This document shows positions 1-64,000 of a stretch of DNA of 64,000 nucleotides, piece after piece; the first letter of the stretch is position 1; every line of letters begins with the position of its first letter. Where the stretch lies: NCBI GenBank assembly GCA_016872115.1, contig VHBC01000001.1, positions 124,001 through 188,000 of the forward strand. The letters run 5' to 3'. The notes beneath the pieces are model-generated. The model made no database searches and was not told the origin of the DNA. It saw only the letters and a list, made by a program, of their open reading frames with translations. The DNA is from Sphingomonadales bacterium. GTDB lineage: Bacteria; Bacteroidota; Bacteroidia; Flavobacteriales_D; Crocinitomicaceae. Made by a program: the position numbers and the translations under genes.

Positions 1-18
1 AAAACCCATGCGGCAATA

Positions 19-1215
19 TTAGCGATTATTTTGGAGTTCATCGAGCACCGACTGTAGTTGTTTGCGTACTTGTATTGTTTCAAAATGGTTTTTAAAGTAC
101 TGTTTGAAATAAGCCGAACGCGCTTCTAGGTGCTGAGGGTACTGAAGAAGTTGAAGTAGGTCTTGTTTAAAATAATTTTCATTGGTTTTAATCAGATCTG
201 TATCTAATTGAGGTAAACCATCAGCAGATTTACGACTCAGCACTATAGGCGCCCCTACACTCATGGCTTCAAGTATTTTCATTTTGACACCAGAACCAGA
301 TTGCAAACAACCTACAAAGATGCCATTTTCGGCGATGAATTTTTTGGCGTCAGGCACAAAGCCATGCACAAACACGCCAGGGCGCAACCAGTGCTTGAAT
401 TGTTCTGCGTCTTTTCCGGCTATGTGAAATTCTAGTGTCGGATGTTTGGCTTGAAGTTCGGCGAATACGCGGTCCAAAAACCAGTTCACGGCCTCGATGT
501 TCGGATACCAATTGAAAGCACCCAAAAAACACATTTTCATAGGTTTGCAATTGCTTTGGTTGGTGGTTTGGTCAATGGAGGCTGGTAAATACTTACACGC
601 GGTAAGGGTTTGCGCCTCAATTTGATGTAAATCAGTATGAGAGATCGTGAGGATCAAATCTAAGGCGCCTTGGTCTTCGCTCCAAATGCTACGTTCTGCC
701 CATTTGAGTGCATAAGCCAATTGGTGTAGGTACCATTTTTTAAGTAGATTTTTGGTATTGCTAGCGAGGTCTTTCCAAATTTGATGTTCGATATTGTGCG
801 CCCTGTATATAAATTGCGCTTTTGAAAAATTGCGCAATGGCGCAGCGTAAACTGCAGCAAATAGACTTTCAAATAAAACAAAGTCATAAGTTGTAACGCT
901 TAATTCTTTTTGGAGTGCAGCGAGCACTTTTGCGTCTTTAAAGCGCACCAAATTATAAGATTCCTGCCGAAGCAGGGCAAAAAGTGCTCCTGAAATTCGG
1001 ACCCGCGTATCAATTTGTTGCGCGCTGAGTTCTAGCTTGGGGTGTTTAGGAAAGGCTTCTTTTTGAAAAGGATGCTTGTACGTACTAAGTGTATGATAAG
1101 TGACTTGACTTACCTTTTCCAAAGCTAATAAATCTGTTAACAAGCGCGACATAGCTAAACAGCCTCCATCAGCAATTGGATAAGGTGGTTTGTGACTAAG
1201 TATGAGGATTTTCAA
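19..1215 (-). CDS. Glycosyltransferase family 4-like protein
   Basis: ORF 19..1338; GT-B N-terminus 'KILILSHKPPYPIADGG' and C-terminal 'GSGVKMKILEAMSVGAPIV'. A TTG start at 1213-1215 sits just downstream of the preceding gene's stop and is preferred over the long ORF start that would overlap it. Confidence 0.8.
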   Translation of the reverse strand: MKILILSHKPPYPIADGGCLAMSRLLTDLLALEKVSQVTYHTLSTYKHPFQKEAFPKHPKLELSAQQIDTRVRISGALFALLRQESYNLVRFKDAKVLAALQKELSVTTYDFVLFESLFAAVYAAPLRNFSKAQFIYRAHNIEHQIWKDLASNTKNLLKKWYLHQLAYALKWAERSIWSEDQGALDLILTISHTDLHQIEAQTLTACKYLPASIDQTTNQSNCKPMKMCFLGAFNWYPNIEAVNWFLDRVFAELQAKHPTLEFHIAGKDAEQFKHWLRPGVFVHGFVPDAKKFIAENGIFVGCLQSGSGVKMKILEAMSVGAPIVLSRKSADGLPQLDTDLIKTNENYFKQDLLQLLQYPQHLEARSAYFKQYFKNHFETIQVRKQLQSVLDELQNNR

Positions 1216-1225
1216 GCGGCTTAAT

Positions 1226-2671
1226 TTAAATTGATTGGGCTTTTTTGGTAAGATAGATGGCAACTGGGGTGAAAAGTAAGCCAGCCATCCACATCCCAAC
1301 AAAAGGTGTAATAGAGTTGGTATCTGCAAGGTTGTCACCTACAGAATTGACGATAAAATAGAGTAAGAAAATGATTGCTGCAATGACTACCGGTGCACCA
1401 AAGCCACCTTTTTTGATTAGCGCCCCCAATGGTGCACCGACAAAGAACAAAACGATGATCGCATAGGTCAAGGCAAATTTGCGGTGAAATTCAATCCAAT
1501 ATAAATCGGTTTCGCGTTCTAGCGTTTGTAGAAATTGTCCTTGATTTTCTAATTGTTGTTGATTGCGTCTAATTTTTGACAGGGCCAAATTGATGGCCAA
1601 CTGTTGATCAGCTGCTGAAAGCGCTCTGAATTCAATAGGGTTTGTGAGCGCCACTTCATTTTGCAAACCAGGATCATTTTCGATTCGTTTGGTTAGCGAG
1701 TCATTTAAGCTCAAAAAACCCAGTTTATTTTGTTGAACAAAGCGCGTGCTGAGTGTGTTTTTCTTGTTATCAATAGAATCAATGGCATCATTGATCTGAA
1801 AAACATTGAGCATTTCATATTTATCAGTAAATAGATCCTCTTTGGACCTATTTAAATCAAGTCCTCCAAGGTCAAGCTTGTAAACACCCTGATTAAAATG
1901 CGAAATCCGAGAAGGTCGATTAGAAGGGTTAGTCCATGTTTTATTCGGTAAATACATTGGGTTTTGGATATCCAATTCTTCGAGAATACTGCCGCTTTTG
2001 AGATTTAAAAAGATATAGCGACCATTTTCTGATTTATATACATTGGCTTCTTTAGCGCGTACGGTGCGCAGTTGTGTTGGCAAGGTGTAATCGTGTATTG
2101 TAACGCCCATGCATTTATTGCCGTTTAGGGAATCAATTTTAATTGCATAGCCTTCAAAGTGTTTGGAATAGATTCCAGGGGTTAAAATCGTCGATATTTT
2201 CTTGTTCTGTATGTCAAAAATGAGTGTGTGCCATTTGAGATTAGCGGCAGGAATCACGTAGTTGGCAAAGAAAAAGGTGGCCGTCGCAATAAGAAAGACA
2301 ATTATTATGAGCGGTCGCATGATGCGTAAAAGTGAAAAACCACTCGCTTTGAGCGCAGTAAGTTCGTTGTGTTCGGAAAGGTTTCCAAAAGCCATTAAGG
2401 AAGACAGTAAAATGGCCAGCGGCAAGGCAAGTGGGACAATGCCCGCAGAAACGTAAACGAGCAATTCTAAAATAACCCAAACGCTGAGTCCTTTGCCCAT
2501 GAGGTCATCGATGTAGACCCAAAAAAATTGCAAAATGAGCATGAACATCGAGATGAGCAGCGTCACGATAAAAGGTCCAGTGAAGGACTTGAGGCTAAAC
2601 AGAACAAGACGTTTCAAACGGGTAATTTGAGGCAAATTTAAGCAATTAAGCCATATGATGGCGAGGCGCAA
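1226..2671 (-). CDS. LptF/LptG (YjgP/YjgQ) family permease, LPS export
   Basis: N-terminal 'FTGPFIVTLLISMFMLILQFFWVYIDDLMGKGL', 'LPLAILLSSLMAFGNLSEHNELTALKASG', C-terminal TM helices 'GALIKKGGFGAPVVIAAIIFLLYF'. Confidence 0.92.
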   Translation of the reverse strand: MRLAIIWLNCLNLPQITRLKRLVLFSLKSFTGPFIVTLLISMFMLILQFFWVYIDDLMGKGLSVWVILELLVYVSAGIVPLALPLAILLSSLMAFGNLSEHNELTALKASGFSLLRIMRPLIIIVFLIATATFFFANYVIPAANLKWHTLIFDIQNKKISTILTPGIYSKHFEGYAIKIDSLNGNKCMGVTIHDYTLPTQLRTVRAKEANVYKSENGRYIFLNLKSGSILEELDIQNPMYLPNKTWTNPSNRPSRISHFNQGVYKLDLGGLDLNRSKEDLFTDKYEMLNVFQINDAIDSIDNKKNTLSTRFVQQNKLGFLSLNDSLTKRIENDPGLQNEVALTNPIEFRALSAADQQLAINLALSKIRRNQQQLENQGQFLQTLERETDLYWIEFHRKFALTYAIIVLFFVGAPLGALIKKGGFGAPVVIAAIIFLLYFIVNSVGDNLADTNSITPFVGMWMAGLLFTPVAIYLTKKAQSI

Positions 2672-2679
2672 AGTACCAC

Positions 2680-3063
2680 TCAGCCACCGATAATTCGCTT
2701 GAGGTCAGAGATGGCTTGGTGCCAGAGTGCTTGGCTGCTTTCGGTATCAGAAGAATCTGCAAAATCGGTAATATGTAAGATGACGGAATTGGTCATGGGG
2801 TCCACGACATAAGATAACTCAAAATAGGTGTCGAGGCCGTCATCTTCGTCAGCTAGCCATTGAAAGCGGATTTTGTTGTTGAGTTTAAATTGGAGTAACC
2901 TTGCTACTTCGGCATTGCCGTCCCATTCAAAGGTGTAGAGATCGTCATGGACCCGAACGTCATCGGCAAACCAGTCGGCAAGACCATCTGGGGTACTAAT
3001 GAGCTTTTCGAGAACGCGTGGAGAGGTTTTAAGTAGAATCTCTAACTTGTATTTTTCTTTCAT
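2680..3063 (-). CDS. START/SRPBCC-like domain protein (Bacteroidetes type)
   Basis: 127 aa 'KYKLEILLKTSPRVLEKLISTPDGLADWFADDVRV...' typical of the START-like/AHSA1 fold. Confidence 0.8.
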   Translation of the reverse strand: MKEKYKLEILLKTSPRVLEKLISTPDGLADWFADDVRVHDDLYTFEWDGNAEVARLLQFKLNNKIRFQWLADEDDGLDTYFELSYVVDPMTNSVILHITDFADSSDTESSQALWHQAISDLKRIIGG

Positions 3064-3090
3064 TGACCCCGGGATTTATTGTTACTTTTG
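3063..3090 (+). promoter_or_regulatory. Putative Bacteroidetes promoter TTG-N17-TACTTTTG
   Basis: TTG at 3063-3065 and TACTTTTG at 3083-3090, 30 nt before the ATG of the methyltransferase-like gene. Confidence 0.45.
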
Positions 3091-3120
3091 TCAATCATTA
3101 AATATACATAAAATTCACTA

Positions 3121-3855
3121 ATGTCAACTCAAAATCAATTGGAAAAGGTAGGAAATCAGTTTTTTAAATACCGAGGTCAAATTCCATTGATCTTTTTTGT
3201 TGCCGCTTTTGGACTCATGCATGTTTTTCCTGAGCCAACCAATTGGCTAAATGATACACGTTTATTGTTGGCACTGGGTTTGGTCATACTTGGGCACCTG
3301 ATCAGGACGCTTGCCGTCGGCAAACGCGCTGCCCATACTTCAGGTAGAAACCGCGACGAACAAGTTGCTGAAGCGCTCAATTCTACAGGCATCTATTCGA
3401 TGGTGCGTCATCCGCTTTATTTAGGAAATATAACCACTTATATGGGCTGGGCTGTCTTTACCGGCATCAATTGGTTGGTGCCTGTATTTTTGATTTTTTT
3501 TGTGGCTTACTATCGACTTATTATATACGCGGAAGAACAATTCCTGACACGTAAATTTGGCCAAAACTACCTCGACTGGAAAAAAAAAACACCACTATTA
3601 TTACCAGCTTTCTGGAAATATAAACCCAACACGCAGCCATTTTCCATCAAGGTTGTGCTTGAAAACGAATATTCTGGTTGGGCAGCCTCCATGACAACTG
3701 CATGGGTACTTCTTGCATTTCAGCTCTACGTCATGCAAAGCTTGTTTGCAGGTCAGAATATGTTGTTTTTGCTTTATATGGCAGTATTTATCGTTGTATT
3801 TGGTTTGGGAATGCGCTACCTCAAAAAGAAAACCAATGTGTTCAAAGTCAATTGA
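3121..3855 (+). CDS. Isoprenylcysteine carboxyl methyltransferase / phospholipid methyltransferase family membrane protein
   Basis: 'GIYSMVRHPLYLGNITTYMGWAVF...YAEEQFLTRKFGQNYLDWKKKTPLLLP' ICMT/PEMT signature. Confidence 0.85.
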   Translation: MSTQNQLEKVGNQFFKYRGQIPLIFFVAAFGLMHVFPEPTNWLNDTRLLLALGLVILGHLIRTLAVGKRAAHTSGRNRDEQVAEALNSTGIYSMVRHPLYLGNITTYMGWAVFTGINWLVPVFLIFFVAYYRLIIYAEEQFLTRKFGQNYLDWKKKTPLLLPAFWKYKPNTQPFSIKVVLENEYSGWAASMTTAWVLLAFQLYVMQSLFAGQNMLFLLYMAVFIVVFGLGMRYLKKKTNVFKVN

Positions 3856-3870
3856 GTTGACGCCTGTAAA

Positions 3871-4482
3871 TTACTGAGCTAAATCGAATAGTTGCCGTTG
3901 TTGAAGACTGCGTCCAAGCGTAAGTTCGTCGGCATATTGTAACTCTGAGCCCACAGCAATTCCTCTTGAAATGCGGGTCACCACCAACTCGAAGTTTTTG
4001 ATTTTCTTATAAATGTAGAAATTCGTGGTGTCACCCTCCATAGTTGGGCTAAGTGCCAAAATAATTTCCTTAGGCTTGTTGGTTTCTATCCTTGTGGGAA
4101 GTGTTGCCAAATTTAAGTCTTGCGGACCAATGCCATCCATCGGCGAAATAAGACCACCTAACACATGATATAAGCCGTTGAAGGCACTTGTGGCCTCAAT
4201 AGCCATGACATCGCGGATATCTTCTACGACGCAAATGAGTTGCGTATCGCGTTTTGGATTACTACAAATCTGACAAATAGGTACATCTGAAATATTTCCG
4301 CAGTTTTGACAATGCAAGACTTTGTCTTTGAGCGCACTTAGTGCCTGAACAAAATCGTCGATTTCTAGTTCTTTTCTTTTGAGCAAATCAAGTGCGAGTC
4401 TGAGGGCAGTTCGTCTGCCAATACCAGGTAAACTGGCTAGTTGATCAACAGCTTGCTCGAGGTGAACGGACGGAATTTGCAT
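3871..4482 (-). CDS. recR: Recombination protein RecR
   Basis: 'LASLPGIGRRTALRLALDLL', zinc finger CxxC...CxxC, TOPRIM region 'ICVVEDIRDVMAIEATSAFNGLYHVLGGLISPMDGIGP'. Confidence 0.97.
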   Translation of the reverse strand: MQIPSVHLEQAVDQLASLPGIGRRTALRLALDLLKRKELEIDDFVQALSALKDKVLHCQNCGNISDVPICQICSNPKRDTQLICVVEDIRDVMAIEATSAFNGLYHVLGGLISPMDGIGPQDLNLATLPTRIETNKPKEIILALSPTMEGDTTNFYIYKKIKNFELVVTRISRGIAVGSELQYADELTLGRSLQQRQLFDLAQ

Positions 4483-4504
4483 GCCGTAAATTTAACTAAA
4501 TTTG
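4476..4504 (+). promoter_or_regulatory. Putative Bacteroidetes promoter TTTG-N17-TAAATTTG for smpB
   Basis: TTTG at 4476-4479 and TAAATTTG at 4497-4504, only 4 nt before the smpB ATG. Confidence 0.6.
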
Positions 4505-4508
4505 CAGT

Positions 4509-4961
4509 ATGGCAATCAAAGAGCTCAATATCCGCAATAAGCGCGCGCGCTTTGAGTTTCATCTCGAAGAAGTGTTTGAAGCTGGTATTGTTTTGACCGG
4601 AACCGAAATCAAAAGTATCAGAAACGGTAAAGCCTCTATATTAGAAGCTTACGGGCTTTATGAGAAAGGGGAGTTGTGGTTGCGCAATATGCATATTACC
4701 GAGTACGAAAACGGTTCTTTTTACAATCACAAACCACGTGCAGACCGCAAGCTTTTACTCAATCGCAAAGAGATTTTACGCATCGAGAAATTCCTTAAAA
4801 TCAAGGGGCACACATTAGTACCACTCAAATTGTTTCTCTCAGAAAAAGGTTGGGTAAAGATTCAAATAGCGTGTGCTATAGGTAAAAAGCTCCATGACAA
4901 ACGCCAAGACCTTAAAGAAAAAGATGACAAACGCGAAATGGATCGAATGCTCAAGCGCTAA
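4509..4961 (+). CDS. smpB: SsrA-binding protein SmpB
   Basis: 'NKRARFEFHLEEVFEAGIVLTGTEIKSIRNGKASI...KKLHDKRQDLKEKDDKREMDRMLK'. Confidence 0.97.
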   Translation: MAIKELNIRNKRARFEFHLEEVFEAGIVLTGTEIKSIRNGKASILEAYGLYEKGELWLRNMHITEYENGSFYNHKPRADRKLLLNRKEILRIEKFLKIKGHTLVPLKLFLSEKGWVKIQIACAIGKKLHDKRQDLKEKDDKREMDRMLKR

Positions 4962-4987
4962 GGTCTATAGCTTCAGCCATCTCATTT

Positions 4988-5653
4988 TTAGTCCTTGATG
5001 ACCGGATAACCCGGATACTTCTTTTTGTCAAATACAAACTTGGTATCATCGATTTCCGGGTTGGCAGTAAATTTAGTCACGATATAGGTCATGACGGTAC
5101 CGTCTTTGGCCTTCATGCTGGCCTTTAGAAGTTCGTTGTCTGTTTTGGATATATACAGGACAATGGTGTGGTATTCCGCTTTTGATGGAACCTTAGGATA
5201 TAAATTAATCACGTGTACAGGTTCTCCGTTGAGTTTGTCTTCGTGGTCGTATTTGTTTTTGAATCCGGTTTCCCATATCGTCATGAGGCGTTTTGGATTG
5301 ATTGATTCTTCGTCGTCGGCGCTTGCATCTGACTCGTAAACAGAGCGTTCATCTTTAACGATGGTCCAGGTTTTTACACCATTACAGATCATGGTGTTGT
5401 CTCCGTAAGAAGCGTAAAATTTATTTCCTTTTACCCAGCCTTTCCCGATTTCGCTTTCGTTGGTGCCTGTGTTGCTATTTTTAACACTTGCATTGAATTC
5501 GATATAGAAAGACTTCATGCCTTTCATTTTAGTAGAAAGTTTGTCGAGTACCCCTTGTGCTTTGGCGTCTTGGGCCATAGCTTGGGTCGAGAACAAGGTA
5601 ACGAATAGGAAAAGTAAAATGCGCATAAAATTGAATTTCGTTGCAAATATCAC
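4988..5653 (-). CDS. LolA-like outer-membrane lipoprotein carrier protein
   Basis: Signal peptide; 'LDKLSTKMKGMKSFYIEFNASV...GKGWVKGNKFYASYGDNTMICNGVKTWTIVKDERSVY' LolA fold. Confidence 0.85.
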   Translation of the reverse strand: MIFATKFNFMRILLFLFVTLFSTQAMAQDAKAQGVLDKLSTKMKGMKSFYIEFNASVKNSNTGTNESEIGKGWVKGNKFYASYGDNTMICNGVKTWTIVKDERSVYESDASADDEESINPKRLMTIWETGFKNKYDHEDKLNGEPVHVINLYPKVPSKAEYHTIVLYISKTDNELLKASMKAKDGTVMTYIVTKFTANPEIDDTKFVFDKKKYPGYPVIKD

Positions 5654-5694
5654 AAATTATGCCAAATCAGCGAAATCTTCGTGGGCAGTTTGCA

Positions 5695-8600
5695 TTATTC
5701 TACCACGATGAGCGTGTGATTTGAAATCAAGGAGGTGCTATGCAGTTGAAGTAAGTAGGTGCCGGCTTTGATTTCTTGCGGTAAATAAATTTTTTCATCC
5801 GTAGTATAGCGCACGATTTCTTTTCCTTTCATGTCTATGAGTCTCGCCAATACAATGCCCGAGCCTGAAAAATTGATCAAACTACCTGGGCAAACTGGAT
5901 TGGGAAATATATTTCTTTGTGTTTCACTTGTTTGAGACAAACCTGCCATTGATCCGATATTGATGTTGTCAAGATACAGGCAATTACCCCAATCGCCGAT
6001 ATTTCTGAAGGCTATTTGAAGGTTTCCTACATTTGCAAATGCACTGAGGTCAACGGAGTCAGTGCGCCATTGGGCAGCAGATGGGGTAAAAAAGCTTTGG
6101 AAATCTGGAGAAGTAGCTAGGTTTTCACCGCCTTTAAAATACAACACTTGTTCGGTTAAAAAACAATCTGTAGATACTACAACTTGAAGTGAATCTGAGT
6201 AACCGCCGCCCCAACGTGCATACGCAACATCGAAATATAAATTCGGTTGAATGCTCAAAGCACTGGTTTCGATAGGCATAATCAAGTCGTCAAAGCTTCC
6301 TTGCGAATCAATGTCGTAGTTATTGAAAAAAGTAGCCTGACTGGAGTTGCCGTAACCACCGGCAGTTGTAGATAAAGTCCATGTGCCATTGCCGTTATGG
6401 TCTTTAACTGACCAACCTTGTGGTAAAAATGCTTGCTGGAAATCTTCTTGAATACCGGTTAAAAACGAATAAAAGTCCAAGTTGACATACAAAGAATCGG
6501 TATCCGTTTGACCGTTTGCATCTGTGATTTGAAGAATCGCTAAATGCTGACCTGCACTTTGAAACAACACTGCTGGGTTTCTAAGTGAAGAGGTGCTCGG
6601 GCTACCTGTAGGAAAAGTCCATTGCCAAGTGGCATTTTGATGATTGATAAAAGAATAATCGTCAAAATAGAAAGAGTCTATAGCGCAAATTGCAGTTTGT
6701 TGGAGTTTATCAACGGTGATGCGCGCTAGAATTTGCGTTGGATTTTCTACAAGATTACTTTCGTAGATACCCTTGCCATAGGTTGCTAAACGAATTTTGT
6801 TGTCGCGGTAGAAAGGCTTCAGGATATTGCCATTTGTAAAAAGCGGCAAGCCATTATTCTCTACAGTGAAATTCGTTTGATTGTTGCGGTAGTAAACGGC
6901 TTTGTTGGTGGCAACATAAATTCCACCATCGGTTCCAGTGATATACACCAAAGATTGAATAGACTCATTGTTGAGCAAACTACTTGTTAAGTTTTCCCAT
7001 GATCCGCCACCACTGTTGGTTCTAAATACCTTAAAACCATTTGCGCCACTTGGATACGCCAACCATAATTCTTGTGCATTTTGCGGATTGAGCGCGAGGA
7101 GCATGCGGCTTGAGTTACCACTGGGAGTGGTTAATTGCGTCCAAGAAAGGCCTGCATCCGAACTCTTCCAAAGCTTGCCAATATTACCACTTGCTGCGCG
7201 CTGGTTCAGGTAGATAATTTGTGGGTTATCGGATGCAATTTCGATGTAATTTATTTTTTCATTTGGATTGGAACCAAACGTTTGAACGATTTCAAAACTG
7301 GCCCCCATGTCGTTGGTACGGTATAATTTATTTTCAAAACCTGTGTATGCAATGCTATAACAATTCGGATGAAAAACCAATTCTGTTGACTCGGCGGCCC
7401 AATAGCTTTCATTTGGGTTCAGGCCGAAAGATGCATTTTGAATGGCGCCATCTAGGGTAGCTGGAATACGCTTTCCATCTATATCTGAATAGTAAGTGAG
7501 TTTGTTGTCGCCGGGGTTTACATAACCAGTAGGGGCCTCTCCGCCACCTAATTCCAAGAAATTCCCCGAACCGTAATTTTCGTGATAAGCTAAATTTCCA
7601 TTGTGATACAAACCGCCAACCAAAACATCTTCGTTCCATCCGTTGTCAAAACCCCAGTAATCAGAACCATGAACCCCCGACATATAAAAATCAGGTTGTG
7701 TGCTTACAAAATCACTGCTATAATAGATACCGCCGTCTGTGGTAACCCATGTGTTGTTTCCAATAACCCGAAAATCTTGGTTATCTACATGTAAGTTTAG
7801 TGGCCCACCTACATAACCAGATACAGAAGAAAAACTTGTTGCACCGTCTGTGCTTCTATAGAGATTGAGCCCTCCAATAAGTAGTTCATTTGCATTGTTT
7901 GGGTTGGCCACAATTGCACAATTGTAAAATCCTTGATGGTAATTCCAAGTCGGTGTGCCCATTGCCAAATTAGGGTGAGCGGAAGTGTATGGACCTCCAA
8001 TGGGGCCATTTGGTAAAATCCAAGACGCGCCGCTATTGTTGCTTCGGTATAATCCGATATAGCCGTAGTCGTTGGGTTTTGAATCGCCAATGAGGTATGC
8101 ATAAACGCGCTCTGGATCCGCGGTGCTCACAGCCAATCTGCCGCCACCATCTATTCTTGCAGGATCTGTGGAGGTGTACCAACCAGCATCCTGAAGGGTC
8201 CAAGTTAAACCTGCATCGGTAGAAACAAAGAACTCACAGCGGATGAGTGTAGGATTGTTTTTCAAAAGATATAAGGTTTGTGTTGTACCTGGCTTGGGTT
8301 TGATATCGTAGCTACGATTGGTAAAAAGTTGGGTCCATGATGCGCCGGCGTTTGTACTTCTGAAAAGTCCTTTTTCAGTAGCTGCCAAAATGATATTTGG
8401 ATCGGAAGGTAAAATGTAAATCTCATTGACATTAAGGCCAGTTGATGGCATGGTATTGGTCCAATTCAGGCCACCATCGGTACTCAAGAAAAGTCCTTTG
8501 TTGCCACCTGCAAAAACAATATTGGCATTGTTGGGGTGCACTTCAATGGCTGAAACACCTGATCCAAAATCGACGTCTTTTGAGCTCAATAACCAATTAA

Positions 8601-9111
8601 GGCCGCCGTTTGTACTTTTGTAAACTTCTCCGGGCTCGGTTCCACAATAACATATATTTGGTTGCCCCAAGCATTGGTCAAAACTATATATATTGGTTTG
8701 CCCGGACCCCTGAGTCAGACCTTGTTGGTAATTGGTAATAGGTCCTAAAACCGCCCAGTTTGTTGTTTTATTGGCTAGTTCTTGTTTTTTGAGGTACTGT
8801 TGATCGTTCTGTTTAATGGTGTTTGGATCCGGATAAACGATGAAACCGGCATCATTCACAAAATACTGGTTGAAGCGAATCCAGCGCTTATAGTATTGGG
8901 TATGGTAATTCTTTTCAAACGTGTTTGAGCGGTAATAATCTTGATAAGCGTTTTGAACGGCGAATACATTCGGGTGCTCACTGTACATAAGTTGTGCCCA
9001 TGTCGGCAAAATTGCAATTTCATTTGAAGATGGCTTTTGCATTAACTGTGCAAACGTCTGAGCGTACATTAAAAAACAGGCCACAAAAAAGAAGGAGTAG
9101 ACTTTGTTCAT
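5695..9111 (-). CDS. T9SS-exported BNR/sortilin-like beta-propeller protein with PKD domain and type A sorting domain
   Basis: 1138 aa; repeated 'YKSTNGGLNW', 'FLSTDGGLNWTN', 'FRSTNAGASWTQ' Asp-box-like motifs; PKD-like 'ATWQWTFPTGSPSTSSLRNPAVLFQSAG'; C-terminal 'IFPNPVCPGSL...LIDMKGKEI...AGTYLLQLHS'. Confidence 0.9.
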   Translation of the reverse strand: MNKVYSFFFVACFLMYAQTFAQLMQKPSSNEIAILPTWAQLMYSEHPNVFAVQNAYQDYYRSNTFEKNYHTQYYKRWIRFNQYFVNDAGFIVYPDPNTIKQNDQQYLKKQELANKTTNWAVLGPITNYQQGLTQGSGQTNIYSFDQCLGQPNICYCGTEPGEVYKSTNGGLNWLLSSKDVDFGSGVSAIEVHPNNANIVFAGGNKGLFLSTDGGLNWTNTMPSTGLNVNEIYILPSDPNIILAATEKGLFRSTNAGASWTQLFTNRSYDIKPKPGTTQTLYLLKNNPTLIRCEFFVSTDAGLTWTLQDAGWYTSTDPARIDGGGRLAVSTADPERVYAYLIGDSKPNDYGYIGLYRSNNSGASWILPNGPIGGPYTSAHPNLAMGTPTWNYHQGFYNCAIVANPNNANELLIGGLNLYRSTDGATSFSSVSGYVGGPLNLHVDNQDFRVIGNNTWVTTDGGIYYSSDFVSTQPDFYMSGVHGSDYWGFDNGWNEDVLVGGLYHNGNLAYHENYGSGNFLELGGGEAPTGYVNPGDNKLTYYSDIDGKRIPATLDGAIQNASFGLNPNESYWAAESTELVFHPNCYSIAYTGFENKLYRTNDMGASFEIVQTFGSNPNEKINYIEIASDNPQIIYLNQRAASGNIGKLWKSSDAGLSWTQLTTPSGNSSRMLLALNPQNAQELWLAYPSGANGFKVFRTNSGGGSWENLTSSLLNNESIQSLVYITGTDGGIYVATNKAVYYRNNQTNFTVENNGLPLFTNGNILKPFYRDNKIRLATYGKGIYESNLVENPTQILARITVDKLQQTAICAIDSFYFDDYSFINHQNATWQWTFPTGSPSTSSLRNPAVLFQSAGQHLAILQITDANGQTDTDSLYVNLDFYSFLTGIQEDFQQAFLPQGWSVKDHNGNGTWTLSTTAGGYGNSSQATFFNNYDIDSQGSFDDLIMPIETSALSIQPNLYFDVAYARWGGGYSDSLQVVVSTDCFLTEQVLYFKGGENLATSPDFQSFFTPSAAQWRTDSVDLSAFANVGNLQIAFRNIGDWGNCLYLDNINIGSMAGLSQTSETQRNIFPNPVCPGSLINFSGSGIVLARLIDMKGKEIVRYTTDEKIYLPQEIKAGTYLLQLHSTSLISNHTLIVVE

Positions 9112-9143
9112 AGTAGGATATTATGACTCCAATTTACAATAAT

Positions 9144-9539
9144 TTATCCAATAAACCGCTTTTTGAATGTGGGGCTTGGCATGATGCAGCTGTCATTTTT
9201 GCCAAACCATTTATAACGGTTTCGGGCAATAAATTCATAAAAAACATCTCGTAAAAAGCGAGGAACTATCCATGCAAGCTGCGAGTAGTGCAGTGCGCCA
9301 AATAAATCACGGTAGATCCATAAAACAGCTGTGCTTTTTTGGTGCCAAACGCCAAAACGTCGGTATAAAATACTTTCGCCTTTAGCCACTTTTAGCCCTT
9401 TCTGTTCAATATGAGAAGGAAGACCTTGGTAGCTACTGAAAATAAAATGGGCCCTAGTGTCTTTTTTCAGAACGAACTGAATAAAACGGTTACACAGCAG
9501 GCATTGACCGTCATAAACAATGAGTTTTTGTGTTGACAA
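9144..9539 (-). CDS. DCC family thiol-disulfide oxidoreductase (DUF393)
   Basis: 'LIVYDGQCLLCNRFIQFVLKKDTRAHFIFSSYQG' with DxxCxxC motif. Confidence 0.88.
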   Translation of the reverse strand: MSTQKLIVYDGQCLLCNRFIQFVLKKDTRAHFIFSSYQGLPSHIEQKGLKVAKGESILYRRFGVWHQKSTAVLWIYRDLFGALHYSQLAWIVPRFLRDVFYEFIARNRYKWFGKNDSCIMPSPTFKKRFIG

Positions 9540-9541
9540 GC

Positions 9542-12001
9542 TTATTTTTTATCAGGAATACGAAGCAATTTTGCATCCTGTACTTTTTCTTTGAGTAAAG
9601 CGATGGCGAGTACTTCCGTCATTTTATCCACATAGTTGATTTTCAGGCCCTTCAAGTAGACAGGTGCGATTTCATCAACATCTTGTTTGTTTTTGCTACA
9701 CAAAATTAGCTCGGTTATTCCAGCGCGTTTGGCCGCCAAAATTTTCTCTTTGATGCCCCCAACCGGCAATACATCACCTCTGAGGGTTATTTCTCCTGTC
9801 ATTGCGAGGTTTTTCTTGACTTTTCTTTGGGTAAACAAGGAAGCCAAAGCGGTCAGCATTGTGATGCCTGCGCTCGGGCCGTCTTTAGGTGTAGCGCCTT
9901 CCGGAACATGCACATGAACATTGTAGTTTTCAATTATGGCCGCCTCGAGATCGATGAGCTCGTGGTGGCTTTTGAGGTATTCGAGTGCAATAATAGCAGA
10001 TTCTTTCATGACGTCACCTAAGTTACCAGTAAGCGACAACTTCCCGTTTCCTTTGGACAGAAGACTTTCTATAAAAAGGATGTCACCGCCAGCTGCCGTC
10101 CAAGCCAAACCGGTCACCACGCCTGCGACATCATTGTTGTCGTATTTTGTGCGCGTTCGACCTGCACCAAGGAAGCTGAATAAATCGGCTGCGCTCAGTT
10201 GCGGTTCAAAAGTTTCTTCCATGGCTATTTGACGGGCGCGGTTGCGCACCAATTTGGCTACAATTTTGTCGAGGCCACGAACACCTGATTCAAATGTGTA
10301 AGACTCAATAATTTGCTGCCAAAGTTTATTATCGAGGAGGATATCGTTATTGGTGATGCCGTGGGCCGCTATTTGCTTGGGTAGTAAATGTCTTTTGGCT
10401 ATTTCGATTTTTTCTTCTAAGGTATATCCGTTGACTTCAATGATTTCCATTCTGTCCAGCAAAGGCCCTTGTATGCTTTGCAAATTATTGGCTGTGGCAA
10501 TAAAAAGTACCTTGGAGAGGTCAAACTCTGTTTCGACGTAATTGTCATAGAAATTGCCGTTTTGCTCAGGGTCTAGAACCTCCAATAGAGCAGAGGATGG
10601 GTCGCCGTGATTGCTGCGCCCGAGTTTATCAATTTCATCTAACACAAAAACAGGATTCGCCGTTTCGGTTTTTTTCAGGTTTTGCATAATGCGGCCTGGC
10701 ATGGCGCCGATGTAGGTTTTGCGATGCCCGCGAATTTCGGCTTCATCGTGTAGACCACCCAAAGACATGCGTACATATTTGCGCCCGAGTGCTTCAGCAA
10801 TAGATTTACCTAAGGAAGTTTTACCCACCCCCGGAGGACCATAAAAACAGAGGATAGGTGCTTTCATGTTGCCTTTCAGCTTGAGAACGGCCAAGTATTC
10901 CAAAATACGTTCTTTTACTTTTTCAAGGCCAAAGTGGTCGCGTTCTAAGATAGGCCTGGCGATGTGAAGGTCTAGTTTGTCTTTGCTGTAGACATTCCAA
11001 GGAAGGTCCAATAATAAATCGAGGTAATTAAGTTGCACGGTGTATTCGGCCCCTTGCGGGTTCATTCGTTGCAATTTTTCGAGCTCTTTTTGAAAGAGTT
11101 TTGCCACGCGCTCGTCCCATTTTTTGTGTTGGGCGCGCTTTTCAAGTTCGCGGGCATCCTGAATCTGAGGGTTGTCTCCTAGTTCGTCTTGAATGGTGCG
11201 CATTTGTTGATGCAAAAAGTACTCTCGTTGTTGTTTGTCGAGGTCTTTGCGCACTTTATTTTGAATTTCATTGCGCATTTCCAAGAGCTGCGCCTCTGCG
11301 GTAAGGTGCTCCAAAACGAGCATAACACGCTTTTTAATGTCCATTTCTTCCAACATAGATTGCTTTTTAGCGACATCCGCGTTCATATTTGACGAAATGA
11401 AATTGACCAAAAAGCTTGGGCTATCAATATTGCCAATAGCAAATTGCGCCTCTGAAGGAATATTTGGACTTTCTCTAATAATTTGTAAAGCGAGGTCTTT
11501 TATGGTGTTAAACATGACCTCGAGCTCTTTGTTTGAGCTATCTACGGGCACTTCTGTGAGGATGCGAACCTTGGCTCTAAGGTAAGGTTCAGTTTGGGTT
11601 GCCTCAAGCATTTCAAAGCGACGCTTACCCTGAATAATAACTGTAGAGCTGCCATCTGGCATCTTGAGCATGCGGATGATTTGGGCCACGGTACCTATTG
11701 GATGAAGGTCATCGAAAAGAGGCGACTCCACTTCTTGGTTTTTTTGTGAGACCACACCAATAATTTTATTACCCCGGTTGGCCTCTTGAATCAGTTTGAT
11801 CGATTTATCGCGACCTACCGTTATCGGAATGACAACGCCTGGAAATAGCACGTTGTTTCGCAAGGGCAAAATTGGTAATTCTTCAGGATATTCCTGCTGA
11901 TTCATGTGGGCCTCTTCTTCAGCGGTGATTAGCGGAATGAATTCTGCATCGGCATCGTAGCCAGATAAACCAAAAAGTCCTTGGTCAAAAATGTTGTTCA
12001 T
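9542..12001 (-). CDS. lon: ATP-dependent protease Lon
   Basis: Walker A 'FYGPPGVGKTSLGKSIAEAL', proteolytic Ser in 'EGATPKDGPSAGITM', LON N-terminal domain 'LPILPLRNNVLFPGVVIPI'. Confidence 0.98.
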   Translation of the reverse strand: MNNIFDQGLFGLSGYDADAEFIPLITAEEEAHMNQQEYPEELPILPLRNNVLFPGVVIPITVGRDKSIKLIQEANRGNKIIGVVSQKNQEVESPLFDDLHPIGTVAQIIRMLKMPDGSSTVIIQGKRRFEMLEATQTEPYLRAKVRILTEVPVDSSNKELEVMFNTIKDLALQIIRESPNIPSEAQFAIGNIDSPSFLVNFISSNMNADVAKKQSMLEEMDIKKRVMLVLEHLTAEAQLLEMRNEIQNKVRKDLDKQQREYFLHQQMRTIQDELGDNPQIQDARELEKRAQHKKWDERVAKLFQKELEKLQRMNPQGAEYTVQLNYLDLLLDLPWNVYSKDKLDLHIARPILERDHFGLEKVKERILEYLAVLKLKGNMKAPILCFYGPPGVGKTSLGKSIAEALGRKYVRMSLGGLHDEAEIRGHRKTYIGAMPGRIMQNLKKTETANPVFVLDEIDKLGRSNHGDPSSALLEVLDPEQNGNFYDNYVETEFDLSKVLFIATANNLQSIQGPLLDRMEIIEVNGYTLEEKIEIAKRHLLPKQIAAHGITNNDILLDNKLWQQIIESYTFESGVRGLDKIVAKLVRNRARQIAMEETFEPQLSAADLFSFLGAGRTRTKYDNNDVAGVVTGLAWTAAGGDILFIESLLSKGNGKLSLTGNLGDVMKESAIIALEYLKSHHELIDLEAAIIENYNVHVHVPEGATPKDGPSAGITMLTALASLFTQRKVKKNLAMTGEITLRGDVLPVGGIKEKILAAKRAGITELILCSKNKQDVDEIAPVYLKGLKINYVDKMTEVLAIALLKEKVQDAKLLRIPDKK

Positions 12002-12066
12002 TGGTAAAATTATTTCGCGCTACATTGGTCAAGATGTGTGCCAAAACGACATCTACTGCTAAAAAG

Positions 12067-13194
12067 TCAGTTATTGGCTAAATGATCAAAAATTTGGGCG
12101 TCTAGTTCGGTAAATTCTTGGTTTCTTCTTGCCATCATGGCAGCCGCAGCTGCTTTTGCTTTTTGTAATTCAAATAAAACTTTTTGCCCGTCTGACAGCC
12201 ATTGGAAAGAACCAATGACTTTTTCGGGAAAACCACTGCAGAGAATATTGCTACTGACTCCAACAACACTAGCGGTGTTGAATTGTACATTAATGGCCGT
12301 TTTGCTGTGGTCTCCCATGGTGAGCCCCATAAATAATTCACTGGTTTGAACTTGGGCTCGCGTTTCATAAGAATAGGTGCTTACCTTTCCGTAGTTGTTC
12401 TTTAGGTTGGAGCAGTTGGTGTCTGCACCTAAATTGCACCATTCACCAATAAGCGCATTGCCGATAAATCCGTCGTGTCCTTTGTTGGTATGTCCCTGAA
12501 AAATAGAGTTGCTTACTTCACCACCAATTCGGCATTCGGGCCCGATGGTGGTGGCGCCATAAATTTTGGCACCCATCTTAATAACGGCGCCATCCAAAAT
12601 AGCCAGAGGCCCCCTGAGCATACTGCCTTCCATTATTTCTACATTCTTACCAACATAGATAGGGCCTGTGCTTGTATTGAGTGTAGCACCTTCAATTCGA
12701 GCACCCTCTGAAATAAAAAGTTCTGATGCAGCGCCGATTAATAGGTTTGAAGCGGAGAGCGTTTGTGATTTTTTCGCTTTTGTGTATAATTCAAAATCGC
12801 GACGCGATACAATATCATTCTTCAAAAATAAATCCCAGCGGTTTTCCAAGACGAGTAATTCCGAAGCGGTGTATTCCAGAAGGTTAGATCCACTGCCGTT
12901 TTGAGCCAAACGGATTCCTTTATAAGCCAATGCTTCATTTGGGCCTAATTGTTGGACAGCCAATGCTAGTTGTGGATTTGGAATGATCTGTGCGTTGATC
13001 CAAAGTCCGTCAATTGCTTTGAATTTAGCCTGAAGGTAGTTTTCTGTTTGATAACCAATTTTTGCGTTAGGCAAAAGATGCTTCCACCTTTCCGCATTGG
13101 TGAATAGACCACAACGCAACTCAGCCAAAGGACGTGTGAGCGTGAGTGGCGCAAAGCGCAAGTGTAGTTGGTTATCAGAGAGCAGAATATTCAT
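12067..13194 (-). CDS. GlmU-like sugar nucleotidyltransferase / left-handed beta-helix acyltransferase family protein
   Basis: 'LLSDNQLHLRFAPLTLTRPLAELRCGLFTNAERW' plus hexapeptide repeats 'IYVGKNVEIMEGSMLRGPLAILDGAVIKMGAKIYGATTIGPECRIGGEV'. ATG at 13194 preferred over the ORF start at 13218. Confidence 0.87.
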   Translation of the reverse strand: MNILLSDNQLHLRFAPLTLTRPLAELRCGLFTNAERWKHLLPNAKIGYQTENYLQAKFKAIDGLWINAQIIPNPQLALAVQQLGPNEALAYKGIRLAQNGSGSNLLEYTASELLVLENRWDLFLKNDIVSRRDFELYTKAKKSQTLSASNLLIGAASELFISEGARIEGATLNTSTGPIYVGKNVEIMEGSMLRGPLAILDGAVIKMGAKIYGATTIGPECRIGGEVSNSIFQGHTNKGHDGFIGNALIGEWCNLGADTNCSNLKNNYGKVSTYSYETRAQVQTSELFMGLTMGDHSKTAINVQFNTASVVGVSSNILCSGFPEKVIGSFQWLSDGQKVLFELQKAKAAAAAMMARRNQEFTELDAQIFDHLANN

Positions 13195-14647
13195 TAGGTT
13201 GGTGTTTGGTGGAAACAAAGCTACTCAAGAAGAGCAAAAGAAAAGTGAGTAAGCCGTTAATCAAAAGCATTTCGTTGCCAAATTGATAGCCTTTCCATAT
13301 GAGATCGGCGTTTTTACTGAGCCAATAACAGCAGAGCGGGGCAGCGAGTACAATGAATGGGATGGCTTTGGACGCGGGCTGTTTATTGGTCAAAATGCCA
13401 AAGGTAAATAAACCGAGCAAAGGCCCATAAGTATAGCCGGCAATTAAGAAAATTAAATTAACAATGCTTTTATCGTTGTACCATTTAAACAAAAAGACCA
13501 GCAGCGTAAACAATAAGGCGAAACAAAGGTGCACGATTTTTTTGATGCGCATGCGCTCGGATTCGGGGAGGTCTTTGCGCTCAAAACCGATGATGTCCAG
13601 GCAAAATGAAGCTGTTAAGGCTGTAATTGCGCCATCCACGGATGGGAACAACGCGGAAATAAGGCCAATGATGAAAATAATAAAGACACCACTCGGCAAA
13701 TAGGTCTGGATGATTTTTGCGAAGAGGTCGTCAGGCGCAATTTCGAGGCCGTTTTGAATGGCAAAATAACTTAAAATACTACCTAATACTAGAAACAAAG
13801 CGTTGACAATAAGTAAAGTAAAACTGAAAACCACCATGTTTTTTTGCGCGTCTTTTAGTGTTTTAACGCTGATGTTTTTTTGCATCATTTCTTGATCAAG
13901 ACCGGTCATGGCAATAGTGATGAAAGCGCCGCCGATGAAATGTTTCCAAAAATAATCTGCTTTAGACGGATTCCATACAGTCAGTTGGGTAAGATGTTGC
14001 TTTTCTAAAGACTGCCAAAGTTGTCCCCAAGACAAATCTAATTTTTGCTGCAATGAGATAATACACACCACAAGTGCCAGCAACATAAAGAAGGTTTGTA
14101 AGGTGTCGGTCCAGACGATTGTTTTAACACCACCTTTGAGCGTGTAGGCTAAAATCATAAGGACGATCAATAGGGTTGAGTGCCAAAATTGCAAGCCAAT
14201 AGGTTCAAAAACAAAAATTTGCAAGACATTGATAACTAGGTATAAACGCACTGTAGCGCCGAGAGTACGAGATAAAATAAAATAACCCGCACCCCATTTA
14301 TAAGCATTTAAGCCCAAACGCAACTCGAGGTATCGATAGATTGAACTGAGATTGTGCTTGTAATAAAGCGGTAAAAGCACAAATGCGACTACAAAATAGC
14401 CAGCAAAAAATCCCAGAACCAATTGGTAATAGTGCCATGCACTTATGCTAACTGCGCCTGGTACTGAAACAAAAGTAACGCCTGATAGCGAAGTGCCGAT
14501 CATGCCAAAGGCCACTAAAAACCAAGGGCTTTTTTTGTCGCCGGTAAAAAAACTATGGCTACTGGCGTTCTTAGAGCTAAAGTATGCGATGGCTAAGAGC
14601 AGTATAAAATAGAACAACAGGATAAGTGGCAATAGGACTTGATTCAT
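13175..14647 (-). CDS. Sodium:solute symporter (SSS) family transporter
   Basis: 490 aa multi-TM; 'FFTGDKKSPWFLVAFGMIGTSLSGVTFVSVPGAV', 'GGVKTIVWTDTLQTFFML'. Confidence 0.9.
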   Translation of the reverse strand: MNQVLLPLILLFYFILLLAIAYFSSKNASSHSFFTGDKKSPWFLVAFGMIGTSLSGVTFVSVPGAVSISAWHYYQLVLGFFAGYFVVAFVLLPLYYKHNLSSIYRYLELRLGLNAYKWGAGYFILSRTLGATVRLYLVINVLQIFVFEPIGLQFWHSTLLIVLMILAYTLKGGVKTIVWTDTLQTFFMLLALVVCIISLQQKLDLSWGQLWQSLEKQHLTQLTVWNPSKADYFWKHFIGGAFITIAMTGLDQEMMQKNISVKTLKDAQKNMVVFSFTLLIVNALFLVLGSILSYFAIQNGLEIAPDDLFAKIIQTYLPSGVFIIFIIGLISALFPSVDGAITALTASFCLDIIGFERKDLPESERMRIKKIVHLCFALLFTLLVFLFKWYNDKSIVNLIFLIAGYTYGPLLGLFTFGILTNKQPASKAIPFIVLAAPLCCYWLSKNADLIWKGYQFGNEMLLINGLLTFLLLFLSSFVSTKHQPNEYSAL

Positions 14648-14695
14648 AAGGTAAAAATAAGCTAAAGCACTATATTTGCCTCAAAAAAAATACGT

Positions 14696-15220
14696 ATGGA
14701 ACTCATTTTTGTAGTCATTTCATTTCTAATTGCGCTTTTAGCCATTGTAGCGGTGGTATATTTATTTGTTAAGCGCCAGCACGATGCGAGTCTTATAGGT
14801 TTGCAAACAGAATTAAGTACCCAGCGTCAAAACTATTTTTTACCGAGTAAACTAGAGGCCTATCAACGTTGTATATTATTACTAGACCGCATTGCACCTG
14901 CAAATTTAACCTTGCGTACCTTGCAGGTAACGCAAAATGCACGCACCCAACAGACGCTTTTAATTAAAACAGTCCGAGACGAATTCGAACACAACATTGC
15001 ACAGCAGTTGTTTATTTCTCCTACGGGTTGGCAAATGCTAGTGCAGGCTAAAGAGGAAGTAATCCGCGTAATCAATATTGCGGCAAATACATTAGATGCA
15101 GATGCAAGTGCCACTGAATTGGCGGCAAAAATTTTAGAAATAGCTGCGCAAGTAACACCTTTTCCGACAGAGATTTGCCGAGCTTATTTGCAAGAAGAAT
15201 TTCAAAGATTTAGCGCTTAA
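14696..15220 (+). CDS. Uncharacterised membrane-anchored protein with one N-terminal TM helix
   Basis: 174 aa; TM 'MELIFVVISFLIALLAIVAVVYLFV' followed by a soluble helical domain; TATATTTG -7-like element at 14671-14678. Confidence 0.75.
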   Translation: MELIFVVISFLIALLAIVAVVYLFVKRQHDASLIGLQTELSTQRQNYFLPSKLEAYQRCILLLDRIAPANLTLRTLQVTQNARTQQTLLIKTVRDEFEHNIAQQLFISPTGWQMLVQAKEEVIRVINIAANTLDADASATELAAKILEIAAQVTPFPTEICRAYLQEEFQRFSA

Positions 15221-15229
15221 TGAAGCCTT

Positions 15230-15901
15230 TTATGAACCTTTTTTGAATTTTTCATTCAACATTGCAACCAGCATCGGCAATAGAGAGAGACCTATAATGC
15301 CAAAGATAACGGTTTCAAAATTTTGCCTCACAATAGGTAAGTTCCCGAAAAAGAAACCGAGCAGGATGAGGCCAAGAACCCAGCAAATACCGCCAATAAT
15401 ATTGTATTTGAGGAAAATTGGATAACGCATGTTTGCCAAGCCTGCCGTAAATGGTGCAAAGGTGCGCACAATAGGCACAAAGCGCGCAATGATGATTGTT
15501 TTGGAGCCGTGCTTTTCGAAAAAAGATTGTGTTTGTGCAAGGTGCTTGTCTTTAAGTAATTGATAGCGGCCTATTTTCATTTTGGCCAATTGCTGTCCAT
15601 ATTTATGACCTATCCAAAAGTTGAGTGCATCACCTAAAATTGCTGCTGCTATCAGTAAAGCCAGCACGACAAATAAATTCAACTGGGCTAATTCATTTTC
15701 AATTTGAACACCTGCACAAAAAGATCCTGCTGCAAAAAGCAAAGAGTCTCCCGGCAAGAAGGGCATGACAACCAAGCCTGTTTCTACAAAAACGATTAAA
15801 AATAAAATGGCATAAACCCACAAGCCATAATCCTGAATGAGCAGTAATAAATAATTATCAATATGAAGAATAAAATCGATCATGTTGTGCATGGTGCTCA
15901 T
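15230..15901 (-). CDS. DedA/SNARE-associated (VTT domain) family membrane protein
   Basis: 'FVETGLVVMPFLPGDSLLFAAGSF', 'FFEKHGSKTIIIARFVPIVRTFAPFTAGLANM'. Confidence 0.95.
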   Translation of the reverse strand: MSTMHNMIDFILHIDNYLLLLIQDYGLWVYAILFLIVFVETGLVVMPFLPGDSLLFAAGSFCAGVQIENELAQLNLFVVLALLIAAAILGDALNFWIGHKYGQQLAKMKIGRYQLLKDKHLAQTQSFFEKHGSKTIIIARFVPIVRTFAPFTAGLANMRYPIFLKYNIIGGICWVLGLILLGFFFGNLPIVRQNFETVIFGIIGLSLLPMLVAMLNEKFKKGS

Positions 15902-16240
15902 TTACTGACAAGTGATTTGAGGTGCATTTTGGGAAATCAAGGCATTGATACCGCCATCCAAAACACAAATATTCGTCGCGTTGAATTCAGTTTCAATAAA
16001 GTTAGCAAGCGCTTCTGCACGCTTTCCAGACTGACACATTAAAATGATTTGCTCGTAAGAATGGAGCGAAGGATATTTTGCTGCGAATGAGGCCATCGGA
16101 ATCGCCAAGCAATCAATTTTGCAATTAAGCAGTTCATAGGGCTCACGGATATCGACAAGCAAACATTGAGTAGATTCTTGGAGCGCTATTAGAGCAGCCT
16201 CTGGACTGAGTATTTTCATTATTGAGCGTATTTTAAGCAA
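15902..16240 (-). CDS. Rhodanese-like domain protein
   Basis: 'CLLVDIREPYELLNCKIDCLAIPM...IILMCQSGKRAEALANFIE' with active-site Cys loop CQSGKRA. Confidence 0.92.
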   Translation of the reverse strand: MLKIRSIMKILSPEAALIALQESTQCLLVDIREPYELLNCKIDCLAIPMASFAAKYPSLHSYEQIILMCQSGKRAEALANFIETEFNATNICVLDGGINALISQNAPQITCQ

Positions 16241-16255
16241 AGATAAAAGACTTGG

Positions 16256-18091
16256 TCAAAAGCATTCGATTTTTTGACTTTGCTTTTTGGCATTTATTCG
16301 AAGTTTGAAATCTTTGTGATTGACAATGTGAATTTTAATATTGGGTAAGAAAAAATGATAAGTACCTGGCATGATTTGCTGGTATGTGAGTTGGCAATTT
16401 TGCCCGATTCGCAGCGCTTCTAGAAAAAACGCCACTTTTTTCTTTGGTTGAATCCCTATGGCCAAAGCGCGGTTACCACATTTGTATAAAATTAGTTTTT
16501 CATGATTTAAATAAAATACCCTTTCATTGTAAAAAAGCATTTGTTTCTGGAGTGACATCCATAGTAAACAAAATAAAAACCCGGATTTCAGCCAGTATGT
16601 TCGGATCGTAAATAAATTGTAAAACCAAAAATAAGTCAGCAACCAAAACAGCGCCACCCACCAAAATGGCACCTCAATTCCTTTTGCAAGCGCTCCGGGC
16701 GCCTCGCTAAAAATGCGCATGATCCAAAGCATGAGTTCTATGGCGTATTGCAGTAGTTTAGCGCTCAGTGTATCGATTATCGGGAGGTATTGTAAAACTG
16801 GAAAGAACATGCCGACAATTAAAATAAGACTTGAAAGGCTCATCAAGAGCAGATTAGCAATTTGGGCGTAGTTGGGGTAAACATGAAAATGATACAAACT
16901 GAGCGGTAGGGTGGTGAGTGTTGCAGCGAGCCCGAGCGCAGTTCCCGTCCATAAAGATTGCAGCCAAGCCCAACGAAAAGTGCACCATGCTAAAATAAGG
17001 TCGTAATATAAGTAGATGCCGAGCATTGCTAAATAGGAAAGCTGAAAACCAAGATCGTATAAATAACTAGGGTCAAAAACTAACAAACAAAATGCGGAGA
17101 AAAATAGTCCCGATAAATTACCCATTTGTCTTCCAGAAAACTGACTAAACAATAACACGCTGTACATGAAAACACTCCGCAGCACCGAAGCCGACATTCC
17201 GGTTAAAAAAGCATAATACCATATGACGAACAACACCAATAGTAAGGCTTGCTTCCTACTGATCCAGTTCGCTAATAAACCCAGTAATTTGAGAAGGGCT
17301 ATAATTAAAAGTCCAATATGCATTCCTGAAACAGCCAAAATATGCATCGAGCCTGTGGCCAGAAAATAAGTCCGCAATCGATTGTCGATTCCGTCTCGTT
17401 CCCCTAAAATGAGTGCTCTTCCAACAGCCTCAGCATCGGCATGCATTCCTTTTTTGAATAATGTTGAAAGTTGTTGCCTAAAGCCAAATAATTTTTCAGA
17501 CCATGAATGCTTTTGCGGGCTTTTGATTGCGATTATTTGGTTTTGGGCAACAAACGCACGGTGTCCAATTCCCTGCAACTCGTAAAAGCGTTCTTGGTCA
17601 AAAGCCCCAGGGTAGCTTTCGTTTTGTATTCGTTGGGGAAGACAACGCAAAAGGTAATAGCCACGAGCTTGCAATTTTTCTTCTGTACGCACATAACAAA
17701 GTAGGGGTAGTGTTATTTTTTGCTTGTCTTGCGTGAAATAAAAAACACCTTTACATTTTTTAAGCTCCCCTTTAGGGTCTATTTCTTTGATTTCAAATAC
17801 CCCATTTATTTCTTGTTGAAACCGCAAAGCTTTCAATACGCAGAAATCATGCTGATTGAAGAACTGACAAAAAAAACCGAGGGCCAAAAACGACATGTAG
17901 ACACCTATTTGCCTGGTCTGTTGAGGGAACAAGAAAAGAAGGCCCAGCGAACTTAAAAAGGAGCAAAAATACAGAGTGGTATCCGTAAAATTACGGTAGT
18001 CTGCAAGATAAATGCCAGTCATAAACGGCAATAAAAGCAGAAAGATATGCCATTGCTGCTTGGCCGCAATGACTTCGGGTGTAGGTTGCAT
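16256..18091 (-). CDS. comEC: ComEC/Rec2-family competence protein
   Basis: 'LILGERDGIDNRLRTYFLATGSMHILAVSGMHIGLLIIALLKLL' and 'TGMSASVLRSVFMYSVLLFSQFSGRQ' competence-domain signatures; multi-TM. Confidence 0.93.
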   Translation of the reverse strand: MQPTPEVIAAKQQWHIFLLLLPFMTGIYLADYRNFTDTTLYFCSFLSSLGLLFLFPQQTRQIGVYMSFLALGFFCQFFNQHDFCVLKALRFQQEINGVFEIKEIDPKGELKKCKGVFYFTQDKQKITLPLLCYVRTEEKLQARGYYLLRCLPQRIQNESYPGAFDQERFYELQGIGHRAFVAQNQIIAIKSPQKHSWSEKLFGFRQQLSTLFKKGMHADAEAVGRALILGERDGIDNRLRTYFLATGSMHILAVSGMHIGLLIIALLKLLGLLANWISRKQALLLVLFVIWYYAFLTGMSASVLRSVFMYSVLLFSQFSGRQMGNLSGLFFSAFCLLVFDPSYLYDLGFQLSYLAMLGIYLYYDLILAWCTFRWAWLQSLWTGTALGLAATLTTLPLSLYHFHVYPNYAQIANLLLMSLSSLILIVGMFFPVLQYLPIIDTLSAKLLQYAIELMLWIMRIFSEAPGALAKGIEVPFWWVALFWLLTYFWFYNLFTIRTYWLKSGFLFCLLWMSLQKQMLFYNERVFYLNHEKLILYKCGNRALAIGIQPKKKVAFFLEALRIGQNCQLTYQQIMPGTYHFFLPNIKIHIVNHKDFKLRINAKKQSQKIECF

Positions 18092-18100
18092 AGACAGGTC

Positions 18101-19966
18101 TTATAGGTAGAATTTTCCTGCCTTAAATTTGATTTTTTCAGTAAGTAAATGGGGTCGAATGAGCACTTCTAAATCACTTTTTGCACATTCAAAGTGGTTT
18201 TGTAATTCTTGTAGGCTTTTGGGCTCATTGAGAAAATGAAGAAGATTTGTCAGGTTGAGCAAAGCACTTTTACAGACATCACACTGTCCACAAGGATTGC
18301 TGTTTTGTCCAAAGTAATTAATGAGTTGCTGTGCCCTGCAGATAGAAACTTTGCAATAGTTTAGCATGGCATCTAGCTTTTGTTGGGTCGCTTGTTTTCT
18401 TTCTAGGTAGATACTTGGTTTGAGTTGGAAGTAGGACTCGGGCAGACGCTCTTGATTGAAGTACAATTGTGGGAGTGTGCTTTTCATTTTGAGTTCGATG
18501 ATTCCGTTTTTTTGCATAAACTGCAGTTGCTCATAAAAACGCGCTTCAGTGGTTTTTAGTCTCTGAATGAGTTTGTGTTCGTGAAGCACAATCATATGTT
18601 CAAAGATGCCAGGATAGCTTCGTACAAGGGTGGTGCAAAGTTGGTAATATGCCTCATTTTGAACCTGAAAGTTATAAAGTACCTCGTTATTGACAATAAA
18701 ATGCAAACGCGTAGGTTGATAAAAGCCATCTGACAGGGTAAGATTGCCATTTTGCTCTAATAATTTGAGTGCATAATAGACTTCGTTTTCAGGAAGTTCA
18801 AAAGTGCGGCAAAAGTGTTTTAGATCGAAGTCATAGCTCTCATCTTTGCCAGCACCCACGGCTATTTTTAGGTAATTACAAACAGCTCTGTATACAAAAG
18901 TGACGCGCTCCGAACTGGGAAAAGTTAGGTCTATTTGCCGCTGCATTTTTTGAAAATCCTGAGGACCATACAACAATAAAGCATAGGCGTCTTGGCCATC
19001 GCGGCCGCCCCGACCAGCTTCCTGAAAGTAAGCTTCTGGGGAGGTAGGTATTTCGTAGTGCAACACAAAACGTACGTCGGGTTTGTCAATACCCATACCA
19101 AAAGCATTGGTTGCAACCATGATTTGCGTGTGATTATTAAGCCAACTATTTAAAGAAGTACGCCGTTGTTCTGCATTGAGGCCACCGTGGTAAATTCCAA
19201 CGCGCACCCCATTGTTGTGTAAAACAAGTGCTATTTCTTTGACTGATTTCCTGGTCTGGCAGTACACAATTCCAGTTCCGTTTTCGCGTTTGCATATAGC
19301 TACAATTTCTTCAGGTTTTTGCTCTACCTGCTGTACGCGATAACGTAAATTTGGCCGCGTAAAATCTCCTTCTAATAGCAGCGCAGTTGGCATGCCCATT
19401 TGCTTCAGAATATCCTGCTGAACTGCTTTGGTGGCAGTAGCTGTAAGTGCCAAAAAAGGAATGTCAGGTTGAATTTTCCGCAATTTTTCAATTTGACGAA
19501 AAGCTGGCCTAAAATCGTGTCCCCATTCCGAAATACAATGGGCTTCATCAATGACGAGTAAAGAAATTTTCATCCGTTTGAAGCGCTCGATAAATAGTGC
19601 GGATTGGATGCGTTCTGGCGATGTATAAAGAAAATCCAAGCCACCGAAGCGTGCGTTGTCAAGAATTTGATCTATTTCTCTGTAACTGAGCCCGCTCGTA
19701 ATGGCTTTTGCGCGCAAACCGCGTTTTTGCAGGTTTTCCACTTGATCTTGCATGAGTGCAATTAAAGGTGAAATCACCAGGCAAAGTCCTTCGCGTTGGA
19801 GGCCAGGTACTTGAAAACAAATAGATTTTCCGCCTCCTGTTGGTAATAAGGCGAGTGCATCTTTTCCTTCTAGCGCTGCTTTTACTATTGGCACTTGACT
19901 TGGCCTAAAAGCGGCAAAGCCCCAATGTTTTTGGAGCAAGCTAAGGGCTTGGTCGAAATCATGCAT
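18101..19966 (-). CDS. recQ: ATP-dependent DNA helicase RecQ
   Basis: 'LLPTGGGKSICFQVPGL', DEAH box 'LLVIDEAHCISEWGHDFRP', 'YFQEAGRGGRDGQ', zinc-binding 'CGQCDVC'. Confidence 0.96.
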   Translation of the reverse strand: MHDFDQALSLLQKHWGFAAFRPSQVPIVKAALEGKDALALLPTGGGKSICFQVPGLQREGLCLVISPLIALMQDQVENLQKRGLRAKAITSGLSYREIDQILDNARFGGLDFLYTSPERIQSALFIERFKRMKISLLVIDEAHCISEWGHDFRPAFRQIEKLRKIQPDIPFLALTATATKAVQQDILKQMGMPTALLLEGDFTRPNLRYRVQQVEQKPEEIVAICKRENGTGIVYCQTRKSVKEIALVLHNNGVRVGIYHGGLNAEQRRTSLNSWLNNHTQIMVATNAFGMGIDKPDVRFVLHYEIPTSPEAYFQEAGRGGRDGQDAYALLLYGPQDFQKMQRQIDLTFPSSERVTFVYRAVCNYLKIAVGAGKDESYDFDLKHFCRTFELPENEVYYALKLLEQNGNLTLSDGFYQPTRLHFIVNNEVLYNFQVQNEAYYQLCTTLVRSYPGIFEHMIVLHEHKLIQRLKTTEARFYEQLQFMQKNGIIELKMKSTLPQLYFNQERLPESYFQLKPSIYLERKQATQQKLDAMLNYCKVSICRAQQLINYFGQNSNPCGQCDVCKSALLNLTNLLHFLNEPKSLQELQNHFECAKSDLEVLIRPHLLTEKIKFKAGKFYL

Positions 19967-20053
19967 ATGACAAAGTTAAGGATTGCTTTTAATAAGGTCA
20001 ATAAGTTGTGTGCTCGGCGATTTAGTGGTATATTCGCGCATCAATTAACGCTT

Positions 20054-21127
20054 ATGTCTGGAGTTTCAGTACAATTTCCCGTTACCCACAACACCAAAAG
20101 CAATCTAGCCAATGTCGATTGGGACAATCTGCCATTTGGAAAAATCTTTGCTGACCACATGTTCGTCATGGAATACGCAAATGGTGCCTGGAAGCAAGGA
20201 GAAATATTGCCTTTTGGTCCAATAGCTATGCATCCAGCAATGTCTGCCATTCACTATGGTCAGTCTATTTTTGAAGGTATGAAAGCGTATCGTAATCAAT
20301 CTGACGAAGTTGTCTTGTTTAGACCCGAGCTCAATGCACGTCGTTTTACCGAGTCCGCTGCGCGCATGTGCATGCCTGAACTGCCAGAAGAAATTTTTTT
20401 AGAAGCCGTCAAACAGCTTGTTGCACTAGATGCAGCTTGGGTTACCAATAAACCCGGCTACGCCCTTTATATCCGTCCATTCATGTTTGCCACTGACGAA
20501 TTTGTCGGTATCAAACCTTCAGACACTTACAAATTTGTCATCATTAGTTCGCCAGTAGGTGCATATTACGCGGAGCCCGTTCGCGTTAAAATTGAAGAGC
20601 ATTACACCCGTGCTGCTGTAGGCGGAGTTGGCCGAGCTAAAGCTGCAGGCAACTACGGTGCATCGTTATTTCCTGCCAAGCAAGCCCAACAACAAGGTTT
20701 TCATCAGTTGGTTTGGACCGACGCAAAAACCCACACGTTTATTGAAGAATCTGGCACCATGAACATCATGTTTGTGATCAATAATACGCTCATTACGCCT
20801 TCCGAAGATTCCGATACCATTTTAAGAGGAACTACCAAGCGGACTGTCCTGGAATTAGCCGCCTCTTGGGGTATTCCAATTGAAGAACGCCCGGTTACAG
20901 TAGAAGAAATTATAACCGCCGCTAAAAACGGCACGCTGCAAGAAGCTTTTGGTGCGGGTACTGCTGCAACTATTGCTCCGATCGCAATTATTGGTTACCG
21001 AGATGAAAAAATCGAATTGCCAGCATTAGAAACCAGAGAGATGTCCTTGAAAATCAAGACTTTTCTACACGAAGTCAAATCTGGCGCCATTGAAGACACC
21101 CACCACTGGGTTCAAAAAGTTTGTTGA
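20054..21127 (+). CDS. ilvE: Branched-chain-amino-acid aminotransferase
   Basis: 'FADHMFVMEYANGAWKQGEILPFGPIAMHPAMSAIHYGQSIFEGMKAYR', 'EESGTMNIMFV', 'EAFGAGTAATI'. ATG at 20054 preferred; the 53-aa ORF extension would run into recQ. Confidence 0.95.
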   Translation: MSGVSVQFPVTHNTKSNLANVDWDNLPFGKIFADHMFVMEYANGAWKQGEILPFGPIAMHPAMSAIHYGQSIFEGMKAYRNQSDEVVLFRPELNARRFTESAARMCMPELPEEIFLEAVKQLVALDAAWVTNKPGYALYIRPFMFATDEFVGIKPSDTYKFVIISSPVGAYYAEPVRVKIEEHYTRAAVGGVGRAKAAGNYGASLFPAKQAQQQGFHQLVWTDAKTHTFIEESGTMNIMFVINNTLITPSEDSDTILRGTTKRTVLELAASWGIPIEERPVTVEEIITAAKNGTLQEAFGAGTAATIAPIAIIGYRDEKIELPALETREMSLKIKTFLHEVKSGAIEDTHHWVQKVC

Positions 21128-21130
21128 TTT

Positions 21131-22498
21131 GTGAAAAAAACGCAAACGACGCATCTTTGGAGTATGCGCCATTTTTGCTTGTTTCTTTTGTTTTTTGGCT
21201 CCTTTTTAACAGAAGCCCAAAACCTACTATTGACTTTCAAAGACAATAAAACCAACGAACCCATCCCAAATGTTCAGTGTTTATTAATCCTCAAGAACGA
21301 TACGCTCAGGGATTTTAGCAACCAAAATGGCAACATAGCTTTTAATTTGAAAGAATTGGAGCAAGCAACCCAAGTCGCCTTTTCTTTTGCGCACCCCATT
21401 TATCAAGAAGGTCAAAAGCAGCTTTTTTTTGACCCAAAAAAAGACACCAATCAGTTCACTTATTTTCTCAAACCTACGCGCATACAAGAAACACCTGGCA
21501 TTACTGTAAAACCCAATCAGCCAGATACCGTATTTGCCTCTAAAAACTACAATGTAGCTGACTTTGAGTTGGGTGAAAGTGGTGAACTTTTTTTGTTGAC
21601 CTACGAGAAAAATCTGCTCAAAGATGCACAATTGCAATGCATTTGGAAAGACACCACTCTTTTTTTACAGCAGATACCGCAAAGGTCCGTTGGACTTAAA
21701 CGCGATTTTCGTGGAAATGTGCATGTTGAAACGGAGCAACAAATGTATGGCATCAAGCGGGCAGATTCTACGCTCATTTTAGGAACCATCCCCAAGGATT
21801 ACTACTATAAATACATCGCGCCAATTGTCGATACGAGTTTAACCCGTCAGTTTTATTCAAGTTATATCGATATTTACCCCGCCTTCGAATACGGCGCCGT
21901 AGATCTTTTGGACTCCAGTTACAAAGCCATATTACATATTCAAGATGACCTCATGATGGAACTTTACCGTTCTGAGTACAAATGGGTCGATGTTAGGACC
22001 AAACTCTGGGCTAAAAACTTAGAAAACCAAACTGGAATTGATGCTGAAATTTACGTAGGCGCCAATATTTTTACACAGTCTTTGTATTATGAACCTGTTT
22101 ACGCGCCTATGTTTTTGGTGAAAGATACCATCTACATTTTTGATTACCCCAAAGACATGCTTCGCATTTATTCTTTAGATGGGAAGCTACTCAAGTCAGT
22201 TCCTATTTTTCATCATTACCACGCCAAACAAACGGGCTTTCGAAAGAATTTACAACAAGACCGACAAACGGGGTGTATTTATGCCGTGTTCGAGCAGGAG
22301 GGTTACACCTATGTTAGCCAGATTGATTTAACAACTGGTAAAATGATAGGTAAAGTCAAACTTGCCTTTCGTTATGTAGAAAAAGTTCGGATACATGATA
22401 ATGCGGCCTACTTTATTTACCGACCTTTTGAATCCACACAAAGGAAATTTCTCTACAAGCAAAAACTTCCCAATAAGGAGCTTAAGGATGTAGAATAA
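21131..22498 (+). CDS. Secreted protein with carboxypeptidase regulatory-like N-terminal domain, otherwise uncharacterised
   Basis: 455 aa; signal peptide; 'LLLTFKDNKTNEPIPNVQCLLILKNDTLRDFSNQNGNIAFNL' CarboxypepD_reg-like, then a propeller-like region. Confidence 0.7.
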   Translation: MKKTQTTHLWSMRHFCLFLLFFGSFLTEAQNLLLTFKDNKTNEPIPNVQCLLILKNDTLRDFSNQNGNIAFNLKELEQATQVAFSFAHPIYQEGQKQLFFDPKKDTNQFTYFLKPTRIQETPGITVKPNQPDTVFASKNYNVADFELGESGELFLLTYEKNLLKDAQLQCIWKDTTLFLQQIPQRSVGLKRDFRGNVHVETEQQMYGIKRADSTLILGTIPKDYYYKYIAPIVDTSLTRQFYSSYIDIYPAFEYGAVDLLDSSYKAILHIQDDLMMELYRSEYKWVDVRTKLWAKNLENQTGIDAEIYVGANIFTQSLYYEPVYAPMFLVKDTIYIFDYPKDMLRIYSLDGKLLKSVPIFHHYHAKQTGFRKNLQQDRQTGCIYAVFEQEGYTYVSQIDLTTGKMIGKVKLAFRYVEKVRIHDNAAYFIYRPFESTQRKFLYKQKLPNKELKDVE

Positions 22499-23447
22499 CC
22501 TGAATTGAAACAGGCAAATGATCGGAATAACCTCCAAGGTATTTTGGGCCGGCATACGTTCTATTTGGTACTGTTTGGCCTTTGTATTCTGTCAATAAAA
22601 AAGGAAAGCTTTGGATACTACCGCTTTCTTTTTGAATTTGAAATTTGCCGACAAAAGAATTTCCGGAAACCATCATGTGATCCAGTACCTCCCATTCATT
22701 CTTGTAGTTGTAAGACCCGCCAAACGCACCACTGGCTTTGGTTATGAGTGGTGTAAGTTTTTGCGCAACCAACTGAGGGCCAGCATCTGAAGGGTGATCA
22801 TTTAAATCTCCCATAAAGATGATCTTGGCTTTGGGTTCGTTTTTTTGAATGGAATCTATGAATTGTGTAGCCATCTGAGCTGCTTTGAGCCTCCTTGGTG
22901 CGCTTTCATTTGTGCCACCTCTGCGACTCGGCCAATGATTGACCAGCACATAAATGATTTCTTTTTTGTATTTGAATTTGGCCCAAACGATGTCTCGGGT
23001 GCTTGGAATGGTGTCACCGGGTAGGGTAAATCGGATATTATCCGAGGATTTAAGTTGAAGTAAATCTTGCCGATAGAGCAAGCCTACGTCGATGCCGCGT
23101 GCATCTGGACTTTCGTAATGAACAATGCCATAGCGTTTATCTGAACCAACCAAATCAATGAGCACAGCTTTGTTTTCAATTTCACAAACACCCATGATGA
23201 GCGGCATTTGCAGTTCGGTCATGACCTGACGAATATGTTGAATTTTAGCGTTGTATTTTTCGGTATTCCAATTGCTGGCAGCACCGGGCAAAAACTCAGC
23301 GTCATCGTTTGGCCCGTCTATGGTATCAAATAAGTTTTCTACGTTATAAAAGGCAACTGTTTGTATTTGTTGAGCAGTGGTACTTACACTGAAGAATATA
23401 AATAAAAGGAAAAGTTGGTGTTTGAACAGTGTTTGTAAGTACTTCAT
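22482..23447 (-). CDS. Endonuclease/exonuclease/phosphatase family protein (secreted)
   Basis: 'VAFYNVENLFDTIDGPNDDAEFLP', 'VLVNHWPSRRGG', 'IFMGDLNDHPSD', 'GGYSDHLPVSIQV'. Confidence 0.92.
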   Translation of the reverse strand: MKYLQTLFKHQLFLLFIFFSVSTTAQQIQTVAFYNVENLFDTIDGPNDDAEFLPGAASNWNTEKYNAKIQHIRQVMTELQMPLIMGVCEIENKAVLIDLVGSDKRYGIVHYESPDARGIDVGLLYRQDLLQLKSSDNIRFTLPGDTIPSTRDIVWAKFKYKKEIIYVLVNHWPSRRGGTNESAPRRLKAAQMATQFIDSIQKNEPKAKIIFMGDLNDHPSDAGPQLVAQKLTPLITKASGAFGGSYNYKNEWEVLDHMMVSGNSFVGKFQIQKESGSIQSFPFLLTEYKGQTVPNRTYAGPKYLGGYSDHLPVSIQVILHP

Positions 23448-23548
23448 TGTCGCGAGTTAGCAAGTAATCTATCAAATTTATTTCACATTCTTGAACTGAA
23501 TGTGATATTCAAAAATCTTTTCTATTTTTTCTATTTTTTTAAGCAGCG

Positions 23549-24310
23549 CTACCAACTGCCGCCAGAGCCGCCGCCGCCAAAGCTACCACCTCCAAAACCG
23601 CCAAAGCCGCCTCCAGATGAACCGCCACCAAAACCTCCGCTGTAGCCACCAAAATAAAAGAAGCCAGGCCCGCGACCTCGACCACCAAAAGTAGTGCCAC
23701 CGCCACCGCGTTTGATCAATAAATAAAGCACGAGCAAGACGACAATCAGTGCAAAGATACCTCCGATTTTATCGTATTGATGAATGCCGTCACGGTAGCT
23801 TTTTTCGTTGATTTCTCCTTTGGCCAATCCAAATAGCACATCTAGGGCTTGGTTGATGCCTGCAGCATAATTGCCTTCTTTGAATTTTGGGAGTATCTCG
23901 TGTTGCACGATGTCATGACAAGCAAGGTCGGTGATGGCGGCCTCAAGTCCGCGTCCGGGCGCTAGAAAAACCTTACGTCCTCCTAACTCCTCGTTGGGCT
24001 TAATCAAAAATACGACGCCATTGTTTTTGTCTGCTTTTCCGACTCCCCATTGTTCACCGAGTTCGGTGGCGTAATGCCAAGGTTCGTCGTAGTTGATGTC
24101 ATCGACAATGACGATGGTGATTTCGTTGCTGGTTTCTTGCTCAAATCGATCGAGTCTTTCTTCGATTTGCGCCATTTGGTCAGCACTCAGAATGGATAAT
24201 TGGGAGTAATTATTTAGAAAGCGAGGAGGGGATAGCGGTGCGGGATATTGCCCGTAGAGTTGAAGGCTTAAAAAGCTTGCGAAGAAGAAAAATAGTAGTG
24301 CTTTTTTCAT
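23549..24310 (-). CDS. TPM domain (YgcG-like) membrane protein with Gly-rich C-terminus
   Basis: 'VNNYSQLSILSADQMAQIEERLDRFEQETSNEITIVIV' TPM fold, one TM helix, tail 'GGYSGGFGGGSSGGGFGGFGGGSFGGGGSGGSW'. Confidence 0.92.
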   Translation of the reverse strand: MKKALLFFFFASFLSLQLYGQYPAPLSPPRFLNNYSQLSILSADQMAQIEERLDRFEQETSNEITIVIVDDINYDEPWHYATELGEQWGVGKADKNNGVVFLIKPNEELGGRKVFLAPGRGLEAAITDLACHDIVQHEILPKFKEGNYAAGINQALDVLFGLAKGEINEKSYRDGIHQYDKIGGIFALIVVLLVLYLLIKRGGGGTTFGGRGRGPGFFYFGGYSGGFGGGSSGGGFGGFGGGSFGGGGSGGSW

Positions 24311-24726
24311 CCGAAACTGATGTCGTTAGAGAGTTCGTTTTGGTCGTTAGTCAATGGCGGAAAAAATTCGGCGAGCTTTTGACCAGCGTGTGTAATTCCT
24401 TCGCACAAACCCTCGGCAATTTGCTTTTCTTTAAAATGGATAAGCATGCGGTCTCGAACGCTATTCCAGAAGTTTGTAGGCACTTTGGCGTCTATACCGG
24501 TGTCTCCGATGATGGCAAATTTTTGATCTTGAAATGCGAGATAAATCAGGACGCCATTGCGTTGCGCAGTTTGCTGCATGCCCAATTGATGAAAAACTTC
24601 AATTGCGCGTGCGACGGGTTCCTTAGAACAGGAGGCTTCGAGGTGCACGCGCAACTCGCCGCTGGTAGCCCGTTCAGCAGCAGCGATACAAGCCAATACT
24701 TTTTGTTGTTGAGCGGCGTCGAGCAT
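24307..24726 (-). CDS. TPM domain-containing protein
   Basis: 'AAERATSGELRVHLEASC...FHQLGMQQTAQRNGVLIYLAFQDQKFAIIGDTGIDAKV'. Confidence 0.92.
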   Translation of the reverse strand: MLDAAQQQKVLACIAAAERATSGELRVHLEASCSKEPVARAIEVFHQLGMQQTAQRNGVLIYLAFQDQKFAIIGDTGIDAKVPTNFWNSVRDRMLIHFKEKQIAEGLCEGITHAGQKLAEFFPPLTNDQNELSNDISFG

Positions 24727-25280
24727 TAAAATTTCACCTTTGGTGCGTTCTCCGAGCCAGCTGCTGCCACGAATCCTTCTTTTCTCGGGAATTCTTCACC
24801 ATTTAAGAAAAAGCGCGCAAAAAAGCCACGGATATGGGTATTGTATTCTTTTACAGCTGAATTGTAGTTGTCGCGCTCTGTTTTGATGCGGTTTTCAGTG
24901 CCTTCTAGTTGGCTTTGGAACTGACTGAAATTTTCGGTAGATCTAATTTGTGGATACGCTTCGTAGGCCAAATTGATGGCAGTGTTGATTTTGCGCCCCA
25001 TGAGCTCGAGGTCTTGTGGTGTTTTGGCGCCAACAATTCCAGCACGCGCTTGTGTAACTTGTGTGAGGATGTCTTTTTCATTTGCGGCCGCTCCTTTTAC
25101 AGTTTCTAAAAGGTTTGGAATGAGGTCTGCACGTCGCTGGTAAGCTGATTGTACATTGGCAAATTTTTCATCTAGACCCTCTTGTAAGCCCACGGCTTTG
25201 TTATACATATTGTAGTAGCCTAAGAAAAGGAATAAGAGTAGGGCGCCTATGGCAGCCAATACGACATAAATTGGTTTCAT
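24726..25280 (-). CDS. LemA family protein
   Basis: 'YNMYNKAVGLQEGLDEKFANVQSAYQRRADLIPNLLETVKGAA...QARAGI'. ATG at 25280 (MKPIYVV) preferred over the ORF start at 25361. Confidence 0.94.
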   Translation of the reverse strand: MKPIYVVLAAIGALLLFLFLGYYNMYNKAVGLQEGLDEKFANVQSAYQRRADLIPNLLETVKGAAANEKDILTQVTQARAGIVGAKTPQDLELMGRKINTAINLAYEAYPQIRSTENFSQFQSQLEGTENRIKTERDNYNSAVKEYNTHIRGFFARFFLNGEEFPRKEGFVAAAGSENAPKVKF

Positions 25281-25400
25281 TTTTAAGATATTAATTGTTT
25301 GTTGTGCGATATGCAAATTATGTTCCAAGTTACAAAAATGACACAATGGCAGTTTGCGCACCTTGTTTTTTTTTCTTCTTTTCTTTCTTGTTGAAAACTT

Positions 25401-25440
25401 TTGTTTATTAATTAATCATTTTATTGTTTAATTATTAATC
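25401..25440. repeat. Two imperfect 17-bp direct repeats, TTGTTTATTAATTAATC and TTGTTTAATTATTAATC
   Basis: Copies at 25401-25417 and 25424-25440, 15/17 identical, 23-bp start-to-start spacing, in the AT-rich intergenic region upstream of dinB. Confidence 0.6.
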
Positions 25441-25508
25441 AATATTATTAATTTTACAGCACCAACCAATCGAACTTTTATTGTTTCACTCTTTAACTGA
25501 CAGTACCT

Positions 25509-26726
25509 ATGGCTACGCGTCGTTCGATTGTTCATATGGACCTCGACACCTTTTTTGTTTCCTGTGAGCGCCTGCTAGACAGCCGCCTCAACCACAAACC
25601 CTTGCTCATTGGCGGCACCAGCGAAAGGGGAGTGGTGGCCTCTTGTAGTTACGAGGCCCGTCGTTTTGGCGTGCGCTCTGGTATGTCTATGAAAATGGCC
25701 AAAGAACGCTGTCCAGAAGCCATTTGCATCAAGGGCAACACCCAAACCTACAGCAAGTTCTCTAGAATGGTGACCGACATCGTCAAAGAGGCTTCGCCTG
25801 TCTATGAAAAAATGTCCATCGATGAATTTTACATTGACTTCACCGGAATGGACCGCTTCTTTGGCATCTGGACCTACGCTTCTGAACTGCGCCACCGCAT
25901 TATCAAAGAAACCGGTTTGCCTATTTCTTTTGGCTTATCCGAAAACAAAACAGTTTCTAAAGTGGCCACCGGAGAGGCGAAACCCAATAATCAGCTTCAT
26001 ATCAACTATGGTACTGAAAAAGACTTTTTGGCACCCCTTTCCGTTCAGAAAATCCCGATGGTAGGGCCCAAAACTTACCAAACACTTTGCAGCTTAGGCG
26101 TTAAAAAAATCGGTACCCTGCAGGCATTGCCACTCGAGCTTGTGGAGCAAGCTCTCGGTGAAAACGGTCGACATATTTGGTCCAAGGCCCAAGGCATAGA
26201 CCGTAGCCCTGTAGAACCCTACAACGAGCGCAAATCTATTTCCAACGAGCGCACCTTTCATCAAGACACCACCGACATCGCTAAACTCAGTGGCATTTTG
26301 GCTGCCATGGCAGAAAACCTCGCTTTTCAGCTCAGGCGGGCCGGAAAACTAGCCGGTACCGTCACTGTTAAGGTGCGCTATGCAGACTTCCAAACCCAAA
26401 CCCTCCAACAACAAATCCCTTATACGTCCGCAGACCACGAACTCCTGCCATTGGTACAAGAACTTTTTAAGCGGCTTTACCAACGGCGCGTTTTAGTGCG
26501 CCTCATCGGTGTGCGTTTCAGTTCTTTGGTCGGTGGTGCGCACCAACTCCAACTTTTTGACCAAGACCTTTCTTACCCTGCACTTTACAAAGCGCTCGAT
26601 CACATCCGAGAACGCTACGGAGACCGCGCCATTCTGCGGGCTGCAGGCCTAGAAGCGCGCAGCATTGGCCACTACAACCCTTTTGACGGTGAGCCACCTA
26701 TCTTGCTTGCCAATCGTAGCGTCTAA
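25509..26726 (+). CDS. dinB: DNA polymerase IV (Y-family)
   Basis: 'HMDLDTFFVSCERLLD', 'SYEARRFGVRSGMSM', catalytic 'SIDEFYIDFTGMD', 'GLSENKTVSKVATGEAKPN'. Confidence 0.96.
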   Translation: MATRRSIVHMDLDTFFVSCERLLDSRLNHKPLLIGGTSERGVVASCSYEARRFGVRSGMSMKMAKERCPEAICIKGNTQTYSKFSRMVTDIVKEASPVYEKMSIDEFYIDFTGMDRFFGIWTYASELRHRIIKETGLPISFGLSENKTVSKVATGEAKPNNQLHINYGTEKDFLAPLSVQKIPMVGPKTYQTLCSLGVKKIGTLQALPLELVEQALGENGRHIWSKAQGIDRSPVEPYNERKSISNERTFHQDTTDIAKLSGILAAMAENLAFQLRRAGKLAGTVTVKVRYADFQTQTLQQQIPYTSADHELLPLVQELFKRLYQRRVLVRLIGVRFSSLVGGAHQLQLFDQDLSYPALYKALDHIRERYGDRAILRAAGLEARSIGHYNPFDGEPPILLANRSV

Positions 26727-26746
26727 AATCAAATTAAGGGCTACAA

Positions 26747-29698
26747 ATGCGCGCACACTCTTGTTTTAGCCTAGGCTACGGTATTCTCAAGCCCGAAGAA
26801 TTGGTTGCTTGGGCCGTTGAAAACGGGCTGCAACAACTCTTGCTCACCGACATCAACCACACCGGTTCTGGTTTGGCATTTGTGCGCGCAGCTCAAAACC
26901 ACGGTCTTAAATCTTTACTTGGTGTTGAGCTGCGCAACGGCTTTGTGCAAATAGCCACCATTATTGCGCGAAACAACACCGGTTTCCAAGAACTCAATGC
27001 TTATTTAACAGCACACTTGCTTGGCGCAAAGCCCTTTATTTTGCCGCTGCCTGCCTTTGAAAACTGTTGGATTTGGTATCCGCTGCAGCAGCACCCGAGT
27101 ACGCTAAGCTCCCATGAATTTATTGCGGTGCAGCCCGGTCAAATCATTCAATGGCTACGCCGGCAGCAACCTTTTGAACACCACAAATATGTCGCTGATA
27201 TTCCCATGAGTTTCAGGCATAAACGCGATCACAACACCCATCGCTTGTTGCGCGCCATTACCAACAATTGTTTGCTCTCCAAGTTACCGCAACAAGAACA
27301 AGCGCCGCCCACCGAAAAGTTTCTCACTGCGCAGCAGTGCTCGGTTGCTTTTGGGGCGGCGCCCGAGTTACTTGCCAACACCCAAGCTTTACTTGCGCAA
27401 TGTTATATTCAGTTTGATTTCGGAGAAGCTGCAACACCCCAACAACCCCAACACTTATTTGGCTCCAAAGCCGGAGACCAACAACGCCTCAAGGAACTTT
27501 GTGCCGAAGGCCTCAGCTACCGCTACCACACCATCACCGATGAAATCATTGCGCGCATCGAAATGGAGATCGACGTCATTACCGAAAAAGACTATCTATC
27601 TTATTTTTTAATTACCCATGACTTCACTTCTTATGCAAGAAGCAAAGGGTATTTTTATGTAGGGCGGGGTAGTGGGGCCAACAGCATTGTGGCGTATCTC
27701 TTGCGCATTACCGACGTCGATCCGCTAGAACTCGACCTCTATTTTGAGCGCTTCATCAATCTATATCGCAAAAACCCACCAGATTTCGACATCGATTTCT
27801 CTTGGAAAGACCGCGACGACGTCGTTCGGTATCTCTTTGAACGCTACCCCAATGCAGCATGGCTTTGCACCTACAGTACTTTTCAGTACCGCGCTTGTAT
27901 CCATGAACTCAGCAAAGTTTTTGGTTTACCAGCAGGTGTTAGTAAGACGCTCAGTAGAGGAAAAGGAAGTTTGGCAGAGTTTTCTGAATTGGGTGCACTC
28001 GTTTTGCGCTACGCCAAATACATAGAAGGCTTGCCTTCGCACCTGAGTGTGCACGCTGGCGGAATTGTCATTAGTGAAAAGCCCCTAAGTACCTTTGCTG
28101 CCTGTTTTTTACCGCCCAAAGGCTATCCCTGCACGCAGTTTTCTATGCTAGAAGCCGAAGACGTCGGGCTCTATAAATTCGATGTCTTAAGCCAGCGCGG
28201 GCTTGGTAAAATTGCCGAAGCACTGCAACTCATTGCGCAAAGCAACTCAAAAGAAGAACTTCAAGATATCCACAACATCCAAGTACTAAAACAAGACCCG
28301 AAAATAGCGCTGTTTTTACGCAAGGGTTGGGCCCTCGGGTGCTTCTACGTGGAGTCACCCGCCATGCGCATGCTGCTGATCAAATTGCAAGTAGACAACT
28401 ACCTTGCATTAGTAGCAGCTAGTTCTATTATCAGGCCCGGTGTTTCGCAGTCCGGCATGATGCGCGAATACATCTTGCGCCACCGAGATGTGCAAAAGCG
28501 CCAAGAAGTACACCCACTATTACTTGCCATTATGCCAGACACCTACGGCGTTATGGTGTATCAAGAAGATGTCATCAAAGTAGCTCATTATTTGGCTGGC
28601 CTAAGTTTAGCCGAAGCCGATGTCTTGCGGCGCGGTATGTCGGGCAAATTTCGCTCGCGTAGCGAGTTTCTACAAGTGAAAAACCGCTTTCTAGAAGCCT
28701 GCGCAGCGCGCGGCCACAACCCTTCGTTTTCGGCCGACATTTGGCGTCAAATAGAAAGTTTTGCAGGTTACGCCTTTTCAAAAGGGCACTCTGCTTCTTA
28801 TGCAGTAGAGAGCTATCAAAGCCTTTATCTTAAAGCGCATTTTCCGCTTGCTTATCTCACGGCTTGTATCAATAATTTTGGAGGCTACTACCGCACCGAA
28901 ATCTACGTACATGAAGCACGTCGTTTTGGTGCTCAAATAGAAGCGCCTTGCATTAACGAGGGCGCCTATCAATGCATATTAAGAGACACACGCCTCATTC
29001 TTGGTTTCAATCTTGTTTCAGGTATTGAAGCGCTACTCATCGAAAAAATCGTCGCAGAGCGCACGCAAAATGGGCGCTTCTCTGATCTTGAAAATCTTTT
29101 CAGAAGAATCTTCATTCCCCTTGAACAACTCAGTATTTTGATCCGAATAGGCGCACTGCGTTGTTTTGAACAATCCCGAAAAGCCCTCTTATGGCAAGCT
29201 CATTTTTACCACCGGCAATACCATAACAAGACACCTAAAGCCGAACTTTTTGAAATCAAACGTAAAAAACACCCACTTCCCTTACTTGAAGAGCACCCCT
29301 TAGAAATTGTTTTCGAACAATTTGAACTTCTTGGTTTTCCACTTTGCGATCCTTTTTCGCTCTTGGCTAAGCCCTTGCCAAGCACTTATATTTTAGCCAA
29401 AGATTTTCCGAAATACAGCAAGCAACAAATTCAAACCTTTGGTTATTTAGTGAGCATTAAACAAACCAAAACGAGTAAAGGCGAAACCATGTCTTTTGGC
29501 ACCTTCCTCGATCCAAGCGGTGATTTTATAGACACCGTCCATTTTCCTGAAATCGCCACCAACTTCCCATTCTACGGGAAAGGAATTTACCATATCCGCG
29601 GTAAAATCACAGAAGAATACACGTATTTCACCTTAGAAGTAAGCTACCAAGAAAAACTTCCTTTTGCAGAAGATGTCAGATTAGCAATAAGACCTTAA
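26747..29698 (+). CDS. DNA polymerase III alpha subunit-like (short DnaE / DnaE2-like) protein
   Basis: 983 aa; PHP-like N-terminus, palm motif 'NPPDFDIDFSWKDRDDVVRYLFERYP', 'GRGSGANSIVAYLL', 'GVMVYQEDVIKVAHYLAGLSLAEADVLRRGM', 'YAFSKGHSASYAV', C-terminal OB-like region. Confidence 0.93.
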   Translation: MRAHSCFSLGYGILKPEELVAWAVENGLQQLLLTDINHTGSGLAFVRAAQNHGLKSLLGVELRNGFVQIATIIARNNTGFQELNAYLTAHLLGAKPFILPLPAFENCWIWYPLQQHPSTLSSHEFIAVQPGQIIQWLRRQQPFEHHKYVADIPMSFRHKRDHNTHRLLRAITNNCLLSKLPQQEQAPPTEKFLTAQQCSVAFGAAPELLANTQALLAQCYIQFDFGEAATPQQPQHLFGSKAGDQQRLKELCAEGLSYRYHTITDEIIARIEMEIDVITEKDYLSYFLITHDFTSYARSKGYFYVGRGSGANSIVAYLLRITDVDPLELDLYFERFINLYRKNPPDFDIDFSWKDRDDVVRYLFERYPNAAWLCTYSTFQYRACIHELSKVFGLPAGVSKTLSRGKGSLAEFSELGALVLRYAKYIEGLPSHLSVHAGGIVISEKPLSTFAACFLPPKGYPCTQFSMLEAEDVGLYKFDVLSQRGLGKIAEALQLIAQSNSKEELQDIHNIQVLKQDPKIALFLRKGWALGCFYVESPAMRMLLIKLQVDNYLALVAASSIIRPGVSQSGMMREYILRHRDVQKRQEVHPLLLAIMPDTYGVMVYQEDVIKVAHYLAGLSLAEADVLRRGMSGKFRSRSEFLQVKNRFLEACAARGHNPSFSADIWRQIESFAGYAFSKGHSASYAVESYQSLYLKAHFPLAYLTACINNFGGYYRTEIYVHEARRFGAQIEAPCINEGAYQCILRDTRLILGFNLVSGIEALLIEKIVAERTQNGRFSDLENLFRRIFIPLEQLSILIRIGALRCFEQSRKALLWQAHFYHRQYHNKTPKAELFEIKRKKHPLPLLEEHPLEIVFEQFELLGFPLCDPFSLLAKPLPSTYILAKDFPKYSKQQIQTFGYLVSIKQTKTSKGETMSFGTFLDPSGDFIDTVHFPEIATNFPFYGKGIYHIRGKITEEYTYFTLEVSYQEKLPFAEDVRLAIRP

Positions 29699-30715
29699 AA
29701 TTTCAGCGCTTTGCTCGGGGGTCATATCTCGTTGTGCTTCAGCTAACAATTCATATCCTACCTGAAATTTTTTAACACTTGCGGAGCGCAATAAAGGAGG
29801 GTAAAAATGCATATGAATAGTCCATTCAGGGTGAGCTTTGCCATCGCAAGGTGCCTGATGAAACCCTGCAGAATAAGGAAAACTTACGTTAAAAACAGCA
29901 TCATATGCTTTCGTTAGTTTAGAAAGTGCAGTAGCGAGGTCATTGATAGAGGCCGCATTTAATTCCGATAAATCCTTTGCGGAAAATTTTGGCAGAATCA
30001 GTGTTTCAAAGGGCCAAACAGCCCAAAAAGGAACTAAAACAACAAAGTGGTCATTTTGGTAAATCACACGCTCCATGAGCTCAAGTTCTTCTCGTAAATA
30101 AGCTTCCAATAAAGGCTCTTGGTGAATTTGGAAATAACGCTGCAAATGGGCTTGGGTTCTGGAAACCAGAGTTGGTAGACCTTCTTGCGCCCAAATTTGA
30201 CCATGCGGATGCGGGTTGCTACAACCCATCATAGCTCCTTTATTTTCAAAAATTTGAACGTAATCAATAAATGAGATAGCAGCTAATTCTTCAAATTGAG
30301 TTTTCCATGTTCGAATAACGTTAATTAGCGCCTCATCAGAGAGGTCGGCCATGGTGAGGTCATGCCGTGGAGAATAACAAACAACCCGATTGATACCAAG
30401 CGCACTTTGGGTATTAAAAAAAGAATTGCCAGAAGGAGCCATTAAGTCGTCTGGACCCGAATTGGTGTCAAGAGCAGGGAAATCATTGTCAAAAACAAAA
30501 CAAGCTTGATAATTAGGGTTCAATTCACCTACTGACCTTTGATTGCCAGGACACAAATAACAATTTGGGTCGTGCGCTAAGCGTTGAGCAATTGCTGCAT
30601 TCTCTTGTTGGCCCAGCCAGGGACGCAGGTTGCGTTGTGGCGAAACCAACACCCATTCATCAAGTAAAGGATTGTAACGACGGTGGGGTTTATTGTGTAG
30701 CTTCAAATCAATCAT
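29681..30715 (-). CDS. galT: Galactose-1-phosphate uridylyltransferase
   Basis: 'PHRRYNPLLDEWVLVSPQR', 'CYLCPGN', 'GCSNPHPHGQIWA' HPH active site, 'FHQAPCDG'. Confidence 0.97.
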   Translation of the reverse strand: MIDLKLHNKPHRRYNPLLDEWVLVSPQRNLRPWLGQQENAAIAQRLAHDPNCYLCPGNQRSVGELNPNYQACFVFDNDFPALDTNSGPDDLMAPSGNSFFNTQSALGINRVVCYSPRHDLTMADLSDEALINVIRTWKTQFEELAAISFIDYVQIFENKGAMMGCSNPHPHGQIWAQEGLPTLVSRTQAHLQRYFQIHQEPLLEAYLREELELMERVIYQNDHFVVLVPFWAVWPFETLILPKFSAKDLSELNAASINDLATALSKLTKAYDAVFNVSFPYSAGFHQAPCDGKAHPEWTIHMHFYPPLLRSASVKKFQVGYELLAEAQRDMTPEQSAEILRSYC

Positions 30716-31910
30716 TTATTACAATATGAACGCCCTCTGCAATACGAACTGGATGACAACTCGCTTCGCTGCCAAATTTTAAAGAATAATTAGTCAAAAG
30801 CTCTGTAAGCTCTTTATTAGGGATGAAATTATTTTTTGCCAAAACCAACAAACAGCCCCCAAAACCCCCGCCCATCATGCGGGCGCCTAGAATTTCAGGT
30901 TTCTCTATCAGCTCTGCTTGCAGAAAATCAATTTCAGCGCAGCTCACTTCGTATAAATCACGCAGGCCTTCGTGTGTTGCATTGAGCAGCATACCAAGTT
31001 CTAAGTAAGCTTCCATTGGTGACACTGAATTCTTTACCTTCTCTGAAATTTCGAGCGCCAAAGCCTGAAACTTTGCCACACGCGCAATTTCATCAATAAC
31101 ATAGCGCAAGCGTTTTTGGGCACTTAAGTCTAAATGTGAAAATAACAGAGCGAGCTGTTTTTCGTTGATGGCTCGCCAACTTTCTAAAGATCCAAAAACT
31201 TCTCTTGCTTTGCCCCATGCAGCCTCGAGCTGAGCACGTCTTTCATTATATGCCGACTCTGCAAGATTATGCTTGACTTTTGAATCAAGTAGAAACAATT
31301 GAACGCCATTTAGGGGTAGCGTAAAGGTGGTGATTTTTTGATCTAAGCAATCAAAGGCAATCAGTTCGTTTTGCTTTCCAAATAACGAAGCCACTTGATC
31401 CATTAGGCCGCATTTAACACCTGCATACTGGTGTTCTGTTTGTTGAGCGATTAGCGCTAATTCAAAACGTGTTTTACCCAAATTAAAGCACTCGTTCAAG
31501 CCAAATACCAAACCACAACACAAAGCAGCGGAAGACGAAAGCCCCGCGCCAATTGGAATGGTACTTTTGAAACGAATATGTAAACCGTCTAGAGAAAAAC
31601 GAGAGATAGAAGACGAATTAGGATCAAAAGGAATCTTCGTGAAGAAATAATCTTCAAATAAAAGCAAGAAAACTCCTTTGACATAAGACCTCCAACCATT
31701 GGTTTGTAACTCGTTTAGCTCAGCAAACTCAAAATGCCAACTTTCATTTAAATCAAGTGCTTCGATGCGGATAGAGGGGGAGGTAGTTTGTTCAAAATCA
31801 AACTCAAAATGGCGGTCAATGGCTGCCGGTAAAACAATACCATGGTTGTAGTCGAGGTGTTCACCGATAAGATTGATGCGTCCTGGAGCGCAAATTTGGA
31901 GCTTTTTCAT
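30708..31910 (-). CDS. galK: Galactokinase
   Basis: 'APGRINLIGEHLDYNHGIVLPAAI', 'PIGAGLSSSAALCC', 'GARMMGGGFGGCLL'. ATG at 31910 overlaps the preceding stop (ATGA). Confidence 0.97.
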   Translation of the reverse strand: MKKLQICAPGRINLIGEHLDYNHGIVLPAAIDRHFEFDFEQTTSPSIRIEALDLNESWHFEFAELNELQTNGWRSYVKGVFLLLFEDYFFTKIPFDPNSSSISRFSLDGLHIRFKSTIPIGAGLSSSAALCCGLVFGLNECFNLGKTRFELALIAQQTEHQYAGVKCGLMDQVASLFGKQNELIAFDCLDQKITTFTLPLNGVQLFLLDSKVKHNLAESAYNERRAQLEAAWGKAREVFGSLESWRAINEKQLALLFSHLDLSAQKRLRYVIDEIARVAKFQALALEISEKVKNSVSPMEAYLELGMLLNATHEGLRDLYEVSCAEIDFLQAELIEKPEILGARMMGGGFGGCLLVLAKNNFIPNKELTELLTNYSLKFGSEASCHPVRIAEGVHIVIND

Positions 31911-34201
31911 GGCTTCCAAGTTACTTGATGGTAAAGGCCTAAAGCTGTGCAAGCCACTTTAACATCGACGGGAGTTTGAGGTGTCTCGGTGCGCAAAAGT
32001 GCACTTGCAATGCCGGCTTCTACTTGCTGAATAGCCGGGCTCATGAGCCCAGCATCTTGGGCTTGCACGCTGAAAGTCACTTTGAAATCGTTTGTAGGAA
32101 CAACTGTACCATTGGCATCTAGTAGTTTTGCTCTTACAAAGATCAAATCGGCTTTTGCCGTATCAATGCCTGTTTGTAAGAGATCTAATTCCAGAACAAT
32201 TTTAACAGGTTTTTGCAGTGTTTGAATCGAGGAGCTTTGAAGTACTTTTTGTTTGTTATCCAGACCGATAGCCGTCAGTTTACCGGGATTGAATTGCTTG
32301 ATTTCAAATAGAAAAGGAGGGTTATCAAGTGCAGATGAAGCCACGTTTCTTAGGGCCTGTTTTTTAGCAATAAGAATGTCATTTACGTATAAAGCAACTT
32401 GCGGACAATTTGAAAAAACAGTCACGGTGGTTGGCGAAAGCTCAGTCCAATTGTTGGCAATTTGGACAAAGGGTTTTTGAGTGACCTCTAGCAATTGACT
32501 CTTGTAAAAGCCAACCGCATATTTGGGCAAGCGCGTGATGTCATAAATGCCAGAAGCCTCAAGATCAGGGCTGTAACCGCGGTTGTAGTCAAAACAAACC
32601 CAATTGGCTTCGCCGATAATATTGGCGCCTTTGCGGTTCGAATTACTGGCTTCCTGAAAATTAAAAGCTTGTTGCAAAAGCGCTTGCTCCGAGGCGCTTC
32701 TTAGGTGCCGTGAATTTCTTTGCGAAGGCGTTAAATCTGCAAATTGGGTTTGGTTGAAGCCAGCATTTTGCGCATAGTACTCCCAGTCGCCGTATTCAGC
32801 TATCAACATGGCTTTAGCCTTTGGTTGGTAACCCGCCCAATAATTGGGTGCCTTCGCATGTTGGCGCGCCGGAATAAAAACATCGTAACTAGGATGATCG
32901 ATCCAACCTGCCGTAAATCCATTATTTCCGAGTTGTTCTTTTGCTATTTGATTCATTTCAAGCATGAAAGTTTCGCTCATTTCGGTTTCATTGAGTGAAT
33001 TTTCCCAAAAAATGACGCTAGGGTTGTTGCGATCTCTTAAAATCAAGGTCCGCAGGTCATTTTTGCAACGTAGCTCAAAAGGTGCGGGACCGAAAAATTG
33101 CCAGCCGGCAATTGCGTCCATCACAATAATACCAAGTTCATCACAAGCTTCATAAAAAGCAGGGGCTTGCGGATAATGCGAAAGCCTCACAAAGTTGAAA
33201 CCTGCATCTTTGATGAGCTGCGCATCGCGTTTTTGCGCATTATCTGGTACGGCATAGCCCACATACGGATACTCCTGATGGCGATTGGTACCGCTTAAAA
33301 AAAGCTTTTCTCCATTGAGGTAAAAACCATCTGACCTCAGTTCGGGCTTGCGAATACCAACTTTGAGCTGTTTTTTGGCAAGGGTATCGCCGGCGTAAAT
33401 CACTTGGATTGTTAAATCATAAAGATTAGGTTTGGTAGGCGACCACAATTTGGGTGTACTCATTTTTAATGACCCTTTATAAACAATGGTATTGGTTGAA
33501 TCGACGAATTGCTCATTAGAGAGTTGAATGACGGTTTCTCCGAGTTTTGCCTCTACTTGAAGGGGTAAAATGATCCAGTCAGGGTCAAATTTCAAGTCAA
33601 AATCCAACTTAATTTCAGCAATTTGGGCATTTGCACTTATCGTTTGAAAATATGGAGCCTGTATTTGAACGCCACCTACTTCTTCAAGCCAAACATTGCG
33701 GTAAATACCCGCATGGTAGTAAAAGTCTAGATCTTTTATGGGTTTGCCAGGCGGAACGGTGGGGTCTTCGCGGTTGTCGAGAAAAACTTCTAGTACATTG
33801 GCTGAATCTTTTAAAGATGAAGTCAAATCAAAGGAGAAGGGAAGATAACCCCCAACGTGTGTTCCAATTGGAGCGCCATTCAAATAAACTGTTGCCGTAT
33901 GCATCGCGCCTTCAAAATGAATGTAGAGGTGTCTACCTTTTTCTAACGGGTAATCAAATCTTTTGCGGTAAATAGCTTCCCCTAGAAACTGCCCTTTCAT
34001 GACTAAAGGCTCTATTTTAGGGGTGTGAGGCAAACTGACTATTGTGACAGGGTCAGCTGCATTGATTTGAAATTCCCAATTCGTATTGAAAAGTGTTCGC
34101 TTCAGTTGTCCAAAGGAAGAGATACTAAACAGGATAAAAATGAAGGAAACTAGGAAAATTTTCATTTGACGCCAGAGAAAGAACTTAATATAAGAATGCA
34201 T
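31907..34201 (-). CDS. Glycoside hydrolase family 2 beta-galactosidase-like protein
   Basis: Signal peptide; 'GTNRHQEYPYVGYAVPDNAQKRDAQLIKDAGFNFVRLSHYPQ', 'DRNNPSVIFWENSLNETEM', 'AMLIAEYGDWEYY'. Confidence 0.93.
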   Translation of the reverse strand: MHSYIKFFLWRQMKIFLVSFIFILFSISSFGQLKRTLFNTNWEFQINAADPVTIVSLPHTPKIEPLVMKGQFLGEAIYRKRFDYPLEKGRHLYIHFEGAMHTATVYLNGAPIGTHVGGYLPFSFDLTSSLKDSANVLEVFLDNREDPTVPPGKPIKDLDFYYHAGIYRNVWLEEVGGVQIQAPYFQTISANAQIAEIKLDFDLKFDPDWIILPLQVEAKLGETVIQLSNEQFVDSTNTIVYKGSLKMSTPKLWSPTKPNLYDLTIQVIYAGDTLAKKQLKVGIRKPELRSDGFYLNGEKLFLSGTNRHQEYPYVGYAVPDNAQKRDAQLIKDAGFNFVRLSHYPQAPAFYEACDELGIIVMDAIAGWQFFGPAPFELRCKNDLRTLILRDRNNPSVIFWENSLNETEMSETFMLEMNQIAKEQLGNNGFTAGWIDHPSYDVFIPARQHAKAPNYWAGYQPKAKAMLIAEYGDWEYYAQNAGFNQTQFADLTPSQRNSRHLRSASEQALLQQAFNFQEASNSNRKGANIIGEANWVCFDYNRGYSPDLEASGIYDITRLPKYAVGFYKSQLLEVTQKPFVQIANNWTELSPTTVTVFSNCPQVALYVNDILIAKKQALRNVASSALDNPPFLFEIKQFNPGKLTAIGLDNKQKVLQSSSIQTLQKPVKIVLELDLLQTGIDTAKADLIFVRAKLLDANGTVVPTNDFKVTFSVQAQDAGLMSPAIQQVEAGIASALLRTETPQTPVDVKVACTALGLYHQVTWKP

Positions 34202-35225
34202 CGAGGGCAGGTGAGGGGCGCCCGTTATCTTGCCAGCAATTGAGCTGATAACCGCTCCAAGGTTTAGCGCCCTGAGGCTCCCAATAAAAAACGCCTAAAC
34301 ATTGGTTGTCGGGCACATCTAAAGCTGCACCAATGGTAGCAATAAGTAAATCCTTTGAATTTTCTACTTGCCAGTAATCACCTCCCACTTCTACAACCAT
34401 CACGGGTTTGTTGTAGCGGGTCACCATATCCTGTAAGTTATTTCCTAAATCTGAAATGGTAACGGTGTAATCTGTTCCGAGCCAATGCGGGTAATAAGAT
34501 GCACCGATGATGTCGAATTGGGCACCATTTTGCTGCATCAGGTCAAAAAACCAGCGAAAACGCGCGTTGTCGTTACCTTGATCTATGTGAACAATTGTTT
34601 GAATCGTTGGATTAAAATCTTTTACAGCTTGGTTACCTGCATTGATAAGTTGTGCTAACTGACCAGGATTATTGACGTGCCCTTCAGGCCAAAGTAAGCC
34701 ACTCGGAATTTCGTTTCCAATTTGCACCCATTTAGGCGTTACTCCTGCAGCTTCCAATAAATTTAAGGTGTGTTGCGTATGCGCATAAACGGAATCTTTT
34801 AAGGCGGCAAAGGTTGCGCTAGCCCAAGCAGCTGGCTTGGTTTGGTGTGCGGGGTCGGCCCAAGTATCAGAATAATGAAAATCGAGCATTACATCGAGGC
34901 CCTTGGATTTGGCACGAGCAGCCATTTGGGCAGTTTCTGCAGGGCTACAATGGCCGTTTATTTTGTCAGAATTTGGGTGAACAAAAACGCGTAAACGTAC
35001 CGCATTAATGCCTCTAGCCATAAGTAAATCCAGGCAATCGGCAGGATTGCCGTTTTCATCGTAAAAAACATAACCAGTTGCTTCCATTTGAGGCAGCCAA
35101 CTCACATCAGCTCCTTTGAAAAAAGTAGTTGGCGCTGTTGGTGTAGGTGGTTTTGGCTTTGGTTTTTCTTTGCACGCAATTAGCGTAAAGGAACAAAAGA
35201 GGATAATTATGGACGTAAATTTCAT
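34185..35225 (-). CDS. GH53 arabinogalactan endo-beta-1,4-galactanase, predicted lipoprotein
   Basis: Lipobox-like 'FTLIAC'; 'FFKGADVSWLPQMEATGYVFYDENGNPADCLDLLMARGINAVRLRVFVHP', 'DFHYSDTWADPAHQTKPAAWA', 'WVQIGNEIPSGLLWPEG', 'PVMVVEVGG'. Confidence 0.95.
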   Translation of the reverse strand: MKFTSIIILFCSFTLIACKEKPKPKPPTPTAPTTFFKGADVSWLPQMEATGYVFYDENGNPADCLDLLMARGINAVRLRVFVHPNSDKINGHCSPAETAQMAARAKSKGLDVMLDFHYSDTWADPAHQTKPAAWASATFAALKDSVYAHTQHTLNLLEAAGVTPKWVQIGNEIPSGLLWPEGHVNNPGQLAQLINAGNQAVKDFNPTIQTIVHIDQGNDNARFRWFFDLMQQNGAQFDIIGASYYPHWLGTDYTVTISDLGNNLQDMVTRYNKPVMVVEVGGDYWQVENSKDLLIATIGAALDVPDNQCLGVFYWEPQGAKPWSGYQLNCWQDNGRPSPALDAFLY

Positions 35226-36235
35226 TTGCTTTGTTCAAAATTGATGGAAATACTGTTGGTCTTCAATTGACCTTTCGTCATGTAAATATCGCTAAAATTT
35301 TCCTGATTCGGCGCATTAGGCTCAGCTTGTTGTTCCAAGCAAATCCCACAGTGGTTATGATACGCTACATTTTCCTTGCCTTGAACTAAGCTTTCTCCTC
35401 CGATGTAGACTTGTATGTATGGTTGATTGGTTTGAAAAGATAATTGAAAACCATCAGGTGCGCGAAGAATTACTTGTGGCTTCGTATTCTTTATACGAAA
35501 AGCATGGTCGATTTCGGGAAAAAATGCCAGCTCATTGAGGTGAATACTTTGGTTTTGAGACAACCCAGAAGGGGAAATTGATCTTCCAGTAGGAATTTTA
35601 TTTTGATCTAATTCAAGAAAACTATTGGCTTCCATTTTTATTTCGCTATTCAAAATACTGCCGTTATGTCCAGAAGGATTGAAATAGGAATGTTGTGTTG
35701 GATTGGCGATTGTGTCTTCTAAAGCAATAGAAGTAATATCGATTAGCAGTGCATTTTCTTGTAAGGTATAACGTACCTCGCAACGCAGGTTTCCAGGAAG
35801 CGAAATACCCGCATTTTTGGTCTCCAAGCAGAGTGTAACACTTGGACATGGCTTTTCTTCATAAGACAACAATTGCCAATTGACATTTGAAAAATTACGT
35901 TTTCCGCCATGCAATAAGTGTCGGCCTTCATTTGGTTCAAATTCGAATAGGGCACCTTTCCAAGGAATTGTTGCCTCAGTTATTCGCCCTGCAATTGGTC
36001 CGACAATTGCACCAAAATAAGCACTTTGGTTTTGTTCGAAAAGTTGTTGGTAGCTGCCCAAATCCGAATACCCCAAAACCACGTCCCTTTTTTCAAAACC
36101 TGGGTGATCGATTTCAAAGCTTTGAAGCGTTGCGCCAAATGAACTTAATACAACCCTCGCCTTTTCATTATGAAGTGAGAATTCTAAAACAGGCGCTTGA
36201 TCCAATTCTACCAACGCATTGTAAATTTCTACCAT
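35222..36235 (-). CDS. galM: Aldose 1-epimerase (galactose mutarotase)
   Basis: 'YFGAIVGPIAGRITEATIPW', 'NEGRHLLHGGKRNFSNVNW', 'NPTQHSYFNPSGHN', 'CGICLEQQAEPNAPNQENF'. Confidence 0.95.
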   Translation of the reverse strand: MVEIYNALVELDQAPVLEFSLHNEKARVVLSSFGATLQSFEIDHPGFEKRDVVLGYSDLGSYQQLFEQNQSAYFGAIVGPIAGRITEATIPWKGALFEFEPNEGRHLLHGGKRNFSNVNWQLLSYEEKPCPSVTLCLETKNAGISLPGNLRCEVRYTLQENALLIDITSIALEDTIANPTQHSYFNPSGHNGSILNSEIKMEANSFLELDQNKIPTGRSISPSGLSQNQSIHLNELAFFPEIDHAFRIKNTKPQVILRAPDGFQLSFQTNQPYIQVYIGGESLVQGKENVAYHNHCGICLEQQAEPNAPNQENFSDIYMTKGQLKTNSISINFEQSK

Positions 36236-36245
36236 TCAATAGAAG

Positions 36246-36467
36246 TTATTTATGTAACCAATTGCGGAATAAAGCGTGCCATTTTGGTAAGAAGGCACCC
36301 ATTAAGGGAACGAGAATAAGCGTGAGCGTCAGGGTTTTAAGTAATTGATGCCATTCTTTCAACAATGGAAATAAGAGAAAGAACAAGATATTTATGAGCG
36401 GATAAATGAACAGCCATGTAAGTAACATGAGTTTCCATTTGGGTGGATTTAGTATGGTCATAAGCAA
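36246..36467 (-). CDS. Small hydrophobic membrane protein, uncharacterised
   Basis: 73 aa with two predicted TM segments; lies 11 nt upstream of galM on the same strand. Confidence 0.6.
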   Translation of the reverse strand: MLMTILNPPKWKLMLLTWLFIYPLINILFFLLFPLLKEWHQLLKTLTLTLILVPLMGAFLPKWHALFRNWLHK

Positions 36468-36505
36468 ATATATTAATTATAAAAAAGGAAAAGTATCTTT
36501 GCTTC

Positions 36506-37084
36506 ATGCAAGTCTGTGTTTATTGTGCGTCAAGTGGGCGAATTCATGCTGATTATTTTGAGGCCACTTCACGCTTGGCGCATTTGCTCGTGGAGAACAA
36601 TATAAAAGTTGTTTTTGGTGGCGGGTCATCTGGTCTTATGGGACAACTCGCCGATAGCGTTTTAGCAGCCGGTGGGCAAATAAAAGGCATCATGCCGCAG
36701 TTTATGAACGAAGTAGAGTGGGGGCACCAAGGTGTTTCAGACTTTATCTACACAGAAAGCATGCACGAGCGAAAAGCCAAATTTCTAGAAGGCACCGACG
36801 CCTTGATTACTTTGCCAGGAGGTCCTGGTACGTTTGAAGAGTTATTGGAATCCATTACTTTGAAAAAACTCGCACAGTTCACCAAACCTATCGTGATTCT
36901 CAACACCAGAGGCTATTTCAATGCTTTTCATCAAATGATGCAACAGGCAGTTGACGAGCAGTTTATGACTGATGATTTAAAGTATTTGTATACTATTGTT
37001 GACACGCCTGAAGAAGTGCTGCCCGCTATTCATAACGCGCATCTTTGGAATAAAGGCTTGCGCGATGCAGGTAGTTTGAGATAG
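36506..37084 (+). CDS. LOG family / TIGR00730 Rossmann-fold protein
   Basis: 'VCVYCASSGRI', 'VVFGGGSSGLMGQLADSVLAAGG', 'MHERKAKFLEGTDALITLPGGPGTFEELLESITLKKL' (PGGxGTxxE). Confidence 0.95.
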   Translation: MQVCVYCASSGRIHADYFEATSRLAHLLVENNIKVVFGGGSSGLMGQLADSVLAAGGQIKGIMPQFMNEVEWGHQGVSDFIYTESMHERKAKFLEGTDALITLPGGPGTFEELLESITLKKLAQFTKPIVILNTRGYFNAFHQMMQQAVDEQFMTDDLKYLYTIVDTPEEVLPAIHNAHLWNKGLRDAGSLR

Positions 37085-37087
37085 ATT

Positions 37088-37344
37088 ATGAAAAACAAAC
37101 GCCTTAATTTTCTTGATCGCTACCTGACACTTTTGATTTTCTTAGCGATGGGTTTAGGTGTAAGCATTGGAAATGCCTTTACTGGGTCGGGAAATAATTT
37201 TGAGTTGGCCATTGCGGTTGCAATTGGTGTTTTTGGCCCGAATTCTGGGCAGGCTTTCGCGGGTTTAATTTGCCATTGGTCGAAGTTCCTGCTTTGATTC
37301 TTTTGGCAAAAGCGAGTTTGTATTTTAAGAAGTACTTTAGGTGA
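37088..37344 (+). pseudogene. ACR3-family arsenite transporter remnant (internal deletion plus 3' frameshift)
   Basis: N-terminus '[31 protein letters not shown]' joined to C-terminal '[24 protein letters not shown]', then in another frame '[26 protein letters not shown]' ending at 37342-37344. Confidence 0.88.
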
Positions 37345-37748
37345 GAAAGAATATTTTAGTATTATGCACTGGCAACAGTTGTAGAAGTCAAATCGCGGAA
37401 GGTTACTTACGTTATTTTCACGGTGAAAAGGCCAATATATTTAGCGCAGGTGTGGAAACGCATGGTGTAAACCCACGAGCAATTGCCACTATGAAAGAGG
37501 ATGGTATTGACATCAGCGCGCAAACCTCCAGTCATGTGGATGAATACCTCTCTATTCCTTTTGATTTTATCTTGACCGTTTGTGACCACGCAAGTGAACG
37601 CTGCCCGATTTTTCCGAGCAAGGCCAAACGCATACACCACAACTTTTCCGATCCTGCCAAAGCAACAGGTAATGAAGAGGAAATAATGGCTGAATTTAGA
37701 AGGGTAAGGGAGGAAATTAAAACTTTTTGTAAAATGCTAGAAATTTAA
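37341..37748 (+). CDS. arsC: Arsenate reductase ArsC (low-molecular-weight PTPase family)
   Basis: GTG start; 'ILVLCTGNSCRSQIAEGYLR' P-loop CTGNSCRS; 'FDFILTVCDHASERCPIFPSKAKRIHHNFSDP' with distal Cys pair. Confidence 0.93.
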   Translation: MRKNILVLCTGNSCRSQIAEGYLRYFHGEKANIFSAGVETHGVNPRAIATMKEDGIDISAQTSSHVDEYLSIPFDFILTVCDHASERCPIFPSKAKRIHHNFSDPAKATGNEEEIMAEFRRVREEIKTFCKMLEI

Positions 37749-37758
37749 TTTTTCCTAT

Positions 37759-38601
37759 TTATCTCAACACCATATAAACTACCAGAACCGGAAAATGATC
37801 CGAAGGGTAACTGCGGTCAAAATTAGTTTGATCAACAAGATGTCTCGAAGGAAGAATGTGAGCAGACCCAAAAATATAATCGATGCGCTTGTCGTCTGAA
37901 GTAGTAGCGGTAAAACCATTAAATGTAGAAGCAGAACATAATTCGGGGTGGCGCAGGCTACAAGTCAAATCTTTGTAACTCGAACGGATCAATTGTATCC
38001 CTCTATCTGTAGGCTCCATATTGAAATCACCGATCAATAAAACTGGTGCGTTCTGCGTTTGCAAAAATTCGGCAATTTGATCTAAAATCAATTCAGCAGA
38101 ATGCAAGCGCGCCTCTACACCGATGTGGTCAAAATGCGTATTGAAGACCCAAGTTAGGTCGCCACCGTTTATTTCTTTGAGTAGCACATAAGTACAAATG
38201 CGATTGAGCGCTGCATCCCAACCTCTAGACGGAATTTGAGGCGTAGGCGACAACCAAAAAGTACCACTTTGTACAGCTGTATATTTTGTTGAATCATAAA
38301 AAATAGGGGCGTACTCACCTTGGGTTTTGCCGTCGTCGCGTCCTACACCAACGTGTTTATAGTTGGGCAACAAAGCATGTAAATCCAAAAGTTGATTATG
38401 CAGTACCTCCTGAAAACCAATGATATCAATTTGATTGCTTAATATGAATTGAGCAATTGGTACTTTTCTCTCAACCCAGTCATTGGCTAAATCGGTATGC
38501 CCGTCGTAGCGGATGTTGTAGGTGGCTACAGTGCCGAATTGGGCAAAGGAATAAAAATTGTTTAAAGTGTAAGTAAGGAAAAGGAGAAAAAAGGATTTCA
38601 T
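37759..38601 (-). CDS. Endonuclease/exonuclease/phosphatase family protein (secreted)
   Basis: 'VATYNIRYDGHTDLANDWVERK', 'IIGFQEVLHNQLLDL', 'FNTHFDHIGVEAR', 'LLIGDFNMEPTD', 'YPSDHFPVLV'. Confidence 0.94.
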   Translation of the reverse strand: MKSFFLLFLTYTLNNFYSFAQFGTVATYNIRYDGHTDLANDWVERKVPIAQFILSNQIDIIGFQEVLHNQLLDLHALLPNYKHVGVGRDDGKTQGEYAPIFYDSTKYTAVQSGTFWLSPTPQIPSRGWDAALNRICTYVLLKEINGGDLTWVFNTHFDHIGVEARLHSAELILDQIAEFLQTQNAPVLLIGDFNMEPTDRGIQLIRSSYKDLTCSLRHPELCSASTFNGFTATTSDDKRIDYIFGSAHILPSRHLVDQTNFDRSYPSDHFPVLVVYMVLR

Positions 38602-38602
38602 T

Positions 38603-38822
38603 TCATAAAGTTATGACTATGAATGTAATTACCTTTATTTGGGAAGGGTATTTATTTTCTCTGATCAAAGCATCAATTTCAAGAACTTCACCATCTTTAA
38701 ATTGATCACCAACAACAAATTAATGGGCTTTTTTTCGTTTGTCCCCGTTTTGAAAATAAAATACTTCTTGCCCGAATGCTAATTCGACACCGCTGTTTTA
38801 TTAATTCTAATATTTCATTCAC
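38603..38822 (-). pseudogene. Degenerate small coding remnant (candidate)
   Basis: Reverse-strand translation 'VNEILELIKTAVSN*' then, in a shifted frame, 'GVELAFGQEVFYFQNGDKRKKAH*FVVGDQFKDGEVLEIDALIRENKYPSQ'. It looks protein-like but has a frame change near 38785 and an in-frame TAA at 38720-38722. Confidence 0.4.
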
Positions 38823-38898
38823 AATAAATTATTTGTGTAAATGACCGAACTTTATCGCATATATTATGTTTAAACTTTTGAACCTTAAATTAAACAAA

Positions 38899-40443
38899 AT
38901 GAAAAATCTAAAACTTTTATCTCTTTCCATCCTTACCTCAGGTATGTTTTGGAGCAACGCAGCTACTGCGCAAACCAATGTATTTGACAACGTCATTGCA
39001 ACAAGTCCGAATCACACTTTATTAGAAGCCGCAATTGTGCAAGCAGGTCTTGTAAGTGCACTTCAAAATCCTTCGGCCGCCTTAACTGTATTTGCACCAG
39101 ACGACCAAGCATTCACCAATCTTGCCACTGCACTTGGTACTAACGTAAACGGTTTATTGGCCTTGCCAAACCTTCAAGATATTTTGCTTTATCATGTTGT
39201 GGGTGCCGTTGTTCCGTCATCAGCAGTTACGAACGGTGCAATTGTTCAGCCTTTGAGCCCGACAAACACACTAAAAGTTACAGCAACTGCCAGTGGTAGT
39301 GTATTTGTAAACCATGCTCAGGTAACAGCGGTAGATCTATTCGCTACTAACGGTGTGGTTCACGTTTTAAATAATGTAGTTCTTCCTGTAGAGACTGTTG
39401 CCGATGTAGCTATCGATAATGGATTTACAACATTAGTTGCTGCGGTTGTTCAAGCAGAATTACTCCCTGCATTGACAAACCCATTAGGTAACTTTACTGT
39501 TTTTGCACCGAACAACGACGCTTTTCAAGACCTTGCTGATGAACTTGGCGTTACTGTCCCTATGTTATTGGGCTTCCCTGAACTTACCGAAATACTTTTG
39601 TATCATGTTTTAGGAACAGAGGTTCCATCATCTGCTGTAACGAACGGCGCAATTGTTCAGCCCCTGAGCACACTCAATACACTCAAACTCACCGCCACTA
39701 CCTCAGGTGACGTATTCTTAAACCAGGCGGAGGTCATTGCTGTAGATATCACGGCAAGCAATGGCGTTGTGCACGCGATTGATGCAGTAGTATTGCCAAT
39801 TGAAACAGTTGCTGATTTAGCAATTGACAACGGATTTTCAACACTCGTTGCTGCAGTTGTAAAAGCTGAGTTGTTACCTGCGCTTTCTGATCCTTTTTCT
39901 GAATACACTGTTTTTGCACCAACCAATCAAGCATTTTCAGATTTAGCGACTGCCTTGAATACCGACATCAATGGCATCCTTGCCTTGCCAAATTTGGCAG
40001 ATGTACTCCTTTATCATGTTGTTGACGGAGCGGTACTTTCTACGCAACTTACAAATGGCCCTGTAGAAACACTTTCAGGTGCAGACGTTATTGTTTCTCT
40101 TGCGAGCGGTGTAAAAATCAATGATGCAAATGTCATTTTAGCTGACGTTATGGCTGACAACGGCGTAGCACATGTACTAGACAAAGTTTTACTTGAATCT
40201 TTTCTCGGGTTAGAAAATACCAACACGCTTCAATTTAATGTATATCCGAATCCAACAACAAGTGAAATTCATATTGCGGGTAGCAACGGAACGGTTTCTA
40301 TTGCTGACATGAGTGGAAAAGTTCTCATCATCAAAACAATCAATAACGAAACAATTGATATCTCAACACTTTCCTCTGGTAATTATATTCTCTCAGTTGA
40401 AAGCAATGGAAAAACAGGCAAACAATTGTTGATCAAACAATAA
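38899..40443 (+). CDS. Fasciclin (FAS1) three-domain protein with T9SS sorting domain
   Basis: Three FAS1 units 'FTVFAPNNDAFQDLA...LLYHVLG...NGVVHAID.VVLP', C-terminal 'FNVYPNPTTSEIHIAGSNGTVSIADMSGKV...LSSGNYILSVESNGKTGKQLLIKQ'. ATG at 38899 preferred. Confidence 0.95.
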   Translation: MKNLKLLSLSILTSGMFWSNAATAQTNVFDNVIATSPNHTLLEAAIVQAGLVSALQNPSAALTVFAPDDQAFTNLATALGTNVNGLLALPNLQDILLYHVVGAVVPSSAVTNGAIVQPLSPTNTLKVTATASGSVFVNHAQVTAVDLFATNGVVHVLNNVVLPVETVADVAIDNGFTTLVAAVVQAELLPALTNPLGNFTVFAPNNDAFQDLADELGVTVPMLLGFPELTEILLYHVLGTEVPSSAVTNGAIVQPLSTLNTLKLTATTSGDVFLNQAEVIAVDITASNGVVHAIDAVVLPIETVADLAIDNGFSTLVAAVVKAELLPALSDPFSEYTVFAPTNQAFSDLATALNTDINGILALPNLADVLLYHVVDGAVLSTQLTNGPVETLSGADVIVSLASGVKINDANVILADVMADNGVAHVLDKVLLESFLGLENTNTLQFNVYPNPTTSEIHIAGSNGTVSIADMSGKVLIIKTINNETIDISTLSSGNYILSVESNGKTGKQLLIKQ

Positions 40444-40464
40444 ACAACTCTCCAAGAATGAAAC

Positions 40465-40492
40465 AAAGCCACCTCAATAGGGTGGCTTTTTT
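40465..40492 (+). terminator. Rho-independent terminator after the fasciclin gene
   Basis: AAAGCCACC-TCAATA-GGGTGGCTTTTTT. Confidence 0.85.
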
Positions 40493-40506
40493 ATTGAACT
40501 ATCTTT

Positions 40507-40605
40507 ATGAGTTCTTATATAACGGTCGACACCAAAGAAGAAATTGATACTTACTGGACTTATTTTACAAAAGAGGGGCAAGCCGGACAGTGCGGTGAGG
40601 AATAA
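40507..40605 (+). pseudogene. 32-codon remnant resembling the C-terminal motif of PhnB-like/VOC (3-demethylubiquinone-9 3-methyltransferase domain) proteins
   Basis: Translation 'MSSYITVDTKEEIDTYWTYFTKEGQAGQCGEE*' matches the recalled family pattern '..C.tqEEiDyYW..L.e.Gee.qCGW'; the ORF stops where the conserved W would follow. Confidence 0.55.
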
Positions 40606-40640
40606 ATCTTAACTTTAGAGAAAACCCTAAATATCAAACT

Positions 40641-40739
40641 ATGGACTGGTACATGAAAAACAGATGGTGGATTTGGACGGTAACAGGTGTTTACCTTGCT
40701 TACAGGATTTTTGTGAGTATTTATTATATGCCTGAATAG
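40641..40739 (+). CDS. Putative 32-aa single-TM microprotein
   Basis: ATG-TAG ORF 'MDWYMKNRWWIWTVTGVYLAYRIFVSIYYMPE', followed directly by a terminator; TAACTTTA -7-like element at 40610-40617. Confidence 0.45.
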   Translation: MDWYMKNRWWIWTVTGVYLAYRIFVSIYYMPE

Positions 40740-40744
40740 TCTAA

Positions 40745-40780
40745 ACAAAAAAAAGCCTCACGTTTCCGTAAGGCTTTTGC
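40745..40780 (+). terminator. Rho-independent terminator
   Basis: AAAAGCCT-CACGTTTCCGTA-AGGCTTTT hairpin just after the 32-aa ORF. Confidence 0.75.
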
Positions 40781-40894
40781 TCCCCTTATTGACAAAAGTT
40801 GCAGCTATCAAGCGATGATTGAGTGTGTGACTATTAGGAAATTGAAGGGTTAAACTTCGTGCATATTTTTTGAATCAAACTCATTTTAAATCAT

Positions 40895-41319
40895 CTAAGA
40901 CTTTTTTGATTTTACTTGTAACTTAAGGTGATTAGCCACTTTTAATTCTATGAGGGCTAAAAAAACAACAATTATCGCTTCAAGAAAAAAATATACTACT
41001 CCTAATGGTGTCAGCATATTAAAGTAATAATAAATAAACACAAGTGAAGTAGAGCTGTATAATAAGTTACCAAGACCTATTATGCGAATAAATGATGACT
41101 AATTTCTCTGCAGTAATAAAAAACAAGTTGCAGAATATAAAAAAAGATTAGTCCAACATATAAAAAGCGTGACAAAATATGTACTGGCATTCCAATGTAA
41201 TCGTCGAAAAATCTTAATATGATAAACAAGAAAAAAGATGTCAAGGCTGCACCGAGACTAACTAGAAGAAAAAGTCTCCTTGGCAAATGAGAAAAGTATT
41301 TTATTACAGGTAAGAGCAT
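40895..41319 (-). pseudogene. Small multi-TM membrane protein split by a frameshift (ORF 41080..41319 plus a downstream shifted frame)
   Basis: Frame 1: 79 aa ending '...YCREISHHLFA*'. Shifted frame over the same end: 'SSFIRIIGLGNLLYSSTSLVFIYYYFNMLTPLGVVYFFLEAIIVVFLALIELKVANHLKLQVKSKKS*' (stop 40895-40897). Both halves are hydrophobic. Confidence 0.6.
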
Positions 41320-41327
41320 TCGAACAA

Positions 41328-41360
41328 AAAAGGGTTACACTATACAAGTATAACCCTTTT
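41328..41360 (-). terminator. Rho-independent terminator downstream of tRNA-Asn
   Basis: 10-bp perfect stem AAAAGGGTTA/TAACCCTTTT followed by a T-run on the minus strand. Confidence 0.75.
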
Positions 41361-41373
41361 ATCTTTTTATTTG

Positions 41374-41447
41374 CTCCCCCTGCTGGACTTGAACCAGCGA
41401 CCCTCTGATTAACAGTCAGATGCTCTAACCAACTGAGCTAAGGAGGA
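41374..41447 (-). tRNA. tRNA-Asn (anticodon GTT)
   Basis: Minus strand TCCTCCTTAGCTCAGTTGGTTAGAGCATCTGACTGTTAATCAGAGGGTCGCTGGTTCAAGTCCAGCAGGGGGAG; acceptor, D, anticodon and T arms fold; CCA not encoded. Confidence 0.96.
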
Positions 41448-41545
41448 ATGTCTCAATTCGAGGATGCAAATATATGTAATTTTTCGAATTCAAAAAGTGA
41501 AAATTTGAAAAAAAAATCTGCACTTTTTTTCATCTTTTCGCTAAG

Positions 41546-41989
41546 TTATTCAAAATCATCGCCATCAAAAGTGTAATCGTCAAGGCTTGTGACGTATTGG
41601 TCTTCGTTGTCATCCTGATCAATGTATCCATGAGCGTCATCTTCTCGGTTGGCAGGTCTAAGGATGTTCGTTTTGGATACGTTGAGTCTGATTTCTGTGC
41701 GCATTTGGCCATCTTCTAGCTGAACGGTTTTGGCAAAGGGCGTACCTAATACTTCTACGAGGGTTCCGCGAGTTAGAAAATCGGTAATGCGCATGTTGGA
41801 TCCATCTCTTTTCCAAATAGTGCAGTTTACCCAAGTGGTTTTGGTGCGCATTTGACCGGTTTTCTTGTCTTTCCAATTTTTATTATGCGCAACAGGGAAA
41901 TTGATCGCGACAATGCCACGCTCCATCGTTTTCACATGGGCATCTTTGCCAATGTTACCGATTAGTCTGGTTTCAAATACTGTAGCCAT
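41546..41989 (-). CDS. ssb: Single-stranded DNA-binding protein
   Basis: 'ETRLIGNIGKDAHVK...AINFPVAHNKNWKDKKTGQMRTKTTWVNCTIW', acidic C-terminus 'DDYTFDGDDFE'. Confidence 0.94.
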   Translation of the reverse strand: MATVFETRLIGNIGKDAHVKTMERGIVAINFPVAHNKNWKDKKTGQMRTKTTWVNCTIWKRDGSNMRITDFLTRGTLVEVLGTPFAKTVQLEDGQMRTEIRLNVSKTNILRPANREDDAHGYIDQDDNEDQYVTSLDDYTFDGDDFE

Positions 41990-42006
41990 GAGTAGGGTTC
42001 AATTAA

Positions 42007-42041
42007 AAAAGCGTGTACCGGAATATCCGATACACGCTTTT
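42007..42041 (-). terminator. Rho-independent terminator downstream of slyD
   Basis: AAAAGCGTGTA/TACACGCTTTT 11-bp inverted repeat. Confidence 0.8.
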
Positions 42042-42064
42042 AACAATGAAGAACTTAAATTGTT

Positions 42065-42571
42065 TTAGTGCTGATGTCCGTGAGGGCCATGCGCATGGCC
42101 ATGAGCCAATTCTTCTGGGTCTGCTTCGCGCACCTCGAGAATTGTTCCTGTAAAATGAAGATCAGTACCTGCTAACGGATGATTGAAGTCCATTTGTACG
42201 GTTTCGTCTGTGATTTCAAGAATGCGACCGCGCAATTGATTGCCTTCGTTATCAGACATCGGAACCATACTGCCCACTTGGAACATTTGGTCGTCGAACT
42301 TACCATCTTCGTTATGGAAGATATTTGCCGGAAGCATGACAATATGTTGAGGATCTTGTTCTCCGTATGCATTTGCCGCAGCGATATGAAAGTCAAAGTG
42401 CTCGCCTGCAGCTTTGCCGGCTAATTTTTCTTCGAATTCTGGAATCATGCCACCCACACCATGTAAAAAGGTCAAGGAGTTTTCCGGAGTTGTTTCTTCG
42501 ATGTGTTCTCCGGTGGTGTGATCAGAGAGTTTGTAGGTCAAGGTAACGACCTTTTGGTGGGAGATTTGCAT
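42065..42571 (-). CDS. slyD: SlyD-type FKBP peptidyl-prolyl isomerase
   Basis: 'VVTLTYKLSDHTTGEHIEETTPENSLTFLHGVGGMIPEFEEKLAGKAAGE', insert-in-flap domain, His-rich tail 'HGHAHGPHGHQH'. Confidence 0.94.
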   Translation of the reverse strand: MQISHQKVVTLTYKLSDHTTGEHIEETTPENSLTFLHGVGGMIPEFEEKLAGKAAGEHFDFHIAAANAYGEQDPQHIVMLPANIFHNEDGKFDDQMFQVGSMVPMSDNEGNQLRGRILEITDETVQMDFNHPLAGTDLHFTGTILEVREADPEELAHGHAHGPHGHQH

Positions 42572-42578
42572 GATATTT

Positions 42579-43859
42579 TTAAATTAATTGCTTTACAAAA
42601 TTAGGTAGCGCAAAAGTTGAGAAGTGGATGTCTTCGTTGTAGTAACGAAGTCCTTTCTCTGCAACAAAAGCTTTGATAGTTTCGGTGTTATTTATTTTGC
42701 GCGGATCCGCTGCGCCTTTGAGACCGTATTGGAAACTCCACATACCGGTAGGGTAAGTAGGAACAAAGAATAAGCCCACAGGAGCGTTGTTTGAGCCGAA
42801 TATACCTTGCAAGGTCTGATTAAGTTCAGCGAAAGCTTTTTCATTAAATTTCGGAGACTCTCCTTGGGCCACCAAAATGCCGTCGGCCTTAAGGGTTCGG
42901 TAACAATTTTGATAGAAGTCTACGCTAAACAAGCCTTCTGCAGGACCTACTGGGTCAGAGCCGTCTACGATTAAAAGATCGTAAACTGCATCAGGTGCAT
43001 TTTTAACAAACGCAATGCCATCGTCGACAATAAGTTCTAAACGCGGGTCGTTAAAAGCTGCGGCAATTTGTGGAAGGTGCTCTTTACAAGCCTTGATGAC
43101 TTCGCCGTCGATTTCGACCATCGTTACTTTCTCGATGTTGCTGTGACGCAAAACCTCACGGACTGTTCCGCCGTCGCCACCACCAATAACCAATACATTT
43201 TTAGCATTTTGGAGCGTGAAAAGACTCGGATGGGCAATCATTTCGTGGTAGTGAAACTCGTCCTTGATAGTGGTCATGACCATATCATCTAAGGCGAGCA
43301 TTTTACCGTATTTGGTAGATTCAAGAATGCGCACACGCTGAAACGGAGATTGCACATCAAAAAAGACATCGCCTGTGAAGCGCAAAGAGAGCGCTTGATC
43401 TTCGTCTTTGTCAGTGAACCAAACGTTTCGGGTGTAGAAATCAGGATTGCGCCATTCGGCTGCTTTTTCGCGAGCGGTAGTGATGTCAAAGTCGTTGCGC
43501 GTCAATAAATTGACAGAACCACGCTTCATTTCGATAGCAGAATAAGATTTGGCACCAAAGCACTCTTTAAGGTGATCAAAGGCAATCCAAGCGTTCATGT
43601 CACCACATGTAAAAACATCGACAGCAGCATAACCGTATTCTGGCCAAGTATGAATAGCGAGGTGGCTTTCTTGGATCACAACTACACCTGATACACCGTA
43701 AGGAGAAAAATGGTGAAAGGTAGAGTTGATTACAGTGGCTTCTGCCTTACGTGCAGCGCCAACCATATCGCGTTCAATCGCCGCGACATCATTCATAACA
43801 TGCGGATCACAATTCATAAACTCCACCAAAATGTGGTTTCCAAGTGCTGTGTTGCTCAT
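42579..43859 (-). CDS. Bifunctional S-adenosylmethionine decarboxylase proenzyme / spermidine synthase fusion
   Basis: Residues ~1-125: class 1B AdoMetDC '[24 protein letters not shown]'. Residues ~135-426: SpeE '[33 protein letters not shown]', '[19 protein letters not shown]'. One continuous ORF. Confidence 0.95.
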
Positions 43860-43935
43860 TTTTCTGTTTAAAATTTAAAAATTGACCGCAAAGGTACGGA
43901 ATTTCAAAGGATTGATGTGTAATGTATGTTAAATT

Positions 43936-46050
43936 TCAGTCCGATAAATAGCGCAACTTATCCAAACTCACCTTTATGCGGGCCTGACCAAAAATTACAC
44001 TAAGCTGCTTGCCTTTGATTTCTTCTACCAATCCGATGCGGTTGGTCTGGATCAATTGTACCTTACTGCCAATTTTGATTTTTTCTTGTTCGTATTTTTC
44101 TGCGCGCTGCACCTCTTTTTTGGTTGGTTTTTGAGTAGGTGAGGTGAGAGGTGCCTTTTTCTTGATCGTTTGTTTTGATTTTTCGAGGCGCAGGTACTGC
44201 GTTAGTTCTTGAAATAAGGCCGTATTCACGTCTTTTTTTCGGGAAGTGGCATTGAAACGCTCGATGAATGCCAGCATTTTTTTTCCTGCTTGCAACTGCC
44301 TTTGGCTTGTTTCTTGAACCTGCGCAACCTGGCTCTGCTTATGTTGCAATTTTTGTATTTCTTGTTCGTGCAACGAAGTGGATCGCTCTGCGGCTTTGGC
44401 CGCTTCTTCGAGACGTTTGTTTTGCGCCAAAAGCGTGTTGCGCTCTTTTTGCAAGCCACTCAAAAGCTTGTCCAAACGCACTTTTTGCTGATTAAGGCGC
44501 TGTTTGGCCTCTTCGATGAGCTGCTTGGATATCCCATTGAGCTGTGCAACTTCAAATGTAAACGAACTTCCTGGCTGGCCCAGCGCAAACCGATAAAGCG
44601 GGGAGAGGTCTTTTTCGTTGAATAGCATACAACCATTGCGTGCTTGCGGCAGTTCATCTGCTTTCAATTTGATATTGCTGTAATGAGTCGTGATGACAGC
44701 AAAAGACTTGAGCGCATACATTTGCTCAAAGAAAACTTCTGCCAAAGCGGCACCAAGTTCGGGGTCAGAGCCCGTTCCAAATTCATCTAGCAACAGTAAA
44801 GTTTGGCCATTGGCGCGCCCCAAAAAGTACTTCATTCTTTGCAAGCGATAAGAATAAGTACTTAGCTCATTTTCAATAGATTGGTTATCACCAATATCAG
44901 AATAAATTTGCTTAAAAAAGCACATCTGGCTATCGGGTGCTACCGGAACCAACAAACCGGCCTGCAGCATCAATTGTAGCAAGCCAACCGTTTTAAGCGT
45001 AATGCTTTTGCCGCCTGCATTTGGCCCAGAGATAACTAACATCCTGGCTTGTTGTTGCAAGCTAATTTCTTGCGCAAAAGTAGGCTTGCTGGCTAATTGA
45101 TTTGCGCGACGCAAGAGCGGGTGATAAGCGGCTTTGAGCTGCATTGCGGGGTGCTGACCGATAGCAGGCAAAACCGCTTCCATTTCGAGCGCTAGTTTAC
45201 ATTTGGCATTCAAAAAATCAATGCGTGTGAGCAATATCTGATAAGCTTCTATTAAGGGTTTATATTGCACCATAAGCCCAGTGAGCGCCTGCAGAATGCG
45301 GTGGATTTCCTTGCGTTCGTCGTCAAATAAAAACTCGAGTTCGTTGTTGAGCGGCACATTTACCAAAGGTTCAATAAAAGTAAGGCTTCCGGTTTTGCTC
45401 GAGCCGTGGATATTACCTGGAACTTTGCGCTTAAAAGTGGACAACACCGTGAGTACGCGGCGTTCATTTACAAATGTTTCGAGCGTTTCAGCCAATACTT
45501 TGTCTTTGTTATAGCGACGTAGTTCTTTATCGAAGTTTTTATTGATTTGGTTGCGCAGAACACGAATACGCGCACGAATTTCAGCTAATTCAGCAGAAGC
45601 ATCGTCTTTTATTTGTCCGTTGCGGTCAAAAACTTGATCAATTTCGTTGGTGATTTCCTTCGTATAATAAACATCACCGATCAGTTCATTGAGCAGTGGG
45701 TATTTAAACAAACTATTTTCAAAGAAAAGGACTATGGAATTTACCAGCTCCGATGCTTGGTAAATTCTTCTGAATCCTTCCAAGGAAATAACCGCTTTTA
45801 GAATACCAAGTAATTTAATTTCCTGAAGCAGTTCTTCAAATTCAAGTAGTGGAAATTTTTCGCCGTGAACACGGACTTGTCGGAGTTCATCTAGACGCTT
45901 GAGTTCTTGGCGCAGCATTTGAAACTGACTTCGCGGCTGTAAGGTCTGAACTTGTTTTAGTGCAGTTGGACCAATACAGAATTTTTCGAGCCATAATTTA
46001 ATCGCTGCAAATTCGAGGTCGTGGAGGGTCTGTTGGTCAGTACTAAACAC
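43936..46050 (-). CDS. MutS2-type MutS family ATPase, apparently without a C-terminal Smr domain
   Basis: Walker A 'VISGPNAGGKSITLKTVGLLQLMLQAG', 'DEFGTGSDPELGAALAEVFFEQM', coiled-coil, terminal KOW-like 'IKIGSKVQLIQTNRIGLVEEIKGKQLSVIFGQARIKVSLDKLRYL'. Confidence 0.9.
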   Translation of the reverse strand: MFSTDQQTLHDLEFAAIKLWLEKFCIGPTALKQVQTLQPRSQFQMLRQELKRLDELRQVRVHGEKFPLLEFEELLQEIKLLGILKAVISLEGFRRIYQASELVNSIVLFFENSLFKYPLLNELIGDVYYTKEITNEIDQVFDRNGQIKDDASAELAEIRARIRVLRNQINKNFDKELRRYNKDKVLAETLETFVNERRVLTVLSTFKRKVPGNIHGSSKTGSLTFIEPLVNVPLNNELEFLFDDERKEIHRILQALTGLMVQYKPLIEAYQILLTRIDFLNAKCKLALEMEAVLPAIGQHPAMQLKAAYHPLLRRANQLASKPTFAQEISLQQQARMLVISGPNAGGKSITLKTVGLLQLMLQAGLLVPVAPDSQMCFFKQIYSDIGDNQSIENELSTYSYRLQRMKYFLGRANGQTLLLLDEFGTGSDPELGAALAEVFFEQMYALKSFAVITTHYSNIKLKADELPQARNGCMLFNEKDLSPLYRFALGQPGSSFTFEVAQLNGISKQLIEEAKQRLNQQKVRLDKLLSGLQKERNTLLAQNKRLEEAAKAAERSTSLHEQEIQKLQHKQSQVAQVQETSQRQLQAGKKMLAFIERFNATSRKKDVNTALFQELTQYLRLEKSKQTIKKKAPLTSPTQKPTKKEVQRAEKYEQEKIKIGSKVQLIQTNRIGLVEEIKGKQLSVIFGQARIKVSLDKLRYLSD

Positions 46051-46157
46051 AATGCAAAGATAGATAACGTTTCAGATATGCTTTTGTTTGTTTTGTCATA
46101 TAATTAATATTATGTTAAATAGAATTATTATTAAATTAGTTTCCTAAACAAAGACCC

Positions 46158-46751
46158 ATGGCGATCTACTCTTTTAACGGTTTTATTCCTGTGATCAAAC
46201 CATCAAGTTTTGTTCACCCACAAGCGAATGTCACTGGCAATGTCATTATTGGCGAGAACGTATACATCGGCCCAGGTGCCGTATTGCGTGGCGACTGGGG
46301 TCAAATCATTATTGAAGATGGCTGCAATGTGCAAGAAAATTGTGTCATACATATGTTTCCAGGAACAACGGCACACTTGAAGGCCAGCGCACACGTCGGT
46401 CACGGTGCTGTTATTCATGGCGGTGTGTTAGAAGAAAATTGTCTTATTGGCATGAACGCTGTTATCATGGATGATGTCATTGTTGGCAAGGAATCAATTA
46501 TAGGAGCCCTTTCTTTTATTCCCGCTCAAATGCAAATACCACCGCGCAGCCTCGTTGTTGGGAATCCTGCGAAAATCATCAAGAAGGTTTCCGATGAAAT
46601 GATTGCCTGGAAAACCGATGGAACGGCCTTGTATCAACAATTACCTTTAGATTGTCATTCAAGTCTTATTCCTTGCGAACCTTTGACCGAGATAGAAACT
46701 GATAGACCAATACAACAAAAGACCTATTTTAAGTGGCAAAAAAGGAAATAA
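46158..46751 (+). CDS. Gamma-carbonic anhydrase / PaaY-like hexapeptide-repeat protein
   Basis: 'VHPQANVTGNVIIGENVYIGPGAVLRGDWGQIIIEDGCNVQENCVIHMFPGTTAHL...HVGHGAVIHGGVLEENCLIGMNAVIMD'. Confidence 0.92.
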   Translation: MAIYSFNGFIPVIKPSSFVHPQANVTGNVIIGENVYIGPGAVLRGDWGQIIIEDGCNVQENCVIHMFPGTTAHLKASAHVGHGAVIHGGVLEENCLIGMNAVIMDDVIVGKESIIGALSFIPAQMQIPPRSLVVGNPAKIIKKVSDEMIAWKTDGTALYQQLPLDCHSSLIPCEPLTEIETDRPIQQKTYFKWQKRK

Positions 46752-48401
<1,650 letters not shown>

Positions 48402-48403
48402 TT

Positions 48404-50221
48404 ATGGATCGCAATTCCACCATCGGCCTGGTTTTGATTGGCCTGATTATCACCGTTTTTTCCGTGATGAACCAACCTTCTCAGGAAGAAATCAAAGCTG
48501 CACAAAAAAAAGAAGCCAAGGCTACTAGTAAAAAATCGGAAAAGAAAAAAAATGCAGTTCAGCCAGTCACTTCAAATACTTCGGTAGCGATATCTAAAAT
48601 TGCAGCAAAAGAAAGTATCTCGATAATTGAGAACGATGAACTACTCATTGAACTCAACAACAAAGGTGGTATGGTCGCAGGGGTTTACCTCAAAAACTAC
48701 CGCAACTACAAAGATTTTGCCGCCAACAAAGAAAACGCACTTTGCCTTTTTGAAAACGGAGATGCCCACAATCAGCTGGTCTTAAGTACGGCAAAAGGGA
48801 AGATCTACACTAAGAATCACTTTTTTGAATTGGTAAAAAGCACAAAAACCAGCGCAATTTATGAAGCGCAATTTGCAGAAGGCACCATTCGTCAGACCTA
48901 CAAGTTGAAAAAAGGCCATGATTTGTCTTATAAAATTGAAGTTCTTGATAACAAAGGTTTTATACTCGACAACACCGTACTCAACTGGGCTGCCGATTTC
49001 AAAAGAACTGAGCGTTTATTTTCAGAACAACGCCGCGTTTCTACCATTTGCTTTGAACAAACACAAAGCGGTCTAGACTACCTATCAGAAACCGCCAGTG
49101 AATCTGGTGTCGCTGAAGAAGACATCAAATGGGTGGCTTTTAAACAAAGTTATTTCTCGGCTATCCTCCACCCTACCAATTCTTTCCCAAAAAAAGGAAC
49201 CAAATTCTTTATTCAAAACTTCATGGAAGGACACCCACAAGCCTGGACGCACCTAAAAGGCTACCATGCAACCATGGCCCTAGATTTTCAAAACAATTCA
49301 GCATCATTTAATTGGTTTTTTGGCCCTAACGACTACGAGGTCCTCAAAAGCTTCAATAGCGGTTACGACGACATCCTCAATTTTGGTTGGGGCTTGTTCC
49401 GCTGGATCAATATTTATGCCGTCCAACCAATATTCAATTTATTAGTTGACAACGGTATTGCACTGGGCTGGGCCATTTTAATTTTGACGCTCATACTCAA
49501 AACCATTCTAATGCCGGTGCAGTGGAAAATGTTTGTTTCTTCTGTTAAAATGCGTATTCTGAAGCCTGAAATTGACGAACTCAACGCCAAATATCCGAAG
49601 CAAGATGACGCAATGAAAAAGCAAATGGAAATGATGACACTCTACCGAGAGTCGGGCGCCAGTCCGTTGGCTGGCTGTTTACCAATGCTCATACAAATGC
49701 CAATTTTATTAGCTGTATTCCGCTTTTTCCCGGCGGCCTTTGAACTTCGCCAAAAAGGCTTCCTTTGGGCAGAAGACCTGAGTTCTTATGACTCTATTCT
49801 CGATTTTGGTTTTCATTTACCAATTTATGGTGACCACATTTCCCTATTCACACTTTTGATGGCAGGCACTACCCTCGTCTACACCTACATGAATAGTGGC
49901 AACATGCAAACGCCACAACAGCCAGGAATGCCAGATATGCGCATCATTATGTATATTTTTCCTTTCATGATGATTTTCTTCTTCAATAACTATTCTGCAG
50001 GTCTTTCCTATTACTATTTCATTTCAACCCTCATGTCTATCCTCATGATGGTCTTGATTAAGCGTTTCTTTGTCAACGAAGACAAACTCAAAGTCAACAT
50101 GGCTGAAAGAAAAGCCAATAGTGCGGCCAATCCAAAAGCCAAGAAAAAATCGCGCTTCCAAGAAAAACTCGAAGAAATGCAACGTCAACAACAAGAAATG
50201 CTCAAAAACCGCAAAAAATAA
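48404..50221 (+). CDS. yidC: Membrane protein insertase YidC
   Basis: N-terminal TM, periplasmic domain, '[44 protein letters not shown]', '[41 protein letters not shown]'. Confidence 0.97.
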
Positions 50222-50226
50222 AAACC

Positions 50227-50883
50227 ATGAAATTTTTTATTGACACCGCAAACCTTAAAGATATTGCCGAAGCCCACGACATGGGAATCCTAGATGGCGT
50301 TACCACAAATCCATCTTTAATGGCAAAAGAAGGGATCTCAGGAAAAGCCAATATTTTAAAACATTATGTGGATATTTGCAATATTGTAGACGGCCCCGTT
50401 AGCGCAGAGGTTATTGCTACTGATTTCGAAGGCATGGTCCGCGAGGGCGAAGAACTCGCCGCCTTACACAAAAATATCGTGGTCAAAATTCCAATGATCG
50501 CAGAAGGCCTCAAGGCCATTAAATATTTTTCGGGCAAAGGCATTCGCACCAATTGTACGCTCATCTTTTCTTCTGGCCAGGCTTTGGTCGCCGCAAAAGC
50601 AGGTGCAACCTATATCTCACCTTTTTTAGGGCGCCTAGACGATGTTTCTACTGATGGTTTGTCGTTGATCGAACAAATCCGCGTCATCTATGACAACTAT
50701 GCATTTGATACCGAAATTCTTGCCGCTTCGGTTCGTCACCCTATGCACATCATCAATTGCGCAACTATTGGAGCCGATGTCATGACTGGTCCGCTTTCTG
50801 CCATCAAAGCACTTGTAAAACATCCACTTACCGATATTGGCTTACAGCAATTTTTAGCAGACCACGCCAAAGCCAATCAATAA
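50227..50883 (+). CDS. Transaldolase / fructose-6-phosphate aldolase family
   Basis: '[36 protein letters not shown]', '[17 protein letters not shown]', '[30 protein letters not shown]'. Confidence 0.95.
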
Positions 50884-50889
50884 GTCAAA

Positions 50890-51354
50890 ATGCTGTCCAA
50901 AGAAGAACGAAAAGCTTGGAACGAAGCTTTTTGGCTTGGTTTTAAAAACTACATGCGTGCTTGCATGTCTTCTTCCGGCCGGCGCATCAATTGGATCAAT
51001 TACCCAACACAAGTCAAAAATACTTACTTGCGTATGGTTTGTGACGGCAAACAAATTTTGCTTTGTTACGATATCCAATTCAAGGACGCTGGTATTCAAG
51101 CCATTTTTTGGGAACAACTGACCGAGTTAAAGGTGGTGCTAGAAAGCAATATATCTGTTTCAACACATTGGCAAGCACAAACAACCAATAATGAAGGGCA
51201 GACAATTGGAAGAATTTATTGGCAGCTCGAAAACGCCAATTTCTACGACAAAAACGACTGGCCAGTGATTTATGCTTTTTTCAAGAAACATTTAAGAGAG
51301 TTTGACGTCTTTTATCAAGAGTTCAATGAAATCCTGATCACATTGGTCGACTAA
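50890..51354 (+). CDS. DUF4268-like domain protein
   Basis: 154 aa 'FWLGFKNYMRACMSSSGRRINWINYPTQVKNTYLRMVCDGKQILLCYDIQFKDAGIQAIFWEQL'. Confidence 0.8.
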   Translation: MLSKEERKAWNEAFWLGFKNYMRACMSSSGRRINWINYPTQVKNTYLRMVCDGKQILLCYDIQFKDAGIQAIFWEQLTELKVVLESNISVSTHWQAQTTNNEGQTIGRIYWQLENANFYDKNDWPVIYAFFKKHLREFDVFYQEFNEILITLVD

Positions 51355-51376
51355 ACAGAATGACTATCTTTATATT

Positions 51377-52174
51377 ATGAAATTTTACTTTCCGCTCTTA
51401 GTGGCGTTTTTCGTTTCACAGCTCCAAGCGCAAACGACGCTTTTGCAAACAGATTTTCAGACCGGAATTCCGAGTAACTATACCCTACTCAATTTAGATA
51501 ACCAAGCGCCTGATCCACTCGTTTTTGAATTTGCAAGCGGCTGGATCACCGCACCCGATCCAGAAAACACCTCTGATACAGTGGCAGCCGTAAGTTCTTA
51601 TTTTGAAACTGCCGATACAGCCAATCGCTGGCTCATCACACCCGCATTACAAATGGGCGGTTTCGGTAATTTTATTTCTTGGCAAGCCAAATCCCATGAT
51701 CCTTCCTTCCCCGACGACTACCTAGTTTTGGTCTCTCATACCACCAACGACCCAAGTGCTTTTACAGACACAATAGGTTCAGTACAAGAAGAAAATTTTG
51801 AATGGACTTTTCGCGAAGCAAACCTCTCTGATAAAGGCTATAACGATTCTACAATTTACATTGCTTTTGTACTAAGAACTGTTGATGGCTTCAAATTATA
51901 TATTGACGACATCGAAGTACGTAAAGACGACCCAGTAGGCCTTTTGGAAACTCCCTTTTTTGAAATGGTAGTCTATCCAAATCCGAGTACAGACCTCATT
52001 TCCACCCAAAATATCCAAAACATTTCGAAAATAGAAATTCTTGATCTAAACGGTAAAGTTTTGCTTTATTCGTATCAATCGAGCATTTCAGTCGCCGAAC
52101 TTCTTTCAGGATCATATCTGTTGCGCTGTACCACTCCTAACGGCATTTACACCAAGCCAATTCTCAAGCTGTAA
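51377..52174 (+). CDS. T9SS secreted protein with choice-of-anchor J (cleaved adhesin) domain
   Basis: Signal peptide; 'TTLLQTDFQTGIPSNYTLLNLDNQAPDP...RWLITPALQMGGFGNFISWQAKSHDPSFPDDYLVLVSHT'; C-terminal 'VYPNPSTDLI...LLSGSYLLRCTTPNGIYTKPILKL'. Confidence 0.9.
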   Translation: MKFYFPLLVAFFVSQLQAQTTLLQTDFQTGIPSNYTLLNLDNQAPDPLVFEFASGWITAPDPENTSDTVAAVSSYFETADTANRWLITPALQMGGFGNFISWQAKSHDPSFPDDYLVLVSHTTNDPSAFTDTIGSVQEENFEWTFREANLSDKGYNDSTIYIAFVLRTVDGFKLYIDDIEVRKDDPVGLLETPFFEMVVYPNPSTDLISTQNIQNISKIEILDLNGKVLLYSYQSSISVAELLSGSYLLRCTTPNGIYTKPILKL

Positions 52175-52833
52175 TGAAGCAATTGCTACTTGAAGTTGAA
52201 AAACGCGTTCGCGAAAAATTCACCGATCAAGAAGGCAGCCACGATTGGTTTCACATCGATCGGGTGCGCAAAAACGCGCTGCTGTTGCAAAAATCCGAAG
52301 GCGGCGATGCCCAGCTAATCGAACTGGCTGCACTCCTACACGATTTCTCAGATCATAAGTACAACGGTGGTGATTTTCAGGCTGGCCAACAAGATGTGTA
52401 TGCACTATTATTGGAATTGCATGCGCCTGAAAAAATAGCCCATGCGGTTGCACAAATTGTTGGTGTCGTATCTTATAAAGGCGCACTAGTTCCCGATGAA
52501 AAAACGTCTTTAGAGGGCCAAATTGTCCGAGATGCAGACCGACTCGACGCAATAGGTGCTATTGGAATTGCGCGTGCTTTTGCCTACGGCGGTAGCCGCG
52601 GAAGGGCTTTGTATGATCCGGCAGTTTCTCCTACCTTACACAAAACGAAAGAAGCATACGCCCAAGACAAAGGTCACACCATCAATCACTTTTACGAAAA
52701 GCTATTGTTGCTCCAAGACCGCATGGAAACGCAAAGTGCAAAAGTACTGGCAGCCAACCGACACCAGTTTATGTTGGAATTTTTGAAACAATTCAAAAAT
52801 GATTGGGCCGCTGAAAATCCGGATATCGTCTAA
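52174..52833 (+). CDS. HD domain phosphohydrolase
   Basis: 'GSHDWFHIDRVRKNALLLQKSEGGDAQLIELAALLHDFSDHKY...LEGQIVRDADRLDAIGAIGIARAFAYGG'. Confidence 0.94.
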   Translation: MKQLLLEVEKRVREKFTDQEGSHDWFHIDRVRKNALLLQKSEGGDAQLIELAALLHDFSDHKYNGGDFQAGQQDVYALLLELHAPEKIAHAVAQIVGVVSYKGALVPDEKTSLEGQIVRDADRLDAIGAIGIARAFAYGGSRGRALYDPAVSPTLHKTKEAYAQDKGHTINHFYEKLLLLQDRMETQSAKVLAANRHQFMLEFLKQFKNDWAAENPDIV

Positions 52834-53719
52834 AAAAAGAGGCTTCTTCTTCGGCAAGCGTTTGAACCAGTTTTTTTGCTGCTGCGCTTTCGGGATATAA
52901 AATGCGATGAGCCCTGCGCTTTTGAAGCCCTTCCCATTCTTCAAGAACCTTCAACGCTTCAAGCGATAAAATCCTTTCTTGAAGGAGCTCCCAAACAGCT
53001 TGTGTAGCTTTTTGATTTGGATGTGCACCATCTTCTTTATAAAAAGCGTAATCGCGCAGTTCATCTAATACCAATTCATAGGCTTCCAAATAGGAACAAT
53101 TTGCAAATTGGCTCAAATCTTCGGCGAGCAAAAGCAATCTGGCTTTACTTCTGTTATTGGCGATCAAGCCATCTTTTAAATGCCTGACCGGACTCACCGT
53201 AAAAACAACTTGTAGCTTCGGATTAAAGGTCTGTAATTGCAACAATAGTGCTTGCCAATCGGCAAGGAGCACATCAAGCGCAGTCAATTCCTTATTGAAT
53301 TGAGCGCTGGATGCTTTATGACAATTTGCCACTATCTGATGGTCAGCTTTAAGCGTGAAAGCCCAACTACTTCCAAAAGTGATGAATAAATGACTACTGC
53401 TTTGTAGTGCAGTGCGCATTTGGTTATAAAGCGCTTCAAATTTCAAATGCAACTCCGCTTCAGACATCGCAAAAAATGTCCCGGATAAATCCCAAGACAA
53501 ATATACGTCGTTGCGGCGGTGCATGCGCAATGGTTGGTATTGGTCAGAAAGTGCCCAAAGAAGCAGTTTTGATAACGCCAACGGATGAAAAATAGTCCCG
53601 CCTGGATTCACTTCAGCTAAAAAACCATTTTCTTGAAGCTTTTTACCTATTTCATCGGAAAAGCAACTCCCTAATAAAAGTAACTTACTGTTGTGTGAAA
53701 TGCGTTGATCGGCACTCAT
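52793..53719 (-). CDS. GSCFA domain-containing protein
   Basis: 'KLLLLGSCFSDEIGKKLQENGFLAEVNPGGTIFHPLAL', 'FITFGSSWAF', 'VVFTVSPVRHLKDG', 'DYAFYKEDGAHPN'. Confidence 0.93.
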   Translation of the reverse strand: MSADQRISHNSKLLLLGSCFSDEIGKKLQENGFLAEVNPGGTIFHPLALSKLLLWALSDQYQPLRMHRRNDVYLSWDLSGTFFAMSEAELHLKFEALYNQMRTALQSSSHLFITFGSSWAFTLKADHQIVANCHKASSAQFNKELTALDVLLADWQALLLQLQTFNPKLQVVFTVSPVRHLKDGLIANNRSKARLLLLAEDLSQFANCSYLEAYELVLDELRDYAFYKEDGAHPNQKATQAVWELLQERILSLEALKVLEEWEGLQKRRAHRILYPESAAAKKLVQTLAEEEASFFRRYPDFQRPNHF

Positions 53720-55362
53720 TGATCTGCTAATAAAGAAACTGCATTGGCCAAAGCCGCTTCAGAAATGATTTCCCCACTTAATAAACGCGCAATTTCTTGC
53801 GTACGTTCAACTTGTGAAAGGGCACTTACTCTGGTTTGCATGCGTTTATTGACAACCGTTTTCTGCACTAAAAAATGATGAACAGCCTTGGCCGCTACTT
53901 GAGGTAAATGCGAAATAGCCATGCATTGACCGTTTTGGGCCATCTCGTTAAGCAATCTTCCTATTTTTAAGGCGACGTCGCCTGAGACACCTGTGTCAAT
54001 TTCATCAAAAATGATGGTTGGCAAGGCCTTTTTCTCAGAAACCATTTTTTGCAAAGCCAGCATGAGTCTCGAGAGCTCCCCTCCACTTGCAGCCCGTTCT
54101 ACTGGAACAGGTTGGTGTCCAAGGTTAGCCGAGAAGAGCATTTCTATGTCCGAACAACCATTTTGATTGAGTTGGTCGGTTTGTTCCAATTCAAAAGACA
54201 AGGTTGTATTGGGTAATTTGAGCTCGTCTAATATTTGCTGTAGTTGTGCAGCGAGCGCACTTACACCAACTACTCTACTTTGGTGTAAGGCAAGTGCTGC
54301 TGCCCATAATTGTTGTTGAAGCACCGCTAATTCTTTATCAAAGTTTTTCAGACTTTCCTGCTGCTCATGCAGGGTTTGAGCTTGGTTACTCAGTTGCTTT
54401 TGAATGTCAATTAATGCCGCGATGTCATGTGCTTTGTGTTTGTGTAGTGCTGAATTAATTTTGTCTTGAAGTGCCTCTAAAGCTGGAAGTTGGCTTGGGT
54501 CTAAATCCTGAGTGCTAGACCTCAAGGCGTCTCTTGAAAGTTCTTTAAGCTCAATGAGTAGCTCGGCTAATCTTTCGGCAAAACCCGCCATTTGAGCGTC
54601 GATGTGCTTGACTTTATCTAAAATAAGCTTGCGTTGGTACAGCGCTGCGTATGGGCCGTTGTCATCCTGCAAGGATTCCAGTGCAGACTGCGCCTCCTGG
54701 AGCTGCGCCGCATTGGCATAGCGCTCTATCTCATTTTCTAGACCCTGAATTTTAGGATCGTGGAGTTGCAAGGCGACTAATTCTTCTAATAAAAAATCAT
54801 TGTAATCTTGCTGGGCACAATCTTGCTCGTATTTGGCGCGCATGTGTTCCAATTCTTTTTGTTTAAGTTGGAAGGATTTGAATGCCCTTGCAAAATCTAA
54901 TTGTTGTTCCTGAAGGCCGAGAAGTACATCAACAAGTTGTAATTGAAAAGTCTTTGACTTGAGTTCAAGTGTGTTGTATTGAGAATGTATTTGCAGTAGA
55001 TTGCTGGTAAGCAGTTTAAGCACTTGCAAAGAGACGGGTGTGTCATTGATAAAAGCCCGAGACTTCCCTTCCGCAGCAAGCTCTCTTCTAATTAGGGTTT
55101 GTGGTTCATAATCGAGGTCATGTTGCTCAAAAAAAGGTAGGAGCGATTGGGGCAAATCAAAAATTGCCTCGACAATGGCCTTTTTAGCTCCCGGAGCCAA
55201 AACACTCAGGTCGGCTCGTTCACCGAGTATGAGTTGTGTGGCCGAAAGAATAATAGATTTTCCGGAACCAGTTTCACCTGTAAAAACGGTGAAACCGTTT
55301 TGAAAATCGAGCTGAACAGCATCGATGAGTGCAAAGTGCTGAATACGAAGCGAACGAAGCAT
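53716..55362 (-). CDS. recN: DNA repair protein RecN
   Basis: 'MLRSLRIQHFALIDAVQLDFQNGFTVFTGETGSGKSIILSATQLILGERAD', 'ASGGELSRLMLALQ', 'IIFDEIDTGVSGDVALKIG'. Confidence 0.97.
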   Translation of the reverse strand: MLRSLRIQHFALIDAVQLDFQNGFTVFTGETGSGKSIILSATQLILGERADLSVLAPGAKKAIVEAIFDLPQSLLPFFEQHDLDYEPQTLIRRELAAEGKSRAFINDTPVSLQVLKLLTSNLLQIHSQYNTLELKSKTFQLQLVDVLLGLQEQQLDFARAFKSFQLKQKELEHMRAKYEQDCAQQDYNDFLLEELVALQLHDPKIQGLENEIERYANAAQLQEAQSALESLQDDNGPYAALYQRKLILDKVKHIDAQMAGFAERLAELLIELKELSRDALRSSTQDLDPSQLPALEALQDKINSALHKHKAHDIAALIDIQKQLSNQAQTLHEQQESLKNFDKELAVLQQQLWAAALALHQSRVVGVSALAAQLQQILDELKLPNTTLSFELEQTDQLNQNGCSDIEMLFSANLGHQPVPVERAASGGELSRLMLALQKMVSEKKALPTIIFDEIDTGVSGDVALKIGRLLNEMAQNGQCMAISHLPQVAAKAVHHFLVQKTVVNKRMQTRVSALSQVERTQEIARLLSGEIISEAALANAVSLLADQ

Positions 55363-56267
55363 TAGTCGAGAATTGTAGTGTAACTCGTAGCGTTAGCTGG
55401 ATCAAGTTTCTTTAAAAGATTGACTAAATCTTGTTTGTCCTTGAGTTCAGAGTCGGAGAAAATATTTTTAAGCTCGGTGGTTTTACCGAATAAAAAGCTC
55501 ACAATATTGACAGTATTTGGCCTGGTTGCCATAATAGGACTCAATAAATTAAGTGCCATTGAAATGGCTTTTTTTCCTTCTTCTTTTTTGTCGTAAAGTT
55601 GGTCTAGACCAAGACGGTGGTACTGATAAAGGCAAACGCGATAGGGTTCGAAAACAGGTTGCAACATGTTGTCGGCCAAATAAAAACGGTTGCGTTTGCT
55701 GCTTTCAGATGACTTCCAACCTGCTGCGCCGCCTGTTTGGGCCAAAGTGACAATTTGCAGCGCTTCTTGAAAATAAGGGGTACCCCCTTTCAGAGAAAAC
55801 GAATCGTAGTCCATGCCGATGATAAAATAGGCATAAAATGCCAGGATTGAAGTCAGGTTATCTCGGTACTGATTTGGGACGTAATTCAAAACTGCGCCTC
55901 TAGAAAAAGTAGCTTGAAAGTTTTCGTCTTGGAAATTAAAAAGTGTAGAATTGTAATTGCTGTTAAAGGCAGGACGAACACTAGAAACTTGGATATCGCC
56001 TCTGTATGCTCCTGTGGATGGAATTTCGCGGATTTGGATTTGGATATTGCAATTGATGCGTTCTTCTATCTTGAACTTGTCTTTGGTCCAGACGGTGTTG
56101 TTCATGATTTCGGTGATGCTCTGCTTCATCTGATTGATGATCTCCTGTTCGGTGGAACTCACCTCTACTTTGTTGTCAACAACAATATTCACCTGACAAT
56201 TGAGTTCTTGTGCAGTTAAATGCGGACAAATCAATAAAACTACTATTAAAAAAAATGACTTTTTCAT
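55362..56267 (-). CDS. DUF4835 family protein
   Basis: 'LNCQVNIVVDNKVEVSSTEQEIINQMKQSITEIMNNTVWTKDKFKIEERINCNIQIQI'; usual Bacteroidetes position between recN and coaBC. Confidence 0.9.
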   Translation of the reverse strand: MKKSFFLIVVLLICPHLTAQELNCQVNIVVDNKVEVSSTEQEIINQMKQSITEIMNNTVWTKDKFKIEERINCNIQIQIREIPSTGAYRGDIQVSSVRPAFNSNYNSTLFNFQDENFQATFSRGAVLNYVPNQYRDNLTSILAFYAYFIIGMDYDSFSLKGGTPYFQEALQIVTLAQTGGAAGWKSSESSKRNRFYLADNMLQPVFEPYRVCLYQYHRLGLDQLYDKKEEGKKAISMALNLLSPIMATRPNTVNIVSFLFGKTTELKNIFSDSELKDKQDLVNLLKKLDPANATSYTTILD

Positions 56268-57460
56268 GCGTTGGCGTCAAGGTAATGGATCAAGGCTTGG
56301 GCAGTCTCTGGCTTACTTAAAAGAGGTAAGTCCAGTCGCTTTTCGTCTTGGTCGAAGATACTAATTTTATTGGTTGGCGCGGCAAAGCCACTTACTCCGT
56401 CTTGTTGTTCATTCAAGACAAGGAAATCAAGTTTTTTATACCGCAATTTATTTAACGCATTTTGTTCAGAATTATTGGTTTCGAGCGCAAAACCCACGAC
56501 TATTTGAGAGGTTTTGTTTGCCGCTGCCCAAGTAAGTACATCGGGATTTTTAATAAGGTCTAACTGAAGGCTATCATCATTTTTTTTGATTTTTTGCGTA
56601 GCAAGCTCTTTTGGTCTGTAGTCGGCCACCGCTGCACTGAAAATGCCGTGTGTAGCCCAAGACCAATGCGCCTGAACGGCCTCAAATAATTGTTGGGCTG
56701 TTGTAATCGAGACCGAACGTAAATTCGGGTGGGCTAAGGAAAGTTGTGTTGGCCCCGAAATGAGTAAAACTTCGTGGCCAACCTCAAGCGCAGCGGCAGC
56801 GAGTGCAAAACCCATTTGACCCGTCGAATGATTGCTTAAATAACGCACTGGATCGATGGGTTCTTGGGTCGGGCCAGCTGTAATGAGGATACGTTTTTGA
56901 GCTTCCGTTTTTTTGGATGTTGTATTAAAAAAAGACTGCAGATAAGCAAGTATATTTTCGGGTTCTTCCATCCTGCCATGCCCTTCCAAGCCGCTTGCTA
57001 AAGCGCCGAAAGTTGCTGGAATTACCCAGACGCGGTCTTCTTGCAATTGCGCTAAATTGCGCTTGAAACTTGGGTGCTGATACATGTCGAGATCCATGGC
57101 AGGCGCTACCACACAAGGACATTTCAAGGATAAATAAGTAGCCAGCAACAAGTTGTCACAGGCGCCACTAGCCATTTTGGAAAGTGTATTGGCTGTAGCT
57201 GGCGCAATGAGCATGACGTCGGCCCATAAACTGAGCTCGACATGATTGGTCCAAACACCGGTGTCTTTGTTCCAAAATTCAATGTGAACAGGTTGTTCAC
57301 TGAGCGTAGCCAAGACCAAGGGGCTGACGAAGTCGGCTGCAGACGGCGTGAGGACACAACGTACTTCGGCACCTTGCTTTTTGAGTAAGCGAACGAGAAT
57401 AGGAATTTTGTAGGCAGCTATACCTCCTGAAATGCCAAGAAGGATCCGCTTGCCGCGCAT
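56264..57460 (-). CDS. coaBC: Bifunctional phosphopantothenoylcysteine decarboxylase/phosphopantothenate-cysteine ligase
   Basis: 'GKRILLGISGGIAAYKIPILVRLLKKQGAEVRCVLTPSAADFVSPL', 'PAMDLDMY', 'RILITAGPTQEPIDPVRYLSNHSTGQMGFALA'. Confidence 0.97.
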   Translation of the reverse strand: MRGKRILLGISGGIAAYKIPILVRLLKKQGAEVRCVLTPSAADFVSPLVLATLSEQPVHIEFWNKDTGVWTNHVELSLWADVMLIAPATANTLSKMASGACDNLLLATYLSLKCPCVVAPAMDLDMYQHPSFKRNLAQLQEDRVWVIPATFGALASGLEGHGRMEEPENILAYLQSFFNTTSKKTEAQKRILITAGPTQEPIDPVRYLSNHSTGQMGFALAAAALEVGHEVLLISGPTQLSLAHPNLRSVSITTAQQLFEAVQAHWSWATHGIFSAAVADYRPKELATQKIKKNDDSLQLDLIKNPDVLTWAAANKTSQIVVGFALETNNSEQNALNKLRYKKLDFLVLNEQQDGVSGFAAPTNKISIFDQDEKRLDLPLLSKPETAQALIHYLDANA

Positions 57461-57461
57461 A

Positions 57462-57785
57462 TTATTGCAAAGACTCTGGTTTGCGAAGATAGATTTTTTC
57501 TTCTAACAACTCTTGCATGGCAATTGCTGTAGGCTTCGGCATTTTTTCGTAATGCTTTGAGATTTCAATTTGCTCGCGGTTTTCGAAAACCTCTTCAAGG
57601 TTGTCAGTGTGCGTTGCAAATTCTTGCAATTTTTGAGTCAACTCTTCTTTGAGTTCTGTAGAAATTTGATTGGCTCTTTTAGAAATAGCAACCAAAGACT
57701 CGTAGATATTACCTGTTTTTTCTTCTAACATAATGGTATCGCGGGTAACTGTGGTACGTTCTGCAGAGATGTTTTTGAAACTCAT
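57462..57785 (-). CDS. rpoZ: DNA-directed RNA polymerase omega subunit (Bacteroidetes type)
   Basis: 'TVTRDTIMLEEKTGNIYESLVAISKRANQISTELKEEL...YEKMPKPTAIAMQELLEEKIYLRKPE'; between bamD and coaBC. ATG at 57785 preferred. Confidence 0.88.
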   Translation of the reverse strand: MSFKNISAERTTVTRDTIMLEEKTGNIYESLVAISKRANQISTELKEELTQKLQEFATHTDNLEEVFENREQIEISKHYEKMPKPTAIAMQELLEEKIYLRKPESLQ

Positions 57786-57795
57786 TGTATGGACT

Positions 57796-58575
57796 TTATT
57801 GGTTTTTTTCAAGCGCTGCGATGTAAGCTTCCAATTCTTTTAAATATGAAGAACTTGCATAGCGAAGTGCAAAGTTACGGAATCTTTCGTTAGTTTGGGC
57901 GCTGCGCTCACTTTTTTTACTTTCGATACTGTTGATGGTCATGAAATAAGAATTCTTGACAAGGATATAATGTGCTTTCTCAACAAACTGAGAGCGGCTG
58001 TAATTTTCCAAAAATGCCTCAGCAGAAGCTACTGCAGCTTTATAGTTCTGGGTGCGGTCGTAGAGTTCAACGGCATCAAAGGCTTTGCGCTCCAATTTAA
58101 AATGCAGTTGATCGATGATTTGGTTGCAAGTATCTACTAAATAAGAACCGGGATAACGGTCCACAAATTGCTGCACATTACTGATTGCTAGTTCTGTTTC
58201 TGTCTGATCAAGTGAATATTCTGGCGAATTTTTTACTGAACACATCGCAATCATGAATAACACTTCCTCAGATTTATTGCTGTAAGGAAAGCGCTGCATG
58301 TAAGAACTGTAATAATACTGCGCCATGTAGTAGTCTTCAATTTCGTAATAGGACTGAGCCATACGGTAATACGACAATTCACCTTCACCAGATTTGGGCG
58401 CGTGCTGATAAATTTGTTCGTAAAGCACGATAGCTTTACTGAATTCTTTTTGATCGTAGAGTTCGTTGGCACTCACAAACTTTTGACTGTAATCAGAACC
58501 TTTAACGATTTTGGCATAATTAGAACAGGCGCTAAGGCCGAAAGCAAAGACTAAGAAAAGCAATAGTTTTTTCAT
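57796..58575 (-). CDS. bamD: Outer membrane protein assembly factor BamD
   Basis: Lipoprotein signal 'LVFAFGLSACSNYAKIVKGSDYSQKF' and TPR repeats 'GELSYYRMAQSYYEIEDYYMAQYYYSSYMQRFPYSNKSEEVLFMIA'. Confidence 0.93.
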   Translation of the reverse strand: MKKLLLFLVFAFGLSACSNYAKIVKGSDYSQKFVSANELYDQKEFSKAIVLYEQIYQHAPKSGEGELSYYRMAQSYYEIEDYYMAQYYYSSYMQRFPYSNKSEEVLFMIAMCSVKNSPEYSLDQTETELAISNVQQFVDRYPGSYLVDTCNQIIDQLHFKLERKAFDAVELYDRTQNYKAAVASAEAFLENYSRSQFVEKAHYILVKNSYFMTINSIESKKSERSAQTNERFRNFALRYASSSYLKELEAYIAALEKNQ

Positions 58576-58576
58576 A

Positions 58577-59533
58577 TTATTTGACTCTTAGACTACGGCC
58601 TAATTGGAGTACTGTAGTAGGTTTGATACCGTTTAACTGACATAATTTAGCAACGGTTGTTCCGTTTCGTGCGGCAATTTCAGTGAGGGTATCACCTGGG
58701 CGCACTTTGTAGTAACGCACTTGCGGCGTACGGACAACAACAGGCGCCTGGACAACTTCGGCCGGATGATCTTCGTAGTAATCTGTAGGTTTGGCACCAG
58801 GTCTAAATAAACCTCTGTGAACAAAAAGATTCTCGCTTTTGAGTTCTTTAGCCGCGAAATCAATAATCTCTTCAGGGTTTATGGGCGCATCATAAAAACG
58901 AATTTCAAAATGCAAATGCGAACCATAGGAGCGACCGGTGTTGCCACCAAGTCCAATTGGCTCACCAGCTACGATATCTTGATCTGGATAGACCAAAAAT
59001 TTACTCAAGTGTGCATAGAGCGTTTCCAAACCGTTAGGATGACGGATGATCACCAAATTACCATATCCGCCGTCATTGTATTTGGCGTAGCGCACTTTAC
59101 CTGACCAAGTTGCGTATATGGTGTCTCCTGTTTCCAAATCGATGTCGATACCGTTGTGGTTTCTTCCATTACGAGGACCGTAGCGAGAAGTAACAATACC
59201 TGGAGCCGGCATATGAAAATGTTGGTCAGTTTCGTTGTTGACACAAAGCCAAAGGGTATCTTTTAGTTTACCCATGTCATTGCGACTTGTAAAACAAACT
59301 TCGTTGCTCCACGGATGGTTGAAACTGGGGTCTTGTGCTTTCATTTGGTCATGAATGCGTGGGTTCATGATACCATCAAAGGTTGAAACTTGAAGAAAAG
59401 ACCACGTTTTATTGCTGTACAAAACGACTTTACCAGCCGCCGTTTCTATTGTATCTAGTGCGCGTTGTGCACGCAGCTGAAAGCCAAACACACAAAACAT
59501 TAAAATAAAATAGAAAGACAGTTTCAAAATCAA
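58577..59533 (-). CDS. M23 family metallopeptidase with C-terminal LysM domain
   Basis: 'GIVTSRYGPRNGRNHNGIDIDLETGDTIYATWSGKV...GSHLHFEIRFYDAPINPEEI', LysM 'YYKVRPGDTLTEIAARNGTTVAKLCQLNGIKPTTVLQLGRSLRV'. Confidence 0.96.
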   Translation of the reverse strand: MILKLSFYFILMFCVFGFQLRAQRALDTIETAAGKVVLYSNKTWSFLQVSTFDGIMNPRIHDQMKAQDPSFNHPWSNEVCFTSRNDMGKLKDTLWLCVNNETDQHFHMPAPGIVTSRYGPRNGRNHNGIDIDLETGDTIYATWSGKVRYAKYNDGGYGNLVIIRHPNGLETLYAHLSKFLVYPDQDIVAGEPIGLGGNTGRSYGSHLHFEIRFYDAPINPEEIIDFAAKELKSENLFVHRGLFRPGAKPTDYYEDHPAEVVQAPVVVRTPQVRYYKVRPGDTLTEIAARNGTTVAKLCQLNGIKPTTVLQLGRSLRVK

Positions 59534-59560
59534 AATTTACGTTGCAAATTTAGTGATTTC

Positions 59561-60433
59561 CTATGATATGGACCTGACTCCAACAACGTCTAGTAAAAAG
59601 AAAACGGGTTCATTTGCCCCAATGGACTTACCATAACCTTTGTTGCCGTAGGCTTGTTCGGGTTGTAAAATAAGGTAATAACGCTCTCCTTGCAAGGCGT
59701 TTTTAAGAATTTTGCGCAGTCCGGGTACAGCCGTTTTTTGACCTACCACATAGCGCTGCGGAAACTTACGCGCCACAATTGCATTTGCTTTATTTGGGGT
59801 GGAAGCAACGTATTCATAGGCAATTTCTTTGGCGCCTCCTTCTTCTAAGGTAAACGGTTTGCCGTCGGCAAGCTTCCATGCCCGAATGCCATCGGAATCT
59901 ATGCTCGGCTTGATCTTCGATAATACCTTCACATAAAGCCAATTGGGCGTATTGGGCGCTAGCACATCTTTGATTCCTTTGGCACCATATGCCAAGGCTG
60001 CCGGGATTTCAATTTTAACGAAGTCCCCTACCTTGAGGTGCACAAACGCAAGATCCCAACCAGGAGTTTGCATACTGTAGCCCACCACAAACGGAATAAA
60101 CGGCATTTCAATGCGGTTGTTTCCATCGATGATTTTGCCATCGGGAGTCCCTAAGCGGTAATCGATAAGCGCCATTTCGCCAGACTTAAAGCCAGGGCCG
60201 TTTCCGCGTTCAATCCATTTAAGAACAATTCCGCTGGGTAATTTCTTGGTTTTATCTACTTTACCTTTCTCAAAATTGATAAGGTTCTTTTTGGAGCCCG
60301 CTACACTTGTATCCAGACCCGATAAATCTTGGGTGTTGGCCTTGGTAATTTGTTTTTGGTTTTTTTTTCTTTTAACGGGGTCGTTGCAAGCAAAAAAGGT
60401 GAATATCAGTGCAAAAAATAGAATGTTTTTCAT
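59561..60433 (-). CDS. FKBP-type peptidyl-prolyl isomerase, apparently two tandem FKBP-like domains
   Basis: Domain 1 'GEMALIDYRLGTPDGKIIDG...GWDLAFVHLKVGDFVKIEIPAALAYGAKGIKDVLAPNTPNWLYVKVLSK'. Domain 2 'VVGQKTAVPGLRKILKNALQGERYYLILQPEQAYGNKGYGKSIGANEPVFFLLDVVGV'. Confidence 0.88.
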   Translation of the reverse strand: MKNILFFALIFTFFACNDPVKRKKNQKQITKANTQDLSGLDTSVAGSKKNLINFEKGKVDKTKKLPSGIVLKWIERGNGPGFKSGEMALIDYRLGTPDGKIIDGNNRIEMPFIPFVVGYSMQTPGWDLAFVHLKVGDFVKIEIPAALAYGAKGIKDVLAPNTPNWLYVKVLSKIKPSIDSDGIRAWKLADGKPFTLEEGGAKEIAYEYVASTPNKANAIVARKFPQRYVVGQKTAVPGLRKILKNALQGERYYLILQPEQAYGNKGYGKSIGANEPVFFLLDVVGVRSIS

Positions 60434-60957
60434 TGTAAATCAATAAGTTCAAGATCGATATAGAGTATACTTTGAGGCGGAATCTTCATGCGATCCCCAA
60501 GCAAGCCATGACCCAAATAGCTAGGTAAAATGAGCTTGGCGCGCTCACCTTTGCGCAGCAATTGAAGGGCTTCGTGAATACCTGACTCCTTTTCGGAATG
60601 CGCAATAGTGATGCGTTCGATTTCTTCGGGCTTGGTTTGATAACAAATCGTGCCATCGAGTAAGCCAATCTGAAGACGAACCAGCGCCTGCTGACCATCT
60701 TTGGCCAAATGCAGTTGCTGTGGACTTTTTTGATAAATATGATAACGCAAGCCAGAAGGCGTTTTGGTCATTTTAAGCTGGGTAAAATGCGCCAAAAAGG
60801 TCTCAATTTTTAGGTTTTCTCGGATGCTCAGCTCTTGATTAAAATCGACGGAGTGGGCCGAACTCCACTTTTGTTTGTGTCGATTGGGTTCTGCGGGTCT
60901 GCGACATGCGACCAACAGCGTAAAGGATAAAAATAAAATCGATGCAATGGACTTCAT
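60430..60957 (-). CDS. FKBP-type peptidyl-prolyl isomerase lipoprotein
   Basis: Lipobox 'FTLLVAC'; 'SGIHEALQLLRKGERAKLILPSYLGHGLLGDRMKIPPQSILYIDLELIDL'. Confidence 0.85.
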   Translation of the reverse strand: MKSIASILFLSFTLLVACRRPAEPNRHKQKWSSAHSVDFNQELSIRENLKIETFLAHFTQLKMTKTPSGLRYHIYQKSPQQLHLAKDGQQALVRLQIGLLDGTICYQTKPEEIERITIAHSEKESGIHEALQLLRKGERAKLILPSYLGHGLLGDRMKIPPQSILYIDLELIDLQ

Positions 60958-60961
60958 TATC

Positions 60962-61933
60962 TTATAGTTGATCCAGAAGATTTTTTAGTTCTTGGAGCAC
61001 TTCTGTAAGCGTACCACTTGAAAAACCGCCTGCAGCGTACTGATGCCCGCCGCCGGCAAAATACTTTTGTGCAAAGGCATTGACATAGCGCCCACCTTTT
61101 GAACGAAAAGACAACTTAACCCCTTCATCGGTTTCCAAAAGAAAAACCCCTACTTCGTAACCTTCAATGGACAAAACAACATTAACCAAACCTTCGGTGT
61201 CTCCTTTTTGGTAAGCAAAACGCTTGAGTTCTTCTTTACTTAAACTGATCAGCCCAATGCGCTTATCGGCAAAGAGCTCTAGTTTTTCTGCAATTGCATA
61301 ACCGCGCAATTGCAAGCGCGTTACACTATTAACATCGTAAACGGCTTCGTGAATAAGAAAATGTTGCAAACCTGTTTGCAGCAAAGCCACCACCATTTGA
61401 TGCGTGTAGGCTGATACAGAAGGAAAGCGAAAAGAACCCGTATCGGTAACCAATCCAAGATACAAGCCCTTTGCCATAGGCTCGTTGAGCAAATGAACTA
61501 AATCGAGTTTCTCTAGGGTTTTAAAGATTACCTCAGTGGTGGAACAAGCTGCTGTGTCAGAAATCATGAGCTCACAAAAAGCAGCCGGATCCGGATGGTG
61601 ATCTAGCATGACTTTTGTTGCTGGAAAATCTGCTACAAAGGCAGACATATGCTCGCCTACTCTGCCGGGCGCGTTGTAATCAAGCGCAAAAAGGATGTTT
61701 TGTGGGTAGTGCTTTTCGGGACTAAAAACCTCCCAATTGTATCCGTTTAGAAACGGACACAAATAGGCTGCAGGCTGATCTGGAAAAACAATCAAATATT
61801 TTTTACCAAGTTGTTGGGCCAAAGCTCCCCACGCAACAACGCTACCTATCGCATCGCCATCTGGGCCTTTATGAGTGGTTATAAGCCAATTGTCTTGGCT
61901 CTTGAGTTGCGCTAAGAGATTTGTGTAAGTCAT
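60962..61933 (-). CDS. DHH family phosphoesterase (NrnA-like oligoribonuclease/pAp phosphatase)
   Basis: 'ITTHKGPDGDAIGSVVAWGALAQQLGK', 'MLDHHPDPAAF', DHHA1 'GGGHQYAAGG'. Confidence 0.95.
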   Translation of the reverse strand: MTYTNLLAQLKSQDNWLITTHKGPDGDAIGSVVAWGALAQQLGKKYLIVFPDQPAAYLCPFLNGYNWEVFSPEKHYPQNILFALDYNAPGRVGEHMSAFVADFPATKVMLDHHPDPAAFCELMISDTAACSTTEVIFKTLEKLDLVHLLNEPMAKGLYLGLVTDTGSFRFPSVSAYTHQMVVALLQTGLQHFLIHEAVYDVNSVTRLQLRGYAIAEKLELFADKRIGLISLSKEELKRFAYQKGDTEGLVNVVLSIEGYEVGVFLLETDEGVKLSFRSKGGRYVNAFAQKYFAGGGHQYAAGGFSSGTLTEVLQELKNLLDQL

Positions 61934-63484
61934 TTAGTCTTTTTGCATGTGCTCATCCTCTTCCGGATCTGGTGGGAATAATTTGGGCGCATCGGATTTG
62001 TTTTGAAGCTTATCGAGCATGTCTTCTAACTGCGAAACCGATAAGTTTTTGGCAATAATTTTTTTGTCTTTATCGAGCACAAACACTTTTGGCGTCGAAT
62101 AGATGTCATAGGTTTGTTGGTAATTCAAACTTTGAAGCGTAGTTGGCTTGCCTTTTTCTCCTGGATAAAGCGGAACCAGTTTTTCAGGGGTAACCTTGGC
62201 AATATCGTAAATAGAATTGGTTACGGCAGCATTAATAAACGTGAGTTTGTTGTCGTGGATGTATTTTTTCCAGGCCTCAAAATCTTTTCCTACGCCTTTG
62301 CCAACAGCAAAGACCTCAATATTACGAGCTTTCCATTTTTCGGTGTAAAGTGTCTGAATTTTTGGCGTTACTTTTTTGCAGTGGCCACATTCTGGATCCC
62401 AGAAATAGAGGATGGTGTATTCGGAATTAAGGCTGTAGAAGTCAATCCATTTGGTGTCGGTTGTGTCGCGCATGATGAGATTTGGCGGCTTGATTCCCAT
62501 GACGGTATTCATTTTGTTGTCGAGGTTTTCGCACAAATCTTCGAATTTATCTTCGGCCACCCAAAAGGCTGGTGACTTACCGCTGGCGTCTTTTGTACAG
62601 AAATAGCGCTTGAGCATGTAGTAATAAACTTTGTCCATGCCCATTATTTCACTTTTGCCGTAAGTTGAAGCTATCCAACCCACTGAATACTCATACATTC
62701 TCGACTTAGGGTCGAGGGCATCACAAAATTGAAAAGCATACTTAATAACGGTGTCCCAATGCTGGATCATCATTTGTTTGCCAAAATAGAACTCTAACTT
62801 ATTTGCAAAAATTGGATTATTGACCAACGCATCGGTCTTCAGATCGGTGTTGTCCCAATAATGGGCGAAATAGTATTTGTAGCGGAAATTGGAATCGAGC
62901 AACGCACCATTGGCATCTTTAGGCGGCTCGGGCACAACCACTTCGGTAGACATCTTTACAATTTTACCAACGAGTTTGGATGGATGCGCCGCTACGAGAT
63001 CTGCTTGGTATTTCTCGACTTCCTTGTTGAGTGCATCAATTTGATTGCCCAAAGAAGTGAAAGCGGCATCTTCTGGCTTGAGTTTGGCGCGTTCTTCGGA
63101 GAGTTTAGCAATCTCGCCTTTTTTACTCGAAATAAATTTGACATAAGGAATAAAAATCTTATTCTCTTCAGATTTATTGATTACCATATTGGCCATAAAG
63201 TCCGGACCTTTGGTGGCCAGTTGAACTTCTTCGTTATTGTAAACGAATTCAAAATAGCGCTGACCCGGTAAAAACAAGCCGACTATACCCGGTTTTTGCT
63301 TGGCACCATCAAAAATGACTTCGCCATTTTTCATCTCAGCGGTGTCGGCGTAGAAGAGTTTAGAACCAAAGTATTTAATTAAATAAACAGTGGTATCTTT
63401 CTGACCTTCAACCTTTAACTTTATTTTTTGAGCACTGAATTGTTGCACGAATAGCAACGAAAAAAGGAGCAATATTTGTTTCAT
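61934..63484 (-). CDS. Thioredoxin-like (TlpA/ResA-type) protein with DUF4369/DUF5106-like regions
   Basis: Signal peptide; 'LKVEGQKDTTVYLIKYFGSKLFYADTAEMKNGEVIFDG', redox motif 'YFWDPECGHCKKVTPKIQ', 'STPKVFVLDKDKKIIAKNLSVSQLEDML'. Confidence 0.9.
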   Translation of the reverse strand: MKQILLLFSLLFVQQFSAQKIKLKVEGQKDTTVYLIKYFGSKLFYADTAEMKNGEVIFDGAKQKPGIVGLFLPGQRYFEFVYNNEEVQLATKGPDFMANMVINKSEENKIFIPYVKFISSKKGEIAKLSEERAKLKPEDAAFTSLGNQIDALNKEVEKYQADLVAAHPSKLVGKIVKMSTEVVVPEPPKDANGALLDSNFRYKYYFAHYWDNTDLKTDALVNNPIFANKLEFYFGKQMMIQHWDTVIKYAFQFCDALDPKSRMYEYSVGWIASTYGKSEIMGMDKVYYYMLKRYFCTKDASGKSPAFWVAEDKFEDLCENLDNKMNTVMGIKPPNLIMRDTTDTKWIDFYSLNSEYTILYFWDPECGHCKKVTPKIQTLYTEKWKARNIEVFAVGKGVGKDFEAWKKYIHDNKLTFINAAVTNSIYDIAKVTPEKLVPLYPGEKGKPTTLQSLNYQQTYDIYSTPKVFVLDKDKKIIAKNLSVSQLEDMLDKLQNKSDAPKLFPPDPEEDEHMQKD

Positions 63485-63549
63485 AAGTTCTTCAGTTTCC
63501 CTACGAAAATGCTTGAATTTAAGCTTCCCGAGTTCTTTTTAACATTTCT

Positions 63550-64000
63550 TTAACCAATTCTTTGCAAGACTTGTTCAATTAATGAAGGCTTTGCATACGG
63601 ATTCAAGGCATGGATATGCGCATATTTTTTAAGCCATGTAAGTTGTCGTTTGGCATAATTGCGCGTATGTTGCTTGATTTTGTCGATAGCCTCTTCCCGA
63701 CTCATGTGCCCATCAAAAAAATCAAAAAACTCCTTGTAACCAACCGTTTGTAGTGCCAATAATTTTTGTTGGTCCGGATAAAAAATGTGCGCTTCTTTCT
63801 CCAAACCTTCTTGTATCATTAAATCGACGCGCCGATTAATCCTTGAATACAATTCTTCGCGAGGCCAGTCAATAAAAAAGCGCTGAAGATGAGCCGGATC
63901 CGCTTTTGGACCACTGCGCAAAACCAGATTGGATTGACCAGTTATTTCCACTACTTCTAAAGCGCGAATTAAACGAACAGGATTCATTTGGTCTATATGA
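63550..64000 (-). CDS. miaA: tRNA dimethylallyltransferase MiaA, C-terminal part; 5' end outside window
   Basis: 'HIDQMNPVRLIRALEVVEITGQSN...INRRVDLMIQEGLEKEAHIFYPDQQKLLALQTVGYKEFFDFFDG...IKQHTRNYAKRQLTWLKK'; frame stays open to the window edge. Confidence 0.95.
   Translation of the reverse strand, partial: HIDQMNPVRLIRALEVVEITGQSNLVLRSGPKADPAHLQRFFIDWPREELYSRINRRVDLMIQEGLEKEAHIFYPDQQKLLALQTVGYKEFFDFFDGHMSREEAIDKIKQHTRNYAKRQLTWLKKYAHIHALNPYAKPSLIEQVLQRIG

Follow-up and report, generated by a model that had tools for sequence, protein, structure and literature searches.

One bifunctional protein very probably carries out the two final steps in the making of spermidine, a common polyamine, in a Crocinitomicaceae genome of the phylum Bacteroidota; its putrescine probably comes from the action of a SpeA-like decarboxylase followed by an agmatinase-like ureohydrolase, and the gene fusion that produced it most likely occurred once. 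The window, i.e. the whole stretch of 64,000 nucleotides analysed here, contains this speD-speE fusion gene on the minus strand at 42579..43859, with an ATG start and 426 codons plus a stop, giving a protein of 426 aa. The frame is single throughout and has no internal stop, and both domains are complete by Pfam and NCBIfam, which bears out the uninterrupted 426-codon AdoMet decarboxylase-spermidine synthase frame described in a sequence-only reading of this DNA; the motifs named there, E64-S65-H, GGGDGG (residues 226-231) and DGSDPVGP, are all present. As both domains, SpeD first, share one uninterrupted frame which is kept in relatives, we class the protein as a SpeD-SpeE fusion enzyme. In the 2.2 Mb genome of the window (99.99% complete), the gene is the only match to AdoMet_dc (PF02675) and the only match to Spermine_synth (PF01564), and a search of the whole genome with these two profiles gave no separate second copy of SpeD or SpeE, as one would expect for such a fusion, although its absence is no strict requirement.

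The N-terminal part is a class 1b S-adenosylmethionine (AdoMet) decarboxylase domain, SpeD, at residues ~5-116 (43512..43847, minus strand), delimited by PF02675 and by the alignment with T. maritima SpeD (1tlu). The Pfam profile matches residues 9-114 with E 2.7e-41 over positions 1-107 of 107, the NCBIfam family TIGR03330 (SpeD) scores 143.4 bits against a curated cut-off of 75.65 over positions 2-112 of 112, and the T. maritima protein aligns over residues 5-116 at 3.3e-40. In the latter alignment S65, H70 and C85 fall on S63, H68 and C83 of T. maritima, which are named as essential in processing and catalysis (PMC10407285), and these three residues, as well as P73, are invariant across an alignment of 35 fusions. 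E64-S65-H66 (43662..43670, minus strand) is hence the predicted self-cleavage site with the pyruvoyl serine, S65 aligning with T. maritima S63. A cut before S65 would leave chains with computed masses of 6.9 kDa (residues 1-64) and 40.7 kDa (residues 65-426), and the earlier proposal of cleavage at E64/S65 into fragments of about 7 and 40 kDa agrees with both the alignment and these masses.

The C-terminal part, residues ~145-426 (42582..43427, minus strand), is an aminopropyltransferase domain, SpeE, delimited by PRK00811 (residues 145-425; 326 bits against a curated cut-off of 260), TIGR00417 speE (residues 147-421; 292.4 bits against 249.55) and Foldseek. Pfam divides it into the spermidine synthase tetramerisation domain Spermine_synt_N (PF17284, residues 146-197, 4.3e-11) and the catalytic domain Spermine_synth (PF01564, residues 201-378, 2.2e-59), and G226-D229-G230 of GGGDGG, D251, D280 and D299 are invariant in the 35 fusions. 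The AlphaFold2 monomer model, built from 35 sequences, is confident in both domains (mean pLDDT 83.7, pTM 0.65), with low-confidence stretches at residues 114-127 and 135-158. Its best Foldseek match is the Synechococcus spermidine synthase 6qmm, and every one of the top 50 fold matches is a spermidine synthase, with ~260-290 columns aligned; among these 50, it is the SpeE half only that is matched. Between the Pfam matches lies an interdomain linker, residues ~117-144 (43428..43511, minus strand), mostly of low pLDDT and predicted by the model to be poorly ordered or disordered. The junction had previously been put at about residues 125-137: its position between the domains stands, while the linker is slightly longer.

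On these grounds the protein very probably works as follows. The N-terminal SpeD domain would fold and then cleave itself between E64 and S65, converting S65 into the pyruvoyl group that heads the long chain. The pyruvoyl SpeD domain would decarboxylate AdoMet, and the SpeE domain, carried on the same long chain, would pass the aminopropyl group of decarboxylated AdoMet on to putrescine to form spermidine, the putrescine probably being made from arginine by the SpeA-like decarboxylase and the agmatinase-like enzyme encoded elsewhere in the genome. The fusion would hold the two activities at a one-to-one ratio. A further gain from the covalent link in this family-wide Crocinitomicaceae fusion, such as channelling of decarboxylated AdoMet within a SpeE oligomer, seems to us decidedly unlikely. 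Channelling had been suggested in the sequence-only reading and finds no support here: the AlphaFold2 monomer, which as a monomer cannot test an oligomer, predicts no fixed domain packing or interface. Since the modelled linker is disordered and pTM is 0.65, channelling through a rigid domain interface draws no support from the monomer model.

An error of sequencing or assembly that merged two genes into one frame is a practically negligible explanation. No evidence favouring it was found, and the same single frame occurs in 80 other records and across the family. A scan of genome contigs for related loci (78-97% best-segment identity) gave both domains in one frame in 80/80 of those fetched, which include Crocinitomicaceae, Fluviicola, Taishania, Lishizhenia and other Flavobacteriales; this single-frame fusion is present, for one, in the named Taishania pollutisoli genome. 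In the family of the window, 67 of 100 genomes have an AdoMet_dc match, 64 of them strong; for 58 of these 64 the open frame is 425 aa or longer, and five of the six shorter ones adjoin contig ends. The three weak matches among the 67 are short separate proteins of ~100 aa. We thus reject the artefact because all 80 related loci are single-frame and 58/64 strong family matches have frames of this length; the earlier suggestion to look for an assembly merge, or for separate genes in sister genomes, was followed, and the fusion was not refuted. In three genomes of the window's family (G047:C5:177779-178018, G089:C187:11253-11492 and G081:C1:16124-16339) the fusion is replaced by a SpeD homologue alone, short (~100 aa) and divergent, with E ~1e-13. 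It could also be asked whether the N-terminal domain has been repurposed to decarboxylate arginine or ornithine instead of AdoMet, as SpeD homologues with such roles are widespread in bacteria (PMC10407285). This is most improbable here and was rejected: the domain matches a bona fide AdoMet decarboxylase over residues 5-116 at 3e-40, it keeps the catalytic residues together with P73, probably the proline reported as the mark of true AdoMet decarboxylases, and the genome has no other AdoMet_dc match which could supply the SpeE domain.

The product and the acceptor of the SpeE domain call for similar weighing, the more so as motifs cannot separate spermidine from spermine synthases. The pattern that PMC11107197 gives for spermine synthases is matched by Asp229, Gly231 and Glu249, and several SpeD-SpeE fusions tested, such as those of Pelagibacter and deltaproteobacteria, make spermine (PMC11107197, PMC12803844), so that substantial spermine besides or in place of spermidine might be expected. 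However, these residues are not decisive because the T. maritima spermidine synthase, a spermidine-only maker in PMC11107197, has them too. The best scores of the domain are to spermidine synthases, against only 51 bits to human spermine synthase, the fold matches point the same way, and the fusion is the sole aminopropyltransferase match in the genome; we thus hold spermine to be unlikely. As to the acceptor, the genome has a SpeA-like decarboxylase of 465 aa and a ureohydrolase resembling agmatinase, whose best-matching families are SpeA and agmatinase, each below its equivalog cut-off, as well as an arginase-like protein just below its cut-off. Putrescine is thus probably made by the first two, and the likely route, as read from gene content, is arginine to agmatine to putrescine to spermidine. 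Neither a SpeY-like (deoxyhypusine-synthase-like) protein nor an agmatine deiminase has a match in the genome, and the homospermidine and agmatine deiminase routes were rejected on that account. The same two enzymes would also suit a route in which agmatine is the main acceptor and N1-aminopropylagmatine is converted to spermidine by the agmatinase-like ureohydrolase, bypassing putrescine. This route is possible since most bacterial spermidine synthases accept agmatine (17/18 of those tested) and no sequence motif separates putrescine from agmatine users (PMC11107197); yet nothing here favours agmatine, and we regard it as doubtful, with putrescine as the preferred acceptor. The SpeA-like gene (L112:1273-2670) is the sole Orn_Arg_deC_N match in the genome, and since this single match is SpeA-like, no separate diaminopimelate decarboxylase (LysA) is seen in the search with that family; lysine auxotrophy or a missing gene is possible.

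Regarding the origin of the fusion, AdoMet_dc matches occur in 80 of 396 genomes of the phylum. Among the loci fetched, many Bacteroidota families (f14, f21, f24 and others) keep speD and speE as two genes, close together on the same strand, and the window-type fusion is found in f8, f16, f55 and one f17 genome. The separate adjacent genes (L086-L111) are homologous to the fusion domains (SpeD ~56-62% and SpeE ~43-54% identity) and are mostly in the same order and strand, but they form two reading frames rather than one. Because speD and speE are neighbours in so many other Bacteroidota lineages, the fusion was probably produced when two such adjacent genes were joined, in an ancestor where speD would have stood directly before speE, and would now be common to a few Bacteroidota families. 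In the trees of each domain, the 30 window-type fusions are set off from the unfused genes. With long-branch rows removed and T. maritima and Synechococcus sequences added, a single branch still divides them from the rest, but its support with these outside sequences is weak (15 for SpeE, 67 for SpeD). One joining event is most likely, as the simplest reading, though with this weak support more than one joining, or later splitting, may have taken place. Several other arrangements were seen. Three f17 genomes have a second, divergent and shorter SpeD-SpeE fusion type of 366-380 aa (L119:1809-2948, L120:1378-2475, L121:1435-2535), unlike the f17 genome G444 (L104) with its window-type fusion. 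One f24 genome has a 619-aa frame (L117:968-2824, minus strand; G301:C65:32467-34323) with a SET domain at 33-143, AdoMet_dc at 210-315 and spermidine synthase at 358-578, which keeps the SpeD catalytic residues; among other genomes of its genus 22/27 match, all with separate SpeD or SpeE stretches, the triple frame being in G301 alone. In L118:2-2181 (G329), two open frames counted from stop to stop, one SpeE-like (536 aa) and one for SpeD (295 aa), share ~300 bases of the same strand but are read in different frames.

Around the gene, comparison of neighbours across relatives gave no conserved polyamine operon; only close relatives retain the MutS2-like, FKBP and SSB genes beside it. Downstream, an FKBP-type prolyl isomerase gene (PF00254; 42065..42571, minus strand) lies 7 bases after the fusion stop and is probably co-transcribed with it, although outside the spermidine pathway. 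Upstream, a candidate Bacteroidota -7 promoter box, TACCTTTG (43889..43896, minus strand), lies 29 bases before the ATG; it was picked by the consensus that we take to be TANNTTTG, a motif so frequent by chance that the candidate is weak. No RNA regulator was found near the gene, only a tRNA gene at 41374-41447 (minus strand), shortly downstream of the SSB-like gene.

SpeD-SpeE fusions are already known in other bacteria, and what we describe is this known architecture in Crocinitomicaceae; the suspicion that it was a lineage variant is upheld by its conservation in relatives and by the published cases. In the part of the literature covered, no papers on polyamines or such a fusion in this family were found. 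The window's protein adds a family-wide Bacteroidota case, and the unfused neighbours in other Bacteroidota suggest how it arose, which is of use for annotation and for studies of polyamine enzyme fusion, leaving existing knowledge unchanged. As far as Green et al. (2011, Mol Microbiol 81:1109) is represented in PMC12803844, bacterial AdoMet decarboxylase-spermidine synthase fusions are functional and of independent origin, with a class 1b SpeD at the N-terminus and an aminopropyltransferase at the C-terminus of one polypeptide, as here. The Ca. Pelagibacter fusions have an AdoMet decarboxylase domain that works in E. coli deleted for speD (PMC11107197), a deltaproteobacterial and a Krumholzibacterial fusion likewise have an active one (PMC12803844), and these homologous fusions restore spermidine in such a strain (PMC11107197, PMC12803844). 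The Ca. Pelagibacter proteins have the same domain order but also make spermine and thermospermine (PMC11107197), whereas the window's protein is a predicted spermidine maker. The same order is found in the deltaproteobacterial and Krumholzibacterial AdoMet decarboxylase-spermine synthase fusions and in animal spermine synthase, which derives from such a fusion (PMC12803844); these are spermine makers, while the SpeE of the window is spermidine-synthase-like. Finally, animal spermine synthase has lost its AdoMet decarboxylase activity (PMC12803844), whereas S65, H70 and C85 are all retained in the protein described here.
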